In this document: one piece after another, positions 1 through 64,000 of the stretch
How positions within the stretch are numbered: the first letter of the stretch is position 1
How the letters are laid out: each line of letters opens with the position of its first letter
Assembly: GCA_029945665.1 (NCBI GenBank)
Contig: JAQSCZ010000114.1
Span: 2,547 to 66,546 of the forward strand
Origin: a bacterium
GTDB lineage: Bacteria; Bacteroidota; Bacteroidia; NS11-12g; UBA955
Length of the DNA: 64,000 bases
Direction: 5' to 3'
Notes under the pieces: model-generated
What the model was told of the DNA's origin: nothing
Database searches by the model: none
The model's input: the letters and a program-made list of their open reading frames with translations, nothing else
Translations under genes and position numbers: made by a program

Positions 1-400
1 TTTTTTCATAGGGGCGTTTAGGTCTATCGTTAGAGCCAGCATTGTCTCTTTTTTCGTAAGGTCTCTTGCCACTGTCGCCAAATCCAGCACCTTCTCTTTT
101 TTCATAGGGGCGTTTAGGTCTATCGTTAGAGCCAGCATTGTCTCTTTTTTCATAGGGGCGTTTTGGTTTATCACCAAAGTTACTGCTAGTTTTTCTTTCA
201 TATGGATTTTTAGGACGGTCGCTATAGCCGGAGCCCTCTCTTTTCTCATAGGGTCTTTTAGGTTTGTCACCAAAACTCCCTGTATCTTTTCTTTCGTAAG
301 GTTTTTTCGGGCGGTCGCCAAAATCTTTACCCTCTCTTTTTTCGTAAGGTCTTTTAGGTTTGTCGCCAAAACCAGTATCTTTTCTTTCGTATGGTCTTTT
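1..400 (-). repeat. Tandem 48-bp coding repeat (KRPYEKR units)
   Basis: In-frame 45-48-bp units encoding the KRPYEKR-type repeat. Bases 1-51 recur essentially unchanged at 97-147, a 96-bp offset equal to two 16-residue units, while units nearer the start codon differ at many synonymous sites. The pattern fits recent duplication at the distal end of an older array. Unit number may vary between strains. Confidence 0.8.
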
Positions 401-610
401 TGGGCCCGAACCATCGCCATCTCTGTTGTATGATTTGTTTGGCGGTGGTGCAAGGAAACGAGGAGGTGCCAATTCATCTTTATCATTGGGATTGTATCTT
501 TCAGAAGGTTTATCAGAATCTGAATCAGTGCGCTTTCTGCGATCGGTATCCGGTTTTGAATAATTTTTTTTAAACGGTTTATCGTTTTTATTATCTCTAT
601 TATATGGCAT
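1..610 (-). CDS. Repeat-rich basic N-terminus of a probable RNA-binding/RNA-modifying protein (partial)
   Basis: Minus-strand gene starting with ATG at 610-608 and running off the left edge, so only the first 203 residues are visible. Residues 1-70 are Lys/Asp/Pro-rich and low in complexity. From residue 71 the protein is an array of 15-16-residue units built on KRPYEKR followed by a Gly/Asp/Phe segment such as GFGDKP; about eight units are visible. The catalytic domain is not in the window. In Bacteroidota such extensions precede RluB/RsuA-type pseudouridine synthases or SpoU-type rRNA methyltransferases, so either is an inference from the tail alone. A TACCTTTG box lies 8 bases upstream of the ATG, giving a very short leader. 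The gene has no evident link to the glycan locus. Confidence 0.7.
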   Translation of the reverse strand, partial: MPYNRDNKNDKPFKKNYSKPDTDRRKRTDSDSDKPSERYNPNDKDELAPPRFLAPPPNKSYNRDGDGSGPKRPYERKDTGFGDKPKRPYEKREGKDFGDRPKKPYERKDTGSFGDKPKRPYEKREGSGYSDRPKNPYERKTSSNFGDKPKRPYEKRDNAGSNDRPKRPYEKREGAGFGDSGKRPYEKRDNAGSNDRPKRPYEK

Positions 611-618
611 AACTACTG

Positions 619-626
619 CAAAGGTA
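619..626 (-). promoter_or_regulatory. Bacteroidota -7 box for the leftmost gene
   Basis: Minus-strand TACCTTTG matches TAnnTTTG and is followed by CA, as at 33381 and 46136. It ends 8 bases before the ATG at 610. No clear -33 TTG is visible at the usual spacing. Confidence 0.5.
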
Positions 627-690
627 CGTAAAAACCCCTTCTTTTTTTCATTTTTAACCCATTGGCTAACCATGGCAAGAATGGCGCTAT

Positions 691-1266
691 TTATAATTCC
701 ATGAAGAGATAGACTGATTTCATGCGTTTAAAATAGTCTACGGTTAATTGAATTCTAAAATCATTTTTAACATTAAGGTCACTGATAAATGATTTTGTTG
801 AAGGCGTTCCTACAACATTGTTTTTAGCGTAAATGATTAAATTTTTAGCAGCAGCAATGGCCTTTATTGGTTGAACCTCCGAACTGAAACAGATAGTCAT
901 ACTGCTACTTTCCATTTTCAGACAAGAGACAATCAGCGTATTTTCTATTTTTTCAGCGGGAATATGCTCTATTCCATTATCATTAAATAATTCAATCAGT
1001 TTTTTTTCTCCGAGTGCTATATTTCCTAGGTTTTTCTCAGTTTTAAGTTGCATTATTTGAGAAAGAAAATCATAACTATTTCCACAAGAATTAAAATAAA
1101 AACCATTCTTTACCCATTCAGAAACAAAATCTTCATCAGGCAATACCAAAGCTTTTTTGAAAATATCACTTTCAAAATTAAGCAATGGATATTGGTTAGG
1201 TAGGGGTTGAACTAAACCTTTCCGGATTTGTTTTATAGTTTGTTCTTTGGGAGTAATATCAAACAC
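691..1266 (-). CDS. LUD-domain-like (LutC/YkgG superfamily) protein
   Basis: 191 residues with a GTG start at 1266. The N-terminus (residues 1-45, containing KEQTIKQIRKGL) and the C-terminus (GTPSTKSFISDL, then a KSVYLFMEL end) follow the layout of small LUD proteins of the LutC/YkgG superfamily, where TGPSRTADI and ELYVFLID occupy the equivalent places. The Gly-rich nucleotide-binding-like centre of LutC is poorly kept, so this is a divergent member. In Bacteroidota such proteins are ordinary chromosomal genes with an unclear role; a lactate-utilisation function is not implied. It is divergent from the ABC transporter at 1336, and a shared promoter region of 69 bp separates them. Confidence 0.5.
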   Translation of the reverse strand: MFDITPKEQTIKQIRKGLVQPLPNQYPLLNFESDIFKKALVLPDEDFVSEWVKNGFYFNSCGNSYDFLSQIMQLKTEKNLGNIALGEKKLIELFNDNGIEHIPAEKIENTLIVSCLKMESSSMTICFSSEVQPIKAIAAAKNLIIYAKNNVVGTPSTKSFISDLNVKNDFRIQLTVDYFKRMKSVYLFMEL

Positions 1267-1287
1267 AATGTTTTGTAGAATAAAAAC

Positions 1288-1295
1288 TACATTTG
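1288..1295 (+). promoter_or_regulatory. -7 box for the 1336 operon
   Basis: TACATTTG matches TAnnTTTG. It lies 40 bases before the TTG start at 1336. It directly abuts an opposite-strand near-match, so the two share a TTTGCAAA palindrome at 1292-1299. Confidence 0.55.
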
Positions 1296-1303
1296 CAAAG
1301 TAA
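1296..1303 (-). promoter_or_regulatory. Imperfect -7 box for the LUD-like gene
   Basis: Minus-strand TTACTTTG has one mismatch to TAnnTTTG. It lies 29 bases before the GTG start at 1266 and is back to back with the + strand box at 1288-1295. Confidence 0.35.
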
Positions 1304-1335
1304 TAGTAAAAATTTTAAAAAAGCATTATTAAATA

Positions 1336-3066
1336 TTGTCTGCCTCTACGAATGCCATATTGCATGCTTTAAATAGCATCAAACAATTGATAGATAAAAC
1401 TAGTCAACAAAAAGGCCGAAAGTTGTTAATTTTAACGAGTTTGGTTTCCATTGCTGATGTTATTGGATTAGCGGCTGTAGTGCCAATTTTAATGTTAGCA
1501 ATTGATGGTGATTTTTTAGAGAAGAGTAGCAAACTGCGCTATATTTTTAGTCATTCTGGCTTGCCAACCGAAGCGAGTTTTCTTGTTGTGTTAATCATTG
1601 GTGTTGTTTTCTTTTTTGCACTAAAAAATATTTTAGCGATAAGGGTTCAAAATAATCTTCAGAAGCTATGTACAGAATTGGTTCAGAAATTTACAGAGCA
1701 AACTTTTTATAATTCTGTTAATCAGAATTATATTAAAATAGTTGCAAATGGCACATCAGAATTGCTTCAGAAAATTCATTTCAATTCATTTTATTATGCG
1801 ACCGGAATTTTACTGCCTTTTGTTGGTATCATTGGCGAAAGTGTTATTGTGTTTTTCGTTGTATTATTCATTGTGTGGTTTAATCCGATGGTGTTTTTAT
1901 TAATTGCTCTTATCACAGGTCCAGCATTTTATTTAATTAATAAGATGGTAAAAAATAGAGTTTATGTGTTAGGTCAAAAAGCCAAAGACCAAAGAGAAAA
2001 AACAATAGATAGCTTAAACATTGGAATTAATGGATTGGCAGATATCAAAATAAACCATACGGCTGGTTATTTTATCAAGGATTTTTTGGGGAAGCAAAAG
2101 CTTTTGCTAGAATTTGATTTCAAATCAATGCAATATCAGTTAATACCCTCTCGAGCCAATGAATTTGTTGTATTAATTGGGGTTATTGTTCTAGTAGTTT
2201 ACGGGTACTTTTTTTCACAAAATCCAGGAGGTCTGCGACTTTTGGGAGCCATTTTTGTATTGTCAGTTTTTAGATTAATCCCAGCTTTGAATCGGCTTTT
2301 GGTAGCTTTAATGAAGATTAAGCATTATCAGTATACCATCGATTTTTTAAAAAATAATGAAATATCTACCCATCAGCATTTAGAACATCCTATTTTGGTG
2401 CATCAAAAAATTGAAATTCAAAATATCGTTTTTAGATATACTGATAGTCCTGTTAATTTGCTTAATAAAATAAATTTAACCATTCATAAAGGTGATATTA
2501 TAGGCATAACTGGCAGCAGTGGCAGTGGAAAGAGCACATTGTTAAAAATAATTTCAGGACTAATTGTACCTCATGAAGGTGAACTTAAGATTGATGGAGA
2601 AATACTGAGAGCGGATCAAATAAGTGCTTGGCAAAATCAGTTGGGTTTCGTACATCAATCACCTTTTATTTTCAATAAATCGCTGATTGAAAATATAGCA
2701 TTTTCCGAGGTTATAGATGAAGAAAAATTGAAAAGGGCAATTGAAAATTCAGGAATTTCTGACTTTGTGAATGCCTTGCCAAATGGAAATGCTACCATTT
2801 TAGGTGAACAAGGCATCAGAATAAGTGAAGGTCAAAAACAGAGAATTGCAATTGCAAGAGCCTTGTATAAAAATGCAAAAGTATTATTGTTCGACGAAGC
2901 TACAAGCGCTTTAGATGCTGAAGCAGAACAAATAATAATTGAAAGTATAAGAAAGTTAAAGGAGCAACATGTTACAATTATAATTATTGCACATCAAAAC
3001 AGAATACTGCATCTTTGCGACCAAATATTTAAAATAGAAAAAGGATTTTTGATCAAAAATGACTGA
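1336..3066 (+). CDS. MsbA-type ABC exporter (fused permease and ATPase)
   Basis: 576-residue half-transporter with an N-terminal six-helix ABC membrane domain (about residues 20-320) and a C-terminal nucleotide-binding domain (about 355-576). Visible motifs are Walker A GSSGSGKST (393-401), a signature loop reading ISEGQ instead of LSGGQ (496-500), Walker B VLLFDEATSALD (from 516) and an H-loop histidine in IIAHQ. The family moves lipids, lipid-linked sugars or peptides across the inner membrane; the substrate here is unknown, but the position at the edge of a glycan locus suggests a lipid-linked glycan. The TTG at 1336 is the first possible start, because an in-frame TAA lies at 1330-1332. 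It overlaps the next gene by 8 bases. Confidence 0.85.
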   Translation: MSASTNAILHALNSIKQLIDKTSQQKGRKLLILTSLVSIADVIGLAAVVPILMLAIDGDFLEKSSKLRYIFSHSGLPTEASFLVVLIIGVVFFFALKNILAIRVQNNLQKLCTELVQKFTEQTFYNSVNQNYIKIVANGTSELLQKIHFNSFYYATGILLPFVGIIGESVIVFFVVLFIVWFNPMVFLLIALITGPAFYLINKMVKNRVYVLGQKAKDQREKTIDSLNIGINGLADIKINHTAGYFIKDFLGKQKLLLEFDFKSMQYQLIPSRANEFVVLIGVIVLVVYGYFFSQNPGGLRLLGAIFVLSVFRLIPALNRLLVALMKIKHYQYTIDFLKNNEISTHQHLEHPILVHQKIEIQNIVFRYTDSPVNLLNKINLTIHKGDIIGITGSSGSGKSTLLKIISGLIVPHEGELKIDGEILRADQISAWQNQLGFVHQSPFIFNKSLIENIAFSEVIDEEKLKRAIENSGISDFVNALPNGNATILGEQGIRISEGQKQRIAIARALYKNAKVLLFDEATSALDAEAEQIIIESIRKLKEQHVTIIIIAHQNRILHLCDQIFKIEKGFLIKND

Positions 3067-4090
3067 TATTAAAAAAATAAAATTTGCGGTTATAGGTACT
3101 GGCCACATAGGCAAGCGCCATATCGAAATGATTTCAAGACATGGTGAATCTGAGTTGGTTGCCTTGTGTGATATTAAACCAGCGGACACGCTTGCTATTG
3201 ATATTTACAAGGTGCCATTTTTTAACACCATTCATGAATTGTTTCAATCAGAAATTGAATTTGATGTTTTAAGTATTGCTACACCCAATGGTTTGCATGC
3301 TGAGCATGCCTTATTAGGATTGGAGCATAAAAAACATATTGTTATTGAAAAACCCATGGCCTTAAGTAAGGCTGATTGTGAAAAAATAATTTTTAAATCT
3401 TTACAAGTTTCAAGACAAGTATTTTGTGTAATGCAAAACCGATACTCACCCCCATCAGAATGGATAAAAAAGGTAGTAGAAGATGGTTTATTGGGTAATA
3501 TTTTTATGGTTCAAATAAATTGTTATTGGAACCGGGACAATAGGTACTATAAAGCGGATGGTTGGAAAGGTAAATTATCGTTAGATGGAGGCACCTTATT
3601 TACCCAATTTTCACACTTTATAGATATTATGTATTGGTTGTTTGGCGATATTTCAGATATACAAGCAAAGTTCAATGATTTTAGTCACCAAGGGATCACT
3701 GATTTTGAGGATAGCGGGATGGTTAATTTTAATTTTGTGAATGGTGGCATGGGTAGTTTAAATTATTCAACCTCAGTTTGGGATAAAAATTTAGAAAGTA
3801 GTTTAACCATTGTAGCCGAAAAAGGCAGTGTTAAAATAGGAGGACAATACATGAATGAAGTTGAGTATTGTCATATTGAAAATTATGAAATGCCAGTTTT
3901 GGCCGCGGCCAATCCAGCCAATGACTATGGTCCATACAAAGGGTCGGCTGCAAATCACAATTATGTATATGAAAATGTAATTGATACATTAAAAAATAGA
4001 ACGACCATTACAACGAACGCCCTTGAAGGCTTGAAGGTCGTAGAAATAATCGAACGTATTTATGCATTAAATCCATTTATTAAGAAATAA
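3059..4090 (+). CDS. Gfo/Idh/MocA-family sugar oxidoreductase
   Basis: 343 residues. An N-terminal Rossmann fold carries the NAD(P)-binding loop GTGHIGKRH (13-21), followed by the family hallmark EKP at 97-99 and a C-terminal alpha/beta domain. The opening ([14 protein letters not shown]) resembles WbpB/WlbA-type enzymes that oxidise UDP-GlcNAcA at C3, the first step toward 3-amino-uronic sugars. That substrate is only an inference, since the family is very broad. The gene is translationally coupled to the ABC exporter by an 8-base overlap and is followed 2 bases later by a glycosyltransferase, so it belongs to the same operon. Confidence 0.8.
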
Positions 4091-4092
4091 AA

Positions 4093-4809
4093 ATGAGTAA
4101 ACTATCAATCATTATTCCTGCTTATAATGAAGGCAAAACGATTCACTTAATTTTAGACAAAGTAAAGGCAGTGGAATTAATAGGTGGAATGACAAAAGAA
4201 ATTCTAATTATTAATGATTGTTCGAAGGATGATACCGAGACTGCTATTTTTAGTTACATACAAGCGCATCCAGAAGACAATATACAATATAGAAAGCATG
4301 ATGTAAATAAGGGTAAAGGAGCAGCCTTACACACTGGAATTAAAGAAGCAACTGGAGATTATGTAATTATTCAAGATGCCGATTTAGAATATGATCCAAA
4401 TGAATATAATTTATTATTAAAACCAATTTTAGATGGTTTTGCCGATGTCGTATATGGTACCAGGTTTATGGGAGGTAAGCCACACAGAATTTTATTCTTT
4501 TGGCATTCTATAGGGAATAAATTCTTAACACAATTGAGTAATTCACTAACTAATTTGAATTTAACCGATATGGAAACTTGCTATAAATTATTTAAAAGAG
4601 AAATTATTCAATCCATTCAATTTAAAGAAAATAGATTTGGTTTCGAACCTGAGGTAACCGCCAAGGTAGCTAGAATAAGTGGGGTAAGAATTTACGAAGT
4701 AGGTATTTCTTATTACGGTAGAACGTATCTGGAAGGAAAGAAAATTGGCTGGAAGGATGGTTTCAGAGCCATTTATTGTATTATTAAATACAATCTCTTT
4801 AGCCGTTAA
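4093..4809 (+). CDS. Family 2 glycosyltransferase, DPM1-like
   Basis: 238 residues with a compact GT-A domain: IIIPAYNEG at 6-14, an ND pair at 41-42 and the metal-binding DAD at 95-97 in QDADLEYDP. The length and sequence resemble short dolichyl/polyprenyl-phosphate mannose synthases without C-terminal membrane helices. It probably transfers a hexose from a nucleotide sugar to polyprenyl phosphate, giving a donor for the polytopic GT-C-like proteins downstream. This use is inferred. It is the last gene before a 135-bp gap and the regulatory pair. Confidence 0.8.
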
Positions 4810-4907
4810 AGCGGTTTCTGGTAATTGTTAAAGGCCATACTGTTCGAAAAGAATTTGTTGGCTTTTAGTTTTCTAAACATTGTGTTCATAATATTAATTT
4901 TCTAAAA

Positions 4908-4946
4908 ATGAAAAAACGAGTAGGTTTGCTACTCAATATTTTTCAT
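4908..4946. promoter_or_regulatory. Interrupted palindrome over the regulator start codon
   Basis: Two nested inverted repeats share one centre. ATGAAAAA (4908-4915) pairs with TTTTTCAT (4939-4946), and GAGTAG (4918-4923) pairs with CTACTC (4929-4934) around a GTTTG loop. The right arm includes the first two bases of the ATG at 4945. It could be an operator for autorepression by the winged-helix protein, or an RNA hairpin occluding its start. The symmetry is seen directly; the function is inferred. Confidence 0.45.
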
Positions 4947-5481
4947 GATTCAAACTTTGATTACTTCTAAAACGAGAGTAAAATTGCTGTTAAAGTTTTT
5001 TTTAAACAGTGATACCAAATCGTATTTAAGAAATCTAGAGTCAGAGTTTGGAGAATCAACCAATGCAATTCGTTTAGAGCTCAATAAATTTGAGGAAGCA
5101 GGCATGCTTCAAAGCGAATTTGAAGGCAATAAAAAACTTTATAAAGCGAATACCAATCACCCTTTATTTAAAGATATAAATAATATTATTTTTAAATATG
5201 TTGGACTCGATTGGATTGTTGAGCACATCGTATCTAAACTTGGGTATTTAGAGAAAGTATACCTTTCAGGATCATTTGCTAAAGGGATAGATAGTGATCA
5301 AATTGACCTCGTAATACTAGGAAAAGTAGATGAATATTATTTAGAGGATTTGTGCAAAAAAGTAGGAAATAAGATAAATCGAAAAATCAAATACACAATT
5401 GTTGAAAAATTGAGTATCAAAGAAGGTATTTACTTACTACTTTGGTCGAAAGAAAATAAGAAAAAATTATCTCAAAATTAG
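4945..5481 (+). CDS. Winged-helix regulator with degenerate nucleotidyltransferase domain
   Basis: 178 residues. Residues 1-75 form an ArsR-like winged helix, with recognition-helix region GESTNAIRLELNKFEEAGML and a wing around EGNKKLYKAN. Residues 95-170 resemble a MNT-type nucleotidyltransferase: GS at 109-110 and a following SDQIDL (117-122), in which two residues instead of one separate the aspartates, so the metal-binding DxD is spoiled. Proteins of this type are often found just ahead of UpxY genes in Bacteroidota polysaccharide loci. It is likely a DNA-binding regulator of the locus, with the NTase fold used for sensing or protein contacts. Its start codon lies inside a palindrome, suggesting autoregulation. 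Confidence 0.75.
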   Translation: MIQTLITSKTRVKLLLKFFLNSDTKSYLRNLESEFGESTNAIRLELNKFEEAGMLQSEFEGNKKLYKANTNHPLFKDINNIIFKYVGLDWIVEHIVSKLGYLEKVYLSGSFAKGIDSDQIDLVILGKVDEYYLEDLCKKVGNKINRKIKYTIVEKLSIKEGIYLLLWSKENKKKLSQN

Positions 5482-5498
5482 TTTGTTAAACTAATTTT
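5474..5498 (+). terminator. Perfect 11-bp hairpin at the end of the regulator gene
   Basis: AAAATTAGTTT (5474-5484), loop GTT, AAACTAATTTT (5488-5498). The stem is perfect but AT-rich and spans the regulator's stop codon (5479-5481). The right arm ends in TTTT. It is a weak intrinsic terminator or attenuator candidate placed between the regulator and the antiterminator gene. Confidence 0.4.
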
Positions 5499-5515
5499 AG
5501 AGATTGTGCCACATA

Positions 5516-5539
5516 GGTCTGATACCAATGGTTTAGACC
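5516..5539 (+). promoter_or_regulatory. Leader hairpin ahead of the UpxY gene
   Basis: Nested stem: GGTCT (5516-5520) with AGACC (5535-5539), and inside it ACC (5524-5526) with GGT (5530-5532) around AAT. A short palindrome TCACA-AA-TGTGA follows at 5563-5574. UpxY-type proteins act on the 5' leaders of their own operons, so this structured leader is a plausible site of action. That role is inference. Confidence 0.35.
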
Positions 5540-5599
5540 AATTATTAGCTCCCTTTCTTGGATCACAAATGTGACTGAGGAGGCAGCGCTTTAAATAAA

Positions 5600-6106
5600 A
5601 TGAACGACGAAATTACTTGGAATGTTGTGTATACCTCCTCTCGTCAGGAGAAAAAAGTAGCACAACGGCTTTCTGACATGGGCGTAGAAAATTATTTACC
5701 CATCGTAAAAGTATTGAGTCAATGGAGCGATAGAAAGAAGTTAATAGAAAAGCCATTGTTTAACGGGTATGTTTTTGTTAGGCTTGTTAAAAATCCAGAT
5801 GAGGTTTTGAGAGTTACCGGTGTAGCGGGCTACTTAAAATATAACAAAAAAAATGCCGTGGTTTATCAACATGAAATTGATACTATAAAGTCGCTCATAC
5901 ATTACGGTTATGATATGACCGCCATAGATATTTCTGAAGATTTAGAAATAGGAGAAAAAGTAATGATTACAGATGGTACATTAAAGGGGCAAATTGGTGA
6001 GTTAGTGCTTAAAAATGATACAAAGTGGTTCATTATATTTTTTGAATATTTTGGAAATGGGGTGCAAGTTAAAATTCCTTCTAAATTATTAAAATCAATT
6101 AAGTGA
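5600..6106 (+). CDS. UpxY-family transcription antiterminator (NusG paralog)
   Basis: 168 residues. An N-terminal NGN domain (about 6-105) begins WNVVYTSSRQEKKVAQRL and contains the typical KPLFNGYVFVRL strand. A short KOW-like C-terminal domain follows (about 118-168, GEKVMITDGTLKGQIGEL). The family, described for Bacteroides fragilis capsule loci, travels with RNA polymerase and prevents premature termination in long polysaccharide operons. The position at the head of a run of dozens of co-oriented genes fits that role exactly. The ATG at 5600 is the first good start. Its stop overlaps the GTG of the wzm-like gene by 4 bases, so regulator and exporter are coupled. Confidence 0.88.
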   Translation: MNDEITWNVVYTSSRQEKKVAQRLSDMGVENYLPIVKVLSQWSDRKKLIEKPLFNGYVFVRLVKNPDEVLRVTGVAGYLKYNKKNAVVYQHEIDTIKSLIHYGYDMTAIDISEDLEIGEKVMITDGTLKGQIGELVLKNDTKWFIIFFEYFGNGVQVKIPSKLLKSIK

Positions 6107-6957
6107 AAGAGACATTCGATTATGAAATAGGAGCAAAAAAAAGTTTGCTAAGTTTTAATTTCAAAGAACTATGGCGATATCGCGATTTGATATCCTTATT
6201 GGTTAAAAGAGATTATGTAGCGGTATATAAACAAACAGTACTAGGCCCTGTTTGGTTTTTTATTCAACCGTTGATTACCTCACTAATTTTTACACTCATT
6301 TTTGGGAAAATTGCCAATTTAGCACCTGCTGGCGTTCCTCCATTTTTATTTTTCTTATGCGGTCAAACTTTTTGGAATTATTTTGCTTCCTGTCTGACTG
6401 CCACGTCAAATACATTTGTGGCCAATGCAAGTGTATTTGGAAAAGTTTATTTTCCGCGTTTGGCGGTTCCAATTTCTGTTGTAATATCTAACTTATTAAA
6501 ATTTTCACTTCAATTTCTAATGTTAATCGTAGTATGGGTCTATTATTATTTTGAAGGTACCTATGCCATTGAAGCAAATTTTACGCTGTTGTTAGTTCCA
6601 CTTTATTTAGTATTTATGGCCATTCTGGGTTTAGGTGCAGGTTTAGTCATTTCATCCTTAACAACACGTTATAGAGATTTTACATTTTTGGTTGGTTTTG
6701 GCGTTCAATTATTGATGTGGGCTACTCCGGTGGTTTATCAATTAGATACAATGGCTTCAAAAAATAAATTACTTGGGAAGTTGGTTACCAGTAATCCCAT
6801 GACTTCAATTCTTGAAGCTGCTAAGTATGGCTTTAACTGTGGAGGTAGTTTTCGACCAACCCTATTATTTTACAGTGCGGCCTTTGGTTGTATTTTACTA
6901 TTAATAGGAATAGCCGTTTTTAATCGTGTTGAAAAAACTTTTATGGATACAGTATAA
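6103..6957 (+). CDS. wzm: O-antigen/polysaccharide ABC-2 exporter permease (Wzm-like)
   Basis: 284 residues with about six membrane helices (clusters near 60-85, 95-130, 140-170, 180-205, 210-235 and 255-275). The N-terminus carries the typical YRDLISLLVKRDYVAVYKQT segment just before the first helix, ending in LGPVWFFIQP, a hallmark of ABC-2 polysaccharide permeases. With the next gene it forms the Wzm/Wzt exporter that flips undecaprenyl-linked glycan to the periplasm. The start is GTG at 6103, overlapping the UpxY stop by 4 bases; the stop TAA shares one base with the wzt ATG. Confidence 0.88.
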   Translation: MKETFDYEIGAKKSLLSFNFKELWRYRDLISLLVKRDYVAVYKQTVLGPVWFFIQPLITSLIFTLIFGKIANLAPAGVPPFLFFLCGQTFWNYFASCLTATSNTFVANASVFGKVYFPRLAVPISVVISNLLKFSLQFLMLIVVWVYYYFEGTYAIEANFTLLLVPLYLVFMAILGLGAGLVISSLTTRYRDFTFLVGFGVQLLMWATPVVYQLDTMASKNKLLGKLVTSNPMTSILEAAKYGFNCGGSFRPTLLFYSAAFGCILLLIGIAVFNRVEKTFMDTV

Positions 6958-8237
6958 TGAATAGAGATGTTGTAATAAAGGTCGAAAATTTAGGCAAGAA
7001 ATACCACTTGGGTGAAATTGGATCGGGCACATTTGCTGGTGAGTTGGTTCGATTTGTAAAAAACTTAAGAGGGACAAAATCAAGTGATCTGATAACAGAT
7101 AATGATAGAACTATTCAAGCAAAAAAGGGCGATATAGTATGGGCAGCAAAAGATATCAATTTTGAAGTAAAACAAGGTGAAGTACTAGGCATTATTGGCA
7201 AAAATGGCGCCGGTAAATCTACCTTACTAAAAATGCTTTCACGTGTAACGGCTCCAAGTGTAGGAAGCATTAAGGTTAAAGGTAGAATTGCTAGTTTATT
7301 AGAAGTTGGTACTGGTTTTCATCCTGATTTAACAGGCCGAGAAAATATTTTTTTGAATGGGGCCATTTTAGGGATGACTAAAAATGAAATTCGTTCTAAG
7401 TTTGATGAAATTGTTGATTTTAGCGGTGTAGCAAGGTATATTGATACGCCCGTTAAACGTTATTCTTCGGGTATGTATGTGCGTTTGGCCTTTGCAGTGG
7501 CAGCGCATTTAGAACCTGAGATATTAATTGTTGACGAGGTATTAGCGGTGGGGGATATAGAGTTTCAGCGAAAATGTTTAGGTAAAATGAAGGATGTGAG
7601 TGGCGAAGGCCGAACGGTCATTTTTGTGAGTCACAATATGGGGGCTGTTAAATCACTTTGCCAATCGGGTATCGTGATGAAAAATGGAACCATGGATTTT
7701 GCAGGCAATATCAATGATTGTGTAACACAATACCTTAGAATTAATACAACTGATAACGAAGGTGATGTAGTGATTGATAAAAAAGGAACTGGTACAGGTG
7801 AGGCATTGATTAAACGCATTCAAATGATAAATGAGGATGGCAATACTGCAGAATCTGTATTGTATAAGTCGCCAATTAAAATCAGATTAACCATAGATTC
7901 TGAAGTCGATATACCAAAAGCTTCACTAGATGTTAAAATTAGTGATAAAGACGGAAGTATTTTGTTTCATGCTTTGAATCTTTATCATAACCAAGCATTG
8001 CCATTGCAAATTGGAGAAAATATTTTTGAAACAGAAATTCACAATGATTTATTGCCAGGCGGATTTTTAGCAAGTGTTGGTGTTCATAATGCAGCTACTT
8101 ATTACACCATGGATTATCAAGAAAATATCGTCGCATTCGAAGTTATAAAGGCCGCCAAAAACGCCTTTGAAAGTTATCCTTATGAATGGGTAGTAGCACC
8201 TGCCATGGCGCAAAGTGACTGGAAAAAAATAAAGTAA
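6957..8237 (+). CDS. wzt: O-antigen ABC exporter ATPase with C-terminal glycan-binding domain (Wzt-like)
   Basis: 426 residues. The ATPase domain (1-250) has Walker A GKNGAGKS (81-88), the Wzt-type signature YSSGM (169-173) and Walker B ILIVDE (189-194). Residues 260-426 form an extra domain with beta-strand pattern (IRLTIDSEVDIPKASLDV..., then ALPLQIGENIFETEI), as in the Wzt C-terminal domain that recognises the chain end of the exported glycan. Exporters with this domain usually require a specific terminal modification, so one enzyme in the locus may make the cap. There is one nucleotide of overlap with the permease. Confidence 0.88.
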   Translation: MNRDVVIKVENLGKKYHLGEIGSGTFAGELVRFVKNLRGTKSSDLITDNDRTIQAKKGDIVWAAKDINFEVKQGEVLGIIGKNGAGKSTLLKMLSRVTAPSVGSIKVKGRIASLLEVGTGFHPDLTGRENIFLNGAILGMTKNEIRSKFDEIVDFSGVARYIDTPVKRYSSGMYVRLAFAVAAHLEPEILIVDEVLAVGDIEFQRKCLGKMKDVSGEGRTVIFVSHNMGAVKSLCQSGIVMKNGTMDFAGNINDCVTQYLRINTTDNEGDVVIDKKGTGTGEALIKRIQMINEDGNTAESVLYKSPIKIRLTIDSEVDIPKASLDVKISDKDGSILFHALNLYHNQALPLQIGENIFETEIHNDLLPGGFLASVGVHNAATYYTMDYQENIVAFEVIKAAKNAFESYPYEWVVAPAMAQSDWKKIK

Positions 8238-8239
8238 GA

Positions 8240-9514
8240 TTGAAGATTGCATGCCTATATAATATGAATAATATCATGGCCCAAACTTGTCGTTATTTGG
8301 CAGATGAAGGGCATGATGTAACCTTATACCTAATCAATGAATATGCACATTTTCATCCAACTGCCGATTCTTATCAACCGTTAAATTTTAAACTTAAGGA
8401 GTATCCATTAACGAAAACAGAAATTGTAACCTTAAGTCGAGCCACTTTAAAAAGCGAATTTGGGCAATATGATTACTTAATGGGGATAGAATATGCGCCA
8501 GCCATTGCCATGCGAATAGGAAAACCTTTGAACGTATTTTATTCAGCAGCGACAGATTTATCCCATTATCCTTTTTCAACCTATAGATATGCAACAGGTT
8601 CAACATGGGAAACGGAAGAAAGGTATTTGGCCGATCTGCAGTTTTATGGCATAAAATATGCCCACAATATTTCAATGAATATCGCACCCTTGCCAATTGA
8701 AAATGCATTAATAAAAATAGGGTTTAAAGGGCGTAGATTTGAAGCATTACCTTATCTATATATGAATCTATGGAATGATAAAGAGGTGTTAAAACAATCC
8801 ATATTAAAATCAACATTCGATGAGGTAAGAAACCGATTTGATTTATTGATTTTTCATCATATTCGACATGAATGGGGTGAAGATACCGATGAAGTTCATC
8901 AAAAGGGAAATGATAAATTGTTGTATGCATTGAATCATTTAAAAGCGAATGCAGGAACAAAACGAATTGGTTTAATTACTTTTGAATATGGTAATTCAGT
9001 TAACAAATCAAAAGCACTTATTCATGAATTAAATTTAGAGGAAAATGTCGTTTGGTTTCCTGTTAATAAAAGACGCGACTATATGTATGGCATTTCAATA
9101 GCCGATGTATGTGTTGGGCAATTGCATCACAACATGATAACTTACACATCATTTGCAGAATATGTAGCCTTAAAAAAGCCCGTTATACAGTGGTTTAATG
9201 CATTAGATACAGAAAGAATAAAACTGCCCTTTTTTGCAGTAAGTTCACAAGAAGAGTTGAATAAAACGCTCTTTTATATCTGCTCTCACCACAATGATCT
9301 ATCTATCTTAGAAAAAGCTAATGAGTCCTTTAATTGGCTAGAGATAGAAAATGTGCAAAAGCCATTAAGTGCAATTAACAATGATATTCAAATAATCTCT
9401 CATAAATCAGGTTTTAAATCGTTCATTTTAGAGTTCAGATATAAACTGTTTTTAATAATTGATAAGATACTATTCAAAGTAAAATTAAACGCAATTCTAA
9501 ATTTAATTCTATGA
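8240..9514 (+). CDS. GT-B-fold glycosyltransferase, unassigned family
   Basis: 424 residues starting at TTG 8240, two bases after the wzt stop. It opens with a Rossmann-like strand and helix (KIACLYNMNNIMAQTCRYLADEG). The second half has a GT-B-like donor region: LLIFHHIRHEWGE near 205, then GLITFEYGNSVN, and a late VALKKPVIQWF segment where GT4 enzymes have their conserved Glu region. The canonical E-x7-E motif is not obvious, so family assignment is uncertain. No membrane helix is seen apart from a hydrophobic C-terminus. It ends in ATGA overlap with the next gene, consistent with one operon. Confidence 0.6.
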   Translation: MKIACLYNMNNIMAQTCRYLADEGHDVTLYLINEYAHFHPTADSYQPLNFKLKEYPLTKTEIVTLSRATLKSEFGQYDYLMGIEYAPAIAMRIGKPLNVFYSAATDLSHYPFSTYRYATGSTWETEERYLADLQFYGIKYAHNISMNIAPLPIENALIKIGFKGRRFEALPYLYMNLWNDKEVLKQSILKSTFDEVRNRFDLLIFHHIRHEWGEDTDEVHQKGNDKLLYALNHLKANAGTKRIGLITFEYGNSVNKSKALIHELNLEENVVWFPVNKRRDYMYGISIADVCVGQLHHNMITYTSFAEYVALKKPVIQWFNALDTERIKLPFFAVSSQEELNKTLFYICSHHNDLSILEKANESFNWLEIENVQKPLSAINNDIQIISHKSGFKSFILEFRYKLFLIIDKILFKVKLNAILNLIL

Positions 9515-11091
9515 AGTATTTATTTGCCAAATATATAAACATAAATCAAATTATCAATTTACAATTTGTTTTATCCCTGTTGTTTGGTTTTTTAATAATT
9601 ATATTTCCATTTATTTTTCATCCTTTAGATTGGGAGGACTATTCTATTACTTTTAATGGTACATGGTTGATGTACAAAGGATATGCACCTTACTCCGATT
9701 TTGGCATTCCTACAGGTATAGGAAGTTTTATATTTCCATATCTATCATTTGTGCTATTTGGCGCAAATTATAATTCTCTGTATATTATGCAAGCTATTGA
9801 GCATGGTATCTTAGTTTATTCCTGTTATCTGCTATATGGCACATTTATCAAATCGGTACCCAATAAAAAATTAGCTGTAAGTATAACTGTTTTTATATTA
9901 TCATTATTTGTTATTTTTAATGTGAAAGCACAATTTTATAATAGTGAATTCTTGTTATTTGAATTATTTTCCTTTGTCTTTGTAATGCGCGCCATTAACT
10001 CTAAAACTAAAAATGGGGGTATTATTAGAAGCTTTTTTGCAGCTTTATTTGTTTTTTTAACATTGCAAGTGAAACAGGATTATGGTGTTATTAATTTATT
10101 AATTATTTTAACAGTATTGATAATTCATAAGTTTAAAAACAAAGAATCTATTCAGCTTATAACCTATTTAATTAGCTTAATATGTTTAGTTGGTCTTTTT
10201 CTTTTGTTAGTGGATTTTAATCGATTTATTTATTGGTTCAATTTCGGTCAAAATACTGGCGGGAATGCAAACTTATGGTTGAAGTTAAAATCTTGTTTTG
10301 AAAAAAGGGAGGCAATTTCACTATTGCTTTTAATAGGAATAAATGCAATCCTCTTTAAGGTACTTTGCACCAAAGTCACTATTGAAGAAAAGAAGTTTTA
10401 TTCCTTTCCTTTTATTATTTTTTGTGGCTTTGGTTTTCAGAATATATTAACGCTTTCTTCAAGCAATTTTCCTTATTTATACTATGCCGTAGCATTTTTA
10501 GTTTCTTCAATTTTATTACAATTATTCTTGTTACTTAAATTTAATTTCAGAGCATTATTTTTGGTAAATTTATTACTCATTATTTTTCTGTATTTTAACT
10601 TAAATCAAGTGTATAAATCGATTTATTATTTTCATCCTAATGGCTTGATTGGAACAAGAGAATTAACGGAAAAATCAAGATTTAGTGCAATGGGAATAAG
10701 CAGAAATTATAAGTCGAATGGAGCAGATTTTCAATTTTGTAAAGATATAATAGATTCCATTTATAGGGTGAAAAAGGAACCTTTATGCATAGCTAATTTT
10801 ACATCCATGCCATTTGAAATGGAAGTACCAACAAGAAGAATTAAAGGTCTACCTCTTTGGCCAGATAATAATGTTTTATTATTTAAAAAAGAGCAACAAC
10901 TTTATTTGAATTTATTGGAGAAAGGGGAATTTGACTTAATTTTTATTTTGGAATTAGACTTTAAAGGCAGTCAATTTACAAATCACGAATTCAAGAATAA
11001 AGCACTTGAAAATTATAGATTATTAACTTCATTTTTATTATTAAAATATAAGGGTGAAAGAAGACTTTTAACTATGATAAAAAAAAGTTAA
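9511..11091 (+). CDS. Polytopic membrane protein, GT-C/ArnT-PMT-like
   Basis: 526 residues with roughly ten hydrophobic segments. The first periplasmic loop holds an acidic stretch (HPLDWEDYSITFNG at about 40-53) followed by APYSDFGIPTG, the layout of GT39/ArnT-like enzymes, where an Asp/Glu in the first loop is catalytic. Such proteins use polyprenyl-phosphate sugars on the periplasmic face, and the DPM-like genes at 4093 and 17570 could make the donor. Substrate unknown; a membrane structural role cannot be excluded. The start overlaps the upstream stop (ATGA). Confidence 0.6.
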   Translation: MKYLFAKYININQIINLQFVLSLLFGFLIIIFPFIFHPLDWEDYSITFNGTWLMYKGYAPYSDFGIPTGIGSFIFPYLSFVLFGANYNSLYIMQAIEHGILVYSCYLLYGTFIKSVPNKKLAVSITVFILSLFVIFNVKAQFYNSEFLLFELFSFVFVMRAINSKTKNGGIIRSFFAALFVFLTLQVKQDYGVINLLIILTVLIIHKFKNKESIQLITYLISLICLVGLFLLLVDFNRFIYWFNFGQNTGGNANLWLKLKSCFEKREAISLLLLIGINAILFKVLCTKVTIEEKKFYSFPFIIFCGFGFQNILTLSSSNFPYLYYAVAFLVSSILLQLFLLLKFNFRALFLVNLLLIIFLYFNLNQVYKSIYYFHPNGLIGTRELTEKSRFSAMGISRNYKSNGADFQFCKDIIDSIYRVKKEPLCIANFTSMPFEMEVPTRRIKGLPLWPDNNVLLFKKEQQLYLNLLEKGEFDLIFILELDFKGSQFTNHEFKNKALENYRLLTSFLLLKYKGERRLLTMIKKS

Positions 11092-11128
11092 CAAGCTTAA
11101 GATATTAAATTAAGCAAAAGACAATATA

Positions 11129-12790
11129 ATGTTCAACACTCAAACCAAAATAGTAGTAATGTTCAACCTTTTGGTTATTACTTTGGCATTATTTTTAAAT
11201 CCAAGATTCCAAACCAATGATGATGTTGGAATGATATATGCTTTTTCGGGAACTGGAATGTTTGATAGCCCGACACCAGTGACTGCTTTTGGGACTAAAA
11301 TATTTGGAATATTAATGGTGTTTCTGTATCAATTGTTACCTACAAATTTTGAGGTTTATACCATTGTATTAATTTTACTTTTATTTTTATCGAACATACT
11401 AGTTTACAGTAAGTTATTACAATATATTAGTTATAAAGACAGTTATTTTCTATTGTTTTTTATTCCGGTATTAATTTTTATTACACTTTACTTTTACCTC
11501 GAACTTCAATTTACCATGGTTGCTGGTTGGCTTGGTTTTGCAGGCATGTTAACAATTTTAAATAAACCCAAAAAGAATGAGATAATTATTGGTTTAATTT
11601 TTATTCTCTTATCAACACTTTTAAGGCCTAGTATTGTGCCAATAATTTTAGGTTTTGTATTATTACTAAATATTGCTTTTGTCTTAATTTCAAAAAAATC
11701 ACTTGCCATTCTAAAACCATTTTTAATTAATTTTACCCTATTTTTCATTGTCTTTTTATCTGTTTATTTTATTGATATCCAAATACACACTAAGGAAGAA
11801 AAACAATTTTTAGCATTTAATACATTTAGATCAGGTATTGTTGATTTTAATATTAATGAAACTAAAAGCAATTCTAATCCATTTCTTTGGGAAAAAGAAG
11901 AGTTAGATTTATTTAAGAATTGGTTTTATAATGATTCTATTTTGTATAGTAAGGAGATCGATTATAATAAGGCCACAAATAATCAGCACAATCAATTTAT
12001 TGAGAAACTTAATTTTGATAATATAAAACTTGCAATGCTTTTAAGTCAATTTGGCGGTCCTACTTATCGTTGTATATTTATACTTGCATTTATACCAATC
12101 TTACTTTTTAAGCGTGGAAAGCGTAATTTTATTTTTTTTATTTTTTTTATATTGACTTACATCTGTTACTACTCAGTTCTGTCAATATTATTCAAAGAAC
12201 CACCATTTAGAGTAAGTTTCATGATGTTTTCAGCTGGTATTATTTTTTATCTAATCGAAGTATCTAAAAATAAACTCAATGAGCGCTTTTCAACTAAAAA
12301 CTGGAAGGCTTTTGTATGTTCAATATTGATTTTATATGCACTTTGGATAACCAAAATTAGTATGGATATGCGAAAAAATGATTTTGCAATAAATTTTTGC
12401 AAGGAAAAGTATGATCACAAAATACTTTACATTAGATGGAAAGATTATCCTTATGATTATGCAAATCCTTTTATGATTTCCTCAAGCATGAGAAATATAA
12501 AATTTGTAAGTATGGGGGCATTTTCAATTCATCCTAGTGTAAATAATAGCTTTGGAAAAATTATTTTTAATAATTTAACAAATGATATTATTGGAAAAGA
12601 TAGTATAGTATCCTTTTTATTACCAAAGGATAAATTGATATGGAAAAGTTTAGAGATTTCATATATAAATTTTATTAAGAAGCACTATCATAAAACAGTA
12701 TATTTCGACGAGGTTCAGAATAGCAACCATTGTTATGATTATGCTGAATTTAAAATCAAATTAAAAAGAGATGAAGCAAAATTGGATTAA
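11129..12790 (+). CDS. Polytopic membrane protein of unknown function in glycan locus
   Basis: 553 residues with about ten to eleven membrane segments and a soluble tail of about 150 residues. An early loop contains RFQTNDDVGMIYAFSG, whose paired aspartates recall the acidic first loop of GT-C enzymes; a large periplasmic loop lies near 220-310. No Wzy or Wzx signature is recognised. It could be a GT-C glycosyltransferase or polymerase. The sequence is notably AT-rich with many Ile/Phe/Lys/Asn codons. It overlaps the next gene by 20 bases. Confidence 0.5.
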   Translation: MFNTQTKIVVMFNLLVITLALFLNPRFQTNDDVGMIYAFSGTGMFDSPTPVTAFGTKIFGILMVFLYQLLPTNFEVYTIVLILLLFLSNILVYSKLLQYISYKDSYFLLFFIPVLIFITLYFYLELQFTMVAGWLGFAGMLTILNKPKKNEIIIGLIFILLSTLLRPSIVPIILGFVLLLNIAFVLISKKSLAILKPFLINFTLFFIVFLSVYFIDIQIHTKEEKQFLAFNTFRSGIVDFNINETKSNSNPFLWEKEELDLFKNWFYNDSILYSKEIDYNKATNNQHNQFIEKLNFDNIKLAMLLSQFGGPTYRCIFILAFIPILLFKRGKRNFIFFIFFILTYICYYSVLSILFKEPPFRVSFMMFSAGIIFYLIEVSKNKLNERFSTKNWKAFVCSILILYALWITKISMDMRKNDFAINFCKEKYDHKILYIRWKDYPYDYANPFMISSSMRNIKFVSMGAFSIHPSVNNSFGKIIFNNLTNDIIGKDSIVSFLLPKDKLIWKSLEISYINFIKKHYHKTVYFDEVQNSNHCYDYAEFKIKLKRDEAKLD

Positions 12791-13712
12791 AAAGGGATTG
12801 ATTTTTAACCCACTAATAAGTGGTTTAGCGTCCAAAAATGCAGTGGGGTACGCTGCTGTGCCTTTTGTGTTACCAATTTCTAAATCTCAAGGCATTTACA
12901 GGGTTTTTTTTTCAGCAAGAGATGGTCAAAACCGTTCACTTCCTTTTTTCATTGATTATGATTTCAACAAACGGGAAGTACTTTCTGAATCAGACCAACT
13001 TCTTCCTTTGGGCGAATTAGGCACATTCGATGATAGTGGCATTATGTTAACATCAATTATTGAAAAAGAAGGAAAGATTTATTTGTTTTATATTGGTTGG
13101 AATTTGGGCGTTACAGTTCCTTTTAGGAATTCCATCGGCCTTGCCATAAGCGAGGACGGAGGAAACACCTTTAAAAAACAATTTAGAGGCCCTATTATTG
13201 ATAGAAATCATATTGAACCGCATTTTGTAGCTTCAAATTGTGTCGTTAAATGTAAGGAAGACTATAGAATGTATTACTTGTCTTGTATAGGTTGGGAAAA
13301 AATAGAAGGTAAAATCATGCACAGGTACCATATTAAATGGGCAACATCCAAAGACTTGGTTAATTGGGAAAGGAATAATAATATTGCCATCGATTTTGCC
13401 TATGAGAATGAATATGCAATATCAGTCCCTAGAGTTTTAATATTAAATAATAAGTTTAAAATGTGGTACTCTTATCGAGGAGGACCATATTCAGAAAAAT
13501 ACCGAATAGGTTATGCCGAATCAGAAGACGGAATGAATTGGTTAAGAAAAGATGAACTGGTTGGGTTAAGTATTTCATACAATGAATGGGATAGCGAAAT
13601 GATTTGTTATCCCTGTATATTCGAGCATAATGGGCAATTACATATGTTATACAATGGCAATGATTATGGCAAAACAGGCATTGGATTAGCTATACTTGAT
13701 CAAAACAATTAA
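12771..13712 (+). CDS. Five-bladed beta-propeller glycosidase-like protein (GH43/GH32/GH130 fold)
   Basis: 313 residues with repeated blade elements: YRVFFSARDGQN near 43, GTFDDSGIMLTSII near 83, KIYLFYIGW near 98, YRMYYLSCIGW near 168, FKMWYSYRGGP near 231 and LHMLYNGNDYG near 297. This is the pattern of family 43/32/130-type propellers. Asp and Glu candidates exist (D88 and the HIEPHF segment), but the catalytic set cannot be fixed by eye. There is no signal peptide, so it is probably cytoplasmic and may act on a glycan intermediate or as a phosphorylase-like enzyme. A glycosidase-like gene inside a biosynthetic operon is unusual but known. It overlaps the upstream gene. Confidence 0.65.
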   Translation: MKQNWIKKGLIFNPLISGLASKNAVGYAAVPFVLPISKSQGIYRVFFSARDGQNRSLPFFIDYDFNKREVLSESDQLLPLGELGTFDDSGIMLTSIIEKEGKIYLFYIGWNLGVTVPFRNSIGLAISEDGGNTFKKQFRGPIIDRNHIEPHFVASNCVVKCKEDYRMYYLSCIGWEKIEGKIMHRYHIKWATSKDLVNWERNNNIAIDFAYENEYAISVPRVLILNNKFKMWYSYRGGPYSEKYRIGYAESEDGMNWLRKDELVGLSISYNEWDSEMICYPCIFEHNGQLHMLYNGNDYGKTGIGLAILDQNN

Positions 13713-13720
13713 TAAGTAAA

Positions 13721-14425
13721 ATGAATATTATGAAATCTTGTATCATCACACAATCGAATTATATCCCATGGAAAGGGTATTTTGATAGTATCAATCAAGT
13801 AGATATTTTTGTAATTTATGATGATATGCAATATACCAAGAGGGATTGGAGAAATAGAAATTACATCAAAACACCTCAAGGTCTCAAATGGCTGACAATT
13901 CCAGTTGAAGTAAGTGGTAAATTTCATCAAAAAATAAACGAAACGCTTATTTCTGATAAATCATGGAATCAATCGCATTGGGAGAGTATTAAACAAAATT
14001 ATAGAGAAGCACCCTACTTTAAGGACAATAAAGATTGGCTAGAAAATTTATATATGAATTGTCAATTCGATAAATTGAGTGAAGTGAACACCTATTTTTT
14101 GCAAGAAATTTGCAATTATCTCGGAATTAAAACGAAATTTAGGCGCTCAGAAGAATTTATTTTAAGCGAAGAAAGAACCCAAAAAATGGTTGACATATGT
14201 ATTGATTTGGGAGTTAATAATTATTACAGCGGTCCTAGTGCCAAAGCATATATGTTGGAAGACAAGTTTACAGACAAAGGTATTCAACTTCATTACTTTG
14301 ATTATTCTGGATATCTTGAATACCCTCAGCTATTTGGTAATTTTGAGCATGGAGTTTCAATTATTGACATGATATTAAATCTGGGAACAAGTGCTTCCAA
14401 CTATATGAAATCATTTGACAAATGA
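13721..14425 (+). CDS. WbqC-like family protein
   Basis: 234 residues. The N-terminal motif (IITQSNYIPWKGYFDSINQVD) and the YDDMQYTKRDWRNRN block define the WbqC-like family, which is common in O-antigen and capsule loci and often adjacent to aminotransferases or sugar acyltransferases. The biochemical role is not firmly known; a part in modifying amino sugars has been supposed from context. ATG at 13721 or 13730 could both start it. It ends in ATGA overlap with the NeuD-like gene, arguing for a shared function. Confidence 0.8.
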   Translation: MNIMKSCIITQSNYIPWKGYFDSINQVDIFVIYDDMQYTKRDWRNRNYIKTPQGLKWLTIPVEVSGKFHQKINETLISDKSWNQSHWESIKQNYREAPYFKDNKDWLENLYMNCQFDKLSEVNTYFLQEICNYLGIKTKFRRSEEFILSEERTQKMVDICIDLGVNNYYSGPSAKAYMLEDKFTDKGIQLHYFDYSGYLEYPQLFGNFEHGVSIIDMILNLGTSASNYMKSFDK

Positions 14426-15090
14426 AAAATAAAAAATTAATTATCATAGGCAATACAAACAATGCCAAATTAGCGCACTATTACTTTAGTAATGATAGTG
14501 AATACGAAGTAATTGGCTTTGCAGTTGACAAGGCATATATCAAAGAACAATTGTTCTGTGGTTTACCTGTATTTCCACTTGAAAAGCTTAGAGAAACGCA
14601 TCCTCCAGAAAAATTTGAAGCATTTATTGGAATAGGCTATTCCAATATGAATAAAATTAGAGAAACAAAGTATAATACTTTAAAACTAATGGGTTATAAG
14701 CTTCCAAATTACATCAGCACTAAATGCAGTTATTTGACCCAAGAACCGATTGGAGACAATAACCTAATTTTAGAAGATAATACCATACAACCCTTTGTTA
14801 GCATTGGCTCAAATAATGTATTTTGGTCGGGCAATCATATTGGCCATGATGTAGTGATTGGAAATCATAATTTCATTTCCTCTCATGTTGTAATATCTGG
14901 ATTCACAATTATTGGAAATAATGTCTTTTTAGGTGTTAATTCAACATTCAGAGATGCAATAAAAATTGCAGATTCCACGCTTGTTGCAGCCGGAGCAATT
15001 ATCATGAAAGATACACAATTCGGAGAAGTTCATTTGCCTGCGCGCTCAATCTTGTTTGGGAAAAAAAGTGATGAATTAGAAATATCTTAA
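14422..15090 (+). CDS. NeuD/PglD-like sugar O- or N-acyltransferase
   Basis: 222 residues. The N-terminal half is a small Rossmann-like domain (KKLIIIGNTNNAKLAHYYF; FIGIGYSNMNKIR) and the C-terminal half a left-handed beta-helix with hexapeptide repeats and the His-bearing segment NHIGHDVVIGNHNFISSH. The layout matches NeuD (sialic acid O-acetyltransferase) and PglD (N-acetyltransferase of UDP-4-amino sugars). Donor is probably acetyl-CoA. The adjacent WbqC-like gene and the WecE-type transaminase at 19620 suggest that an amino sugar nucleotide is the acceptor, but this is inference. Overlaps WbqC by 4 bases. Confidence 0.78.
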   Translation: MKNKKLIIIGNTNNAKLAHYYFSNDSEYEVIGFAVDKAYIKEQLFCGLPVFPLEKLRETHPPEKFEAFIGIGYSNMNKIRETKYNTLKLMGYKLPNYISTKCSYLTQEPIGDNNLILEDNTIQPFVSIGSNNVFWSGNHIGHDVVIGNHNFISSHVVISGFTIIGNNVFLGVNSTFRDAIKIADSTLVAAGAIIMKDTQFGEVHLPARSILFGKKSDELEIS

Positions 15091-15099
15091 CCGTAGAAT

Positions 15100-15945
15100 T
15101 TGAAAATTTTAATTACAGGAATAACTGGTTTTTTAGGTTCTCATCTAATGAATCATTTAAAAAAAGGGCATGATGTAATTGGCATTTCGGGCGTATCAGA
15201 CAGGTTTTCAGATAATATTCCAAATGTTAAATTATATAGCCCAAATAAAGTTAATGAAATTAGAGAAAATCCGGATATTGTAATATTATGTCATGCAGCT
15301 GTTTCTTCTGGAAACATTGATATTGAAAGCAAATTATTATTTGAAGCAAATGTAAATTTTACAAAGCAAATTTTACAATTTTTTCCTACTGCCTATCACT
15401 TATTTATTTCCTCTGTTGCAGTTTACGGGGATAATAAAGAAATAATAAATGAAAATACCGCTGTTAATCCTGCAACAGAGTATGCTGTTTCAAAATTGTG
15501 GGGTGAATTAATAGTCTCAAATATTCCAACTTCTGGTATACTGAGATTGACTTCTATATATGGAGAGGGTATGCGTGAAAATACAATTATTCCTCATTTC
15601 GTTAATCAGGCACTAAAAAATGGAAAAATTGAAGTCTGGGGTGATGGAATTAGGAAACAAAATTACTTGTATATTTCAGACGCAATTACCTATGTAAATA
15701 AGATGATAGAAAATAAAATTTCTGGCTTATATATAGCGGCTTCAAAAGACTCATATAGCAATAGAATATTAGCAGAAATTATTTCAAATTTAAGTTCAAG
15801 TAAAATTATTTTTAGAGGGATTGACAATTCTTCATCTAGGTTATACGATAATAGCCAAAGTAAATTAAAATTACAGATTGAATCTGAATGTAATTTAACA
15901 GAAGGTTTAAATAAATATATTAAATGGAACAAAAAACAATTTTAA
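15100..15945 (+). CDS. NAD-dependent sugar epimerase/dehydratase (extended SDR)
   Basis: 281 residues from a TTG start at 15100. It has the nucleotide-binding loop GITGFLG (7-13), an active-site Tyr/Lys pair in YAVSK (128-132), a preceding SSVAVYG strand (Ser near 104) and an RLTSIYGEG motif. It is shorter than GalE-type enzymes (about 330 residues). The likely role is epimerisation, reduction or dehydration of a nucleotide sugar; the product cannot be told by eye. It overlaps the ATP-grasp gene by 22 bases. Confidence 0.78.
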   Translation: MKILITGITGFLGSHLMNHLKKGHDVIGISGVSDRFSDNIPNVKLYSPNKVNEIRENPDIVILCHAAVSSGNIDIESKLLFEANVNFTKQILQFFPTAYHLFISSVAVYGDNKEIINENTAVNPATEYAVSKLWGELIVSNIPTSGILRLTSIYGEGMRENTIIPHFVNQALKNGKIEVWGDGIRKQNYLYISDAITYVNKMIENKISGLYIAASKDSYSNRILAEIISNLSSSKIIFRGIDNSSSRLYDNSQSKLKLQIESECNLTEGLNKYIKWNKKQF

Positions 15946-16907
15946 TTACAGGTATTGGCGGTAACGTCGGTCAAGGAATTATAAGAAATATACTTGAATC
16001 AAAGTATCCAATTAGAATTATTGGAACTAATGTAACTGACTTTTCAGCTGGGAACCATTTTGTTGATGCATTTTACAAAGTACCATTTGGATTTGAACCT
16101 GAATTTATTCCAACAATAAAAAAAATTGTTAAACTTGAAAAGGTAGATTTGATAATTCCATCAACAGATTTTGAATCATTTTATTTATCAATTAACAGCA
16201 AAAGTTTTGAATGTAGCATTGCAACTGCTGGCCCAAAAGCAACTGAATCTTATTTAGATAAATTTATTTCTTGGGAATTACATAAAAGAAATAATATTCC
16301 ATTTTCAGAAAGCATATTGCCTTCATTTTACAATAATAATTTTGTAACTGCAATCGCTAAACCTAGAAAGGGAAGAGGTTCAAAGGGTATAATAGAAAAT
16401 ATTTCGAGTCTTAATCAGATCTCATTATTGGATGATAATGACTACATTATACAAAAAATGCACAGAGGGTTAGAGATTACAACAGCAGCATATGTTTCAT
16501 ATAAAAGTAAGAAATTATTAGGTATTATAACAATGGAACGATCATTAGAAAGCGGTGCCACAACTTACTGCAAGGTCATTAGAGAGTATGATACTATATT
16601 GTGGGAAATTGCCGTTAAAATAACTCAATGTACGGATATGGTAGGCTCCTTTAATATTCAATCAATTGTTGATGAGAATAACGTTGTTCATCCATTTGAA
16701 ATCAATTGTAGAATTTCAGGCACAAATTCTATAAGATCCCATTTTGGCTTTAAGGATGTTTTATATGCAATTGATGAATTACTTTATAATAAAGAGATTG
16801 CTGATATTAAAACAACTGATGGAATTGCCTATAGGTATTTATCAGATGTAATATATCCTTTTGGAATTAACAATGGCAATAACACGGATAATTTTATAGT
16901 TTTTTAA
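15924..16907 (+). CDS. ATP-grasp family ligase (PylC/carbamoyl-phosphate-synthase-like)
   Basis: 327 residues. An N-terminal Rossmann-like pre-ATP-grasp domain (ILITGIGGNVGQGIIRNI at 5-22) is followed by an ATP-grasp core with the lysine-bearing AKPRKGRGSKGI loop near 148-159 and the metal-binding HPFEINCRISGT segment near 252-263. Such proteins form amide or other C-N bonds through an acyl-phosphate. In glycan loci they may attach amino acids to sugar carboxyl groups or amines. Neighbouring SDR and HAD genes fit a small-molecule modification block. Substrate unknown. Confidence 0.72.
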   Translation: MEQKTILITGIGGNVGQGIIRNILESKYPIRIIGTNVTDFSAGNHFVDAFYKVPFGFEPEFIPTIKKIVKLEKVDLIIPSTDFESFYLSINSKSFECSIATAGPKATESYLDKFISWELHKRNNIPFSESILPSFYNNNFVTAIAKPRKGRGSKGIIENISSLNQISLLDDNDYIIQKMHRGLEITTAAYVSYKSKKLLGIITMERSLESGATTYCKVIREYDTILWEIAVKITQCTDMVGSFNIQSIVDENNVVHPFEINCRISGTNSIRSHFGFKDVLYAIDELLYNKEIADIKTTDGIAYRYLSDVIYPFGINNGNNTDNFIVF

Positions 16908-16909
16908 AT

Positions 16910-17548
16910 ATGATTTTGTTATTTGATGCCGCAAATACATTAATTCACAAACCTGATTTATTTAATAAAGTTGCAAATGTTTTAAATAAGAATAAACTTC
17001 AATTTGACTTTGAAAATTTAAAGAAAAATCATAAATTTATTTCTGAAATAGTTCATTTTCCTGACAAAACTTCAAAAGATTTTTATAGATTATTTAATAC
17101 AGAATGGCTTTATTCAATTGGTATTATCCCTAACAATAAATTATTAGATGAGATATTTGAAGTTTGTTCATATTTACCTTGGGAACCTTTTCCAGACACA
17201 GTAAATCTGCATAAATTAAAGATCAAAAAAGCTATAATCTCTAATTTTCATGGAGAGTTAAACAAAATAATTGATAAGTACTTTCCTGCTCTTTTTGATG
17301 TCATTATTGTTTCTGAAATCGAAAAAATTCGCAAACCAAACCTGGAATTTTACAAAAGAGCAATGGAAAAGTTGGAATGCAATCCTGAGGAAATTATATA
17401 TATCGGAGATTCAATAAAATTGGATATTGAACCCGCGCTCAAATTAGGAATGAAAGCATGGTTAATTGATAGAGATAACATTTATCCAAACTTTTATCGA
17501 AACATAAAATCATTCGATGAAATAACACTCGACTTTCTATCTAATTAA
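16910..17548 (+). CDS. HAD-superfamily hydrolase with atypical motif I
   Basis: 212 residues. The nucleophile motif reads FDAANTL, with Asp6 present but Ala8 in place of the second Asp that acts as acid/base in HAD phosphatases. Motif III/IV is normal: RKPNLEFYKRAM, then IYIGDSIKLDIEPALKLGM. Loss of the second Asp is typical of haloacid dehalogenase-like members (DAYGT) rather than phosphatases, so phosphatase activity should not be assumed. It lies 2 bases after the ATP-grasp gene and before a GT2, in the same operon. Confidence 0.75.
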   Translation: MILLFDAANTLIHKPDLFNKVANVLNKNKLQFDFENLKKNHKFISEIVHFPDKTSKDFYRLFNTEWLYSIGIIPNNKLLDEIFEVCSYLPWEPFPDTVNLHKLKIKKAIISNFHGELNKIIDKYFPALFDVIIVSEIEKIRKPNLEFYKRAMEKLECNPEEIIYIGDSIKLDIEPALKLGMKAWLIDRDNIYPNFYRNIKSFDEITLDFLSN

Positions 17549-17569
17549 GTATTTTTAAAAAATAGCATT

Positions 17570-18499
17570 ATGAATTTACTATCTGTTGTTGTACCAGTAT
17601 ATTTTGAGGAGGAGTGTATTAATCAGTTTATAACTGAAACTACATTAGCCCTTGATAATTTAGATATAAATTGGGAAATTATTTTTATTGATGATGGTAG
17701 CACAGATTCTACAATCTCAATTATTAAGAAATATACCATTTTAAATGAAAAGATAAAACTAATTCAATTTTCATATAACCATGGCAAGCAACTAGCTGTT
17801 ACTGCTGGAATTGCATATGCAAGTGGCGATATAATTTTAACAATGGATCCAGATTTACAAGATCCTCCAGAAGAAATCGAAAACTTTGTGAATGAAATTA
17901 ATAAAGGATTTGACATTGTGTTAGGTATAAGAAAGGAAAAGAAAGATAAATTTTTTAATAAATTTTTTTCAAAATTATTTTGGACATTTTTAGAAAAAAC
18001 TACTGATATAAAAATACCTAAAGGAATATCTTCAATGAGAATATTTAATAGAAAGGTAGCCGATAAATTTCTTGAATATAAGGAACAAAATAGGTTTATT
18101 GAAGGTATTTTAATGCATATAGGTATGAAAAGAGGAACTTTACTTATAAATCAAAGAGAAAGATATGCAGGAAAATCTAAATTTAGTTTTAAAAGAAAAG
18201 TGAAATTGGCATTTAATGTTATTTTTGATTATTCTGAATTGCCACTAAAAATTGTGGTTAAACTAGGATTTTACTTATTTCTGTTTGGAATTTTATTTAT
18301 GATTGCAATCATATTATTGAAATTAACTCTAATTAATTTTCAAATTGGATGGCCATCTCTAATTTGTTCAATAATTTTGGGTTCTGGTTTGCAAATATTT
18401 TTTATAGGAATTGCTGCATTATATATTGGTAGAATATATAAGGAGACAAAAGGAAGACCGTTATATTCGATTATCGAAACTACTAATTTTAAAATATGA
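17570..18499 (+). CDS. Polyprenyl-phosphate glycosyltransferase, GtrB/ArnC-like (GT2)
   Basis: 309 residues. GT-A domain with VVVPVYFEEE near 7, DDGSTDST near 41 and the classical MDPDLQDPPEEI motif near 96; then RYAGKSKFSFKRKVKLA and two C-terminal membrane helices (about 230-250 and 262-290) ending YKETKGRPLY. This is the full layout of GtrB, ArnC and YfdH-type enzymes, which move a sugar onto undecaprenyl phosphate. The donor so made would feed periplasmic GT-C proteins such as those at 9511, 23879 or 27155. Overlaps the methyltransferase gene by 4 bases. Confidence 0.85.
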   Translation: MNLLSVVVPVYFEEECINQFITETTLALDNLDINWEIIFIDDGSTDSTISIIKKYTILNEKIKLIQFSYNHGKQLAVTAGIAYASGDIILTMDPDLQDPPEEIENFVNEINKGFDIVLGIRKEKKDKFFNKFFSKLFWTFLEKTTDIKIPKGISSMRIFNRKVADKFLEYKEQNRFIEGILMHIGMKRGTLLINQRERYAGKSKFSFKRKVKLAFNVIFDYSELPLKIVVKLGFYLFLFGILFMIAIILLKLTLINFQIGWPSLICSIILGSGLQIFFIGIAALYIGRIYKETKGRPLYSIIETTNFKI

Positions 18500-19623
18500 A
18501 ATTACAAACAATCCAACTGCCTTTTTTCTTTGGTGTTCAACCCAATGAATTGAATGGTGGAAAACCTCAAATTATGCCATTTAAATATGGGTTTAATACT
18601 CAATTAAAATTATATTACCAAGAATCATATGCTGATCTAAATGAGGTCCTTAAAAAAGTTTATGAGGAAGGATCAATGTTAAATGGTGAAATGGATTTTT
18701 CAGATGGTGGACATCAAGGAAAAGCTGCTATGGATTTTATTTTAAAAAATATTTCATCAGCTAAATTTAGGTCTGTATTAGAAATTGGCTGTGGTAATGG
18801 GTTTTTGTTAAAAGAATTATATAAGCATGGATTTGATTGTGTCGGTTTAGAACCAGGACCTCAAGTAGATGAATTAAAGAATGAATTTAATAAAATTAAA
18901 ATAATAAAAGATTTTTTTCCAAGTAAATCAATTCAGCAGAAATTTGATGTAATCATACATTATAATGTAATAGAACATATTCAAAATCCTAAAGAATTTT
19001 TGTTGGAACAGAAAAAATATCTAAATGATGGCGGAAAAATAATTTTTGGTATGCCGAATTGTGAACCAAATTTGAAGAATGGCGATATTTCGATATTCAT
19101 GCACGAACATTTTAATTATTTTACAAGAGAAAGTTTAGTTTTACTAGCAAATAGTATTAAAATGGAAGTTGAACATATAGAATTTGCTGCAAACGATGGG
19201 ATGATATTTTGCTCATTTATTAATAAGTATAATATACCGAATTCAATAGAATATTGGTTAAAATATAATTGGGATGAATTCCCACTGAAAATTGAAAATT
19301 CTTTAAGTATTTTGAATACAGAAATTTCGAAATTTGAAGAACAAGATGTGGCAATTTATTGTCCTAAGAGAGCGTTAAATGCTCTTAGTATAATAAACAA
19401 ATTGAGTTGCCGATTAGTAGATGATACGCCAAGTATGTATAATAATTATTTACCCTCGCTGCAGAAGAAAATTGAAAATTTCAATGATTTGATAAAAATG
19501 CCTCCTAAACTGATTATTATTTTTTCAAGAACATTTGGTAAGGAAATACTAATTAAATGCAATAGTAATGAAGCATTATCTAATACTAGAATTTTAAATA
19601 TTGAAAATTTTGATCAATTATGA
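18496..19623 (+). CDS. Class I SAM-dependent methyltransferase
   Basis: 375 residues. The SAM-binding motif EIGCGNGFLLKELYKHGFDCVGLEPGP lies near 95-121 (glycines of GCGNG, acidic Glu at the end of strand 2), followed by a VIHYNVIEHIQNP motif near 155. The C-terminal 150 residues form an extra domain of the kind seen in sugar C- or N-methyltransferases. It overlaps the WecE-type transaminase gene by 4 bases (ATGA), so methylation of the same sugar nucleotide is plausible but unproven. Confidence 0.78.
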   Translation: MKLQTIQLPFFFGVQPNELNGGKPQIMPFKYGFNTQLKLYYQESYADLNEVLKKVYEEGSMLNGEMDFSDGGHQGKAAMDFILKNISSAKFRSVLEIGCGNGFLLKELYKHGFDCVGLEPGPQVDELKNEFNKIKIIKDFFPSKSIQQKFDVIIHYNVIEHIQNPKEFLLEQKKYLNDGGKIIFGMPNCEPNLKNGDISIFMHEHFNYFTRESLVLLANSIKMEVEHIEFAANDGMIFCSFINKYNIPNSIEYWLKYNWDEFPLKIENSLSILNTEISKFEEQDVAIYCPKRALNALSIINKLSCRLVDDTPSMYNNYLPSLQKKIENFNDLIKMPPKLIIIFSRTFGKEILIKCNSNEALSNTRILNIENFDQL

Positions 19624-20771
19624 TTTATTTTAATAAACCACATTTAACAGGCAAAGAGTATGAATACATTGCAGATGCAGTCAGTTCAAAAAAGCTCTCA
19701 GGCAACGGAAAATACACCCAATTGTGCCATCAATATTTTCAGGAAAAATACAATTTTAATAAATGTCTTCTAACAACATCTTGTACAGATGCGTTAGAGA
19801 TGGCGGCTATTTTAATTAATATTCAACCTGGCGATGAAGTAATAATGCCTTCCTATACATTTGTTAGCACGGCTAATGCATTTGTATTAAGAGGAGCTAA
19901 AATTGTTTTCGCAGATTCAATGAAGATGAATCCTAATATGGATGCAGAAAAAATTGAAGCATTAATCACTCCAAAAACTAAGGCGATAGTTCCAGTGCAC
20001 TATGCTGGAATAGCCTGTGATATGGATAAAATAATGGCTTTGGCAGAAAAGTATAATTTATATGTTATCGAAGATGCCGCCCAAGCCATTGATAGTTATT
20101 TTATCGATTCTAAAGGCAACAGACGTCCCTTAGGTTCAATAGGACACCTATCTGCATTCTCTTTTCACGAAACCAAAAATATTATTTCTGGTGAAGGTGG
20201 AATGTTAGTTATTAATGATCAGCAATTTGCTGCCAGAGCAGAGATTATTTGGGAAAAGGGGACTAATCGCTCGGCTTTTTTCAGAGGTGAAGTGGATAAG
20301 TATGGTTGGGTTGATGTAGGCAGTTCATTTTTACCTTCAGAAATAGTAGCAGCATTTTTATATGCACAATTGGAGCAACTTGATGCCATTCAATCCAAAA
20401 GAATAATGCTTTGGGAAGCATATTATTCTGGTCTAAAATCAGCGGAAGAGGTAGGTCTATTTAGGATTCCCAATATCCCAAATTATGCAATAAATAATGC
20501 TCACATGTTTTATATTGTATTTAATAATCTAGAAAAGAGATCCAAAATGATTGAATTATTAAAAGGAGCAGCAATTAATACGGTTTTTCATTACTTAAGT
20601 TTGCACAAAAGTCCATACTATCAAAATAAACATGACGGTAGAATTTTAGAACAAACAGACCTTTATTCCGATGGTGTGTTAAGGTTGCCAATGTATTTTG
20701 ATTTAGAAACTACTGATATTTTATATACTGTAAGGACTATCAAAGAAATTAGTGAAGGTTTTAGAAGTTGA
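19620..20771 (+). CDS. wecE: dTDP-4-amino-4,6-dideoxygalactose transaminase (WecE/RffA-like)
   Basis: 383-residue PLP-dependent DegT/DnrJ/EryC1/StrS aminotransferase. The internal aldimine lysine is K186 in SFHETKNIISGEGG. Other family marks are TTSCTDALEMAA near 52-63, MPSYTFVSTANAF near 76-88 and EDAAQAIDS near 151-159. The sequence is closest in my recognition to RffA/WecE, which makes dTDP-Fuc4N from dTDP-4-keto-6-deoxyglucose. No rmlA/rmlB is present in the window, so the keto-sugar must come from elsewhere. It sits between a methyltransferase and a GT4 with 4-base overlaps on both sides. Confidence 0.83.
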   Translation: MIYFNKPHLTGKEYEYIADAVSSKKLSGNGKYTQLCHQYFQEKYNFNKCLLTTSCTDALEMAAILINIQPGDEVIMPSYTFVSTANAFVLRGAKIVFADSMKMNPNMDAEKIEALITPKTKAIVPVHYAGIACDMDKIMALAEKYNLYVIEDAAQAIDSYFIDSKGNRRPLGSIGHLSAFSFHETKNIISGEGGMLVINDQQFAARAEIIWEKGTNRSAFFRGEVDKYGWVDVGSSFLPSEIVAAFLYAQLEQLDAIQSKRIMLWEAYYSGLKSAEEVGLFRIPNIPNYAINNAHMFYIVFNNLEKRSKMIELLKGAAINTVFHYLSLHKSPYYQNKHDGRILEQTDLYSDGVLRLPMYFDLETTDILYTVRTIKEISEGFRS

Positions 20772-21982
20772 ATTCAAATAAAACGTTTTTCTTGTTTTGT
20801 CAATATTTTCCTTATTTAGGAGGAGAACAATTTCTATTTAATGAAGTTGAATATTACCCAAAAGATGTTTCCATTAGTGTTTTTACTGAACATAATTCGG
20901 TTGGTGATAAAATTGAATTACCACCTAATTTTCAGATTATAAATGAACATTATAAGGCTAAATCCTCAGTGAGAAGGATAGTAATAAATTATTGGAAACT
21001 AATTTTGAAAATTTTTTTCTATGAATTATTTACCTCACCTCATAGGTTGAGATATTTTAAGAATTTTAAAACGCATCTAGTTCTGTTAATTGGGTATTTG
21101 CAAAAGGCAGAAATTATAAGCACATATATCCCAAAAACTAATGATCCAATTACATTATATAGTTATTGGTTCGATGAATGGGCCACAATTCTAAATTTAG
21201 TAAAACACATTAGTAAATCTAAAATAAAGGTTATTTGCAGGACGCATGCTTATGATTTTGATGAAGCTCAAGTTACATCAGGATATCACATATTTAGAAG
21301 TTTCGATTTAAAAGGACTTGATAGAGTTTTTTCTATTTCGGAATTTGGAAAAAAATATATAGAAGGAAAATATAGAAAAAAAATAATTTATGTTGAAAAA
21401 TTAGGAGTTAAGTTTAGAGGCAATAATCCTGTAAAAATTGATATGCCAATTGTAATAGTTTCTTGCAGTTCTCTAATTCCAATTAAAAGAGTGGACTTAA
21501 TTATTGAAATACTTAAAAAAATAAATTTGAAAATTACATGGCTGCATTTTGGCGGAGGACCTTTAGAATCAGATATATTAAGGCATGCAAAATCGCTACC
21601 TACAAATATAATTTTTAACTATAAGAGCTTTGTAAAAAATGAAGAAATTATTAAATACTATAACGAAAATACAGTTGACCTATTTATAAGTACTAGCGAG
21701 TTAGAAGGAATTCCAGTGTCTATGATGGAAGCAATTAGTTTTGGAATTCCAATTGCTGGTTGTAATATCTGTGGAGTGCCTGAAATAGTAAATAAGCAAA
21801 CTGGAATTTTATATGAAAAAACTTTTAACGTTGATGAGATTGCCATGATAATTCAAAAGTTCATTTGCCTAAAAAGTAGGGATTTGAATTATAGGACTGA
21901 AATAAAAAAGTATTGGGAAAATAATTATAACGGAGACAAAATTTATCCTCATTTTATAGATAAAAATTTACTTAATAATTAA
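20768..21982 (+). CDS. Family 4 glycosyltransferase
   Basis: 404 residues from a TTG start. The donor-binding half holds VSCSSLIPIKRVDLIIEIL, a Gly-rich loop in WLHFGGGPLES and the E-x7-E-like segment ELEGIPVSMMEAISFGIPI, all typical of GT4. It is a paralog of the GT4 at 35968; both contain an SYW-D motif, a RT/SRAH-x-FD motif and EG(I/L)PVSMMEAIS. The sugar donor is unknown. Start and stop overlap both neighbours by a few bases. Confidence 0.82.
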   Translation: MNSNKTFFLFCQYFPYLGGEQFLFNEVEYYPKDVSISVFTEHNSVGDKIELPPNFQIINEHYKAKSSVRRIVINYWKLILKIFFYELFTSPHRLRYFKNFKTHLVLLIGYLQKAEIISTYIPKTNDPITLYSYWFDEWATILNLVKHISKSKIKVICRTHAYDFDEAQVTSGYHIFRSFDLKGLDRVFSISEFGKKYIEGKYRKKIIYVEKLGVKFRGNNPVKIDMPIVIVSCSSLIPIKRVDLIIEILKKINLKITWLHFGGGPLESDILRHAKSLPTNIIFNYKSFVKNEEIIKYYNENTVDLFISTSELEGIPVSMMEAISFGIPIAGCNICGVPEIVNKQTGILYEKTFNVDEIAMIIQKFICLKSRDLNYRTEIKKYWENNYNGDKIYPHFIDKNLLNN

Positions 21983-23859
21983 TGTGCGGTATTGCAGGTA
22001 TATATAATTTCACATCAGAATCTCAAGACCTTGAAGTGCTAAAACAATTTACGGATTCTATGGAGCATAGGGGTCCAGATGGCTCTGGGTATGATTTCTT
22101 GAATAATGACAGATTGGGTTTAGGTCATCGCCGACTCTCGATTCTTGATTTGACAAATGCAGGCCATCAGCCATTCCATTATATGGACCGGTATTGTATG
22201 GTTTATAATGGTGAAATTTTTAATTTTGGTGGTATAAAAGCTAATTTAATTACCAAAGGTTATACTTTTAGATCAGAGACAGATACGGAAGTAGTGATTG
22301 CTGCTTATGATTGTTTTGGATTGAATTGTTTTGAACAATTCAATGGCATGTGGGCTTTGGCTCTATGGGATAATCAGAAAAAACAGTTAATTCTTTCGCG
22401 TGACCGATATGGTGTAAAACCTCTTTACTATAGTCAATTTAGTCAGAGTTTTGCGTTTGCTTCTGAAACACGTGCTTTTAAATTCTTGAGAGGTTTCAAC
22501 CGTCAAATTGATGAAAGAAATTATGAAATTACACTTAAAAATAATTATGCACTCGAAGGTATAGGTTATACCATTTTTAAAGATATTTTTCAAGTTTTAC
22601 CCGGTCATTATTTAGTTATAGATGAGACTAAGAGTATTCAACAAAGGCGTTGGTATGATATTCGAGAAAGATTGAAACCAACACCATCTGATTACAAAAA
22701 ACAGAGCAATAAATTTTATGAGTTATTCAGAGACGCCTGTAGGATAAGATTGGTAAGCGATGTGAAAGTAGCTACAGCATTAAGTGGGGGATTGGATTCT
22801 AGCAGTATATACAGTACTGTATTCGATATTTTAAATACAGAAAACAACCAACGAACTAATAAAGACTCGCAATTGGCTGTTTCGGCCATTTTCCCAGGAC
22901 TTGAAAATGATGAACGCCAATATGTTGAGAAGGTTATTGATTACACAAAAGGTAATATTGAATGGGTAACTACCGATACAGAAAATTTAACAGAAGATAT
23001 TGAACGTGATACAGAATTATTTGATGGCATTTCGAATGCGCCAATTACGGCAATCTCGGCCATTTATAAAGGAATGAGAAATGCTGGAATTACAGTTTCA
23101 TTAGACGGTCACGGCGTAGATGAAATGCTATATGGCTATCTCTATATGGTTTATGATTTATGGTTGGAAGCTGTCAAGGAACAGAATGCTAGGGAGGCAG
23201 ATGATAATGCGCTAACGCTTTCAGGTCTGTATTCGCCAGCCTACCAAGAGTCCAAAAAGCTAGAATTGAAGAAGATTAGTCAGCAATCTATTAATGCTAT
23301 CTCAAGAATTAAGTGGAGATTAAAGAAAATAGCCCATTTGAATAAAATGGAGACTCTAAATTACATACCAATAAATTTACCACCTTTAAGTGATAAACCT
23401 TATGATTTTTCAAGTTACAATATTAAAAATCGTATTTTATTCTATGAATTTTTCCAAAATTCACTACCAACATTATTGCGAAATTTTGACAGAGCTGGTA
23501 TGATGAACAGTGTTGAGATTAGAATGCCATTTTTGGACTATAGAGTGGTTGAATATATATTTTCTTTACCTTTTAAAAGTAAAATAGGCAATGGATTTAC
23601 AAAGCGAATTTTACGTGAGGCAATGTCAAAAAAAATGAATGAAGAAGTCAGAAAAAGAACCTATAAGGTAGGTATAGCTAGTCCATTTGAAAACTGGGCT
23701 ACGCATTATTTGAAGAATTGGTTTGAATTGAAAATTAAAAAGCTTAAAGTAGACGAACAGCAGAAATATTTAAATTTATTAAATCAATTTTACAATACTG
23801 GCAATATGAAATTATTGGAAGAAATTTGGTATAAATTAAATTTGGAACTGATAAAATAG
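21982..23859 (+). CDS. asnB: Asparagine synthase (glutamine-hydrolysing), glycan-amidating type
   Basis: 625 residues. Cys2 of the N-terminal MCGIAGIY is the glutaminase nucleophile after Met removal, with HRGPDGSG and YNGEIFN in place. The synthetase domain has the PP-loop SGGLDSS at 268-274 and a late RMPFLDYRVVEY segment. In polysaccharide loci such proteins are thought to amidate uronic acid carboxyl groups rather than make free asparagine. It is one of three complete copies plus one fragment here. It begins on the last base of the upstream stop codon. Confidence 0.85.
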   Translation: MCGIAGIYNFTSESQDLEVLKQFTDSMEHRGPDGSGYDFLNNDRLGLGHRRLSILDLTNAGHQPFHYMDRYCMVYNGEIFNFGGIKANLITKGYTFRSETDTEVVIAAYDCFGLNCFEQFNGMWALALWDNQKKQLILSRDRYGVKPLYYSQFSQSFAFASETRAFKFLRGFNRQIDERNYEITLKNNYALEGIGYTIFKDIFQVLPGHYLVIDETKSIQQRRWYDIRERLKPTPSDYKKQSNKFYELFRDACRIRLVSDVKVATALSGGLDSSSIYSTVFDILNTENNQRTNKDSQLAVSAIFPGLENDERQYVEKVIDYTKGNIEWVTTDTENLTEDIERDTELFDGISNAPITAISAIYKGMRNAGITVSLDGHGVDEMLYGYLYMVYDLWLEAVKEQNAREADDNALTLSGLYSPAYQESKKLELKKISQQSINAISRIKWRLKKIAHLNKMETLNYIPINLPPLSDKPYDFSSYNIKNRILFYEFFQNSLPTLLRNFDRAGMMNSVEIRMPFLDYRVVEYIFSLPFKSKIGNGFTKRILREAMSKKMNEEVRKRTYKVGIASPFENWATHYLKNWFELKIKKLKVDEQQKYLNLLNQFYNTGNMKLLEEIWYKLNLELIK

Positions 23860-23878
23860 TTTAATCAAGGAATAAGGT

Positions 23879-25393
23879 ATGAATACAAATAAAGCAAAAG
23901 CAATTCTATTAATTCTAATTTGTCTATTATATGGGTACTTATTTTTCAGTGTTTTTTTAGCAAATGGTTATGTTCCTTATCATGAAGATGAAACTATAAA
24001 CTACGATAGTGGGAGATTGTTTTATGAAACTAATTCATTTCAAGCTCCATTTTGTGTTAGCGAAAATGTTTCGCCTATTTTTAGTTCAAATTGGTATGGT
24101 TTTTTTTACAATTTTTTTTATGGCTTAATAAATAAAATAGTTGGATTACACACTAGAAATATTATTCTTGTAAATATTGTATTATTTCTTCTGTGCTTTA
24201 TTTTTATTAAATGGTTAAAATTATCACCTGAAAATAAAAAGTCAATTTATCTTGTATTATTATTAATACCAAACGTTGTTTATTTTCTATTTGGCTTTTG
24301 GCCTGTTATTATTAATTTATTTTTGGCAATAGTTTTAATAAGATTATTATTTCACATAAATGAAATGTCCATAAATGGTTTAAATTATTCTAGGTATATG
24401 TCCCTATATTTTTTATTGTGTTTTTCTTTTATCTTGATTAATCCATTATGGGCTATCTGGACTTTTGGGCTTTTGCCATATTATAAGAATAGGAGAGATT
24501 CTATCGTAAAAGCTTCTATAACGGCTTTTATTATGTTATGCTCTTTTATGTATATAAAGTTGTTTTGTGCTTCATGGATTACTGGCACAACTAGTATTAT
24601 GTTTTATTATCTTTTCGACTTTCAATTCTTAAACTTTATTCATCTTATAAAAACAAATCTTTTAGAAAATATACATTATTTTTATTTTCAAAATATCGAA
24701 TTTATTATAAATGGTCAATACGATAATGTCATAAATCAAATTATTTTAGTTACTTTACTTTTAATTTCACCAGTCTATTATTTTTATAATAAAAATAAAA
24801 TATTTATTGCTTTTTCTATAATTTCTGTTCTTGTATTTTTTATTTTATTTACTATATACACTCCTGAATTTGAATATTTTCAGAGAATTCTAACTCCAGT
24901 TTATTTTTTGTTACTATTCGGTTTAATAATCTCGGATTTTTTTAAAATTAAGGCTATCGTTTTAGGCATGATAATTATTAGTTTTCCAATTTCCTTAATT
25001 AATTCAATAAGCAATATTGAACAAAGAAAAATGCTATATACCAAATCAGAGAATGAGTATAAGCATTTTATTAATGATCTACGCAATTTAGGGGAATATA
25101 TGGATTCTGAGGAGCAATCTATAGTACAATGGGCGTATTTTGAATTTAATATGCCAAGATCACTTTTTTTCATGAATTTATCATTTACAGATAAACGAAA
25201 TAGACCAATTATTTATACTACAAGAATTAATTGCTTTAGTGAAAACGAATGTGATGTTGTTGATCCTAAAATAAAGTTTATGAGGTATGGTAAATTAAGG
25301 GTCAATTACGCATTAAGTAAAAAAGAAATTAATATGCAAGGCTATCAATTAATAGTAAGTAAGAAGTACTTTAACTTATATAAAATTCTTTAA
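23879..25393 (+). CDS. Polytopic membrane protein, GT-C-like
   Basis: 504 residues with about ten membrane helices and a soluble C-terminus of about 130 residues. The first loop holds VPYHEDETINYDSGRLFYE, an acidic stretch placed as in GT-C periplasmic glycosyltransferases. No closer family is recognised. Coding sequence is extremely AT-rich. It probably adds a side sugar from a polyprenyl-phosphate donor, by analogy with the GtrA/B/C systems; this is inference. Confidence 0.5.
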   Translation: MNTNKAKAILLILICLLYGYLFFSVFLANGYVPYHEDETINYDSGRLFYETNSFQAPFCVSENVSPIFSSNWYGFFYNFFYGLINKIVGLHTRNIILVNIVLFLLCFIFIKWLKLSPENKKSIYLVLLLIPNVVYFLFGFWPVIINLFLAIVLIRLLFHINEMSINGLNYSRYMSLYFLLCFSFILINPLWAIWTFGLLPYYKNRRDSIVKASITAFIMLCSFMYIKLFCASWITGTTSIMFYYLFDFQFLNFIHLIKTNLLENIHYFYFQNIEFIINGQYDNVINQIILVTLLLISPVYYFYNKNKIFIAFSIISVLVFFILFTIYTPEFEYFQRILTPVYFLLLFGLIISDFFKIKAIVLGMIIISFPISLINSISNIEQRKMLYTKSENEYKHFINDLRNLGEYMDSEEQSIVQWAYFEFNMPRSLFFMNLSFTDKRNRPIIYTTRINCFSENECDVVDPKIKFMRYGKLRVNYALSKKEINMQGYQLIVSKKYFNLYKIL

Positions 25394-25399
25394 TTAAAG

Positions 25400-26587
25400 A
25401 TGAAAGTGGGGATTTGTTACATATTCTTATCTGGAGGATTAAAAAGTGATTCAGTGCAAAAGAAAGTTATTTCTCAAATAAAGGGATTGATTAATTCTGG
25501 GGTGGTATGTAGAGGACTTTTTTTTACTGAAGATGTAAACAAAGAAACAGATTTGGATGAGAACATAAAATTAATTCCATATCCAATTACTAACCGACGA
25601 TTTTTAAATATTATTTATCAAAAAAGGGCATTATTGAATTATGTTTTAAAATATCTATTAGATAATATAAACAAGAATGAATTAATATATTTAAGATATC
25701 CAGGTTGTTCCTATGAACTTTTTAAGTTTGCAAGGAAATTTAAAAATAGAATAATTTCAGAACATCAGGCAATAGAAATTGCTGAAATTAAAAGTTTAAA
25801 AAATGAACACCCACTTGCCTTAAACATAAATAAGTTGATAAGTTATTTTCTATATCAATTTTGGCCAATTTACAATGAACTAATTTGGTCAAAACCATAC
25901 TCTAAAATGTTATTTGCAAAAGTGGCAGTAACAAATGAAATAGCAATATATCACAAAAAACACTGTAAAAGCGTGTGGGTTATACCAAACGGTATTGATA
26001 CTGCAAACTATAAAGTAAGGATATCACCAAGTTTAGAAGATAAAATTAAAATTATTTTTCTTAAAGGTACAACGGGAAATGCGCCATGGAACGGAATTGA
26101 TAGGCTTGTTAATTCTATTGACAATTATCACGGAAAGGAAAAACTCGAGTTAATCATATGCGGGAATATAATAGAGGGGGAGGTCCCTGTAAGGAACTAT
26201 ATAAATCAAACAGGTTATATGAATTCTGAGGAGTTAGATAGATTAATATCTACCGTTCATTTTGGCTTTTCAACATTATGCTTGTTTAGAAAGAATTTGA
26301 ATGAAGCGGCTGTATTGAAGGCAAGAGAATATTTTGCTAGAGGACTTCCCTTTGCATACGGCTATACTGATCCAGATTTATCAACTTTAGAGATTGCAAA
26401 AAAATACTGTTTTAAGGTTGAAAACAATGATTCAATTTTGAATTTGAATTTAATAATTAATTTTATTAAAGAAGTTTATGCTGACCCCATGCATACAATA
26501 GCAATGAGGAAAATCGCAGAGGAAAAGCTAGACTGGAATGTAAAAATGAAAAAAATAAAAGATCATATACTTCATCAATTTAATTAG
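25400..26587 (+). CDS. Probable GT4-like glycosyltransferase
   Basis: 395 residues. The N-terminus (MKVGICYIFLSGGLKSDSVQKK) and the middle VWVIPNGIDTANYKV motif match GT-B enzymes of group 1; the donor region LELIICGN and a late NEAAVLKAREYFARGLP replace the usual E-x7-E block. It ends with TAG directly followed by the ATG of the decayed carbamoyltransferase gene, so the operon once continued. Donor and acceptor unknown. Confidence 0.68.
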   Translation: MKVGICYIFLSGGLKSDSVQKKVISQIKGLINSGVVCRGLFFTEDVNKETDLDENIKLIPYPITNRRFLNIIYQKRALLNYVLKYLLDNINKNELIYLRYPGCSYELFKFARKFKNRIISEHQAIEIAEIKSLKNEHPLALNINKLISYFLYQFWPIYNELIWSKPYSKMLFAKVAVTNEIAIYHKKHCKSVWVIPNGIDTANYKVRISPSLEDKIKIIFLKGTTGNAPWNGIDRLVNSIDNYHGKEKLELIICGNIIEGEVPVRNYINQTGYMNSEELDRLISTVHFGFSTLCLFRKNLNEAAVLKAREYFARGLPFAYGYTDPDLSTLEIAKKYCFKVENNDSILNLNLIINFIKEVYADPMHTIAMRKIAEEKLDWNVKMKKIKDHILHQFN

Positions 26588-26791
26588 ATGTCAAAAATTT
26601 TAGTAATATCGTATTCTTATTATGATTTTAGCGCTGCACTCATTATAGATGGAAAAATAGAAGTATCCTTATAGAAGAATAGTTTACATGCGAAGTGCAT
26701 AAAACTGATTTTCCACACAATGAATGCCGTCAAACTTTGTTTGGAACATACTGGATTAACTTTAAATAAACTTGCCGGCAATATATTCTGA
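26588..26791 (+). pseudogene. Decayed NodU/CmcH-type carbamoyltransferase (N-terminal relic)
   Basis: An ATG directly after the upstream stop opens a 28-codon frame with ILVISYSYYDFSAALIIDGK, matching the start of carbamoyltransferases (GIS-x-HDSAAAL-x-DGKI). It hits TAG at 26672. A shifted frame from 26674 gives EE, a stop, then FTCEVHKTDFP, matching EERFTRxKHDxxFP. The first frame resumes at 26720 with MNAVKLCLEHTGLTLNKLAG, the next conserved block, then TGA at 26789. Order and spacing are those of the family, broken by two frameshifts and stops. Nothing of the other roughly 500 residues is recognisable downstream. Confidence 0.72.
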
Positions 26792-27154
26792 AAACAATAT
26801 TAACCATCATCGTTGGGTTTATTATTCTTCATTTATTATCCAAAATCAATTCACTTTATACATTGCATTAATTTAAGTAATATAGGGTATTCTTTTCGCT
26901 TATTTAGTTTAACAAATGATTATTTTATGGTATAAAATGACAAAATTATCAGGCTATTTTATATCAAAAATATTTTTTACTACTTTTGTTTTTCATTTCT
27001 ATACTTTGTTTCACTAGTGGTCCGTTTATCCAAAAAAGACCAATTAATGTTAAATATTAATTAAGAATACTATTTAATTTCTAGTTAAAAATAATCTAGA
27101 AAAAAGATTTCGAAAAAGCCTGGCAAACATAATAGCATTAAAATAAATTACAGA
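26792..27154. other. Long non-coding gap after the carbamoyltransferase relic
   Basis: 363 bp of very AT-rich sequence with no convincing gene in any frame. It contains one good promoter box (26981-26988). The rest is probably eroded carbamoyltransferase sequence or the debris of its deletion. Confidence 0.5.
26981..26988 (+). promoter_or_regulatory. -7 box upstream of the 27155 gene
   Basis: TACTTTTG fits TAnnTTTG. It lies 166 bases before the ATG at 27155, so a long leader would result. It may mark a new transcription unit after the relic. Confidence 0.35.
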
Positions 27155-28717
27155 ATGATAAAAAAGATTAAACCAGATCTACTCTTTATACTGGTAATTC
27201 TAGTAACTGCTGGCATTCTTAACTGTCAGTTATTAGACAACTCAAATATTAATTTTGCTTTGGCTGGCCATGATGAATATTTAACGGTTAGAGAGGTATA
27301 TTCAATTTTGAATCCCTTATCGATTAAACATTTCTTTATGGCCATTATTTCTGGTGACGTTCTTTACTATGGCAGAATTATGTTTTACACGGATGCAATC
27401 TTTGCATGGCTTCCATTTAAGTTATTCGGAATTACTGGGATGGTTTATAGTATTAGGATGCTACATTCTTTAATGGTAATTGCAGCAATTCTAATATTAA
27501 GTAGAACATTTTTAAAGGATTGGAAGTACCGTTTAATCTTTTATTTGGCTACACTTACACTTTACTATAGTGCTTATTTTTTCATGGTTCCCAAACCCGA
27601 ACCAATGCAGCTATTAATTTTGGCTTTATTTTTTTATTTTTTTAAAACTAATCAATATCAATTTGGAAAATTTTTCTTGCTTCTAGGTATTGCTTATGGA
27701 ATCAAGTTTAATATACTTACACTATTACCAATAATATTTATTATTCCATTTTTATTTCAATCGGACATTAAAAAACCTTTAAATAAACTAGGTTTTAGTA
27801 TTTTTTATTTTTTTATAGGCTTAATAATTGCGGTGCCTTGCTTATTATTGTCACCTGTAAAACCTATATTTTTAAGAAGTTATATAAATGCCACTTTTGC
27901 CAATACATCGAATTACGATGATGATAAAACTGTTGGAATGATTGATTGGTTAGGTGATGGTTTTTTTGGAGCTTATAATGGCGGTTGGATATTTGGTGTC
28001 CTATTAGTAATCCTAATTTTGGTTATATTATTTTATAGTTCAAAAGTTTGGCTTAGAGACCAACCCATTCCAGCTGATTTGCTTTTTATTATTTGTGGCC
28101 TTCTACTAATTCTACCTGTGATTATTTTCACTGGACGATTATGGCCACATTATTTATGGACTGGCTATATTTTTTTGATGTTAGGCATTGTCATTTTTGT
28201 TCAATCAGAAAGGGGACCTAAAGCAATGCGAACCTTTGGTTTCTCTGCAATGATAATATTGATTGGAGGCTCTGTTTATTGTTCCATCAATCAGGAGAAA
28301 AAACTTATTTCATTTGAGGCCAATACAAGGAAATTGAATATGAATGGACAACGAGCCTATGCATACCTTAAAAATAAATACAAAATATTTATTGCTATAC
28401 AAGAACTTTCTGTTCCATATCCATTTAATAATATGCTTGAAGTAGGAAGGTATAATCCGTTTACTAGCTTTAATCAACCAAAGGTTGCGCAGCAATTCAT
28501 TTGGACTGGATTTATAAATCCACAAATTATCAATGATAATAAGGCTGATTTTATAATCATCAATAGTCTTAATTTTTCAGATACAACCATTAATTTACAA
28601 ACGAATAAAGATGAAATAACCATTGCAAATAATAGATTAATGAATGAAATTCTTGGTCGAAAATTAAATATCGATACTATCTTTGGTTCTATAAAAATTT
28701 ATAAATTGGAAAAATAA
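27155..28717 (+). CDS. Polytopic GT39-like membrane glycosyltransferase
   Basis: 520 residues with about eleven hydrophobic helices and a 130-residue C-terminal soluble part. The first loop carries AGHDEYLTVREVY, with a paired Asp-Glu as in PMT/ArnT GT39-type enzymes, and a later KPEPMQ segment follows the next helices as in that family. It is likely to use a lipid-phosphate sugar at the periplasmic face. It stands alone, with gaps of 567 bp before and 271 bp after, unlike most genes here. Confidence 0.62.
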   Translation: MIKKIKPDLLFILVILVTAGILNCQLLDNSNINFALAGHDEYLTVREVYSILNPLSIKHFFMAIISGDVLYYGRIMFYTDAIFAWLPFKLFGITGMVYSIRMLHSLMVIAAILILSRTFLKDWKYRLIFYLATLTLYYSAYFFMVPKPEPMQLLILALFFYFFKTNQYQFGKFFLLLGIAYGIKFNILTLLPIIFIIPFLFQSDIKKPLNKLGFSIFYFFIGLIIAVPCLLLSPVKPIFLRSYINATFANTSNYDDDKTVGMIDWLGDGFFGAYNGGWIFGVLLVILILVILFYSSKVWLRDQPIPADLLFIICGLLLILPVIIFTGRLWPHYLWTGYIFLMLGIVIFVQSERGPKAMRTFGFSAMIILIGGSVYCSINQEKKLISFEANTRKLNMNGQRAYAYLKNKYKIFIAIQELSVPYPFNNMLEVGRYNPFTSFNQPKVAQQFIWTGFINPQIINDNKADFIIINSLNFSDTTINLQTNKDEITIANNRLMNEILGRKLNIDTIFGSIKIYKLEK

Positions 28718-28988
28718 TAGATTTTATTTAGAATTCTTAAATATTAATAAAGTTAACGTTAAAATGGATTTATAGAGAAAATATGTACTTTTTTTAATCA
28801 TTATTCATGGCTTAAACTTAAAGTATTGGCAATAACCCAAGCGAAATAGAAAAACAAACTTAAGTGAGATAAAATGGTTTAGTTTAATACAGAATAAATA
28901 TGTTTTTATATTCTAAAATAAAATTTGCAAGACCTAACATACAAAAAGATTTAACACAAAAAAATAACATACAGCAAAATATATAAAT
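28718..28988. other. 271-bp intergenic gap before the nonulosonate cassette
   Basis: AT-rich, with no ORF or recognisable RNA. No strict TAnnTTTG box was found; an imperfect AAAATTTG lies at 28920-28927, about 60 bases before kdnB. It marks a boundary where base composition becomes visibly less AT-rich. Confidence 0.4.
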
Positions 28989-30044
28989 ATGAAAAATTCA
29001 AAAATGGTTCAGTATTATTATCTTGGCAGAGGTGCTATCAGCAACCTGCAAGAACTACTGGATATCAAAAGAACCGACGATAATAGCGATTTTGTGGTGA
29101 TGGTGGTTGATGATTATTTTGAAAATAAAAACATCATCGACTTAAGTTATCTCAAATCACAAGATTTGATAATATATGCCGATACCCGCGAAGAACCAAA
29201 AACAAGCTATGTAGATCAACTTACTAATCAAGTTAAATCGAAAGGCTATTTACCAGTAGCCGTTGTTGGTATTGGAGGTGGTAGTGCTATGGATATTGCA
29301 AAGGCTATCTCTGTTTTGTTAACAAATCCCGGTCCATCAGAAGATTACCAAGGATGGGATTTAGTTAAAAACGCACCCATCTATAAGATAGGAATACCGA
29401 CTATTGCAGGAACTGGGGCAGAATTTACAAGAACCGCAGTGCTTACTGGTCCAACTAAAAAACTGGGAATTAATTCAGATCACAGTGTATTCGATCAAGT
29501 AATATTAGATGCAGATTTATTGAAAACTGTACCCATCAATCAATTTGTTTATACTGCAATGGATTGTTATGTACACAATGCAGAATCGCTTTTAGGAATG
29601 ATAAATGATTCCATGACCATTGCATTGGCCGAAAAGGCTTCTGAACTAATTGAAGAAATATTTTTAGGAGAAATGGACCATGAAAAACTATTGGTGGCTT
29701 CATCAATGGGTGGGCTAGCTGTTGCGAATTCAAGCGTTGGTATTTGTCATCCTTTGTCTTACGGTTTAAGTATAGAACTGGGGTTGCATCATGGCTATGC
29801 CATTTGTATTGCGTTTAATCAACTCGATGAATACTATCCTCAGGTAAAGAAATTTAAAGAGATATTAAAAAAATTCAATATCACTTTACCAAAAGTAATA
29901 AACGATACCATAACAGATGAACAATTGGATAGAATGGCTGAGGCCACATTGAAAAACGAAAAGCCTTTGTCGAATGCATTTGGTCCAGATTGGAAAAATG
30001 TATTTTCAAAAGAAAAGGTCATAGAACTATTAAAAAAAATGTAA
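28989..30044 (+). CDS. kdnB: KdnB-like 3-deoxy-D-manno-octulosonate 8-oxidase (iron-containing alcohol dehydrogenase fold)
   Basis: 351 residues of the iron-dependent alcohol dehydrogenase family. It has the NAD-binding GIGGGSAMDIAKA near 96-108 and metal-ligand segments MDCYVHNAES, CHPLSYGLS and LHHGYAICI. Long stretches correspond to Shewanella KdnB as I know it: EEPKTSYVD, DYQGWDL, GTGAE...RTAVLTGP, KKLG-NSD. KdnB oxidises C8 of Kdo to an aldehyde, which KdnA then aminates. Here the next gene is a KdnA homolog, but the other neighbours are NeuA/B/C-like rather than Kdo genes, so the substrate may be a nine-carbon acid. It lies 5 bases before kdnA. Confidence 0.82.
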   Translation: MKNSKMVQYYYLGRGAISNLQELLDIKRTDDNSDFVVMVVDDYFENKNIIDLSYLKSQDLIIYADTREEPKTSYVDQLTNQVKSKGYLPVAVVGIGGGSAMDIAKAISVLLTNPGPSEDYQGWDLVKNAPIYKIGIPTIAGTGAEFTRTAVLTGPTKKLGINSDHSVFDQVILDADLLKTVPINQFVYTAMDCYVHNAESLLGMINDSMTIALAEKASELIEEIFLGEMDHEKLLVASSMGGLAVANSSVGICHPLSYGLSIELGLHHGYAICIAFNQLDEYYPQVKKFKEILKKFNITLPKVINDTITDEQLDRMAEATLKNEKPLSNAFGPDWKNVFSKEKVIELLKKM

Positions 30045-30049
30045 ATATT

Positions 30050-31216
30050 ATGCCAGGATATGAATTAATCGGAAAAGAAGAACAAGAACAATTGATGGAT
30101 ATTTTCAATACCAGCAATGGTGTTCTGTTTCCTCATGGATTTGATGCACTTAGAAACAACCGTTATCGGGTGCGCGAATTTGAAAAGAAATTTGCGGAAA
30201 AAATGGGTTCTAAATACGCCCAAGCCATCACTTCGGGCACAGTCGCTCAAGTGGTAGCCATGCTAGCCATGGGTGTTAAACCCGGTGATGAAGTGATTAC
30301 GCAGGCCTTTACTTTTGTAGCAACTGTAGAAACTATTATTGCCATTGGTGCAGTACCCGTGATAGTGGATGTCGATGATACCTATAACATGGATCCAAAA
30401 GAATTGGAAAAAGCCATAACATCAAAAACAAAATTAATTGTTCCGGTACACATGCTTGGTAACACAGCAGCTATGGATGAAATTATGGCCATCGCTGCGA
30501 AACACCAAATTGCAGTTTTAGAAGATAGTTGCGAAGCCTTGGGTGCAACGTACAATGGAAAATTTGCAGGTACCATAGGTCATGTAGGTATATACAGCCT
30601 TGATTTTGGTAAAACAATTACGACTGGAGAAGGAGGTATGATAGTAACCGATGATGAAACCATCTATAAGTTTTGTAAAGAATACCATGACCATGGGCAT
30701 GAAAGTAATCCTGCTTTTCCTAGAGGAAGAGATACCAGAACAATGGCTGGCATGAATTATAGAATGAATGAAATGCAAGGAGCTGTTGGCATGGCGCAAC
30801 TTGAAAAATTGGATACAATTTTAGCTGCCAATAGAAACAATAAAAATTATCTAGAAAAGCATATTCAAGCAGATAAAATAATATTCAGACGTTTAACGGA
30901 TGCATCAGGTGATTTAAGTGACACACTTATATTTAATTTTGAAACCCAAGCCCAGGCGTTAAAATTCGTTGATTTGTACAAAGTAGCAGGTTATGGCACT
31001 AAAAATATTCCAGATGCTATTGATTGGCATTTTACAGGTACTTGGAACCATATGTTTGCCGATGTACCCCGCTATCGCGATACATGGAAAACAGAATGGC
31101 AGCGTTCAGAAGCATTGTTATATCGATCGGTTGCTTTGCCAATTAATGTTAAAACAACCCAAGAGGCCTTGATGGAACATGTGAAGGTAATTAATCAAAT
31201 ATTAGATCAAATCTGA
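30050..31216 (+). CDS. kdnA: KdnA-like 8-amino-3,8-dideoxy-octulosonate transaminase (DegT family)
   Basis: 388-residue PLP aminotransferase with internal lysine K188 in LDFGKTITTGEGG. The start MPGYELIGKEEQ, the GVLFPHGFDALRNN block near 24-37 and HDHGHESNPAFPRGRDTR near 225 match KdnA-type rather than WecE-type enzymes. ATG at 30050 is chosen because the homologous sequence begins there; an in-frame upstream start at 29990 would run deep into kdnB. With KdnB it would replace a terminal hydroxyl by an amine. Its TGA is followed by the cytidylyltransferase with 1-base overlap. Confidence 0.8.
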   Translation: MPGYELIGKEEQEQLMDIFNTSNGVLFPHGFDALRNNRYRVREFEKKFAEKMGSKYAQAITSGTVAQVVAMLAMGVKPGDEVITQAFTFVATVETIIAIGAVPVIVDVDDTYNMDPKELEKAITSKTKLIVPVHMLGNTAAMDEIMAIAAKHQIAVLEDSCEALGATYNGKFAGTIGHVGIYSLDFGKTITTGEGGMIVTDDETIYKFCKEYHDHGHESNPAFPRGRDTRTMAGMNYRMNEMQGAVGMAQLEKLDTILAANRNNKNYLEKHIQADKIIFRRLTDASGDLSDTLIFNFETQAQALKFVDLYKVAGYGTKNIPDAIDWHFTGTWNHMFADVPRYRDTWKTEWQRSEALLYRSVALPINVKTTQEALMEHVKVINQILDQI

Positions 31217-31893
31217 TGGTTGTTGCCATAATAACAGCAAGAGCAAACTCCAAAGGACTACCAGGCAAGAACATGATGGATCTTGGTGGTATGCCGCTAA
31301 TTGAACATTCAATGAAAGTGGCTTGTGAATCAGCGGAATTTGATGCTGTTATTTTGAGTACAGATTTAATAGAGGCCATCAATTTGGCAAAAGAAAAATA
31401 TCCAAAAATAGAAGTGCCATTTGTCCGTCCCGAAAATTTGTGCGGCGATACAACTACCCATGTGGAAGTTATCAATCATTTATGTGATTATTTTGAAAGT
31501 GAAAATAGAAAAGTAGATTATTTAGTGCTATTGCAACCTACTACACCATTTCGACTTCCATCTGAAATGAATGAAGGAGTTAGCTTGTTGAAAAATGGTG
31601 CAAGTTCGGTGCTTGGCGTAACCCCTGTGATGCATCATCCAGCTGATTATTTATACAAAAATAAAGCAGGTAAAATTGAATACATTATGCCCGATTTTAA
31701 AGCGACCCGAAGACAAGATTTTCCAACAGTATATTTTAACAATGGGGCTTTCTATGGCTGCAGCTTAACGTTTTTCAAATCAACACAAAGTTTTTTTGAC
31801 TCTGAAAGTGAGCTATTGGTAATGAGTGAAAATTCATTATTTGATATTGATACAGCTTTTGATATGAAGCTAGCAAGAGCAATAATCGCTTAA
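31216..31893 (+). CDS. neuA: CMP-nonulosonate cytidylyltransferase (NeuA/PseF-like)
   Basis: 225 residues of the acylneuraminate cytidylyltransferase family. Motifs are ITARANSKGLPGKNM (6-20), a RPENLCGD loop near 74 and LLQPTTPFR near 107, with the late FNNGAFYG strand. KdsB enzymes for Kdo differ (PARYASTRLPGKP), so the natural substrate is more likely a sialic-acid-like or modified nonulosonate. It activates the sugar as its CMP derivative. It is separated from neuB by a 391-bp region holding a palindromic repeat. Confidence 0.82.
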   Translation: MVVAIITARANSKGLPGKNMMDLGGMPLIEHSMKVACESAEFDAVILSTDLIEAINLAKEKYPKIEVPFVRPENLCGDTTTHVEVINHLCDYFESENRKVDYLVLLQPTTPFRLPSEMNEGVSLLKNGASSVLGVTPVMHHPADYLYKNKAGKIEYIMPDFKATRRQDFPTVYFNNGAFYGCSLTFFKSTQSFFDSESELLVMSENSLFDIDTAFDMKLARAIIA

Positions 31894-32284
31894 TCTAATT
31901 ATAATAACCTATGTTCGGGATAACCAACTTCAATTTAATAACAGCGAAACAGCCCCAAGCTATTATCTTAAAGCAGGTTGAAGTAAATGTTCTAAAAAAA
32001 AATAGGATTAATATATTATAGCAAAATATCATTGGTAGCAAAAATATTATTTTGAAAACGAAGCTGCGGGTTGAGTCCACGAATGGCGTGAAATTTCCCT
32101 TTTTCAGGGATGAAGGGCGAGCCTGCGCGTGAAGAAAAATGGAAATTTCTCATTCGTGGTGGGCTTTTTTGCCTACTTTTTTGCCCAAACAAAAAAGTAG
32201 GAGATGAGATATGATCATTCATCATGTGGTATAATGATTTTGGAAACATTCTTAACTTGAACTCACTTTATAATAACAAGAAAA
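31894..32284. other. 391-bp gap between neuA-like and neuB-like genes
   Basis: The first 150 bp and the last 75 bp show nothing. The middle (32061-32205) is a complex palindromic element described separately. An open frame on the minus strand across it has no protein-like features and is not counted as a gene. Confidence 0.6.
32061..32205. repeat. REP-like palindromic element with two hairpins
   Basis: Hairpin 1: CCACGAATG (32077-32085) and GAAATTTCC (32090-32098) pair with GGAAATTTC (32141-32149) and CATTCGTGG (32151-32159), with a GC-rich apical region between. Hairpin 2: CCTACTTTTTTG (32172-32183) pairs perfectly over 12 bp with CAAAAAAGTAGG (32190-32201) around CCCAAA. Sequences of the second type are widespread in intergenic regions of Bacteroidota genomes, as I recall, and may be mobilised by RayT-like transposases. 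It may also act as a terminator or mRNA stabiliser. Confidence 0.65.
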
Positions 32285-33331
32285 ATGAAACCATATTTTG
32301 AAATAAAAGGAAGAAAAATAGGCTATGATTTCGATCCATTGGTAATTGCCGAAATTGGCATTAATCATGAAGGATCCTTAAAAACAGCTTTAGAGATGGT
32401 AGACGCAGCCTATGCCGCTGGGGCCGAAATTGTAAAACACCAAACCCATATTGTATCAGATGAAATGTCGGGAGCCGCTAGGAAAACGATTCCGGGCAAT
32501 GCCACTGTTTCTATTTACGATATCATGGAACGTTGTGCTTTAAATGAAGAAGAAGAGTTAGAAATGATGCGATATACCGAATCGAAAGGCATGATTTTTA
32601 TAAGCACTCCTTTCTCAAGAGCAGCGGCAGAGCGTTTGAAAAAATTTGATATACCTGCCTATAAAATTGGTTCGGGCGAATGTAATAATTACCCTTTGCT
32701 CGAACACGTTGCATCCTTTGGAAAACCAATCATTCTAAGCACTGGCATGAACACAATAGAAAGTGTAGAGAAGGCCGTTCATATTTTCAGAAAGCACAAA
32801 GTGCCTTATGCTTTATTGCACTGTACCAATGTGTATCCAACACCTCCACAATTGGTGCGTTTAGGAGCCATTGCAGAACTCGAACAACATTTTCCTGATG
32901 CAGTTTTAGGCTTATCGGATCATACTGTTAATAATTATGCTTGTTTGGGCGCAGTAGCAGTGGGTGCCTCAATTTTAGAAAGACATTTTACAGATAGTAT
33001 GAGCCGACCAGGACCTGATATTATTTGTTCGATGGATACCAAAGTCATGAGCGAATTGATTGAAGGTTCAAAGATTTTGAAGTTAGAAAGAGGCGGGCAT
33101 AAAGGTCCTGTGAGAGAAGAACAACCTACTATTGATTTTGCTTTTGCAACAGTGGTAGCTATCAAAGATATTCAAGCAGGTGAATTGTTTACTGCAGATA
33201 ATATTTGGGTGAAAAGACCAGGCACTGGTGAGATTCCAGCAGAACGTTACACGGAATTATTTGAGATGAAAGCCAAAAGTTTCATTGCCTCGGATACACA
33301 AATTAGTTGGTCGCATACTGATGCCAAGTAA
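32285..33331 (+). CDS. neuB: Nonulosonic acid synthase (NeuB family)
   Basis: 348 residues. The N-terminal TIM-barrel synthase domain contains AEIGINHEGSLKTALEMVDAA near 22-42, then GAEIVKHQTH and ISTPFS, with the metal-binding histidine in the NNYACLGAVAVGASILERHFT region. A C-terminal SAF (antifreeze-like) domain lies at about 285-345, containing RPGTGEIP. It condenses PEP with an N-acyl-mannosamine-type sugar to give a nine-carbon acid. Substrate could be ManNAc made by the adjacent NeuC-like enzyme. The first gene after the palindromic element. Confidence 0.85.
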   Translation: MKPYFEIKGRKIGYDFDPLVIAEIGINHEGSLKTALEMVDAAYAAGAEIVKHQTHIVSDEMSGAARKTIPGNATVSIYDIMERCALNEEEELEMMRYTESKGMIFISTPFSRAAAERLKKFDIPAYKIGSGECNNYPLLEHVASFGKPIILSTGMNTIESVEKAVHIFRKHKVPYALLHCTNVYPTPPQLVRLGAIAELEQHFPDAVLGLSDHTVNNYACLGAVAVGASILERHFTDSMSRPGPDIICSMDTKVMSELIEGSKILKLERGGHKGPVREEQPTIDFAFATVVAIKDIQAGELFTADNIWVKRPGTGEIPAERYTELFEMKAKSFIASDTQISWSHTDAK

Positions 33332-33380
33332 TTGTTGAACATGTTTATTAGTTTTAAAGGTTTGATACAGTGTACAGTGT

Positions 33381-33388
33381 TACCTTTG
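33381..33388 (+). promoter_or_regulatory. -7 box for the neuC-like gene
   Basis: TACCTTTG followed by CA, 32 bases before the ATG at 33421, with a TTTG at 33361-33364 as a possible but close-set -33 element. It suggests the neuC-like gene has its own transcript start. Confidence 0.55.
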
Positions 33389-33420
33389 CAAATGACAACA
33401 TCCAATTCAAAGAATTGATA

Positions 33421-34560
33421 ATGATTCAAAAAAAGAAAATAGTTTTTTTAACGGGCACCCGCGCAGATTTTGGTAAATTAAAATCGCTAATTGAAGTGGT
33501 GCTAAAAGTAGACCATTTGGAAGCACATATTTTTGCAACCGGTATGCACATGGATTCTAAGTACGGAAGAACTGTGGATGAGATTCAGAAATGTGGCTAT
33601 CCCAATATTTTCAGTTATATCAATCACCATGAATACGATAGCATGGATACGATACTATCAAAAACGATTGATGGATTTTCGGGTTATGTTAAAGAACTAA
33701 AACCAGATCTTATCATCATCCATGGTGATAGGGTAGAAGCACTTGCAGGCGCCATTGTAGGGGCCTTAAACAACATATTAGTGGCACATATTGAAGGGGG
33801 TGAAGTTTCTGGCACCATCGATGAACTGATTCGACATGCAGTAAGCAAAATGAGTCATGTGCACTTTGTGGCCCATGATACTGCCAAAGCGCGATTGTTG
33901 CAAATGGGTGAAGTGCCCGATTCTGTCTTTGTTATTGGTTCTCCCGATGTCGATGTGATGCTTTCCGATAGGTTGCCAACTTTGGAGCTTGTGAAAGATT
34001 ATTATGAAATAAAGTTTGATAAGTATGCTATGGTGATGTTCCATCCAGTAACAACAGAATTCGATCAGATTTATGATCAGGCGAATAATTTAGCCGATGC
34101 TTTAATTGAATCTGGTAAAAATTATGTAGTGGTATTTCCCAACAACGATATGGGCAATGATTATATTCTGAGAAGTTTTAAAAAATTCCAGAATAATCCC
34201 AAATTTGTGGTGTATCCATCATTGCGCTTTGAGTATTTCTTAATTTTACTTAAACATGCAGAATTTATTATAGGAAATTCAAGTGCCGGCATTCGCGAGG
34301 CTCCATATTATGGCGTACCAACAATTAATATTGGCAGTCGTCAGAATAACCGTGCCTTAGGTCGCGATATGATAAATATTGACTATGATATGGCTTCAAT
34401 TTTGGGAGCAATTAAAACGGCTAATAGCAAAAAATTAGAACCTATCAGACATTTTGGAGAAGGTAAAAGCGATGTGTTATTTATGAGTGAATTAAAAAAA
34501 GATTCATTTTGGAAAATTCCAAAGCAAAAGTATTTTCTAGATTTCAGTAAATCAATATGA
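33421..34560 (+). CDS. neuC: UDP-GlcNAc 2-epimerase, hydrolysing (NeuC/LegG-like)
   Basis: 379 residues from the ATG at 33421; an earlier in-frame start at 33370 would lie upstream of the promoter box. It has the NeuC-type opening VFLTGTRADFGKL, then ATGMHMDSKYGRT, HGDRVEALAGA and the late GNSSAGIREAPYYGVPTINIGSRQ block. Hydrolysing epimerases of this group release ManNAc (NeuC) or a 4-amino analogue (LegG) plus UDP. No LegB/LegC dehydratase and aminotransferase are nearby, so ManNAc is the simpler product. Ends in ATGA overlap with the next gene. Confidence 0.83.
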   Translation: MIQKKKIVFLTGTRADFGKLKSLIEVVLKVDHLEAHIFATGMHMDSKYGRTVDEIQKCGYPNIFSYINHHEYDSMDTILSKTIDGFSGYVKELKPDLIIIHGDRVEALAGAIVGALNNILVAHIEGGEVSGTIDELIRHAVSKMSHVHFVAHDTAKARLLQMGEVPDSVFVIGSPDVDVMLSDRLPTLELVKDYYEIKFDKYAMVMFHPVTTEFDQIYDQANNLADALIESGKNYVVVFPNNDMGNDYILRSFKKFQNNPKFVVYPSLRFEYFLILLKHAEFIIGNSSAGIREAPYYGVPTINIGSRQNNRALGRDMINIDYDMASILGAIKTANSKKLEPIRHFGEGKSDVLFMSELKKDSFWKIPKQKYFLDFSKSI

Positions 34561-35918
34561 TCTTAAACAGCCTTTATGTTTTCTTTCATTATGCCTTTTT
34601 TGTTTGTGCCTATCAATTGGGTATAAAAAAGGGCTCTAAAATCAATTATTCGGGAAAAAGTTTAGTTGATAGGCCTCAAGGAAGCCATAGACTTATAGAT
34701 GGCAATCAATTGGGTTTATTAGTCATCCCAATATTTTATTATAGGTTATTATTTAATATTTTCCTTTTGCCATCTAAAAAAGTTTCTGTTACTCAGGACA
34801 ATGGTATTGGGTTGTACGATGAGGCCAACAGTGAAACCCCAAGATTGGATTTTATTCATAAAATGTCGGGGCAAATTCCGGGAATATACATTAATAAGCA
34901 AGAGCTTATGAATTATGAATTACCGACTGGTATCAAGTTAATATTGGGCGTAATTTATTTTTGGATTTGTTTGTTGTTATTGCCATTCACGTTGTCCAAA
35001 AACAGACAATTATATGCTTTACTAATTCATGAAATATATGAGTTATCTGTTTTATTTGTGATTGTTAAAAAACATAAAATTAAACATTTATATTATTCTT
35101 GCATTTTTGAAAAAGACTCTAATGCAGCAACCTATCTATTACAAAAGAAACATATTTATGTTACTAAAAATCCATCTGAAGATCCTTTGTACTTTCACAA
35201 TCAATTTATAATAGCAGATGAGTTGGGAATTTGTAACCCTTATCAATGGGAGGAATTGGAGGCATATAGTTCAAGCATTTTTGTTAAAAAATTCAATCAA
35301 TGGTTACCTGAACAATATGAACCATTGTTAACACAAAATTTAGACCAAGGGGATGGTAGTAATAAAAATGTCATTGGGTATTATTCAGGCGCATCTTGGT
35401 TAAATAAACACCTAAAAAATAATTTAACCTCGGATGCCTATAATCCTTATAAAGCAGAAGAAGAGCTAATTACATATCTTGCGGAGTTTTTAAAAAATAA
35501 CACAAAATTAACGCTTAAGATTTTTTTACATCCTTTGGAAAAGAAAGTAGAGTATATAGAATTAAGTAGAAAGCATTATAGCGATAAGTTCCAAGGTACA
35601 AACTATGAAGTTGCAGATATAACCAAATCTAATTATGAAATGTTCAATGAATGTAACATAGCAATTACAATATTTTCTGGATTAATGATTTATAGATTTT
35701 ACAGGGGCCTTAAGGGCATCTTTTACAATCCTTATTTCCCTAATTATCCCCTACATGGAAGTACTTTCGCCAAAATAAGCTCAAAAAATAGGGAACAATT
35801 ATTTAGCCAAATAAATGAAATACATTCCATGAACAATGAAGATTTTAATATTATTAAACTGAAGGGGATGTATCAATGGGAGAAAGTACTGAATGAAAAG
35901 AATGTTCTTTTGAATTAA
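34557..35918 (+). CDS. Unassigned GT-like protein coupled to the nonulosonate genes
   Basis: 453 residues. I do not recognise the family. There are hydrophobic segments near 5-20 and 125-150. The second half has a GT-B-like pattern: NVIGYYSGASWLNKHL near 275, then LKIFLHPLEKKVEY with an HP pair near 325, then NIAITIFSGLMIYRFYRGLKGIFYNP near 365. Bacterial sialyltransferases and polysialyltransferases carry an HP motif followed by a Ser/Thr motif, so a role as the nonulosonate transferase is a reasonable guess from motif and from the 4-base overlap with neuC. Not certain. Confidence 0.5.
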   Translation: MILNSLYVFFHYAFFVCAYQLGIKKGSKINYSGKSLVDRPQGSHRLIDGNQLGLLVIPIFYYRLLFNIFLLPSKKVSVTQDNGIGLYDEANSETPRLDFIHKMSGQIPGIYINKQELMNYELPTGIKLILGVIYFWICLLLLPFTLSKNRQLYALLIHEIYELSVLFVIVKKHKIKHLYYSCIFEKDSNAATYLLQKKHIYVTKNPSEDPLYFHNQFIIADELGICNPYQWEELEAYSSSIFVKKFNQWLPEQYEPLLTQNLDQGDGSNKNVIGYYSGASWLNKHLKNNLTSDAYNPYKAEEELITYLAEFLKNNTKLTLKIFLHPLEKKVEYIELSRKHYSDKFQGTNYEVADITKSNYEMFNECNIAITIFSGLMIYRFYRGLKGIFYNPYFPNYPLHGSTFAKISSKNREQLFSQINEIHSMNNEDFNIIKLKGMYQWEKVLNEKNVLLN

Positions 35919-35967
35919 AAGCCTTTCATTTTTTCTATTTCATTCTATATGATAGTTTATTTAAGTT

Positions 35968-37185
35968 ATGTCTGATAAAAATACACTCATTCTTTTAACC
36001 CATCAATTTCCGTTTTTTAACGGAGAGGATTTTTTGAATGACGAACTTGAGGTTATAGCACCATTTTTTGATAAGGTGGTAATATATCCGAGCAGAAAAA
36101 ATAAAGGCAAGATACCAACAAGTAATTTGCCTGGTAATGTTGAAGTTCTCACACTTGAAAATTATACCTTTAAAGGACGTACCATCCGATTTGGAATTTT
36201 AATTGGACAAATACTTAAAAAGGAATTTATAAGGTCGCCATCCGCAAAATTCTTTTTTTCAACGCTTAGATTCAATTTATCATTACTAAAACAATGCTAT
36301 TTGAAAGCGCTTGCCATTGGTAACCAACTAAAGTCAGATGAAAAAAGTTTTATTTATTCTTACTGGTGTGATGATCTTGCGTTAATAGGTTCTTTTTTAA
36401 AGTTAAATAATCCAAGTGTTGTTTTTATTTCTAGGGCACACGGTTTTGATGTTTTTGAGGAACAATCAAAATATCAACATATTTTTTTTCGGCCTTTTCA
36501 ATTGTCTATGCTAGACATGCTATGCGCCGTTTCACAAGCTGGATCGATACATTTGAAAAATATGAATCCTGAATTTGCAGACAAAATTAACTTTCGATAT
36601 TTGGGTATCAAAAGTAATACGGTCAGTTTCTTTGAGGAATCAGAGGTTGTAAAATTGGTTTCATGTTCGCATGTAAGATCAATTAAACGTTTGTATTTAT
36701 TGATAGATGTGCTTAAGTTGGTTAAAGGTATTAAAATAGAATGGCATGTGATTGGTGATGGGTCCGGTCTTTCAGAACTTAAGCAGTTATCAGAGAAATT
36801 GCCAGACAATTGTGAAATAATATTTTATGGACATTTGAGTATAGATAAAATACATGCTTTATATGAAAGCAAACACTTTGATTTTTTGGTGAGTTTAAGC
36901 ACAAGTGAAGGCTTACCTGTAAGCATGATGGAAGCGATTAGTCACGGCATACCAATCATATCTACTAATGTTGGGGGTTGTGTAGAAATTGTAAATTCAA
37001 CAACTGGGCACCTCATTCCTAAAGATTTTTCAAATGAACTACTAGCGAGCCTAATTTTAAATTGCAAATCAGATAAATTTAATAATAAAAAAGCGAGAAA
37101 AGCAATTGTTGATTTTTGGAAGGGAAATTTCTTTTATAAGGCTAATTATACAATTTTTGCCAAAGACATACTTGCATTAAAGTAG
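35968..37185 (+). CDS. Family 4 glycosyltransferase
   Basis: 405 residues. C-terminal donor domain: LVSCSHVRSIKRLYLLIDVL, WHVIGDGSGLSEL, then STSEGLPVSMMEAISHGIPIISTNVGG with the E-x7-E pair. Paralog of the GT4 at 20768 with shared SYW-D and SRAHGFD motifs. It probably adds one residue of the repeat unit. Gap of 49 bp before it and 23 bp before hisH. Confidence 0.82.
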   Translation: MSDKNTLILLTHQFPFFNGEDFLNDELEVIAPFFDKVVIYPSRKNKGKIPTSNLPGNVEVLTLENYTFKGRTIRFGILIGQILKKEFIRSPSAKFFFSTLRFNLSLLKQCYLKALAIGNQLKSDEKSFIYSYWCDDLALIGSFLKLNNPSVVFISRAHGFDVFEEQSKYQHIFFRPFQLSMLDMLCAVSQAGSIHLKNMNPEFADKINFRYLGIKSNTVSFFEESEVVKLVSCSHVRSIKRLYLLIDVLKLVKGIKIEWHVIGDGSGLSELKQLSEKLPDNCEIIFYGHLSIDKIHALYESKHFDFLVSLSTSEGLPVSMMEAISHGIPIISTNVGGCVEIVNSTTGHLIPKDFSNELLASLILNCKSDKFNNKKARKAIVDFWKGNFFYKANYTIFAKDILALK

Positions 37186-37208
37186 ATTTAAATTTATAAA
37201 TTATAGGA

Positions 37209-37823
37209 ATGATAACTATTGTAAATTACGGTTTAGGAAATCTGGGAAGCATAGAAAATATGTTAAAGAATTTAGGACTTACAGAAGTCCGGGTATCTTC
37301 TAATCATGAAGAAATTCTTAATTCAGATAAATTGATTTTACCTGGAGTCGGTGCGTTTGATGCTGGAATGGAGAGAATAGTCGACAGTGGTCTTATACAA
37401 GCATTAAATACTGCTGTATTAATTGATCGAAAACCAGTTTTAGGCATTTGTCTTGGAATGCAATTAATGTGCAATGGAAGTGAAGAAGGAAAACTTAATG
37501 GACTAGGTTGGATTGATGCGGATGCCGTTAAATTTAATTTCGACAGCTTTGAAATGAAGGTTCCACACATGGGCTGGAATTATGTCAATGTGTTAGATAA
37601 AGGCTTAGAAATGTGTTTGCCAACCCCATCAAAATTCTATTTTGTGCATTCTTATTTTGTAAAATGCAAAAGAAAAGAAGATGAAATAATAACATGTAAT
37701 TATGGTCACGAGTTTGTTGCAGGGTTTAAAAAAGATAATATAATGGGTGTTCAGTTTCATCCTGAGAAAAGTCATAAATACGGCTTGGCCATATTAAAAT
37801 ATTTTACTGACGATAACTTATAA
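37209..37823 (+). CDS. hisH: HisH-like glutamine amidotransferase (glycan amidotransferase subunit)
   Basis: 204 residues of class I glutamine amidotransferase. Cys81 in GICLGMQLMC is the nucleophile, the oxyanion strand LPGVGAFDAG lies near 44-53 and the His/Glu of the triad are in QFHPEKSH near 187. It supplies ammonia from glutamine through the HisF-like partner. With HisF2 and a WbpG-type protein downstream and no other his genes, the role is in sugar amidation as in Pseudomonas O5 and pseudaminic acid loci, not histidine synthesis. Confidence 0.82.
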   Translation: MITIVNYGLGNLGSIENMLKNLGLTEVRVSSNHEEILNSDKLILPGVGAFDAGMERIVDSGLIQALNTAVLIDRKPVLGICLGMQLMCNGSEEGKLNGLGWIDADAVKFNFDSFEMKVPHMGWNYVNVLDKGLEMCLPTPSKFYFVHSYFVKCKRKEDEIITCNYGHEFVAGFKKDNIMGVQFHPEKSHKYGLAILKYFTDDNL

Positions 37824-37836
37824 ACCAAAATAAGCT

Positions 37837-38613
37837 ATGCTACAATCCCGCGCAATTCCATGTTTGCTTTTAAATGAAAATGGTTTATATAAAACTATTC
37901 GGTTTAAAAATCCGCAATATATAGGCGACCCTATAAATGCGGTAAAAATATTTAATGAAAAGGAAGTAGACGAATTAATGGTTCTTGATATTACAGCAAC
38001 GAAACAGAAGCGGGAACCTAATTACGAACTATTAAAAAATATGGCTAGTGAGTGTTTTATGCCTTTGGCTTATGGAGGAGGGATTACCAATTTTTCACAA
38101 GCAGCTAAGTTATTTGAAATTGGGATTGAAAAAATAGCTATAAATTCTATTGCAACTAGTAGACCAGAATTAATAACAGAAATTACTAAAGTATACGGCA
38201 GTCAAAGTGTAATTGTGAGCATTGATACTAGAAAGAATTTATGGGGTAAATATGGCATTTACATTGATGGGGGTTCAAAAAATACAGGACTAGATTTATT
38301 TGATTATTTAAGAAAGGTAGAATCAATAGGCGCAGGCGAATTATTGATAACAGATATAGATAGGGAAGGCACTTGGAGTGGTTTTAATCTTGAACTCTTA
38401 ACATCAATTACCTCATCAGCTAGAATACCTGTAATTATTAGTGGAGGATGTGGAAGTTTGAAGGACATTGTTGATGCTGTTATTATTGGAAAAGCAAGTG
38501 GTGTAGCAATTGGTAGCATGGCCGTTTTCCAGAAAAAAGGAATGGGTGTATTGTTAAGCTTTCCAAAAAGTGCCGAACTTGAAAAGATTTTGGATAAAAG
38601 TGGGAGCCATTAA
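37837..38613 (+). CDS. hisF: HisF-like cyclase homolog lacking Asp11 (HisF2 type)
   Basis: 258-residue TIM barrel. The N-terminus reads PCLLLN where true HisF has PCLDV, so catalytic Asp11 is Leu11; Asp130 is kept in VIVSIDTRKN. Both residues are needed for imidazole glycerol phosphate formation, so that reaction is unlikely. HisF2/WbuZ proteins in O-antigen loci keep the barrel as an ammonia tunnel between HisH and the N-acetyl sugar amidotransferase. Phosphate-binding loops GGG and SGGCG remain. 13 bp after hisH. Confidence 0.83.
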   Translation: MLQSRAIPCLLLNENGLYKTIRFKNPQYIGDPINAVKIFNEKEVDELMVLDITATKQKREPNYELLKNMASECFMPLAYGGGITNFSQAAKLFEIGIEKIAINSIATSRPELITEITKVYGSQSVIVSIDTRKNLWGKYGIYIDGGSKNTGLDLFDYLRKVESIGAGELLITDIDREGTWSGFNLELLTSITSSARIPVIISGGCGSLKDIVDAVIIGKASGVAIGSMAVFQKKGMGVLLSFPKSAELEKILDKSGSH

Positions 38614-38654
38614 TAAATAAAATAGAATTTAACTAGTGTAAAACGAAAACAAAT

Positions 38655-38813
38655 ATGTGTGGATTATTAGCCTATTTTCAAAAACAACCATTCGATAGAA
38701 CCACGATAAATGACATCTATCAATCACTTCAATTAATCAATCACCGAAGCCCTGATGCTGAAGGTGCTATGCTCAATGAAATTACCAATTTACTAATGAA
38801 GGAAGTTGGGTAA
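38655..38813 (+). pseudogene. asnB: Truncated asparagine synthase (52-residue N-terminal fragment)
   Basis: An ORF of 52 codons beginning MCGLLAYFQ with Cys2 and continuing INHRSPDAEGAML, the match to NHRGPD-x-EG of AsnB glutaminase domains (Gly replaced by Ser). It then ends in an unrelated-looking tail and TAA. The remaining roughly 550 residues are absent: the next gene starts at 38901. It is a remnant of an AsnB gene between hisF and the WbpG gene, probably left when the amidotransferase or next asnB was inserted. Confidence 0.7.
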
Positions 38814-38900
38814 ATCTCAAACAATGAATTTATCAATTATTCAGTTGCCACATAACTGAATAAGCATAGATGACAGAGATTACACTATTACAAAATTAAT

Positions 38901-40046
38901 ATGACAATAAAGAAACAAGAAATTATTGAGTGTTCTCATTGTGTGCTCGATACACATGACGATCCAACAATGACATTTGATGCCAATGGTGTATGTAATT
39001 ATTGCAGAAATTATAAAAAAAACTATGTAGATAATGCAATCACTTTAGAGGAAAAAAGGCAAATATTAGAGCGTCAGTTAAACCTCATCAAAAACGCTAA
39101 GAATGGCCCTTACGATACAATACTTGGGGTGTCCGGAGGTGTCGACAGTACCTATGCAGCCTATGTTTGTAAGCAATTGGGTTTAAATCCGCTTTTGGTG
39201 CATTTTGACAATGGGTGGAACAGTGAACAAGCGGTTAGCAATATTGAACAAATCACAAAGAATACGGGTTTTGATTTATACACCTATGTTGTGGATTGGC
39301 CTGAATTCAGAGACCTACAACTTGCTTATATCAAAGCGTCTGTGTTGGACTGGGAAATACCATCGGACCATGGTTTTTTTGCCATATTGTATCGACTGGC
39401 AAATAAATTTAATATCAAATACATTTTAACAGGCCACAACCATCAAACAGAAGCAATTCTGCCTAAAACTATGCGCCATAATAAAATGGATGTAGACAAC
39501 ATCATTGACATTCATAAACAATTCGGAAAGTTGCCTATAAAAACGTATCCATTATTAGGTTTTTGGAGATTCAATTACTATCTAAGGATAAAGAAAATTG
39601 AACGATTCAATTTACTCGAATATATTGAAGAATATAATAAAGACAAGGCAAAACAAATCATAATTAAAGAAATGGGATGGAAGGATTATGGCGGTAAGCA
39701 CTATGAATCAATTTTTACAAGATTTTATCAGGGGTACGTTTTAAAAGAAAAATTTGGATTTGAAAAGAGGAAAGCACATCTCGCCAATCTTATTTGCAGT
39801 GGTCAGATTACCAAGGAAGAAGCAAAAGCTGAATTAGCTTTGCCGGTTTACAATGAAACAGTTTACAAAGTTGACAGGAATTTTGTACTTAAAAAACTTG
39901 GTTTAAATGAAGAGCAATTTCAAGCCATGATGAACGAGCCAGTGCGTTCACATCTGGAATTTAAATCTTATATGAAAGGTTTGTACCTAAAGCACGAAAA
40001 ATTCATGCGTACGATAAAACCGATAACAAAATTATTTAAAAAATAA
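38901..40046 (+). CDS. wbpG: N-acetyl sugar amidotransferase (WbpG/PseA-like)
   Basis: 381 residues. A zinc-knuckle-like N-terminus has C11, C14, C32 and C35 (CSHC, CNYC), and a PP-loop SGGVDST at 78-84 binds ATP. The family converts an N-acetyl group to N-acetimidoyl (acetamidino), using ammonia from HisH via HisF, for ManNAc3NAmA in Pseudomonas and acetamidino-pseudaminic acid in Campylobacter. In this locus the acceptor could be the nonulosonate made by the cassette at 29-34.6 kb or another amino sugar. Both options are inference. Confidence 0.86.
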   Translation: MTIKKQEIIECSHCVLDTHDDPTMTFDANGVCNYCRNYKKNYVDNAITLEEKRQILERQLNLIKNAKNGPYDTILGVSGGVDSTYAAYVCKQLGLNPLLVHFDNGWNSEQAVSNIEQITKNTGFDLYTYVVDWPEFRDLQLAYIKASVLDWEIPSDHGFFAILYRLANKFNIKYILTGHNHQTEAILPKTMRHNKMDVDNIIDIHKQFGKLPIKTYPLLGFWRFNYYLRIKKIERFNLLEYIEEYNKDKAKQIIIKEMGWKDYGGKHYESIFTRFYQGYVLKEKFGFEKRKAHLANLICSGQITKEEAKAELALPVYNETVYKVDRNFVLKKLGLNEEQFQAMMNEPVRSHLEFKSYMKGLYLKHEKFMRTIKPITKLFKK

Positions 40047-40072
40047 TTGATAAAATGAAGGCCGTTTTTGCG

Positions 40073-40095
40073 TCATAAAAATAGTTTTTTTATGA
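40073..40095 (+). terminator. Weak AT-rich hairpin after wbpG
   Basis: TCATAAAAA (40073-40081) pairs with TTTTTATGA (40087-40095) over 9 bp. It lies 27 bp after the stop codon, in the 166-bp gap before the next gene. A weak bidirectional terminator is possible. Confidence 0.35.
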
Positions 40096-40212
40096 TTAAA
40101 ATCAATCAGACCTAAATATTATTTTAAGTAAGGTATAAACTTTACTCAAATGTCTACCCTCTGAAAACGTGATCAGGATGGTAATTTAACAATTAAAAAC
40201 GTAATTTAGAAA

Positions 40213-42072
40213 ATGTGTGGAATATTAACTATATATAAGAAAGAAGGAATAGGCCGATCTGACCTGGATTCATCACTGAAATCCTTAAATATAATTAAGC
40301 ATAGAGGTCCTGATGGGGAAGGACTTATTTTGATTAATACTAAAAATCAAGAATATGAGGTTATTTTAACTGCCGATACTCCTAAAGGTATTTCAGGTAT
40401 TGGAATAGAAGAAATTGATTTTAATAAGGGATATGATTTGTTATTAGCCCACAGACGCTTATCTATTTTTGATTTGAGTATAAAAGGCCATCAACCATTA
40501 TTCTATAAAGAACAAGTCATTGTATTTAATGGTGAGATATATAATTTTCATGAATTAAAGGAAATTTTGATTGAAACAGGCTATACCTTTACAAGTGGCA
40601 CAGATACAGAAGTTATCTTAGCTGCCTATAACCACTGGGGTAAGGATTGTTTTGCGAAATTTAATGGCATGTGGTCTTTGGCAATTTACAATCTAAAAAC
40701 CGGTGAATTGACTGTATCTAATGATAGGTATGGTGTAAAACCGTTATATTATTTTATTGAAGATCAAAATTTTATATTAATGTCTGAACCAAAACAAATA
40801 TTGGCATTTCCTGAAAAGATGAGAGGAATAAATACACGGGCCGTTAATATCTTTATGGATTTGGGATACCTATTTATTGACCATGGAACTTTTTTCAAAG
40901 ATATATTTCGTTTTCCCATTGCAAGTCATTATTGTTTTAAAGCAGGTGAAAAAAACTTGTCTTTTATTAAAGGACCTGAGAAGTTTTATGTTTTACCCAA
41001 TATTATTAAAAATGATATTTCGCAAGCAGAAGTTATAAAAACTTTTAAAAAGTTATTTTCAGACGCGGTAAAAATTAGACTAAGGTCGGATGTCAAGTTG
41101 GGTATAGCGTTATCTGGAGGATTGGATTCAACATCTATAGCATTTGTGGCTAAAGAGGTATTGCAGAATCATAATTTTACCACATTTTCAGTAATTGCCG
41201 AAAAGGGATCTGAAGGCGATGAGTCATATTATATTAATCTTGCGAACAAACAACTAGACTCAGAAAATATTCAAGTTAATCCTCTGTATGACTTTAATAA
41301 AGAGTCCTTTCTTAATCAGATTTATCAAATTGGGTCACCTGTAGCCGATACTTCATTTTTTGCACAGTATATACTTAACAAAGTCATCAAGAAAAATGGA
41401 GTGACAGTGCTATTAACTGGTCAAGGTGGAGATGAAATACTAGCTGGCTATCACCATCATTTTTATAAATACACCAGCGAACTTTTCAGACAAGGGAAAA
41501 TCATTAAAGGCATTAAAGAAATAAACAAATGGTCGAAATTAAAGGGAAAAAGTAAAAGGAGTGTTTTAAATTCTGCATTTTTTGATTTTTATTTAACAAC
41601 TAAGACTAAACTTGGTTTATCTAAATTTCCCTTTGATTTTCAAAATAAGATATTTTCAACGAAAAGATTAATTGATTTTTTAAAACTCGAAATTGAAATG
41701 CTGCAATTACCTTATTTTCTTCTTGCAGATGATAGGTTTAGTATGGCTTCTGCTGTGGAGACCAGAAATCCATTTTTAGATTATCGATTGGTGGACTTTG
41801 TTTTTAGTTTGCCCAATCAATATAAAATTCGTGATGGCTGGCAAAAATGGCTTTTAAGAGAAACCATGAGCGAAATGCCAGATGAAATCCGATACAGAAA
41901 GGACAAAAAGGGTTTTACAACGCCTATGCAATCTTGGATTGCATCTAATCAGGAAATGTTGAATTCACTGGCTTTAGTCAGCGATCAATATTTTCCAGAG
42001 CATATTTCCAAGCCTCTTTTTAAGCGGGCTGCAATGGGCGCTTGGATTCAAAATTTTATAATAAAAAATTGA
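40213..42072 (+). CDS. asnB: Asparagine synthase (glutamine-hydrolysing), second complete copy
   Basis: 619 residues. MCGILTIYKK supplies Cys2, KHRGPDGEG and FNGEIYNF form the glutaminase site, and the PP-loop SGGLDST lies at 301-307, with a C-terminal ETRNPFLDYRLVDF segment. An insert near 50-70 (TKNQEYEVILTADTPKG) distinguishes it from the copies at 21982 and 57913. It probably amidates a uronate or nonulosonate carboxyl. It overlaps the next GT by 4 bases if the TTG at 42069 is used. Confidence 0.83.
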   Translation: MCGILTIYKKEGIGRSDLDSSLKSLNIIKHRGPDGEGLILINTKNQEYEVILTADTPKGISGIGIEEIDFNKGYDLLLAHRRLSIFDLSIKGHQPLFYKEQVIVFNGEIYNFHELKEILIETGYTFTSGTDTEVILAAYNHWGKDCFAKFNGMWSLAIYNLKTGELTVSNDRYGVKPLYYFIEDQNFILMSEPKQILAFPEKMRGINTRAVNIFMDLGYLFIDHGTFFKDIFRFPIASHYCFKAGEKNLSFIKGPEKFYVLPNIIKNDISQAEVIKTFKKLFSDAVKIRLRSDVKLGIALSGGLDSTSIAFVAKEVLQNHNFTTFSVIAEKGSEGDESYYINLANKQLDSENIQVNPLYDFNKESFLNQIYQIGSPVADTSFFAQYILNKVIKKNGVTVLLTGQGGDEILAGYHHHFYKYTSELFRQGKIIKGIKEINKWSKLKGKSKRSVLNSAFFDFYLTTKTKLGLSKFPFDFQNKIFSTKRLIDFLKLEIEMLQLPYFLLADDRFSMASAVETRNPFLDYRLVDFVFSLPNQYKIRDGWQKWLLRETMSEMPDEIRYRKDKKGFTTPMQSWIASNQEMLNSLALVSDQYFPEHISKPLFKRAAMGAWIQNFIIKN

Positions 42073-43316
42073 ATCCTGAAAAACTTCTCATCATTTGTTA
42101 TTCTTTTCCGCCTGCTCCGGGAATAGGTGGAAGAAGATGGGCTAAATTTGCCAATTATTTGCACCGCTCGGGTTTGGATATTCAGGTACTTTCTGCTCAA
42201 TACAATGGCAGCGAAAAATCTGAATGGCAGAAAGATATCCTTGCATTGGAAAAAGATAATCGCTTAAATTATTTTAACCCAAATTACCCAGGCATTCTTC
42301 AATCAGTGCCTGAAAATTGGATTCAAAAATTCAAATATCATTTTGAATTAAGAGTGCTTAAGAAACGGGTAAGGGGTAATTTTTACGACAGGTCTAGTCT
42401 GTGTAAAAAAAGTTTACTTACCTCTGTAGAAAAGTTTGTAAAACAAGGTTACATCAATATTATTATTTCAGTAGGTCCGTTTTATTATTCAAAGTATTTA
42501 CTCGAAATAAAAAAGACGCACCCGCAGGTAAAATTGTTTCTGGATGTTCGCGATCCATGGACCAATAATAAAACAGCCTTTGGGTATTGGAACCTCACAA
42601 AGAAAAGGTTTGCCATTGAGAAACAAGCAGAAACTGAAGTAGCCAATGGTTATGATAAAATATTCACTGTTGCAGACGAGATGGGAGATTATTTTATTAA
42701 AGAATATGGATTAAATAAACATAAAGTAATCACCATTAAAAATGGATTTGATACCGCTGATTTTGCGCATGTAAAGTTAAAAAAAAGCGAAAAAAATAGA
42801 TTGTTATTTACGGGTAATTTATATCAAAAAGCTGAAAAAAGTTTTCTCATATTAGTTGATCAACTAAAAAAGCTAAAATCAGAAAATTCTGATTTTTTCA
42901 AACATTATGAATGCCATTTTTATGGAGAAATACACCCTTCGTTTGCCACTTATTTTTCACCTGAAATAAATCTTTTTTTTCATGGAAGAATTCCACTAAA
43001 CGAAGTATTCATTAAAATTTCAGAATCAGTTGCCTGCTTATTGTTTCTAACAGATGATTTAAATTTTTCATTTAGTACAAAGTTTTATGAATATTTGTCG
43101 CAAAAAAAACCAATAATAGTATTCTCATTACCTGGCCCAACGGGTATATTCATAGAAACACAGAACCTCGGTAAACAAGCAAATGCTGATAATTTAATAG
43201 CCATTCTAAAGGAAGTTGAAAGTGAGTCATTCTATCAAGGTGAATTAGATATTGCCGAGTTTGATGTAAAAAATTTAACAAACAAATTATTAATCGAAAT
43301 AGGATTTAAGGATTAA
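42069..43316 (+). CDS. Family 4-like glycosyltransferase
   Basis: 415 residues. The TTG at 42069 gives a TTGA overlap with the asnB stop and starts the protein just before the first strand (KLLIICYSFPPAPGIGGRRWAKFANYL), the usual opening of GT4. The frame is open back to a TTG at 42042, a less likely start. Donor domain: RLLFTGNLYQKAEK near 255 and FYEYLSQKKPIIVFS near 347. FPP-x-x-GIGGRR is the acceptor-side glycine loop. Donor unknown. Confidence 0.75.
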   Translation: MNPEKLLIICYSFPPAPGIGGRRWAKFANYLHRSGLDIQVLSAQYNGSEKSEWQKDILALEKDNRLNYFNPNYPGILQSVPENWIQKFKYHFELRVLKKRVRGNFYDRSSLCKKSLLTSVEKFVKQGYINIIISVGPFYYSKYLLEIKKTHPQVKLFLDVRDPWTNNKTAFGYWNLTKKRFAIEKQAETEVANGYDKIFTVADEMGDYFIKEYGLNKHKVITIKNGFDTADFAHVKLKKSEKNRLLFTGNLYQKAEKSFLILVDQLKKLKSENSDFFKHYECHFYGEIHPSFATYFSPEINLFFHGRIPLNEVFIKISESVACLLFLTDDLNFSFSTKFYEYLSQKKPIIVFSLPGPTGIFIETQNLGKQANADNLIAILKEVESESFYQGELDIAEFDVKNLTNKLLIEIGFKD

Positions 43317-43330
43317 GCAAAGTGAAATAA

Positions 43331-44209
43331 TTGGAACAATTTATTGAATCATATCAACTCATTAAAAATAAAATTCCCTTGACCTTCAGGTCGAAATTAA
43401 GGGAGTTGTTTTTGAACTCTTTAGCTGCCAAGAATAGCATTTTAGGCATAAATGAATATTTGGATATTCCTAGAATTCAATTTCTATACATCCACCACTC
43501 TTTTAAGGATGAATTGGTAAATCTGGACAGACTCCTAAATAATTTAAGTAAGAATTTTACTTTTATTTCTTATTCAGATGCTGTAAACCTTATCCTACAG
43601 AATAAAATAGATAAACCATATATTTCAATCAGTTCTGACGATGGGTTTAAAAATAACTTATTTGCAGCTGAAGTTCTCAATAAATATAATATCAAGGCCT
43701 GTTTTTTTATTAATCCAGGCTTAATAGACGAAAAGAACTATGATAAAATAAAGGAACATTGCGCTATTAAATTGCATATGCCACCAATTGAATTTTTAAG
43801 TTGGAAAGAGGTAGAACATTTACAATCAAATGGACATGAAATTGGAGCGCATACCATGTTTCATGACAATGTGGCCAGCCTAACATCGGAGCAATTAAAA
43901 GCTGATTTAGCCGCTTGCTATAACAGCATTATGATCCAATGCGGAGAGATAAGGCACTTTGCATTTCCTTATGGTCGTTTTCATGATTTCAATGCAATCG
44001 GTCGAGAAGCTGTTTTTGAGAATGGATTTATTTCTTGTGCTTCAGCTGAAAGGGGTTGCCACATTAATATATCAAATCAATTAAATAACAGTGAATTATG
44101 TATTAGAAGAGACCATATTATTTTAGATTGGCCCATGGAACATGTTAATTATTTCTTAGTTAATAATGTAAAAAAATGGAATCAAATGAATAATTATTTT
44201 CCCTATTAA
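43331..44209 (+). CDS. Polysaccharide deacetylase (NodB domain)
   Basis: 292 residues from TTG 43331. All three main NodB motifs are visible: SSDDG near 98-102 (catalytic and metal Asp), HTMFH near 175-179 (HxxxH metal ligands) and FAFPYGRF near 214 (RxxxPY-like). There is no signal peptide, so it probably acts in the cytoplasm on a lipid-linked or nucleotide amino sugar. The adjacent gene is an N-formyltransferase-like enzyme, so removal of an acetyl group followed by formylation is an attractive inference. Confidence 0.78.
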   Translation: MEQFIESYQLIKNKIPLTFRSKLRELFLNSLAAKNSILGINEYLDIPRIQFLYIHHSFKDELVNLDRLLNNLSKNFTFISYSDAVNLILQNKIDKPYISISSDDGFKNNLFAAEVLNKYNIKACFFINPGLIDEKNYDKIKEHCAIKLHMPPIEFLSWKEVEHLQSNGHEIGAHTMFHDNVASLTSEQLKADLAACYNSIMIQCGEIRHFAFPYGRFHDFNAIGREAVFENGFISCASAERGCHINISNQLNNSELCIRRDHIILDWPMEHVNYFLVNNVKKWNQMNNYFPY

Positions 44210-44215
44210 TAAAGA

Positions 44216-44998
44216 ATGAAAATATTAATTCTAACATCCGCTTTAAATGGCACAGCTGCTCATCATTTAGAAGTTATATTGAAGGAGCCAAGTATTCAGG
44301 TTGTAAGTGTCATTTATAGTCAAGGAGCTCCAAAATCTTTCTATAAAAAGGCCTTTCAGAAATTTAGAAAAATTCTTAAAATCGGTTTATTAGGCGCTTT
44401 AAACGGTATAAAAATGCGAAAATGGTACCATGAAGATGTTTCAAAATATGTTAAAATACAAAATTTAGAAGACTTGTGCAAAGCAAATAGGGTGCCTTTT
44501 AGTAAAACAATGAGTATCAATTCTGAAGATACTATTGAATTGTTTAAAGCATCTGGTGCTGAAATAGGAATAAGTTTAGGCAATGGCTATATTACCAATA
44601 AAATATTTACAATTTTACCAGAGGGTATGTTAAATATTCACCATGAAATTTTACCAGAATTTCAAAATGCCCAAAGTGTAATATGGCAAATTTATAATGG
44701 CTCCAATAAAACGGGTTATACCATTCATAAAATCAACAAGAAAATTGATACAGGTGAAATTTTATACCAAAAAGAATTGCCCATCATTTTCAAAGGGACC
44801 CTTGCAGAGACTGTGTCAGCATCCTATGCAGAAGTATTGAAACAATCTGCAATTGGGCTTGTTACAGTTTTGAAGGATTATAGGTTTTTTTTAAAATCTG
44901 CGGTTGTTCAAAGGGTTGGTCATACCTACACAACACCTAGTTTTACTCAATTTTTGAAAATGAAGAGGCAATTTAAAAAATTAATAAATACAATTTAA
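44216..44998 (+). CDS. Sugar N-formyltransferase-like protein
   Basis: 260 residues of the methionyl-tRNA formyltransferase fold. The catalytic triad is recognisable as Asn140 and His142 in NIHHEILPEF and Asp178 in IDTGEIL. It lacks the C-terminal tRNA-binding domain of Fmt and matches the size of sugar formyltransferases that act on amino sugars, with N10-formyl-tetrahydrofolate as donor. Acceptor unknown; the deacetylase upstream may create the amine. Directly followed by wecB (TTG right after the stop). Confidence 0.8.
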   Translation: MKILILTSALNGTAAHHLEVILKEPSIQVVSVIYSQGAPKSFYKKAFQKFRKILKIGLLGALNGIKMRKWYHEDVSKYVKIQNLEDLCKANRVPFSKTMSINSEDTIELFKASGAEIGISLGNGYITNKIFTILPEGMLNIHHEILPEFQNAQSVIWQIYNGSNKTGYTIHKINKKIDTGEILYQKELPIIFKGTLAETVSASYAEVLKQSAIGLVTVLKDYRFFLKSAVVQRVGHTYTTPSFTQFLKMKRQFKKLINTI

Positions 44999-46087
44999 TT
45001 GAAAACATTAAAAATACTTACGGTTGTTGGAGCGCGTCCTCAATTTATAAAAGCTGCAGCTTTAAGTAAGGCAATTAGCGTAACAGAGGGAGTGGAAGAA
45101 ATATTGGTGCACACAGGACAACATTTTGACCAGAACATGTCCGATATATTTTTTAAAGAAATGGGATTGCCTAAACCCCATTATCAACTCAACGTGAATG
45201 GCTTAAACCATGGTGCTATGACAGGAAGGATGATGGAAGGTATCGAAGATATACTGGTAAAGGAACAGCCAGATGTTCTGCTGGTTTATGGCGATACTAA
45301 TTCAACATTGGCAGGCGCATTAGCGGCTAAAAAACTTCATATTAAAGTGGCTCATGTTGAAGCAGGTTTGAGAAGTTTTAATATGAAAATGCCTGAGGAG
45401 GTCAATCGAATATTAACGGATCGTATGTCTGATTTTCTCTTCTGCCCTACCCAAACTGCCATTGAAAATTTAAAGAAGGAAGGTTACGATAACTTCGAAT
45501 CTATAATCGTTAATACTGGAGATATAATGCTGGATAGCCTATTATTATTTTCAGAATTTGCAGAGCAAATGGCCTTAAAAGTCAAAGAAATGGCGAATGT
45601 TCCATTTGTATTGTGCACCATTCACAGGGCTGAAAATACAGATGATAGTACAAGATTAAACGCCATTTTCGAGGCACTTAATAAAATCGCAAACGAAAAG
45701 AAAATTATCATTCCCTTACATCCGCGCACTAAACAAAAATTAGATAATATAAAGCTTCACCCTAATATACTTTTGACAGATCCATTGGGTTATTTTGATA
45801 TGCTCTATCTCATTCAACACTGTGATTTGGTGATGACAGATAGTGGGGGATTGCAGAAGGAAGCATTTTTTAATAAGAAATTTTGCATTACCTTGAGAGA
45901 TGAAACAGAATGGATAGAATTGGTAGGAGCCAACTGTAATTATTTAACTGGGGCTAATTCTGATCTAATTTACAGCACTTATAAAGCACTTTCAAGTCAA
46001 CCTTTTATTGAAACCAAAGCATTTTACGGAAACGGAACAACTGCATTTAAAATATTGGAAATAATAATGCATAGTCTTGTTGACTGA
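44999..46087 (+). CDS. wecB: UDP-N-acetylglucosamine 2-epimerase, non-hydrolysing (WecB)
   Basis: 362 residues from TTG 44999. It has the WecB opening VVGARPQFIKAAAL, then HTGQHFDQNMSDIFF, YGDTNSTLAGALAAKK, HVEAGLRSFN-x-x-MPEEVNR, HPRTKQKL and DSGGLQKEAFF. It interconverts UDP-GlcNAc and UDP-ManNAc. This differs from the hydrolysing NeuC-like enzyme at 33421, so the locus makes both free ManNAc-type sugar and UDP-ManNAc. UDP-ManNAc may be used directly or oxidised to ManNAcA by an enzyme outside the window. Confidence 0.9.
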   Translation: MKTLKILTVVGARPQFIKAAALSKAISVTEGVEEILVHTGQHFDQNMSDIFFKEMGLPKPHYQLNVNGLNHGAMTGRMMEGIEDILVKEQPDVLLVYGDTNSTLAGALAAKKLHIKVAHVEAGLRSFNMKMPEEVNRILTDRMSDFLFCPTQTAIENLKKEGYDNFESIIVNTGDIMLDSLLLFSEFAEQMALKVKEMANVPFVLCTIHRAENTDDSTRLNAIFEALNKIANEKKIIIPLHPRTKQKLDNIKLHPNILLTDPLGYFDMLYLIQHCDLVMTDSGGLQKEAFFNKKFCITLRDETEWIELVGANCNYLTGANSDLIYSTYKALSSQPFIETKAFYGNGTTAFKILEIIMHSLVD

Positions 46088-46135
46088 TAATTATCAGTTC
46101 AACGGATAAAAAACTAATATCATACAAAGCTTACT

Positions 46136-46143
46136 TACCTTTG
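46136..46143 (+). promoter_or_regulatory. -7 box for the 46169 gene
   Basis: TACCTTTG followed by CA, 25 bases before the ATG at 46169. It marks a likely internal transcription start after wecB. Confidence 0.55.
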
Positions 46144-46168
46144 CAATGTATTAAACAAAACACAAAAA

Positions 46169-47158
46169 ATGCAACATATATTAGAAAATCACCCTTATAT
46201 CCAACAAATAATTGCCTTGGAAAAGCAATATGAGGACCGAACTGAGTTGCATAAAAAGGTAGGTGGTTTATTGCAAAAAATGGGGGCAGATGATGCGTTT
46301 ATTAAATTAGTAATTAAAAGAAATTTCGAAGATGATGGTTTTTTAAAGCAAGAATGGAGTGAGTATAATATCCCCTATTTTTTTATTTATGAAACTGCCG
46401 ATATTAATGTAAAAATTCACTTTTTCCCAGCCATGGAACATTATGTGAAGGGCACTGCAGCACATTGTATTCATCACCACAATAATTACATTCTAACGAC
46501 TGCTGCTATTTTTGGTTCTGGTTACGAAACCATGTTATTTGACAAGCATGTTGAAATGAATTCTGCGACTTTGGAGTGTAAATTGAAAATAACAAAACAT
46601 TTTACGCAAGAGGCGTATCCTGTTCATACCATCGATGCTTGGGAACCCCACATTGTCTACAATCCTGAAATTTATTCTGCCACTTTGCAATTGTGGACAC
46701 CCGATCAAAAGCGCAACACAGACGGTTTAAGAACAAACCCACTGCTTAAAGCTTTAAAAGTACCATTGCGTAAAATGCTTTATCTCTTTGGAATAGAGAA
46801 AAAATTCGGCATTGCACCAAAGCATACGTATCAATGGTATCCGGAAGGTGACCATTTTAAAGCCATAGAAGAAAATGAATATTTTGAGCCTACCCGAAAA
46901 TCTATTGGCGAAAAAGTGAATAATTTTTCAATTCAAACGGTCTGTATATTCATGCAAAGACGGGGTGTGGTTGATAAAGCATTCATTGAATCAATACTTT
47001 CAAAAAAGACTTTACCAGCTTACTATCACAAATGGTTAAACATGCTTTTAAACGACGAAACCATTCCTGATTCCTTTTGTAAATCTGAGATTAATATTCC
47101 ACAAAGAAAGTATAATATGCAGGATGTGATAAATGCTGCAAGCGCTCAGTCGATTTAA
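46169..47158 (+). CDS. Uncharacterised protein with histidine cluster
   Basis: 329 residues; I do not recognise the family. No signal peptide or membrane helix is seen. The N-terminal 60 residues are helical and charged. A compact His cluster (H99, H102-H104 in HCIHHHNNY) is followed by GSGYETMLFD and later HTIDAWEPHIVYNP, which would suit a cupin-like or other metal site, though the standard cupin motif is not met. It has its own promoter box and is followed 6 bp later by a GT4. Function unknown. Confidence 0.6.
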   Translation: MQHILENHPYIQQIIALEKQYEDRTELHKKVGGLLQKMGADDAFIKLVIKRNFEDDGFLKQEWSEYNIPYFFIYETADINVKIHFFPAMEHYVKGTAAHCIHHHNNYILTTAAIFGSGYETMLFDKHVEMNSATLECKLKITKHFTQEAYPVHTIDAWEPHIVYNPEIYSATLQLWTPDQKRNTDGLRTNPLLKALKVPLRKMLYLFGIEKKFGIAPKHTYQWYPEGDHFKAIEENEYFEPTRKSIGEKVNNFSIQTVCIFMQRRGVVDKAFIESILSKKTLPAYYHKWLNMLLNDETIPDSFCKSEINIPQRKYNMQDVINAASAQSI

Positions 47159-47164
47159 TTTAAC

Positions 47165-48361
47165 GTGAAAATTATTTATTATTCTCCTCATCCTACCCAT
47201 GATATTGTCAGTGAGGTGGGTTACGCCACACATCAACGTGAGGTAATAAATGCGCTTAAAAAACTAGGCCATCAAGTGCTTCCAGTTATCATGGGTGGTA
47301 CCGAAAAAGGCAATCTCTCTTCTGCTGGTATTCCCGCTCCCAAAAACAGTTTTAAAGCCAAGATTAAACATTTTATTCCCCGTTTTATATGGACATCACT
47401 TAAAGATTTTCAATTGATGCAACATGATCGTTTAGCAGCACAAAAATTAGAGGAAGCAATAATTGCCTTTCAACCCGATTTAATCTATGAACGTTCGGAA
47501 TACTTGCAAGACAGGGGAGTAGCCATTATTAAAAAGCATAAGATTAAATATTTTCTGGAAATTAATGCCCCTTTTGCTGAGGAAATGAACGGATTCGAAG
47601 GGTATTCAATTTGGCATACTATTGCCCATAAAAAAGAACAAAATAAGAACAATCAAGCCGATCAAATTTTTGTTGTTTCATCAGCCCTCAAAACATTTGT
47701 TGAAAATACGTATCATATTTCATCCTCTAAAATAATTGTACAACCCAATTGTATTAATCTCGAAAATGTAAAAACTGACGAACTCAAAATTAGAGAGATT
47801 AAAAGTATGTACCAATTGGAGGTTAAAAAGGTAATAGGTTTTGTTGGTTCTATCTTTCCCCACCATGGCGTTGATATTTTGATAGATGCTTTCACAATAG
47901 TTGCTAAAGTGCATCCCGATGCATTGCTTTTGATTGTTGGCGATGGGAGTATTATAAATGACTTAACTGCAAGAGTTAATTCAAATGGGATGGCCAATAA
48001 AGTGTGTTTTGCTGGTAAGCACGATCACAGTGCAGTGTTTAATTTCATTGCTGTAATGGATATGTGTGTGATGGCCAAGTCAAATTGGTATGGCTCTCCC
48101 ATAAAAATATTTGAGTATGGTGCCATGCATAAGCCTGTAATTGCTCCAAATACAGCTCCAGTAAGAGATGTTATGGAAAACAAAGTGAATGGATTAGTGG
48201 TAGAGATGAATGAAGTGAAAATGGCCGAAGCAATTCAAACTTTACTCGATAATCCAGCATTAGGTTCGACACTTTCAAATAAGTTCTATTCGGATATAAC
48301 CCAGCAATATACTTGGGAAATTGCTGCTCAAAATATTATCTATGCATTTTCAAAAAATTAG
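47165..48361 (+). CDS. Family 4 glycosyltransferase
   Basis: 398 residues from GTG 47165. Opening KIIYYSPHPTHD with the acceptor-side HQREVINALKKLGH helix; donor side VIGFVGSIFPHHGVDILIDAF near 222, LLIVGDGSI near 258 and SPIKIFEYGAMHKPVIAPN near 308, where the E-x7-E glutamates are partly replaced (IFEYGAM). It is typical of bacterial exopolysaccharide GT4 enzymes. It lies 6 bp after the uncharacterised gene and 39 bp before the FkbH gene. Confidence 0.82.
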   Translation: MKIIYYSPHPTHDIVSEVGYATHQREVINALKKLGHQVLPVIMGGTEKGNLSSAGIPAPKNSFKAKIKHFIPRFIWTSLKDFQLMQHDRLAAQKLEEAIIAFQPDLIYERSEYLQDRGVAIIKKHKIKYFLEINAPFAEEMNGFEGYSIWHTIAHKKEQNKNNQADQIFVVSSALKTFVENTYHISSSKIIVQPNCINLENVKTDELKIREIKSMYQLEVKKVIGFVGSIFPHHGVDILIDAFTIVAKVHPDALLLIVGDGSIINDLTARVNSNGMANKVCFAGKHDHSAVFNFIAVMDMCVMAKSNWYGSPIKIFEYGAMHKPVIAPNTAPVRDVMENKVNGLVVEMNEVKMAEAIQTLLDNPALGSTLSNKFYSDITQQYTWEIAAQNIIYAFSKN

Positions 48362-48400
48362 AATAAGTAGCACTTATTCAAGGTATATTTCACGTTTTTA

Positions 48401-50125
48401 ATGAAAACATTTTCTCAACTTAAAAAAAATCTGAAGCAAGACTTTAATGGTTTAAAAACGATTAAAATTGCACTACTAGGCGATTCAGCAACACAATTTT
48501 TAGTGCAGGCATTGCGGGCTACTGGCTATGAGGCAGGTTATGACTTGCAAATTTGGGAGGCAGATTTTAATCAAATTGAACGTCAGGTTTTTGACCCAAG
48601 TTCAGAGTTTTATGAGTTCAAACCAGAATTGGTCATTTTATTTCATTCCACCCACAAATTATTAGCAAAATACAACAAGTCAAAACCCGAATATTTTCAG
48701 CAATTAGCAGACAATAGGATTGATGAAATTAATTCATTGGTTGCCGCGATTAATGGTCAATTAAGTACTAAAATTATTTATTACAATTACCCAGAGATCA
48801 ATGATTCAGTCTTTGGAAATTATGCCAATAAGTTAGAATTATCGTTTTTATTCCAATTGCGAAAACTCAATTTCGAGATAATGAAATTGTCAACTCAGTT
48901 GACTAATTTTTACATTTCAGATTTGTCTACTATTCAAAATTTATTAGGTCACTCTGCCTTATTCCAAACATCTGTTTATATCAATACTGAAATGGTTTTG
49001 AGTATAGATGCTTTACCTTTTGTAGCAAAGCAAACCGTTGATATAATTACGGCTATGCTGGGCCAGTTTAAAAAATGTGTCATACTCGATTTAGATAATA
49101 CAGTTTGGGGAGGCGTAATTGGTGACGATGGAATAGAGAATATACAAATTGGAAGTTTGGGAATTGGTAAAGCATTTACGGAATTTCAATATTGGGTGAA
49201 GAAACTTAAAAACAGAGGTATAATTGTTGCAGTTTGTAGCAAAAATACTGAGTCAGTTGCTAAAGAACCATTTGAGAAACACCCAGATATGGTGCTTAAA
49301 TTCGATGATATTGCTGTGTTTGTAGCCAATTGGGAAAATAAACCGGATAACATTCGACTGATACAAAGCATTCTCAATATTGGTTTTGACTCAATGGTAT
49401 TTTTGGACGATAACCCATTTGAAAGGAATATTGTGAGAGAAAATATTCCTGGTATTACAGTTCCTGAATTACCAGAAGATCCTGCCGATTATCTTGAATA
49501 TTTATACACACTCAATTTATTTGAAACCGTTTCTTTTTCAAATGAAGATACCGAAAGAACAAAGCTATATCAAGTTGAAGCACAGCGCAACGTATTACAA
49601 CAAAAGTTCACCAATGAAACTGAATTCTTAGAGAGCTTAAACATGCGCTCATTGGTGGAGCCTTTTAATAAATTTAATATTCCGCGTGTTGCCCAATTAT
49701 CTCAGCGGTCGAATCAGTTTAATTTGCGTACTATACGCTATACAGAGTCGGATATTGAATTAGTTTCCAATTCCGATAATTTCAATACATTTGCATTCAC
49801 ACTAGAAGATAAGTTTGGCGACAATGGGTTGATTTGTGTAATCGTTCTTAAAGCAGAAGATAAGGAAACATTATTTATAGAAACTTGGCTAATGAGCTGC
49901 AGGGTATTGAAAAGAGGAATGGAGGCATTTACCCTCAATACGATTGTCGATTTTGCTGCAAATAATGGATTCAGGTTTTTAGTTGGAGAATATATTCCTA
50001 CTGCTAAAAATGAAATGGTTAGAGAACATTATTCCAAACTGGGATTTGTTGCGATGACAGATAACAAATGGCTATTAAACTTAGATAATTTTGAAAATAA
50101 TAAGTGTTATATTAATAAAAAATAA
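48401..50125 (+). CDS. FkbH-like HAD protein (glyceryl-ACP synthase candidate)
   Basis: 574 residues with three parts. Residues 1-220 are an N-terminal SGNH-like/FkbH N-domain (LLGDSATQFLVQALRATGYEAG near 25-46). Residues 225-380 are a HAD-IIIC domain with nucleophile D230 and D232 in ILDLDNTVWGG and the IGDDGIENI continuation typical of FkbH. Residues 430-560 are a GNAT-like C-domain. FkbH proteins take 1,3-bisphosphoglycerate, remove phosphate and load a glyceryl group on an acyl carrier protein. A free-standing ACP follows at 50250, which supports that reaction here. Confidence 0.83.
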   Translation: MKTFSQLKKNLKQDFNGLKTIKIALLGDSATQFLVQALRATGYEAGYDLQIWEADFNQIERQVFDPSSEFYEFKPELVILFHSTHKLLAKYNKSKPEYFQQLADNRIDEINSLVAAINGQLSTKIIYYNYPEINDSVFGNYANKLELSFLFQLRKLNFEIMKLSTQLTNFYISDLSTIQNLLGHSALFQTSVYINTEMVLSIDALPFVAKQTVDIITAMLGQFKKCVILDLDNTVWGGVIGDDGIENIQIGSLGIGKAFTEFQYWVKKLKNRGIIVAVCSKNTESVAKEPFEKHPDMVLKFDDIAVFVANWENKPDNIRLIQSILNIGFDSMVFLDDNPFERNIVRENIPGITVPELPEDPADYLEYLYTLNLFETVSFSNEDTERTKLYQVEAQRNVLQQKFTNETEFLESLNMRSLVEPFNKFNIPRVAQLSQRSNQFNLRTIRYTESDIELVSNSDNFNTFAFTLEDKFGDNGLICVIVLKAEDKETLFIETWLMSCRVLKRGMEAFTLNTIVDFAANNGFRFLVGEYIPTAKNEMVREHYSKLGFVAMTDNKWLLNLDNFENNKCYINKK

Positions 50126-50136
50126 ACCGCAACCTG

Positions 50137-50155
50137 CCCTAAACTTGATTCAGGG
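50137..50155. repeat. Imperfect palindrome CCCTAAA-CTTGA-TTCAGGG
   Basis: A 19-bp inverted repeat with one mismatch in the 124-bp gap between the FkbH and ACP genes. It resembles a common bacterial intergenic palindrome (CCCTGAACTTGATTCAGGG) and may be a decayed copy. A second short stem, GTGT/ACAC, follows near 50178-50191. Confidence 0.35.
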
Positions 50156-50249
50156 AAGCAGCATTAACTTAGTATAGTGTTCACGGACACAATAAAAGCA
50201 AAATGAAGTGAGTAAAGCCTAAAAAAGAAAAAATAATAAATTTAATAAA

Positions 50250-50489
50250 ATGGAAAGAAATGAGATTTTAAAACAAGTGAATGCAATTTTTGTTGACATT
50301 CTTGACAATGAAACATTGGTGCTAAGCGATTCAACTACGGCCAATGATGTTGAAGATTGGGATTCCTTAACACATATTCATTTGGTAGTTGCCATCGAAA
50401 AGGGTTTTGGTATCCGTTTTACTTCACAAGAAATTCAAAGTTGGAATAATATTGGAGAATTAGTAGATTGTATCGCATCTAAAAAATAA
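50250..50489 (+). CDS. Acyl carrier protein
   Basis: 79 residues. The phosphopantetheine site is Ser39 in DWDSLTH, inside the usual helix II region, followed by AIEKGFGIRFTSQEI and a short helix IV. This D-S-L context is the standard ACP motif, though the protein is distinct from fatty acid AcpP (which has a DSLDTVEL context). It is free-standing, next to FkbH, a methyltransferase and an MBOAT protein, so it probably carries a glyceryl or derived acyl group for transfer to a glycan. Confidence 0.88.
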   Translation: MERNEILKQVNAIFVDILDNETLVLSDSTTANDVEDWDSLTHIHLVVAIEKGFGIRFTSQEIQSWNNIGELVDCIASKK

Positions 50490-50502
50490 TAATAAGCGCA
50501 AA

Positions 50503-51417
50503 ATGAATCAAGAACAGACCAGCACAATGAATTACATCGTTGAGCAAATTTCAATTAAAAATCAACTGCACAGCAAGAAAATTACTAAGAATTTAGCCAA
50601 ATTTGATGAGGCCTATTTCAAACGAGCAAATGATTTTTTAAAACGCTATGCAACCTTGCTACAGAATGAAGGTAAAACGCTAGATTATTCGATTGATTGC
50701 TACTTGCAAATGATTGCAGATGTTAATTATGAATCTGTTCAATTTCTACAAACTGGAGAATATACTAGCAAATCTTTTGATGAAGTAAATCAACGTGTTT
50801 ACAACAATCCAAGTGTAATGGAGTATTATATGCATGGCTTATTGTTATCACAGTTTTTATGGACTCATCACTACGATATACTTTTATATTTCAATAAAAT
50901 TATTAATCAAAATGCGGCCCATATCAATAACTACCTTGAAGTTGGTGGTGGACACGGTCTTTATATTTCCGAGGCAATTGGTATTATTGGAGATAAAGCG
51001 AATTACGACTTAGTAGACATCAGCAAAAGTTCACTTGAAATTGCTAAAAAAATGATTAGTAACGACAAAGTGAATTACATGCTGACAGATGTTTTTGAAT
51101 ACTTTCCTGAAAATAAATACGATTTTATTACCATGGGCGAAGTGTTGGAGCATGTTGAAGATCCAGTGAGTTTATTGAAAAAATTGCATACACTTTTAAG
51201 TGAAAATGGTAAATTGTATATTACAACACCTACCAATGCACCTGCAATAGATCATATCTACTTATTTAAAAATGCAGATGATATTCGCAAAGTCATCCAT
51301 GAAGCTGGTTTCAATATAGAAAATGAATTTTGTATTTACTCCGAAGATATGCCTGTAGAAAAGGCTGAGAAATACAAGGTTTCTATGATGTATGCAGGCG
51401 TTTTAACCAAAAAGTAA
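50503..51417 (+). CDS. SAM-dependent methyltransferase of the FkbH/ACP cassette
   Basis: 304 residues. An N-terminal helical region (1-130) precedes a class I SAM domain with EVGGGHGLYISEAIG near 146-160, DLVDISKSSLEIAKK near 170 and MGEVLEHVEDP near 210. It could O-methylate an ACP-bound glyceryl group, as FkbG-type enzymes do in methoxymalonyl-ACP synthesis, or a sugar. The tight position between the ACP and VOC genes (13 and 4 bp gaps) favours a role with the ACP. Confidence 0.75.
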   Translation: MNQEQTSTMNYIVEQISIKNQLHSKKITKNLAKFDEAYFKRANDFLKRYATLLQNEGKTLDYSIDCYLQMIADVNYESVQFLQTGEYTSKSFDEVNQRVYNNPSVMEYYMHGLLLSQFLWTHHYDILLYFNKIINQNAAHINNYLEVGGGHGLYISEAIGIIGDKANYDLVDISKSSLEIAKKMISNDKVNYMLTDVFEYFPENKYDFITMGEVLEHVEDPVSLLKKLHTLLSENGKLYITTPTNAPAIDHIYLFKNADDIRKVIHEAGFNIENEFCIYSEDMPVEKAEKYKVSMMYAGVLTKK

Positions 51418-51421
51418 TAGG

Positions 51422-51847
51422 ATGCTTCAGTTTGGCGAAAATAAGCGCTTAGCTGGCCTTGAATTCCATCATGTTGGCCTCGTTGTAGAAAGTATTGAAA
51501 CTTCTATCAGTCATTATTCTGCACTTTTTGGAACAGAAAATATTTCTAATGTTTATAAAATAGATTCACAAAAAGTGAATGTTTGTTTCGTAAAAGTTGG
51601 CCCTACTAGCTTTATTGAATTAGTTGAACCACTTGGAGAAGATTCTCAGGTTTATAAACTATTAAAAAAACGCGTAAGCTATTACCATGTTGCTTACAAA
51701 GTTGATCAAATAATAGATGCTGTAAAGCAACTTGAATTGCTTGACTATAAAGCAATGGATTATTTTAGTTCAGAAGCATTTGATGGAAAAAGATGTATTT
51801 TTTTATTCTCACCTGAAGCACATTTAATTGAATTAATTGAAAGATAA
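51422..51847 (+). CDS. VOC-superfamily protein (methylmalonyl-CoA epimerase/glyoxalase-like)
   Basis: 141 residues with two beta-alpha-beta-beta-beta modules. The four metal ligands are apparent: His in FHHVGL near 17, Glu in FIELVEP near 66, His in YYHVAYKV near 91 and Glu in HLIELIE near 138. This set is typical of methylmalonyl-CoA epimerases and related lyases. Its presence in an ACP cassette suggests that it epimerises or isomerises the ACP-bound acid. The actual substrate is not known. Confidence 0.75.
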   Translation: MLQFGENKRLAGLEFHHVGLVVESIETSISHYSALFGTENISNVYKIDSQKVNVCFVKVGPTSFIELVEPLGEDSQVYKLLKKRVSYYHVAYKVDQIIDAVKQLELLDYKAMDYFSSEAFDGKRCIFLFSPEAHLIELIER

Positions 51848-51878
51848 GCTCGGCTATTATTGCTGAATTTTAGATGTC

Positions 51879-53333
51879 ATGTTATTTAACTCACTCGAAT
51901 TTTTAGGATTCTTTTCCTTATTCTTTTTTACTTACTGGCTTGTTTTTAAACAAAACCTTTTCGCTCAAAATATTTTTTTGTTACTGGGTAGTTATGCCTT
52001 TTATGCTTGGTGGGATTGGCGTTTTCTTTCTCTAATCTTAGGAAGTTCAATACTCAACTATTTTTTGGGTATCTATATCCAAAAAAGTACACGTAATAGC
52101 ACAAAAAGATTACTTGTAGGTGTTGCCATTTTTCAAGGTGTCGGCTTGCTTATATTGTTCAAATATGCCGATTTTTTTATCACTTCATTTGTCGATATTA
52201 GCAAATACATTGGCTTAAATACAAATCTACATACGCTAAATTTAATATTACCACTAGGCATTAGTTTTTATACATTTCGAACCCTGAGTTATATTCTTGA
52301 TATTTATAAAAACAAGATTCAACCTACCACCAATTGGGTTGTTTTCTTTTCTTATATCGCCTTCTTTCCTTCACTAATCTCGGGTCCAATAGATAGAGCA
52401 TCAGCGCTTATACCGCAGCTTGAAAAGAAGCGAAATTTTGACTACTCACAAATGTCTGATGGTTTGCGACAAATTTTATGGGGATTATTTAAAAAAATGG
52501 TTATTGCAGATAATTGCGCAGCCCTTACGAATCAAATTTTTGACAACTATTTAACCTATCCTGCTAGCTCATTAGTGTTGGGTGCATTCTTCTTTACAAT
52601 ACAAATTTATGCCGATTTTTCTGGTTATTCCGACATGGCCATTGGGGTGGCTCGATTATTAGGTTTTAGTATTACCCGAAATTTTAACTATCCATTCTTT
52701 TCACAAACCATTGCTGAGTTCTGGCAAAAGTGGCATATCTCGCTTACTTCTTGGATGACTGATTATGTATTCGCGCCGCTTAATATTGCGTTCAGAGATT
52801 ATGGAAATTTAGGTTTAATATTGGCCATATTTATTAATTTTATGACTGTTGGCATTTGGCATGGTGCTAACTGGACATTCCTGTTTTATGGATTTGTTCA
52901 AGCTTGTTTATTTCTCCCAATGATATTTAGAGGTACCTTATTTAAGAAAAAAAAGTTTCAAAAAGACAGAACATGGCCTACGTTTGGCGAATTGAGAAAT
53001 ATGATCGGAACATTTATTTTAGTTATGCTTTCGACTATCATTTTTCGAGTAGAATCGCTTTCTCAAGGGTTCATCTTTTTTAAAAGAATGATATCTACTT
53101 CGCTCTTTTCAATCCCTGAAATTACAAACAATAGGACCAATGCAATAATTGCAATAATATTTATAGCTATTCTAATTCTTAGTGAATGGTTGCAACGCCA
53201 TAAGGAACATGCGTTGCAGATTAATGGTATAAAGCAAACAGCCATTCGTTTTGGTATTTATTACGGGTTAATTTTCTGTATCATTTATTATGGCGCTTCA
53301 GGTAATAATCAATTCATTTATTTTAAATTCTAA
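51879..53333 (+). CDS. MBOAT-family membrane O-acyltransferase
   Basis: 484 residues with about eleven membrane helices. The family signature is complete: FWQKWHISLTSWMTDYVFAPL near 280-300 and catalytic His328 in VGIWHGANWTF. The family includes AlgI, DltB and PatA, which move acyl groups from an intracellular carrier to an exported polymer. The neighbouring ACP is a plausible donor, as D-alanyl-DltC is for DltB. The 3' end overlaps the SGNH-like partner gene by 44 bases. Confidence 0.86.
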   Translation: MLFNSLEFLGFFSLFFFTYWLVFKQNLFAQNIFLLLGSYAFYAWWDWRFLSLILGSSILNYFLGIYIQKSTRNSTKRLLVGVAIFQGVGLLILFKYADFFITSFVDISKYIGLNTNLHTLNLILPLGISFYTFRTLSYILDIYKNKIQPTTNWVVFFSYIAFFPSLISGPIDRASALIPQLEKKRNFDYSQMSDGLRQILWGLFKKMVIADNCAALTNQIFDNYLTYPASSLVLGAFFFTIQIYADFSGYSDMAIGVARLLGFSITRNFNYPFFSQTIAEFWQKWHISLTSWMTDYVFAPLNIAFRDYGNLGLILAIFINFMTVGIWHGANWTFLFYGFVQACLFLPMIFRGTLFKKKKFQKDRTWPTFGELRNMIGTFILVMLSTIIFRVESLSQGFIFFKRMISTSLFSIPEITNNRTNAIIAIIFIAILILSEWLQRHKEHALQINGIKQTAIRFGIYYGLIFCIIYYGASGNNQFIYFKF

Positions 53334-54423
53334 GGCATTGAAAAAATTTATTACCAAGTTGCTTTTAATGTTGCCCATTCTGTTATTGATAATTGGCATA
53401 AATTTCAAGGAAGATCCAGCCAATATTTTTAGAAGGGGTCCATACGAACAGGGCATAGTAAAATACTTAAATGAAGGTAAAAATGTTACCAATGTTACTA
53501 ATTATGATGAACGATTGTTGCAAAAATATTTTATCAATGAAATGAAGGATTGTCCCGATGTAATAATTTTAGGCTCTAGCAGGGTAATGCAGTTAGGTAA
53601 TGCGTATTTCCCAAATGAAAAGTTGATAAATAATGGGGTAAGTGGTGCATCAATTGAGGATTTGTTGGCTATTTATGACTTATACGAAAATAAGGGGTGT
53701 AAAATTAAGAAGGTTAAGATAGGTTTAGATCCTTATTTCTTAAATGAAAATAACGATCAATCAAGATGGAAACTACTAGCGAATGAATACAATGAGATGC
53801 TTGCAAAACTAGGTTTATCTGAATACACAGAGAAAACAATAATGGCTGAATCAGAGGTTGTAAAGTATAAGCAATTGTGGTCGGTGTCTTATTTTAAAAG
53901 CTCATGGAGTTACTTTATTCGCGGGGTTGATGTGCATTATCGACCAACAACGGAAGCCAATAATAAAGATTTTACTAAACTAACGGATGGCTCTATCATT
54001 TATGGAGAAAGTTCAAGAAATTCTTCCCTCGAAACTATCAATCGATATGCAACGCAATCAATCACAGAAACTCCGATGTATTCAATGAGAGAATTTACTA
54101 AAATTTCAACTAAGTATCAGATAATTTTGTCTCAATTTATTGCCTATTTACAATCTAAAGAGGTGGAGGTTGAATTTTTCATTTCACCTTATCATCCTAT
54201 TGTATTCGATTATATCAAGAAAAGCAAAGATTATCAAATCGTTTTCGAAGTTGAAAAATATTTTAACCAATTGGCTGACGACCGCAAAATAAAATTGATT
54301 GGTAGTTATTCACCCTATACTTACAATTTTATAGACTCAAACTTTTTTGATGGGTTTCATTGCAAAGGTGAATCTTTGAATATGGTATTCGCAAAACAAA
54401 ATCAAATCGATTCCTTAAAATGA
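53290..54423 (+). CDS. Membrane-anchored SGNH-like partner of the MBOAT protein
   Basis: 377 residues. One N-terminal membrane helix (about 20-38) then a periplasmic domain with GDSL/SGNH-like blocks: VIILGSSRVMQLGN near 90-103 (Ser candidate), NNGVSGASIEDL near 115 and a C-terminal DGFHCKGE (D and H of block V). It parallels AlgJ/AlgX or DltD, which finish acyl transfer outside the membrane. The ATG at 53290 overlaps the MBOAT gene by 44 bases; a TTG at 53338 (KKFITKLLLML) would remove the overlap and leave a clean signal anchor, so the true start is open. Confidence 0.72.
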   Translation: MALQVIINSFILNSKALKKFITKLLLMLPILLLIIGINFKEDPANIFRRGPYEQGIVKYLNEGKNVTNVTNYDERLLQKYFINEMKDCPDVIILGSSRVMQLGNAYFPNEKLINNGVSGASIEDLLAIYDLYENKGCKIKKVKIGLDPYFLNENNDQSRWKLLANEYNEMLAKLGLSEYTEKTIMAESEVVKYKQLWSVSYFKSSWSYFIRGVDVHYRPTTEANNKDFTKLTDGSIIYGESSRNSSLETINRYATQSITETPMYSMREFTKISTKYQIILSQFIAYLQSKEVEVEFFISPYHPIVFDYIKKSKDYQIVFEVEKYFNQLADDRKIKLIGSYSPYTYNFIDSNFFDGFHCKGESLNMVFAKQNQIDSLK

Positions 54424-55517
54424 GAATTGCATTACTTGCTGATGGCATTTGGCCAGATACTATTGGTGGGATGCAAAAACATTCCTTCTACTTGGCGAAG
54501 TATTTTGCTTTAAACGGCATTAAGGTTGATTTATTTTATTGTGCGAATGATGCGGCACTAGTCATTAAGCAATTTTCATTCGATGAAACACTTAATATTC
54601 GATTTTTTAAAGTTAATTTCCCAAAAGTAAAATTTTCGTTTCCTGGACATTATGTCTATAATTCCTACCGATATTCAAAAAGAATTTATCAGTTGTATAT
54701 CAAGCAAGGTCCTTATGATTTCATCTACTCACAAGGATTTACAGGATGGTATTTTGTGAAAATGGGCGTCCAACTAGGCAGTAATTTGCATGGATTGGAA
54801 ATGTATCAAAAGGCGTTTGGATTAAAGTCTAAATTGGCTCAGTTCATCTTGAGAATACCTGCCAATACAATTATTCGCAAAAGTGCAATTAGCTTTTCAT
54901 TAGGAGGAAAACTGACTCAAATTTTAACCACTCAAAAGGCCTTAAAAATTAGGGAAACACCCATCGGTATTGGAGAGGAATGGTTATTTAACAAACCCGT
55001 TAGTAATACTACAATCAATTTTATCTTTGTAGGTAGAAACGAAAAGAGAAAGGGTTTAGATTTATTATTTCAAGCGCTTCAAAAGTTAGATGATAAACAA
55101 TTTATTTTTCATTTTATAGGCATTGATAAACCCACCATTATTTCAGAGAGCAAGCATTTAATTTTCCATGGTGAATTAAGGGATGCTGAAAAAATAAGAG
55201 GCATTGTTTCTCAATGCGATTGTTTAGTATCTCCAAGTATAGCCGAGGGCATGCCGACTGTTATTTTAGAAGCCATGGCCATGAATTTAGCTGTAATCGC
55301 TACCGATACAGGGGCCACAAGTTTACTAGTTGGCAAGCAAAATGGCTTATTAATTCAACCTGATAACTTATCACAATTGATAGAAAGCCTTCAATATTTT
55401 TGTCAAATTCCTAGTGAAGAACTCCATATTCTCAAACAATCTTCTTATAAAATAGTAGCCGAAAAATATATTTGGCCTGTGTCAATACAGGTTACTATTA
55501 ATGCGCTAAAACCATAG
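54420..55517 (+). CDS. Family 4 glycosyltransferase
   Basis: 365 residues. The opening MRIALLADGIWPDTIGGMQKHSFYLAKYF has the acceptor-side Gly-Gly loop, and the donor side contains INFIFVGRNEKRKGLDLLFQAL near 199 and SPSIAEGMPTVILEAMAMNLAVIATDTGA near 275, with E-x7-E intact. It begins with an ATGA overlap with the SGNH-like gene. Its 3' end overlaps the convergent O-antigen polymerase gene by 20 bases. Confidence 0.84.
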   Translation: MRIALLADGIWPDTIGGMQKHSFYLAKYFALNGIKVDLFYCANDAALVIKQFSFDETLNIRFFKVNFPKVKFSFPGHYVYNSYRYSKRIYQLYIKQGPYDFIYSQGFTGWYFVKMGVQLGSNLHGLEMYQKAFGLKSKLAQFILRIPANTIIRKSAISFSLGGKLTQILTTQKALKIRETPIGIGEEWLFNKPVSNTTINFIFVGRNEKRKGLDLLFQALQKLDDKQFIFHFIGIDKPTIISESKHLIFHGELRDAEKIRGIVSQCDCLVSPSIAEGMPTVILEAMAMNLAVIATDTGATSLLVGKQNGLLIQPDNLSQLIESLQYFCQIPSEELHILKQSSYKIVAEKYIWPVSIQVTINALKP

Positions 55518-56835
55518 TGGTTTTTTGATTTTCTAATCTGGATTTTTGTTCGCGCAACTTCATTTTTACTATTTTGCATGAAAAGTAATAAATGAAGAAA
55601 AACAAAAAGAATCCATTCCCAAAGTAGTTCCCTGTTCTTACTAATCGCACAATAAACCAAATAAAGATACCTTGGTTCATAACCGTGTATGTTCTTAATT
55701 CTTGGTTTTCGTAACCTCTTCGCCATAAAAAATTCTTAAATAAAAATATAAAGAATAAACTTAATCCGAGTAATCCCGTTTCTGACATTAATCGCAAGAA
55801 CAATGAATTGGCATCATTCGCGTTAAATGCACCATATCTGAGTAAGAAGTCTTTATCAAAAAAATTGCCAAATTTATCTAAATAGTTTTTTTCGTGTGTT
55901 CCTAATCCCGTGCCAGTAATTGGATTATCAATGAAGGAAGCCTTTGCTACCATATAGTTCGAGAAAATGGCAAAACTACTAGAGTTTAAACTTGATGCTT
56001 CTTTTTTGCTGAATTTTTTAGCAGTGAAGGCGTTTATTGTTTCAGTATATTTGATATTGAACTCCTGCCATCCATCTTTAACATTCGAAAAGAGAACAGT
56101 TAGAGATAGAATTACAAAAGGAAGTAAAAGGATTTTCCAACTGGTTAAAGAAAAATACTTCCTATTGTAAAACCAAAAAATTATGATTAAAGCAAAACCA
56201 ATTAAGCCTGCTGTTGAGAATGTTAAGACAAAACAAGTTCCAACAATTAACAAATTTAGAAATTCGCGCGATATGCCGCCAAATTTGCGGATTACAGAAA
56301 AATTAGAGAATAAATAGAAAAATGCAGGGATTAATGCTACTGCCAAGAAATAGGGCTCACCCATTAAGCTATAAACCCTATAAAGTCCGAATGTAGTTGT
56401 TCTGATATCTTTACTTATATGAATGCCACTCAAATGTAAAAACTCCTCAAAAATGCCATATAATGATACGATTACAGCAATACTAATATACCACTTGAAT
56501 ACTTTTTTGAGATTGAAATTATTGTAGGAAAGAAATGTATAATAAGCAATGGAGGTAAACGTAATACCAATAATTTGTTTCATTACTTTAAAATCAAACG
56601 AATTCTCAAGCCAAGTTATAAGCAGTGTAACACCTATAAGCAAGCCTGCAAATCCGAAAAACCACCCAGGTAGTAGCTTCAAGGATTTTTTAGAAAACAA
56701 GTAGTAGAAAATGCTAACAATAAAAAACAAATAATAGACGTAAAAATCAAAAGGTAAAATGAATCTTAGAATGATAAAATCATCCATAAAAATGGAGGCA
56801 ACCATGCACAAACTAAGAATGTTTTTGAAATTCAT
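55498..56835 (-). CDS. O-antigen ligase/polymerase family membrane protein (Wzy/WaaL-like)
   Basis: 445 residues from the ATG at 56835 with about eleven membrane helices. A large periplasmic loop holds NPITGTGLGTHEKNYLDKFG, the Wzy_C/O-antigen ligase-type motif region, and later NANDSLFLRLMSETGLLGL. The ATG is preferred over a TTG at 56856 because the TACTTTTG box at 56861-56854 would put transcription start between them. The gene is one of only two minus-strand genes in the locus. Polymerase and ligase cannot be told apart by sequence alone. Confidence 0.8.
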   Translation of the reverse strand: MNFKNILSLCMVASIFMDDFIILRFILPFDFYVYYLFFIVSIFYYLFSKKSLKLLPGWFFGFAGLLIGVTLLITWLENSFDFKVMKQIIGITFTSIAYYTFLSYNNFNLKKVFKWYISIAVIVSLYGIFEEFLHLSGIHISKDIRTTTFGLYRVYSLMGEPYFLAVALIPAFFYLFSNFSVIRKFGGISREFLNLLIVGTCFVLTFSTAGLIGFALIIIFWFYNRKYFSLTSWKILLLPFVILSLTVLFSNVKDGWQEFNIKYTETINAFTAKKFSKKEASSLNSSSFAIFSNYMVAKASFIDNPITGTGLGTHEKNYLDKFGNFFDKDFLLRYGAFNANDANSLFLRLMSETGLLGLSLFFIFLFKNFLWRRGYENQELRTYTVMNQGIFIWFIVRLVRTGNYFGNGFFLFFFIYYFSCKIVKMKLREQKSRLENQKTTMVLAH

Positions 56836-56845
56836 TTTAAATGGT

Positions 56846-56853
56846 AATCTTTG
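56846..56853 (+). promoter_or_regulatory. Imperfect -7 box for the GT4 at 56867
   Basis: AATCTTTG has one mismatch to TAnnTTTG. It lies 13 bases before the TTG start at 56867 and directly abuts the opposite-strand box at 56854-56861. Confidence 0.35.
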
Positions 56854-56861
56854 CAAAAGTA
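56854..56861 (-). promoter_or_regulatory. -7 box for the O-antigen polymerase gene
   Basis: Minus-strand TACTTTTG, an exact match to TAnnTTTG, 18 bases before the ATG at 56835. Back to back with the + strand near-match, sharing TTTGCAAA (56850-56857). Confidence 0.55.
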
Positions 56862-56866
56862 AATTA

Positions 56867-57913
56867 TTGCGCGTATTAATTTTATATACTGAATTGGCTG
56901 GCTATTTTATAGCTTGTGTAAAACATTTGTTATTACGTCAAAATGATATTAAAATTTTACTCATACATTATCCTGTTAACCGAGAGGCTCCATTCGCTTT
57001 TAATCTCTCCAACAACCTTGTTAGTATTCAATATTCGGAAGATTCTGAGGTAAAAATCGCAAATCAAATTAGCGACTTTTCGCCACAAGTAATTCTGTGT
57101 TCAGGTTGGTCAAATAAGTTTTACTTGAATGTTATTAAAAAATATAAATCAACGTCAAAAAATGTAGTTTTTATAGATAACCAATGGTTAGGCAGCCCTA
57201 AACAATATGCATTGCGTTTGATTTCACCTTTTTGGTTAAGAAGACTTTTTCAAGCAACATGGGTGCCTGGTGAACCACAGAGCGAATACGCAAAAAAGTT
57301 AGGGTTTAAATACAATCAGATTTTTACAGGACTTTATGTAGCAGATTCCAATTTATTTAAACCCATAGGAGAATCAAAATTAAAACAAGGTGGAGTATTT
57401 CCTAAAGTAATGATAAGTGTTGCTAGATATATCGCTCAGAAGGACCTACCGACACTTTGGAAGGCTTTTATAAAAGCAAATGAAAATACAGGTAATCAAT
57501 GGAAACTTAATTGTTTTGGATTCGGAGAACTCTATGATCAAAGAATTCAAAATCCAAATATTTCTCACCATGGCTTTGTTCAACCTGAAGCTATGCAAGC
57601 CTATTTGCCTGAAAGTGGGATTTATGTCTTACCTAGTTTATTTGAACCTTGGGGAGTAGCTGTTCATGAAATGGCCATGTCGGCATTACCCATGGTGTTA
57701 AGTGATAAAATAGGATCAGCTTCTTTTTTCTTAGATGATAGAAATGGCTATGTTTTTGAAGCAGGAAATGGTGAAATGCTCCAAGAAAAGCTTGAAAAAT
57801 TAATGGCCCTCTCTGATGAGCAATTATGGAAAATGGCCGCTCATAGTTTTGAACAAGGTTCAAAATTAGAATTAGATAATTGGGTAGACACTTTAAATAA
57901 AATAATAGCATAA
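56867..57913 (+). CDS. Family 4 glycosyltransferase
   Basis: 348 residues from the TTG at 56867. The frame is open back to 56759, but the upstream part lies antisense to the start of the polymerase gene and looks non-protein-like, whereas the GT opening RVLILYTELAGYFIACVKHLL begins exactly here. Donor side: VMISVARYIAQKDLPTLWKAF near 183 and PSLFEPWGVAVHEMAMSALPMVLSD near 258 with E-x7-E. It ends TAATG, sharing a base with the next asnB start. Confidence 0.76.
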   Translation: MRVLILYTELAGYFIACVKHLLLRQNDIKILLIHYPVNREAPFAFNLSNNLVSIQYSEDSEVKIANQISDFSPQVILCSGWSNKFYLNVIKKYKSTSKNVVFIDNQWLGSPKQYALRLISPFWLRRLFQATWVPGEPQSEYAKKLGFKYNQIFTGLYVADSNLFKPIGESKLKQGGVFPKVMISVARYIAQKDLPTLWKAFIKANENTGNQWKLNCFGFGELYDQRIQNPNISHHGFVQPEAMQAYLPESGIYVLPSLFEPWGVAVHEMAMSALPMVLSDKIGSASFFLDDRNGYVFEAGNGEMLQEKLEKLMALSDEQLWKMAAHSFEQGSKLELDNWVDTLNKIIA

Positions 57914-59733
57914 TGTGTGGTATTAATGGTATAATCGGTACAAGTTTGAATGATGCAAGGGCTGTTATCGCCTCCATGAACGATACAATGAAACACCGCG
58001 GACCCGATGATTCAGGTATTTTTGCTATTGAAGGGGTTGGTTTTGGCCAAACGCGATTATCCATTATTGATTTATCTGCTGCCGGGCATCAACCAATGTT
58101 TTCAAATGATGGTGCCATTTGTATCACTTTTAATGGAGAGATATATAATTTTAAAACGATAAAAAGTCAACTTGTTGATTATCCTTTTACGACCCATACT
58201 GATACCGAAGTTATAATTGCGGCCTATCTAAAATGGGGGATTGGGTGTGTTGAAAAATTAGATGGCATGTTTGCATTTGCCTTGCATGATAATCGGATTA
58301 ATAAACAATTTTTGGTTCGCGATAGACTAGGTGTAAAACCATTGTATTACTATGAAACCAATAAGAAGGAAATTATTTTTGCCTCTGAAGTAAGAAGTCT
58401 TTTGGCAAGTAATAAGGTTAAGAGAAGGTTGAATTCAAACGCACTAGGAGATTACCTAACATTTCAGACAATACCTGGCAATGATACCCTTATTGAAGGT
58501 GTAAAAATGTTGCCTGCAGGGGCATACATGACCATTGATAATAGTAAAATAGACATCCATACATATTGGTCTATAAACAATTATGTGGGTATCGAAACCG
58601 ATAGGAAAACAGCGATTAGTAAGACACGCGAATTGTTTTTGAGCGCAGTAGAAAAACGTTTAATGTCTGATGTTCCATTAGGGGCATTCTTATCGGGTGG
58701 TATCGATTCAAGTGCCGTTGTCGCGGCAATGAGCGAATGTGGTGCTAACATTAATACATACAATATTAATTTTAATGAAAAACAATTTAGTGAAGCTAAA
58801 TATGCCGAATTAATTGCGAAGAAGTTTAAAACCAATCATACACAAATTGATTTAAGTGCAAATGAATTTTTAGGAATATTTCCTTCAGCTTTAAAAGCGC
58901 TGGATCAGCCAAGTTGGGATGGTGTCAATACTTTTGTTGTTTCTAAAGCTGTAAAAGAAGCAGGTATTTCAGTGGCACTCTCTGGTGTCGGTGGCGATGA
59001 ATGGTTTGGAGGTTATCCTGTTTTTAATAGATTAGGCGGAGGCTCACTTCAAAAACTAAAGTATATTCCGAAATCCATTAGACAACTAATAGCAACCGTT
59101 GCCAATTATACAAAGCAGGATTATTCTGGTGCAAAGAAATTTGAATTATTGGCAACAGATATGAGCCTTGAAAATAGTTATTATGCTATTAGAAAATTAT
59201 TTACACAAGAACAAATAGATTCAATATTAAATCAATCATCTGGATTTAATCATGGCTATTTTCCGGCATCCAAACATTATAAAGATATTTCGATTGCGGA
59301 ATGGGAGAATTATCTTAAACCGATGTTATTAAGAGATACTGACCAAATGGGAATGGCCCATGCACTCGAAATAAGAGAACCTTTTTTAGACTATCAATTG
59401 GTTGAATATGTATTATCGCTTCCGGACGAATTTAAGAAAGGCAATGCACCTAAGTCTTTATTAGTAGATGCCATGGGCGATCTAATTCCTCAAGAGATTA
59501 TCCATAGACCCAAAATGGGTTTTGTTTTGCCATGGCAACAATGGCTTAAAAAGGAACTTAAGCCAATAGTTAATGATGGATTGGATGTTCTTTGTCAGCA
59601 TCCTCAATTTAATAGAGCAACCATCAATGAATTGAGAAATAATTATTTTAACAACAAAAATAATATCCGATGGAATATGATTTTAAATCTAACGGTTTTG
59701 GGTATTTGGATTAAAAATAATAATATTGAATAA
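57913..59733 (+). CDS. asnB: Asparagine synthase (glutamine-hydrolysing), third complete copy
   Basis: 606 residues. MCGINGIIG gives Cys2, KHRGPDDSG and FNGEIYNF complete the glutaminase site; the PP-loop SGGIDSS is at 261-267, followed by SGVGGDEWFGGYPVF and EIREPFLDYQLVEY. It is closer to canonical AsnB in length and motifs than the other two. As in related loci it probably amidates a sugar acid. Coupled to GTs on both sides (1- and 8-base overlaps). Confidence 0.85.
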   Translation: MCGINGIIGTSLNDARAVIASMNDTMKHRGPDDSGIFAIEGVGFGQTRLSIIDLSAAGHQPMFSNDGAICITFNGEIYNFKTIKSQLVDYPFTTHTDTEVIIAAYLKWGIGCVEKLDGMFAFALHDNRINKQFLVRDRLGVKPLYYYETNKKEIIFASEVRSLLASNKVKRRLNSNALGDYLTFQTIPGNDTLIEGVKMLPAGAYMTIDNSKIDIHTYWSINNYVGIETDRKTAISKTRELFLSAVEKRLMSDVPLGAFLSGGIDSSAVVAAMSECGANINTYNINFNEKQFSEAKYAELIAKKFKTNHTQIDLSANEFLGIFPSALKALDQPSWDGVNTFVVSKAVKEAGISVALSGVGGDEWFGGYPVFNRLGGGSLQKLKYIPKSIRQLIATVANYTKQDYSGAKKFELLATDMSLENSYYAIRKLFTQEQIDSILNQSSGFNHGYFPASKHYKDISIAEWENYLKPMLLRDTDQMGMAHALEIREPFLDYQLVEYVLSLPDEFKKGNAPKSLLVDAMGDLIPQEIIHRPKMGFVLPWQQWLKKELKPIVNDGLDVLCQHPQFNRATINELRNNYFNNKNNIRWNMILNLTVLGIWIKNNNIE

Positions 59734-60880
59734 GCAACAGACAATATTGATATTTACTGATTGGTATGCCCCAGGTTATAGAGCAGGAGGGCCTATTCAA
59801 TCTGTTTATAATTTAGCGAAACTATTAAGTAAAAATTTCAATGTTAAAGTAGTTACCAGAAATACAGATTATTCAAGTGCAGAAATATACGCGGAAATTA
59901 TTCCTGATTTATGGACAAAGCATAGCCCCAATCACGAGGTAATATATTTATCGGCCTCGAATTTGAAGTTTAAAACAATCAAAAATTTATGTAAAACCCA
60001 TCAAGCAGATATTATGCTGATCAATGGGTTATTTTCATTCTATTTTAGCATTCTACCATTGTTTTTTGCCAATTATTTAGGCAATACCAGAACTTTTGTT
60101 GCAGTTAGAGGTATGTTACACCAATCAGCTTTAAATGTTAAACCACTTAAGAAGCAATTGTTTCTTGCATTCGCCCGTGGATTTGGTTTATATAGAACAA
60201 CTACACTCTTATCTACCTCTTCCTTCGAAAAAGATGAAATTACAAAGACATTAGGTCGCGTTAAGGTTGTTTCAGCGCCGAATATTCCTATAATTCCAAA
60301 TGAAAATTTTGACTTCGATATAAAGAAATTTAAATCAGAAAGTGGTCAATTAAGATTACTTTTTCTTGGAAGAATCTCTCCTGAGAAGAATCCTGTAATG
60401 GTCTTGAAAGCACTTAAAGATATAAACCTTAACATAAAAATTAGTTTTGCCGGTGCTGGCCTTGATTCAGCCTATCAAAATATATTTGATACCGCAATGA
60501 GGGACCTTCCTAACAATATAGAAGTAAACTGTTTAAACGAACTACCGCATCAAGAAATTCTTAATTTATTTAAACAAATAGATGTCATGATTTTACCTTC
60601 GCATGGAGAGAATTTTGGCCATGCTATTTTTGAAAGTTTAGCCAATGCCACACCAGTTATCATTAGTAACAATACCCCTTGGAAAAATATGATGTTGGAA
60701 AAAGCTGGTTTAGAGGTTAACTCTAATAGTCTTGACGAAATAAGTAATGCCATTCAATATTTTAATAATCTGAGTCAATTGGAATACCGTGAATGGCAAA
60801 TAGGATCACTTAATATGGCCTTGTCTTATATGGATAAAAATGATTTTGAAAAAATATATTCTACTATATTTAATGTTTAA
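59726..60880 (+). CDS. Family 4 glycosyltransferase
   Basis: 384 residues from TTG 59726. The opening ILIFTDWYAPGYRAGGPIQSVYNLAKLL has the acceptor-side GG loop, and the donor side has LRLLFLGRISPEKNPVMVLKAL near 211 and LPSHGENFGHAIFESLANATPVIISN near 290 with the E-x7-E pair. It ends tail to tail with the HTTM-like gene: the two stop codons share TTAA at 60877-60880, so no terminator lies between them. Confidence 0.84.
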   Translation: MNKQQTILIFTDWYAPGYRAGGPIQSVYNLAKLLSKNFNVKVVTRNTDYSSAEIYAEIIPDLWTKHSPNHEVIYLSASNLKFKTIKNLCKTHQADIMLINGLFSFYFSILPLFFANYLGNTRTFVAVRGMLHQSALNVKPLKKQLFLAFARGFGLYRTTTLLSTSSFEKDEITKTLGRVKVVSAPNIPIIPNENFDFDIKKFKSESGQLRLLFLGRISPEKNPVMVLKALKDINLNIKISFAGAGLDSAYQNIFDTAMRDLPNNIEVNCLNELPHQEILNLFKQIDVMILPSHGENFGHAIFESLANATPVIISNNTPWKNMMLEKAGLEVNSNSLDEISNAIQYFNNLSQLEYREWQIGSLNMALSYMDKNDFEKIYSTIFNV

Positions 60881-62316
60881 GGACTTGTGTATTTCTGTAT
60901 TGTATTTTTGTTAACATAATAATACATGGTGCTGTCCAAACTAGCTTTAAAAGGATTGGAAGTCCCCTTAGCACGCAGATTGCTATAAAATTTTATTTTG
61001 TAATTTTTTTCATCCAATTTTGAGTACTTGTTAAAATCGAATCGAAGTAACCGTTCATATACAGTGCCAGGTAATTTATAAGGTGTTAATGAATTCGTGT
61101 AATCCATTTTCTCTTGCCCAATGGCATACTGAAAGGTATTGGCCAGCCACAAGAAATCTGAGCCATGATTGCAAGTATGAAAAAAATCAATTCCATAAGT
61201 CAATTTTCTACCTGTTGTGTCCATAATAGGCACCAACTCCCAATTATTATTCTCATGCTTATATATTGCGAACCACTTATGTCCGCCATCTATTTGGTAG
61301 GCATTAAATAAATTAGCCTTTCCAAGTCCGATCATCTTTAATTTCTTATCGGCCAATTTATAGGTATCCCATTCCCTGAATAACCACACTACTTTTTTGA
61401 AATAATTATCAATTATAGGCGTATTGATTAGTACAAATAATAAAATTACAACCGAGTAACTATAATTAATGCGGGAGAATGGCCTTAATAACTTTAACGC
61501 GCTTGGATATATTTTTATTTTGCTGTCCTTCAGTGTAACCGTTGGTAAAAGTAATATAAATAGCAACCAAGCAAAATGAGCTAAAAATGAAGTATCGATA
61601 AAAAAGGTGATACCAGAGATATAGCAGAACATTGAAATATAAAACAGAAACCGTGTTTTTCTAAAAATAAAAAATGGAATCATTAAGGCTTGCATGGCTA
61701 TATAGGCAAAGCTTGCTATTTTGCAAATTGTGAAATACAAACTTGAGTTTGAAAGATACCATGCTCTGAATGTTTCGAAGAATGGGCTCAGGAATGGATT
61801 GCACAACATCACACTAAATGCAGATCCATTTCCCCAATAAGGGTCTTTTAAATGGCCTTCTAGCGCATATAAATTGATAAGTCCCCAAAGGATGGCCAGT
61901 AAGTATTTGTAATTATTTATCTCAAGTAAAAAGTATTTGTCATTATTCTCTTCATCTTTAATTTTGTATTTGCTTAATGCATAGTAATAAGCGGCAAAAT
62001 AAAAATGGATGAAGATGGTAATAACACTTCCAACAGTTGAGCATCCGAAATAAGAATCAAATTTAGATTGAAGTAAGGCAACGACTAGGGGTCCAATCCA
62101 CCATTGACGCAGCATAGTTATTAGTATGAAAACAATATAAAGAATTGAAAACAAATATTCTTCAGTTAGCAATTCTCCTTGAAAATAGCAATAATCAATA
62201 AGTATTTGTGATGTTCTATATAATAAAATTAAACCATACAGGATGATAATTAGCCTAGTTTTCTTGATTTCATAGAATGTTTGACTTTCGATATTAATTG
62301 TTTTATTAGCGATCAA
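60877..62316 (-). CDS. HTTM-like polytopic membrane protein
   Basis: 479 residues with about eight membrane helices in the first 320 and a soluble C-terminal 150. The region LKDPYWGNGSAFSVMLCNP near 165 and the following helices ending FLAHFAWLLFILLLP resemble HTTM proteins (homologs of the vitamin-K-dependent gamma-carboxylase membrane domain). Function of bacterial members is mostly unknown. Start is unsure: the TTG at 62316 is the first codon of the frame but lies 5 bases after a TACTTTTG box, and no nearby ATG is in frame. It is convergent with a GT4. Confidence 0.58.
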   Translation of the reverse strand: MIANKTINIESQTFYEIKKTRLIIILYGLILLYRTSQILIDYCYFQGELLTEEYLFSILYIVFILITMLRQWWIGPLVVALLQSKFDSYFGCSTVGSVITIFIHFYFAAYYYALSKYKIKDEENNDKYFLLEINNYKYLLAILWGLINLYALEGHLKDPYWGNGSAFSVMLCNPFLSPFFETFRAWYLSNSSLYFTICKIASFAYIAMQALMIPFFIFRKTRFLFYISMFCYISGITFFIDTSFLAHFAWLLFILLLPTVTLKDSKIKIYPSALKLLRPFSRINYSYSVVILLFVLINTPIIDNYFKKVVWLFREWDTYKLADKKLKMIGLGKANLFNAYQIDGGHKWFAIYKHENNNWELVPIMDTTGRKLTYGIDFFHTCNHGSDFLWLANTFQYAIGQEKMDYTNSLTPYKLPGTVYERLLRFDFNKYSKLDEKNYKIKFYSNLRAKGTSNPFKASLDSTMYYYVNKNTIQKYTSP

Positions 62317-62321
62317 TTAAA

Positions 62322-62329
62322 CAAAAGTA
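62322..62329 (-). promoter_or_regulatory. -7 box for the HTTM-like gene
   Basis: Minus-strand TACTTTTG, exact to TAnnTTTG, ending 5 bases before the proposed TTG start. The transcript would be nearly leaderless, or the true start is further inside. Confidence 0.4.
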
Positions 62330-62418
62330 GGATTTATATATTTAAATAATAGCAATAGCATTAATAAGTGCAAATATTGCATGTGTAAATTTCAGTGTAA
62401 CCGAATTCAAAAAACACC

Positions 62419-62426
62419 TATTTTTG
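62419..62426 (+). promoter_or_regulatory. -7 box for the WcaF-like gene
   Basis: TATTTTTG followed by CA, 10 bases before the ATG at 62437. It gives a very short leader, like the leftmost gene of the window. Confidence 0.45.
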
Positions 62427-62436
62427 CATTACCTAT

Positions 62437-62991
62437 ATGCGCAAAACGGTTAATCTCGCCAAATTCGATAACAGTTCTTTTTTTAGAACAGGAGCAGGTT
62501 TTGTAAAGCGCGGCAGTTGGTTCATTTGCAACGGTTTGTTTTTTAAAACCGCCTTTCACTTTTATGGCATTAAAGTTATGCTTTTAAGACTATTTGGTGC
62601 TAAAGTCGGCAATAATGTTATAATTAAACCCCATGTAAATATTAAGTTTCCTTGGCGATTAACAGTAGGGGATAATGTTTGGATTGGTGAGCAAGTATGG
62701 ATTGATAATCTAGATAATGTAAAGATTGGCAATAATGTGTGTATTTCTCAAGGTGCCTTTCTGCTATGTGGTAATCATAATTACAAGAAAGAGACCTTTG
62801 ATTTGATGATTGGAAGTATTACGCTCGAGGATGGTGTTTGGATAGGCGCAAAGGCCATTGTATGTGGTCATGTAGTTTGCCATAGTCACAGTATTTTGAT
62901 GGTTCAAAGTGTTGCAGTTAAAAATTTAGATGCCTACGGAATTTATCGTGGTAATCCAGCTGAAAAAATAAAGGAGAGAGTCATTGAATAA
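62437..62991 (+). CDS. WcaF-like left-handed beta-helix acetyltransferase
   Basis: 184 residues. The N-terminal 60 residues (FRTGAGFVKRGSWFICNGLFF, then GAKVGNNVII) are typical of colanic-acid-type WcaF acetyltransferases. Hexapeptide coils run from about 60 to 165, with the His-bearing LCGNHNYKKETFD loop near 110-122 and IYRGNPAEKIKER at the end. It O-acetylates a sugar with acetyl-CoA. Overlaps the next GT2 by 8 bases. Confidence 0.84.
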   Translation: MRKTVNLAKFDNSSFFRTGAGFVKRGSWFICNGLFFKTAFHFYGIKVMLLRLFGAKVGNNVIIKPHVNIKFPWRLTVGDNVWIGEQVWIDNLDNVKIGNNVCISQGAFLLCGNHNYKKETFDLMIGSITLEDGVWIGAKAIVCGHVVCHSHSILMVQSVAVKNLDAYGIYRGNPAEKIKERVIE

Positions 62992-63769
62992 TCCTAAAGT
63001 ATCTATTATTACGATATGTTTTAATGCAGAAAAAACGATTGGACAAACAATTGAATCTGTCTTAAATCAGCAATACAATAACATAGAATATATCATCATT
63101 GATGGCGCATCAAAGGATAATACCTTGAGTGTTATTGAGCCATTTAGATTGCGTATCTCAAAAGTTATATCAGAACCTGATAAGGGCTTATACGATGCTT
63201 TTAATAAAGGTCTAAGATTAGCTACTGGCGATATCATTGGAATTTTAAATTCCGATGATTTTTATCCAAATTCAATGGTGATTCAAAAGGTTGTTAATAT
63301 ATTTAACAATAATGCTGGTGCAGAAGCAGTCAGTACTTCTGTTCAAATTTTCAAGAATAATCAATTTATTCAGCCTTTTAGAACCTATAAGGCGAAAAAC
63401 TTCAAACTATGGCAATTTAGATTTGGTATGCAGCCACCACATCCTGGATTTTTTATTACAAAAGAAGCTTTATCTAAAGTAGGTTATTATAATGATCAGT
63501 ATAGAATAAGTGGAGATTTTGATTGGTTATTGCGCGCCATACTTTTAAACAAGGTAAAAACAATTTATGATAATTTTATTACCGTATACATGCGCGACGG
63601 GGGCTTGAGTGCTTCGGGCTTTTCGAGTAAAAAAAGAATGAATCAAGAAAATTTGAAATCATTGCGCTCCAACGGAATCTATAGTAATCAATTGTTAATT
63701 TATTCAAAATATTTATTCAAAATTTTTCAATTAAATTTATTTCCAACCTCAAAGAAAAAGGCAGTATGA
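62984..63769 (+). CDS. Family 2 glycosyltransferase (WcaA-like)
   Basis: 261 residues from TTG 62984. GT-A domain: VSIITICFNAEKTIGQTIESV near 6-26, DGASKDNT near 40 and NSDDFY near 90, where the aspartates bind the metal and nucleotide; then GMQPPHPGFFI and the SGDFDWLLRA segment near 172 (catalytic Asp region). This combination is typical of short GT2 enzymes next to WcaF genes in exopolysaccharide loci. It is the last glycan gene; its stop overlaps the ATG of nth (ATGA). Confidence 0.84.
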   Translation: MNNPKVSIITICFNAEKTIGQTIESVLNQQYNNIEYIIIDGASKDNTLSVIEPFRLRISKVISEPDKGLYDAFNKGLRLATGDIIGILNSDDFYPNSMVIQKVVNIFNNNAGAEAVSTSVQIFKNNQFIQPFRTYKAKNFKLWQFRFGMQPPHPGFFITKEALSKVGYYNDQYRISGDFDWLLRAILLNKVKTIYDNFITVYMRDGGLSASGFSSKKRMNQENLKSLRSNGIYSNQLLIYSKYLFKIFQLNLFPTSKKKAV

Positions 63770-64000
63770 ATAAAAAGAAAAAAATAGAATTTATTGTTAA
63801 AACATTAGAGGACCTATACCCTGAAACACCGATTCCGCTCGATCATAAGGATTCTTATACACTCTTAATTGCAGTTTTACTCTCAGCACAGTGCACAGAT
63901 GAGCGCGTAAATAAAATTACACCAGCACTATTTAAAAAGGCAGACACACCATATAAAATGGTGAAATTGACAATTGAAGAAATAAGAGAAATAATAAAAC
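63766..64000 (+). CDS. nth: Endonuclease III, partial at right edge
   Basis: ATG at 63766, with 78 codons visible before the window ends. The visible N-terminus (EFIVKTLEDLYPETPIPL, then LLIAVLLSAQCTDERVNKITPALF) is the highly conserved opening of Nth, the bifunctional glycosylase/AP lyase that removes oxidised pyrimidines. The catalytic Lys/Asp and iron-sulfur cluster lie beyond the window. It marks the housekeeping right flank of the locus, although its start is translationally coupled to the upstream GT2. Confidence 0.9.
   Translation, partial: MNKKKKIEFIVKTLEDLYPETPIPLDHKDSYTLLIAVLLSAQCTDERVNKITPALFKKADTPYKMVKLTIEEIREIIK

Follow-up and report, generated by a model that had tools for sequence, protein, structure and literature searches.

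Gene content and organization of the locus

The stretch of DNA analysed here, 64,000 nucleotides in its entirety (hereinafter the window), lies in a surface-polysaccharide locus in which reading of the ORFs identifies O-antigen-type ABC transporter genes (6103-8237) and numerous glycosyltransferases. Between 28989 and 34560, ORF calls place five genes in the same direction, encoding in order KdnB, KdnA, NeuA, NeuB and NeuC (Table 1). A gap of 5 bases separates KdnB from KdnA and a 1-base overlap (TGATG) joins KdnA to NeuA, and the ORF coordinates thus confirm the initial annotation in its description of a contiguous KdnB/KdnA/NeuA set followed by NeuB and NeuC. The start of NeuC is taken as the ATG at 33424, with a GTG at 33370 as an alternative.

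Table 1. Features of the five-gene cassette and its flank, in window coordinates
Feature	Position	Strand	Basis
KdnB-type Fe/Zn alcohol dehydrogenase, nonulosonate (NulO)-linked branch; proposed nonulosonate C9-OH oxidase	28989..30044	+	PDB 5k8c, clade, metal ligands, signature
KdnA-type PLP aminotransferase (DegT family) of the NulO-linked branch; proposed to aminate C9	30050..31216	+	PDB 5k8b, clade
NeuA-like CMP-nonulosonate cytidylyltransferase; proposed activator of the aminated sugar	31216..31893	+	PseF model, PDB NeuA matches, tree
NeuA-NeuB spacer with dispersed non-coding repeat; outside the pathway	31900..32280	.	repeat matches in genome
NeuB N-acetylneuraminate synthase with SAF domain	32285..33331	+	SiaC match, Pfam NeuB and SAF
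NeuC hydrolysing UDP-GlcNAc 2-epimerase (ManNAc supply)	33424..34560	+	TIGR03568
453-aa protein, no family; weak candidate transferase of CMP-activated sugar	34557..35918	+	HPxEK motif, recurrence beside cassette
HisH-, HisF- and WbuX-type amidotransferase genes	37209..40046	+	WbuX TIGR03573 287.6 bits, cut-off 203.2

Identification of the cassette enzymes

The closest solved homologue of the first protein is KdnB itself, a cd08184-type Fe-ADH (PDB 5k8c, 'Kdo 8-oxidase', E 2.5e-101; the next match, an unrelated Fe-ADH, scores 6e-20). In an alignment of KdnBs the Fe-ADH metal ligands D192, H196, H254 and H268 are present in all 92 rows. The second protein is a DegT-family enzyme (PF01041, 287 bits) with K188 as the PLP lysine by motif, and it matches PDB 5k8b, '8-amino-Kdo transaminase', with E 1.1e-81 as against 1.9e-56 for the next entry. 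A genome search recovered the window KdnB as the sole KdnB of its genome, and searches of plasmid and viral collections with it found no relative.

The third protein is a cytidylyltransferase of the CMP-NulO type, scoring 135.6 bits with the PseF model (below its cut-off of 205.7) versus 26 bits with the KdsB model and matching NeuA entries in the PDB. In a phylogenetic tree the cassette NeuAs form a clade (98/97) that is split from KdsB with 100/100 support, and the window NeuA groups neither with KdsB nor with the second NeuA of its genome. The models and the tree thus bear out its earlier description as NeuA-like rather than KdsB-like. NeuB aligns over its full length with Neisseria meningitidis SiaC (504 bits, E 1.7e-150), retains the KRPG motif and the active-site context of SiaC, and combines the Pfam NeuB barrel with a SAF domain, its TIGR03569 score of 382.5 bits lying slightly under the cut-off of 399.65. 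NeuC exceeds the TIGR03568 cut-off of 235.9 with 410 bits. By the models, the SiaC match and the NeuA tree, neither NeuA nor NeuB falls among Kdo enzymes, a placement that the initial annotation had singled out as telling against its reading.

That annotation had also pointed to the absence of kdsA and kdsB, which holds for the window only. The genome carries both above cut-offs on contigs other than that of the cassette (kdsB on C109, kdsA on C8), and Kdo is therefore available to the cell; the missing kds genes were accordingly dropped as an argument. A search for KdsA/KdsB linkage at the window KdnB found none, these genes being on the other contigs. Across the order, 105 of 108 genomes have a kdsA match (87 over cut-off); among relatives, one genome (G454) lacks a kdsA and two (G449, G451) a kdsB over cut-off, and such scattered absences look like assembly gaps.

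Distinct KdnB and KdnA branches are linked to nonulosonate genes

We assembled 92 KdnB loci, 80 named from a scan of a species-genome collection and 12 added, and surveyed KdnB adjacency to NeuB versus KdsA/KdsB, as the initial annotation had proposed, counting as linked any neighbour within 5 kb of KdnB. All 10 intact loci of the NulO branch have NeuB within this distance, versus none of the 81 others, whereas KdsA or KdsB is that close in none of the 10 and in 51 of the 81. Many of these 81 are close relatives, and the linkage counts therefore do not represent independent cases. In the other 30 of the 81, neither NeuB nor KdsA/KdsB is nearby; at least one of these (L036) adjoins what by reading is an apparent Kdo transferase.

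The NeuB-linked KdnBs form a single clade (100/99) in two trees, the first of which has long branches (1.21 for the window protein, 2.08 for L030); the second, denser tree, from which L030 was left out, is free of long branches and keeps the clade. One particular alternative placement was rejected by the AU test (p 0.0045). Likewise, the cassette KdnAs, including that of the window, constitute a clade with 100/100 support apart from the 34 KdnAs of other loci, and the window KdnA does not group inside the KdnAs of Kdo-type loci. Four KdnB positions separate the two groups without exception: the 11 NulO-branch proteins have A244, P255, P326 and L327, versus S, A, L/M and W in the 81 others. The window KdnB accordingly has A, P, P and L in place of S244, A255, L/M326 and W327, with P255 directly following the metal ligand H254. 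About 20 fixed differences separate the KdnA branches, each with a single exception owing to the cassette KdnA of L124 having been counted in the Kdo group.

Having fixed this signature, we searched a further 395 genomes and obtained 21 new KdnBs, of which one (L146, from G732) has it; since the search model was built from the NulO branch, recovering one such member is in itself unsurprising, and the test lies in its linkage to NeuB. Its neighbourhood (L167), read afterwards, encodes, besides KdnB and NeuB, a DegT aminotransferase, SpsF and a fusion of a CMP-transferase with PseG. The other 20 lack the signature, and 13 of them are flanked by KdsA or KdsB within 1.5 kb. The four residues would offer a way to separate the two enzyme branches in genome annotation.

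Conservation of the cassette and exchange of the synthase

Among the order's 108 genomes, 8 have a KdnB of the window type, as against 105 with kdsA; on this distribution, the cassette KdnB is an accessory glycan trait. We compared the neighbourhoods of seven relatives (L123-L129), one of which (L124) is a short contig ending inside KdnA. The order KdnB-KdnA-NeuA-NeuB-NeuC is kept in L123, L125, L126 and L127, in which the first three genes have gaps of 3-4 bases and overlaps of 1-4 bases. As the order recurs in four relatives with the first three genes nearly abutting, it is more than chance.

The other two relatives, L128 and L129, retain KdnB-KdnA-NeuA (72-77%, 71-72% and 53-54% identity, respectively) and have neither NeuB nor NeuC of the window type. 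In their stead, the same tight run includes a HAD phosphatase resembling KdsC, together with a NeuB of 291 aa devoid of the SAF domain. The phosphatase has PDB 3e81, from Bacteroides thetaiotaomicron, as its closest match, and scores 161 bits with the KDN-9-phosphatase model NF058599 (below its cut-off of 180) and about 139 bits with KdsC models. It retains the Glu and Lys for which entries 4hgq and 4hgr have Ala, residues that reportedly (Lu and colleagues, 2009) distinguish KDN-9-P from Kdo-8-P phosphatases. The Kdn route of B. thetaiotaomicron proceeds through phosphorylated intermediates and uses a phosphatase of such a type (PMC6200933). Because KdnB-KdnA-NeuA stays in place when NeuB and NeuC are exchanged, the predicted amination set is one that accompanies whichever NulO synthase is present, rather than Kdo genes. 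Moreover, a phosphate on C9 would block the terminal oxygen until after the NeuB step, placing amination after NeuB in this variant.

A predicted route to terminally aminated nonulosonic acids

Based on these observations, we consider it likely that the locus encodes a route to a terminally aminated nonulosonic acid destined for a surface polysaccharide. On the strength of their homologies, NeuC would convert UDP-GlcNAc to ManNAc and NeuB would condense the latter with PEP to give Neu5Ac. KdnB of the NulO-linked branch would then oxidise the C9-OH, the only primary alcohol of Neu5Ac, to an aldehyde, which KdnA would convert to 9-amino-9-deoxy-Neu5Ac; these C9 steps are proposed by analogy with the characterised reactions at C8 of Kdo and in view of the genome comparisons. 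Finally, NeuA would activate the aminated product to CMP-9-amino-9-deoxy-Neu5Ac, the donor from which an O-antigen or exopolysaccharide would receive the sugar. In L128 and L129 the same KdnB-KdnA-NeuA set would be fed by the SAF-less NeuB and the KDN-9-phosphate-type phosphatase. Hence, the product is probably 9-amino-9-deoxy-Neu5Ac in the window and 9-amino-9-deoxy-KDN in the variant. At a broader level, the balance of evidence tilts towards a branch of KdnB/KdnA having switched its substrate from Kdo to nine-carbon sugars, whereby bacteria would naturally make 9-amino-9-deoxy-KDN and a 9-amino-9-deoxy sialic acid, with a dedicated CMP transferase for their activation.

Several observations weigh against this reading. 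Kdo is available, both kdsA and kdsB being in the genome; the loci with the cassette all belong to a single bacterial family and hence represent few independent events; some curated cut-offs are missed by NeuB, by NeuA and by the phosphatase of the variant; and members of the wider KdnB clade, namely Chlorobium, L061 and L167 (a sister group spanning Chlorobium, an alphaproteobacterial MAG and G732), have no clear KdnA and have PseG- or SpsF-like genes. The sugar of this sister group may differ, perhaps being 9-deoxy, and KdnB may have another role there: if the group makes 9-deoxy sugars, its KdnB would be unable to act at a C9-OH.

The initial annotation had offered, besides terminal amination of a nonulosonate, two pathways running side by side, with KdnB/KdnA producing 8-amino-Kdo and NeuC/NeuB/NeuA plain CMP-sialic acid. 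The use of Kdo by the nearest characterised homologues of KdnB and KdnA and the presence of kdsA and kdsB in the genome would fit such an arrangement, which we nevertheless regard as unlikely: both proteins fall outside the Kdo-linked groups in the trees, KdsA/KdsB adjoin none of the 10 NulO-linked loci, the KdnA and NeuA genes overlap by 1-4 bases, KdnB-KdnA-NeuA stays joined while the NulO synthase changes, and KdnB is confined to 8 of 108 genomes though kdsA is nearly universal. Terminal amination of a nonulosonate, with its predicted substrate and product, is favoured by the clades, the synthase swap and the NeuB-linked locus that the signature predicted.

The same product could also arise by a different order of steps, with KdnB/KdnA acting either ahead of NeuB, on C6 of ManNAc, or downstream of NeuA, on CMP-Neu5Ac, given that gene content alone does not set the sequence of steps and that KdnB-KdnA adjoins NeuA in cassettes both with and without NeuC. 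This is rather improbable, as the characterised relatives use the free keto acid and the phosphatase of L128/L129 implies a C9-phosphate until after NeuB, making a six-carbon precursor unlikely there. That KdnB/KdnA act on a different primary alcohol, such as that of some other nucleotide sugar in the repeat unit, and for this reason travel with NulO genes is very doubtful, even with many other sugar genes in the locus and with type-2 loci that join a NulO-branch KdnB to a different DegT protein and PseG-like genes, because NeuA and a NulO synthase are constant across the swaps while the surrounding glycosyltransferase genes vary, and the substrate in the known reaction is a 3-deoxy-2-keto acid.

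Relationship to known systems

The Neu5Ac and KDN pathways are already known, as is the action of KdnA/KdnB on Kdo; what is new is that they are combined, along with the evidence that KdnB/KdnA have a separate NulO-linked branch. In Shewanella oneidensis, KdnB and KdnA (5k8c, 5k8b, Q8EEB0), which convert Kdo to 8-amino-Kdo, are of the same enzyme families, with the same metal ligands and adjacency, and likewise convert a terminal CH2OH to CH2NH2 before CMP activation, a step that in the window is predicted from the genes. In contrast to the Shewanella pair, those of the window lie in separate clades, show the KdnB changes A244, P255, P326 and L327, and are partnered with NeuA/NeuB rather than KdsB/KdsA. 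The C8 carbon of 8-amino-Kdo has a shift of 44.4-44.8 ppm (PMC6357163). The N. meningitidis-type NeuC-NeuB-NeuA system shares with the window the presence, within a surface-glycan locus, of NeuC, NeuB and a CMP-NulO transferase, to which the window adds oxidase and aminotransferase genes joined to NeuA. Similarly, L128 and L129 share with the B. thetaiotaomicron KDN pathway (Kdn-9-P synthase, phosphatase and CMP-Kdn synthetase) the phosphatase type and a short NeuB beside the CMP transferase, and differ from it in the addition of KdnB-KdnA upstream.

A search of the open-access literature for a natural 9-amino NulO returned only synthetic analogues or unrelated compounds, in keeping with the earlier impression that a 9-amino-9-deoxy nonulosonate is seemingly undescribed. 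If the prediction is correct, a natural enzymatic route exists to 9-amino sialic acids, hitherto familiar as synthetic analogues. They would constitute a previously unreported class of sialic acid whose side chain bears a free amine, and the resulting positive charge at the side-chain end should matter to those sialidases, lectins and phages that recognise C7-C9. The oxidase-aminotransferase-CMP-transferase set could, in that case, serve in producing 9-amino sialosides.

Neighbouring elements

The NeuA-NeuB spacer measures 391 bases in the window's genome only, versus 0-18 bases in L123, L125 and L126 and 143 in the fourth relative, and its repeat has 37 matches in the genome, mostly to query bases 165-305. 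The gene overlapping NeuC by 4 bases encodes a protein with no Pfam or NCBIfam family, and its structure models are poor (mean pLDDT 52 and 60), the best fold matches being weak, GT-B-like and none with E <0.001. Homologues lie beside the cassette in L123, L124 and L125 and directly after NeuB in L167 (E 2e-71); as a guess, it may be a transferase of the CMP-activated sugar. HisH/HisF/WbuX-like trios also occur beside the cassette in L123, L125, L126 and L129, and a possible, albeit uncertain, role for them is to form an amidine, at a later stage, on one of the sugars of this glycan.

A second type of nonulosonate locus

There is a second type of nonulosonate locus (L099, Chlorobium L130, L131, the alphaproteobacterial L061 and L167), in which a nonulosonate-branch KdnB is combined with a PseG-like protein, SpsF and NeuB, with DegT being present in only some instances and no clear KdnA found at any of these five loci. 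In L099, L130, L131 and L167, the PseG-like protein forms a fusion with a CMP-transferase-like part. A conserved 440-aa protein with no assigned family is encoded 3' of NeuB in L099, L130, L131 and L061, but not L167. At L055, L057, L067 and further Flavobacteriaceae loci, KdsB lies close to KdnB and KdnA was not found in the 10-kb flanks; hence, the aminotransferase is either encoded elsewhere or missing.

Genes associated with the cassette

Features in and around the KdnB-KdnA-NeuA-NeuB-NeuC cassette
Feature	Window position
Dispersed non-coding repeat, NeuA-NeuB spacer	31900-32280
Protein family without a matching Pfam model	34557-35918
HisH-, HisF- and WbuX-type genes	37209-40046
Formyltransferase-like ORF	44216-44998

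The HisH-, HisF- and WbuX-type genes make up an amidotransferase set of the kind described for sugars that carry an amidine; similar trios adjoin the cassette in L123, L125, L126 and the synthase-swap variant L129, and lie close to KdnB in L130. The Pfam-unmatched family accompanies nonulosonate-linked KdnB at several loci (L123, L124, L125, L167), and the formyltransferase-like product is a possible acylating enzyme for an amino sugar in the same glycan.

The window's genome probably makes a second nonulosonate, because it carries both a second NeuA (G000:C124:2636, L032) and a further NeuB (G000:C59:16820, L135). The second NeuA adjoins a CBS-nucleotidyltransferase-like gene, an arrangement shared with legionaminic loci.

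The spacer repeat has 37 matches across the genome, the majority under 180 bases, and the insertion is absent from relatives.

Follow-up and report, generated by a model that had tools for sequence, protein, structure and literature searches.

A Bacteroidota Protein Family Linked to NeuB-family Genes and Predicted to Transfer CMP-Nonulosonates

The stretch of Bacteroidota DNA analyzed here (64,000 nucleotides; the window) contains, directly after a neuC-type gene, a gene termed ORFX whose product is very probably a GT-B glycosyltransferase that transfers a CMP-nonulosonate, provided by the five genes upstream, to a growing surface glycan. This reading is based on the GT-B fold prediction, the conservation of the family and its genetic linkage to nonulosonate synthesis, and the roles suggested for individual residues of the CMP site are drawn by analogy. 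ORFX belongs to a divergent family of Bacteroidota proteins that has no Pfam name and whose genes nearly always adjoin those for sialic-acid-like sugars. Judged from its sequence, it is probably a bacterial sialyltransferase-like enzyme of the GT-B type that falls outside both GT38 (PF07388, K/R-x-H-P, D/E-D/E-G) and PF05159.

RESULTS

ORFX and Its Neighboring Genes

The ORFX reading frame starts with ATG and comprises 453 codons free of internal stops. It is preceded by five genes on the same strand, which are given below in their order together with the genes that follow.

28989..30044, + strand: KdnB homologue, an iron alcohol dehydrogenase (PDB 5k8c, E 2.5e-101)
30050..31216, + strand: KdnA homologue (PDB 5k8b, E 1.3e-81)
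31216..31893, + strand: cytidylyltransferase (best NCBIfam match PseF, 135.6 bits, below the cut-off of 205.7)
32285..33331, + strand: NeuB-family synthase with a SAF domain (NeuB_NnaB, 382.5 bits, below the cut-off of 399.65)
33370..34560, + strand: NeuC-type hydrolysing UDP-GlcNAc 2-epimerase (TIGR03568, 410 bits, above the cut-off of 235.9)
34557..35918, + strand: ORFX, predicted GT-B CMP-nonulosonate transferase, 453 amino acids
35968..37185, + strand: GT4 glycosyltransferase downstream of ORFX (PF00534)
37209..40046, + strand: genes that we take to be HisH-like and HisF-like, and a PP-loop amidotransferase (match to PF01171), presumably WbpG-like

Downstream of ORFX there is also a gene that we take to be asparagine-synthase-like, and a formyltransferase gene lies further downstream (44216-44998). 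In the PDB, 5k8c is annotated as 3-deoxy-alpha-D-manno-octulosonate 8-oxidase and 5k8b as 8-amino-3,8-dideoxy-alpha-D-manno-octulosonate transaminase; the open reading frame of the KdnA homologue opens at 29990, and its homologues start at about codon 21. The genome has further NeuB-family genes besides that of the cassette and, therefore, the pairing of donor and transferase need not be one to one.

The initial annotation of ORFX had described a 4-base overlap with neuC, a late HP pair and an FSGLMIYRF segment, and all three are present: the NeuC gene ends at 34560 and ORFX starts at 34557, the HP pair is H325-P326, and the segment is F373-S374-G375-L-M-I-Y379-R380-F. The same annotation recognized no family, in agreement with the absence of any match to ORFX in Pfam at E<=1 or in NCBIfam. 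Its term "orphan" has to be abandoned, because relatives of ORFX occur in about 30 other genomes.

In a PDB sequence search, ORFX gave only short matches: those to designed filament proteins (8ub3 and its relatives, lowest E 3e-5) were put down to chance because they covered about 35 residues of designed repeat, and the few others were weaker. ORFX had no match among plasmid records and only generic GT-B matches in a viral structure library.

The ORFX Family

When 295 related genomes were searched with ORFX, matches were obtained in 23, its own genome counted. The match in G180 was a fragment and was dropped, as BLAST found no ORFX in that genome, and in G037 the family gene is divided between the ends of two contigs; the resulting alignment (A1) has 23 rows for 22 genes. 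A search of 395 genomes of the class with the A1 profile matched 28, nine of them new strong members. Three weak matches (G431, G218 and G213) were fetched and then dropped, since a local profile search did not recover them, another (G661) was left out of the family counts, and a remote relative (L151, E 1e-13) was kept and counted against linkage. Altogether, the family comprises about 30 relatives across Bacteroidota, including a 64% relative at L006. All 22 A1 rows with data share H325, P326, E328, R380, S207, Q230, E233 and E301. Scanning each of the 23 members against Pfam gave only scattered weak matches in single members, and the open-access literature on nonulosonate transferases (T. 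forsythia GtfS, Maf, GT118 and Kdo enzymes) yielded no description of the family.

Linkage to NeuB-family Genes

A NeuB-family gene lies on the same strand at a distance of 3.8 kb or less in 20 of the 22 relatives' loci. The other two are L039, a 4.6-kb contig that carries KdnB and KdnA homologues, and L031, the second half of a split gene whose first half (L052) has NeuB. In the held-out set, eight of the nine new strong members have a NeuB-family gene within 2.3 kb on the same strand, and the locus of the ninth is ended by a contig end. The linkage to a nonulosonate synthase that would be expected of a CMP-nonulosonate transferase is thus found in both sets. Homologues of the window glycosyltransferase at 42042-43316, taken from the 20 best-matching genomes without ORFX, were used as a control, and NeuB was found within 3.8 kb in one of the 20 and anywhere in the fetched stretch in eight; this control is imperfect, some stretches being short and three control genomes having later been found to carry the same donor cassette. 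Because as many as 225 of the 295 genomes have NeuB, the argument is one of distance and not of presence.

The sole NeuB-like gene found at L041, L046, L047, L048 and L141 is short (231-243 amino acids) and may not encode a nonulosonate synthase, and the L151 locus has no NeuB within its 19.8 kb. With a cytidylyltransferase profile, seven of the 31 loci of relatives (L006, L036, L037, L041, L048, L052 and L141) gave strong matches (E 1e-55 or better), L140 a weaker one (2.6e-11) and six others still weaker ones; it was not used as a linkage count because it missed real CTP_transf_3 genes that direct scans detected (L035 and L050).

These data bear on whether ORFX could be a GT-B enzyme with an ordinary UDP- or GDP-sugar donor that only happens to lie in clusters for nonulosonate glycans and adds, for example, the acceptor residue bearing the nonulosonate. 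Such an enzyme would not be out of place, since clusters for nonulosonate glycans contain many glycosyltransferases and most of the top structural matches of ORFX are UDP-dependent GT-B enzymes, but the adjacency to NeuB (20/22 and 8/9, versus 1/20 for the neighboring glycosyltransferase at 3.8 kb), its persistence while the pathway varies between members, and the mutually exclusive replacement by another HP-motif family make it unlikely.

Predicted Fold

The initial proposal of a transferase had been tied to a GT-B core, and such a core is present in the AlphaFold2 model of ORFX computed with A1 (pLDDT 90.1, pTM 0.89). Foldseek and VIA-align both matched the model to GT-B enzymes. It aligned with MnaA (VIA-align, Z 14.1, rmsd 5.0, 294 residues) and with the GT38 polysialyltransferase 5wc6_A (Z 13.1, rmsd 4.0, 270 residues, 13% identity); chains of GT52, GT80, GT99 and GT107 were not among the 50 VIA-align matches listed for the model or for its C-terminal domain, which does not exclude a relationship. 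With the C-terminal domain alone (pLDDT 89.0), Foldseek placed 5wcn_A, a GT38 structure with CDP, at rank 5 (E 2.7e-3), with the highest identity (20%) among the 50 matches listed and with CMP- and CDP-ribitol-related chains nearby, and the top VIA-align matches were the UDP-dependent NGT and OGT. Because UDP-using GT-B enzymes rank as high as GT38 or higher, the donor cannot be read from the fold alone. The prediction thus speaks for a GT-B enzyme and is in keeping with a CMP donor without proving one.

The Foldseek matches also include TarL, and one of the 23 members has a weak match to Glyphos_transf (E 0.0081), as might be expected if ORFX were related to TagF/TarL and transferred a CDP-polyol or a polyol phosphate. 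Nevertheless, the other 22 members lack the Glyphos_transf match, the constant neighbor is a NeuB-family synthase, and the cytidylyltransferase of the window is most similar to PseF, all of which renders a TagF/TarL-type activity extremely improbable.

Conserved Motifs and Proposed Mechanism

The residues of note in the predicted transferase are as follows.

35115..35117, + strand: D187 of the [FY]-E-x-D-[SAT]-N motif, Asp in 19 of 22 A1 rows, candidate catalytic base
35175..35177, + strand: S207, in 22 of 22 rows, in the loop that by alignment would correspond to the catalytic EEG loop of GT38
35529..35534, + strand: H325-P326, the HP motif, in 22 of 22 rows, predicted CMP-phosphate contact by analogy with MhPST H291
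35676..35696, + strand: S374-G375...Y379-R380, predicted phosphate loop, in which G375 and Y379 mark the NeuC-linked clade

In MhPST (GT38), according to PMC5517516, the phosphate of the nucleotide is contacted by H291 and S339, and E153 has been proposed as the base. The spacing between His and Ser is 49 residues in ORFX (H325/S374) and 48 in MhPST (H291/S339). A single HP pair is no proof, because such pairs are common by chance; the conservation of that of ORFX does count. The likeness to sialyltransferase motifs that had been suggested from the sequence holds in part, since the HP pair and a near-invariant S374 (21 of 22 A1 rows) agree with it, whereas ORFX is not a GT38 enzyme by sequence profile or motif set. 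Likewise, the Ser of the supposed Ser/Thr motif stands, but its second residue is Gly375; members that do not belong to the NeuC-linked clade have Thr, Ser or Ala at this position.

The K/R-x-H-P motif was not found in the ORFX family, where position -2 is F or Y in 22 of 22 rows; in PMC12887879, K/R two residues before HP is given as conserved among sialyltransferases and retaining Kdo transferases. The D/E-D/E-G catalytic-base loop was not found in the family either, and the equivalent loop in a by-eye alignment, guided by the position of the GT38 EEG loop in the NeuS/5wcn alignment, is PSxxP, with E208 in 11 and D209 in 6 of 22 rows. Because this loop has no conserved acid, the catalytic base must lie elsewhere. 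A YE base motif is described for KrkA and KpsS1 in PMC12887879; ORFX has F184-E185, and position 185 is E or D in just 18 of 22 rows.

In the proposed mechanism, NeuC and NeuB would make a sialic acid, KdnB and KdnA would convert its terminal CH2OH to CH2NH2, the cytidylyltransferase would make the CMP sugar, and ORFX would transfer the activated sugar onto the growing surface glycan. The C-terminal domain (about 258-453) would bind CMP, its H325 and S374 contacting the phosphate much as H291 and S339 do in MhPST. The acceptor would occupy the space separating the domains, close to the PSxxP loop and that of the [FY]-E-x-D-[SAT]-N motif. The base may be an acidic residue outside the GT38 position, either D187 or the invariant E233 or E301.

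Comparison with Known Transferases

The GT38 polysialyltransferases (MhPST, PDB 5wc6/5wcn; E. coli NeuS) share with ORFX the GT-B fold, an HPxE after a strand and an S-x-x-x-x-Y phosphate loop. In contrast, ORFX lacks the K before HP and the EEG catalytic loop, has an extra N-terminal helical region and resides in a different cassette. The gene order is a point of similarity, since neuC of E. coli UTI89 is followed by a putative glycosyltransferase (at the place of neuE, DUF6716) and then by the polysialyltransferase, just as ORFX comes after neuC here. None of the 23 members matched the GT38 profile PF07388 at E<=1 (NeuS control, 152 bits), and neither hhalign of the family with E. coli NeuS (probability 0.8%) nor the family profile against E. 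coli NeuE gave a signal. PF05159 (GT99/GT107/GT118, KpsS/KpsC-like) matched none of the 23 members (controls, KpsC 351 and KpsS 304 bits), and GT52, GT80, GT42 and GT29 were absent from their Pfam matches at E<=1 in a scan run without a positive control. Of the sequence profiles compared, none ties ORFX to a characterized transferase. The retaining Kdo/Pse transferases of GT99, GT107, GT118 and GT140 resemble ORFX in having the HP motif, and their donors are CMP-ulosonates.

PMC6388019 and PMC6120980 describe T. forsythia GtfS (445 amino acids) and TFUB4_00887 (442 amino acids) as GT-B proteins with an HP motif that transfer Pse and Leg derivatives, with the gene directly after pseI; their knock-outs lose the terminal nonulosonate, and GtfS has D/E-D/E-G and DXD motifs. 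As described there, GtfS is the closest to ORFX by size, place after pseI, phylum and function, although its D/E-D/E-G motif is absent from ORFX. GtfS may already be an experimentally studied member of the ORFX family.

Donor Pathways beside the Family

The L043 member adjoins PseI (483 bits) and PseB (519 bits), both above the NCBIfam cut-offs, as well as a PseG-like gene below its own, and these neighbors make up a pseudaminate pathway. The L035 and L050 members have NeuB, CTP_transf_3 and a HAD hydrolase alongside, which we take to be the layout of Kdn synthesis. NeuC accompanies the members of the window, L006, L037, L038 and L052, and the NeuC-linked members form a single clade in the tree (97/94). 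Members without NeuC from the same genus or family (L045, L046 and L047) are located elsewhere in the tree, G001 and G002 of the same genus holding such non-NeuC members, and the clade therefore tracks the donor pathway better than the host. S181 (F or Y in the others), N205, D209, G375 and Y379 are among the residues that all members of this clade share and no other member has, position 379 being E in 24 of 25 of the others. By alignment with GT38, these residues sit around the predicted cleft; because one clade is one event, they are not statistical proof of specificity.

The members of L042 (669 amino acids) and L043 (667 amino acids) are fused to a HisH-like domain. HisH is part of a sugar-amidating system, and the fusions could suggest that ORFX modifies the nonulosonate, for instance before or after activation, rather than transferring it. 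However, ORFX has a GT-B fold with a donor-side motif set, and a modifying role would require another glycosyltransferase nearby to use the CMP sugar, whereas no other open reading frame of the window matched the ORFX profile or that of the second HP family described below. A modifying enzyme is, accordingly, very unlikely.

The Donor Cassette and a Second HP Family

Eight genomes hold a close KdnB (71-100% identical, tblastn), and a NeuB-family gene is part of the unit in all seven of these loci with enough sequence (L039/G011 is cut). ORFX without a strong second-family match is present in four of the eight (G000, G005, G011 and G014), only a second HP family in three (G024, G041 and G047), and neither in G028, where only some 150 bases separate the end of NeuC from the start of the contig. 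No second-family member was detected in G000, G005 and G011, and the one match in G014 was weak and spanned 71 residues (E 2.3e-4). Seven of these eight genomes with a close relative of the donor cassette have one of the two families, and none clearly has both.

The second family (alignment A3: L110, L112 and L113) comprises proteins of 477-488 amino acids that are 34-38% alike and show SEGNNG, RLHP[ST]E and STVLFEA-like motifs. Like ORFX, it stands beside the KdnB/KdnA donor unit; unlike ORFX, it has canonical R-x-HP and SEG motifs, and its N-terminal half does not align. Between the two families, the segment from HP to Ser aligned with an hhalign probability of 75% (E 2.5e-5).

The donor cassette of L037 is 88-95% identical to that of the window, but its transferase, located on the opposite side of the cassette, shows just 32% identity. 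The donor unit thus seems to be transferred independently, and different transferases seem to serve it. The G+C content is 37% for the kdnB-neuC cassette, 30% for ORFX and 32% for the window, a base composition that agrees with separate movement of the donor unit and ORFX.

A PseF-like gene adjoins KdnB/KdnA in seven of the eight close loci (L082 is cut), and none was found in the short stretches at 22 remote KdnB loci (two further KdnB matches were left out). Given the KdnB and KdnA homologues of the cassette, the donor may differ from plain sialic acid, and we infer a 9-amino-9-deoxy sialic acid as the simplest reading. Alternatively, KdnB and KdnA may serve separately on Kdo. As a speculation, the formyltransferase could act on the 9-amino group of the donor. 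A literature search for KdnA/KdnB together with nonulosonates found nothing, and we know of no description of 9-amino-9-deoxy-N-acetylneuraminate or a derivative.

DISCUSSION

Taken together, the adjacency to NeuB, its recurrence in the held-out set, the several pathways beside the family, the donor-linked clade and the mutually exclusive replacement support, at the level of sequence, the original guess of a nonulosonate transferase. A more detailed proposal is possible but doubtful as a whole, i.e. that these proteins are a new Bacteroidota family of CMP-nonulosonate transferases whose clades follow the donor (NeuC type, Pse and Kdn-like), and that the window member transfers 9-amino-9-deoxy-N-acetylneuraminate or one of its derivatives, formed when KdnB/KdnA homologues taken over from the Kdo8N pathway act on the NeuB product.

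Nonulosonate transferases are the least known step in the bacterial display of sialic-acid-like sugars, and PMC6388019 states that none had experimental support before the T. forsythia enzymes. The pairing of the ORFX family with Pse, Kdn-like and sialic-acid pathways makes about 30 candidates ready, and its alignment offers predicted donor-contact positions. These enzymes might serve in making Pse or Leg glycans and, if KdnB and KdnA do act on a nonulosonate, the cassette would yield a novel sugar and put a known pair of enzymes to a novel use.

Donor cassette and neighboring genes

Window 28989-34560: KdnB-KdnA-cytidylyltransferase-NeuB-NeuC cassette
Window 31894-32284: non-coding gap, cytidylyltransferase to neuB
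Window 44216-44998: formyltransferase (PF00551), in the ORFX gene cluster
G000:C59:16820-18851 (the window's own genome): additional NeuB-family gene, accompanied by one for a UDP-GlcNAc 2-epimerase

Because the G+C content of the donor cassette (37%) exceeds that of its flanks (about 29-32%), and because the cassette is 88-95% identical in locus L037 despite a different transferase there, it has the appearance of a donor unit that moves by horizontal transfer; its product appears to be an amino-nonulosonate. The gap within it, which contains T-rich and palindrome-like stretches, spans 391 bases, compared with only about 20 in locus L006, and is perhaps a small insertion. The formyltransferase, whose L006 counterpart is 69.6% identical, points to a possible N-formylation of an amino sugar. 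Away from the ORFX cluster, the additional NeuB-family gene and its epimerase partner would constitute a second nonulosonate locus.

Variants in related loci

Short NeuB-like proteins:
L041:8492-9220
L046:10701-11393
L047:10681-11376
L048:10762-11454
L141:8515-9237

Fusions that join a NeuB-like domain and a cytidylyltransferase domain (KdsB-like):
L034:3094-4863 (+)
L051:13054-14811 (-)

Second GT-like family (SEG, R-x-HP and ST motifs):
L110:975-2426 (-)
L112:3033-4466 (-)
L113:3367-4830 (-)

In-frame fusions of an ORFX homologue with a HisH-like domain:
L042:8785-10791 (-), 669 aa
L043:8691-10691 (-), 667 aa

The short NeuB-like proteins (about 231-243 aa) are devoid of the C-terminal SAF part, and their genes overlap or abut those of ORFX homologues. 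In three genomes, the KdnB/KdnA donor unit is adjoined by the second, unnamed GT-like family, which substitutes for ORFX. The HisH-like fusions suggest that sugar amidation is tied to transfer.
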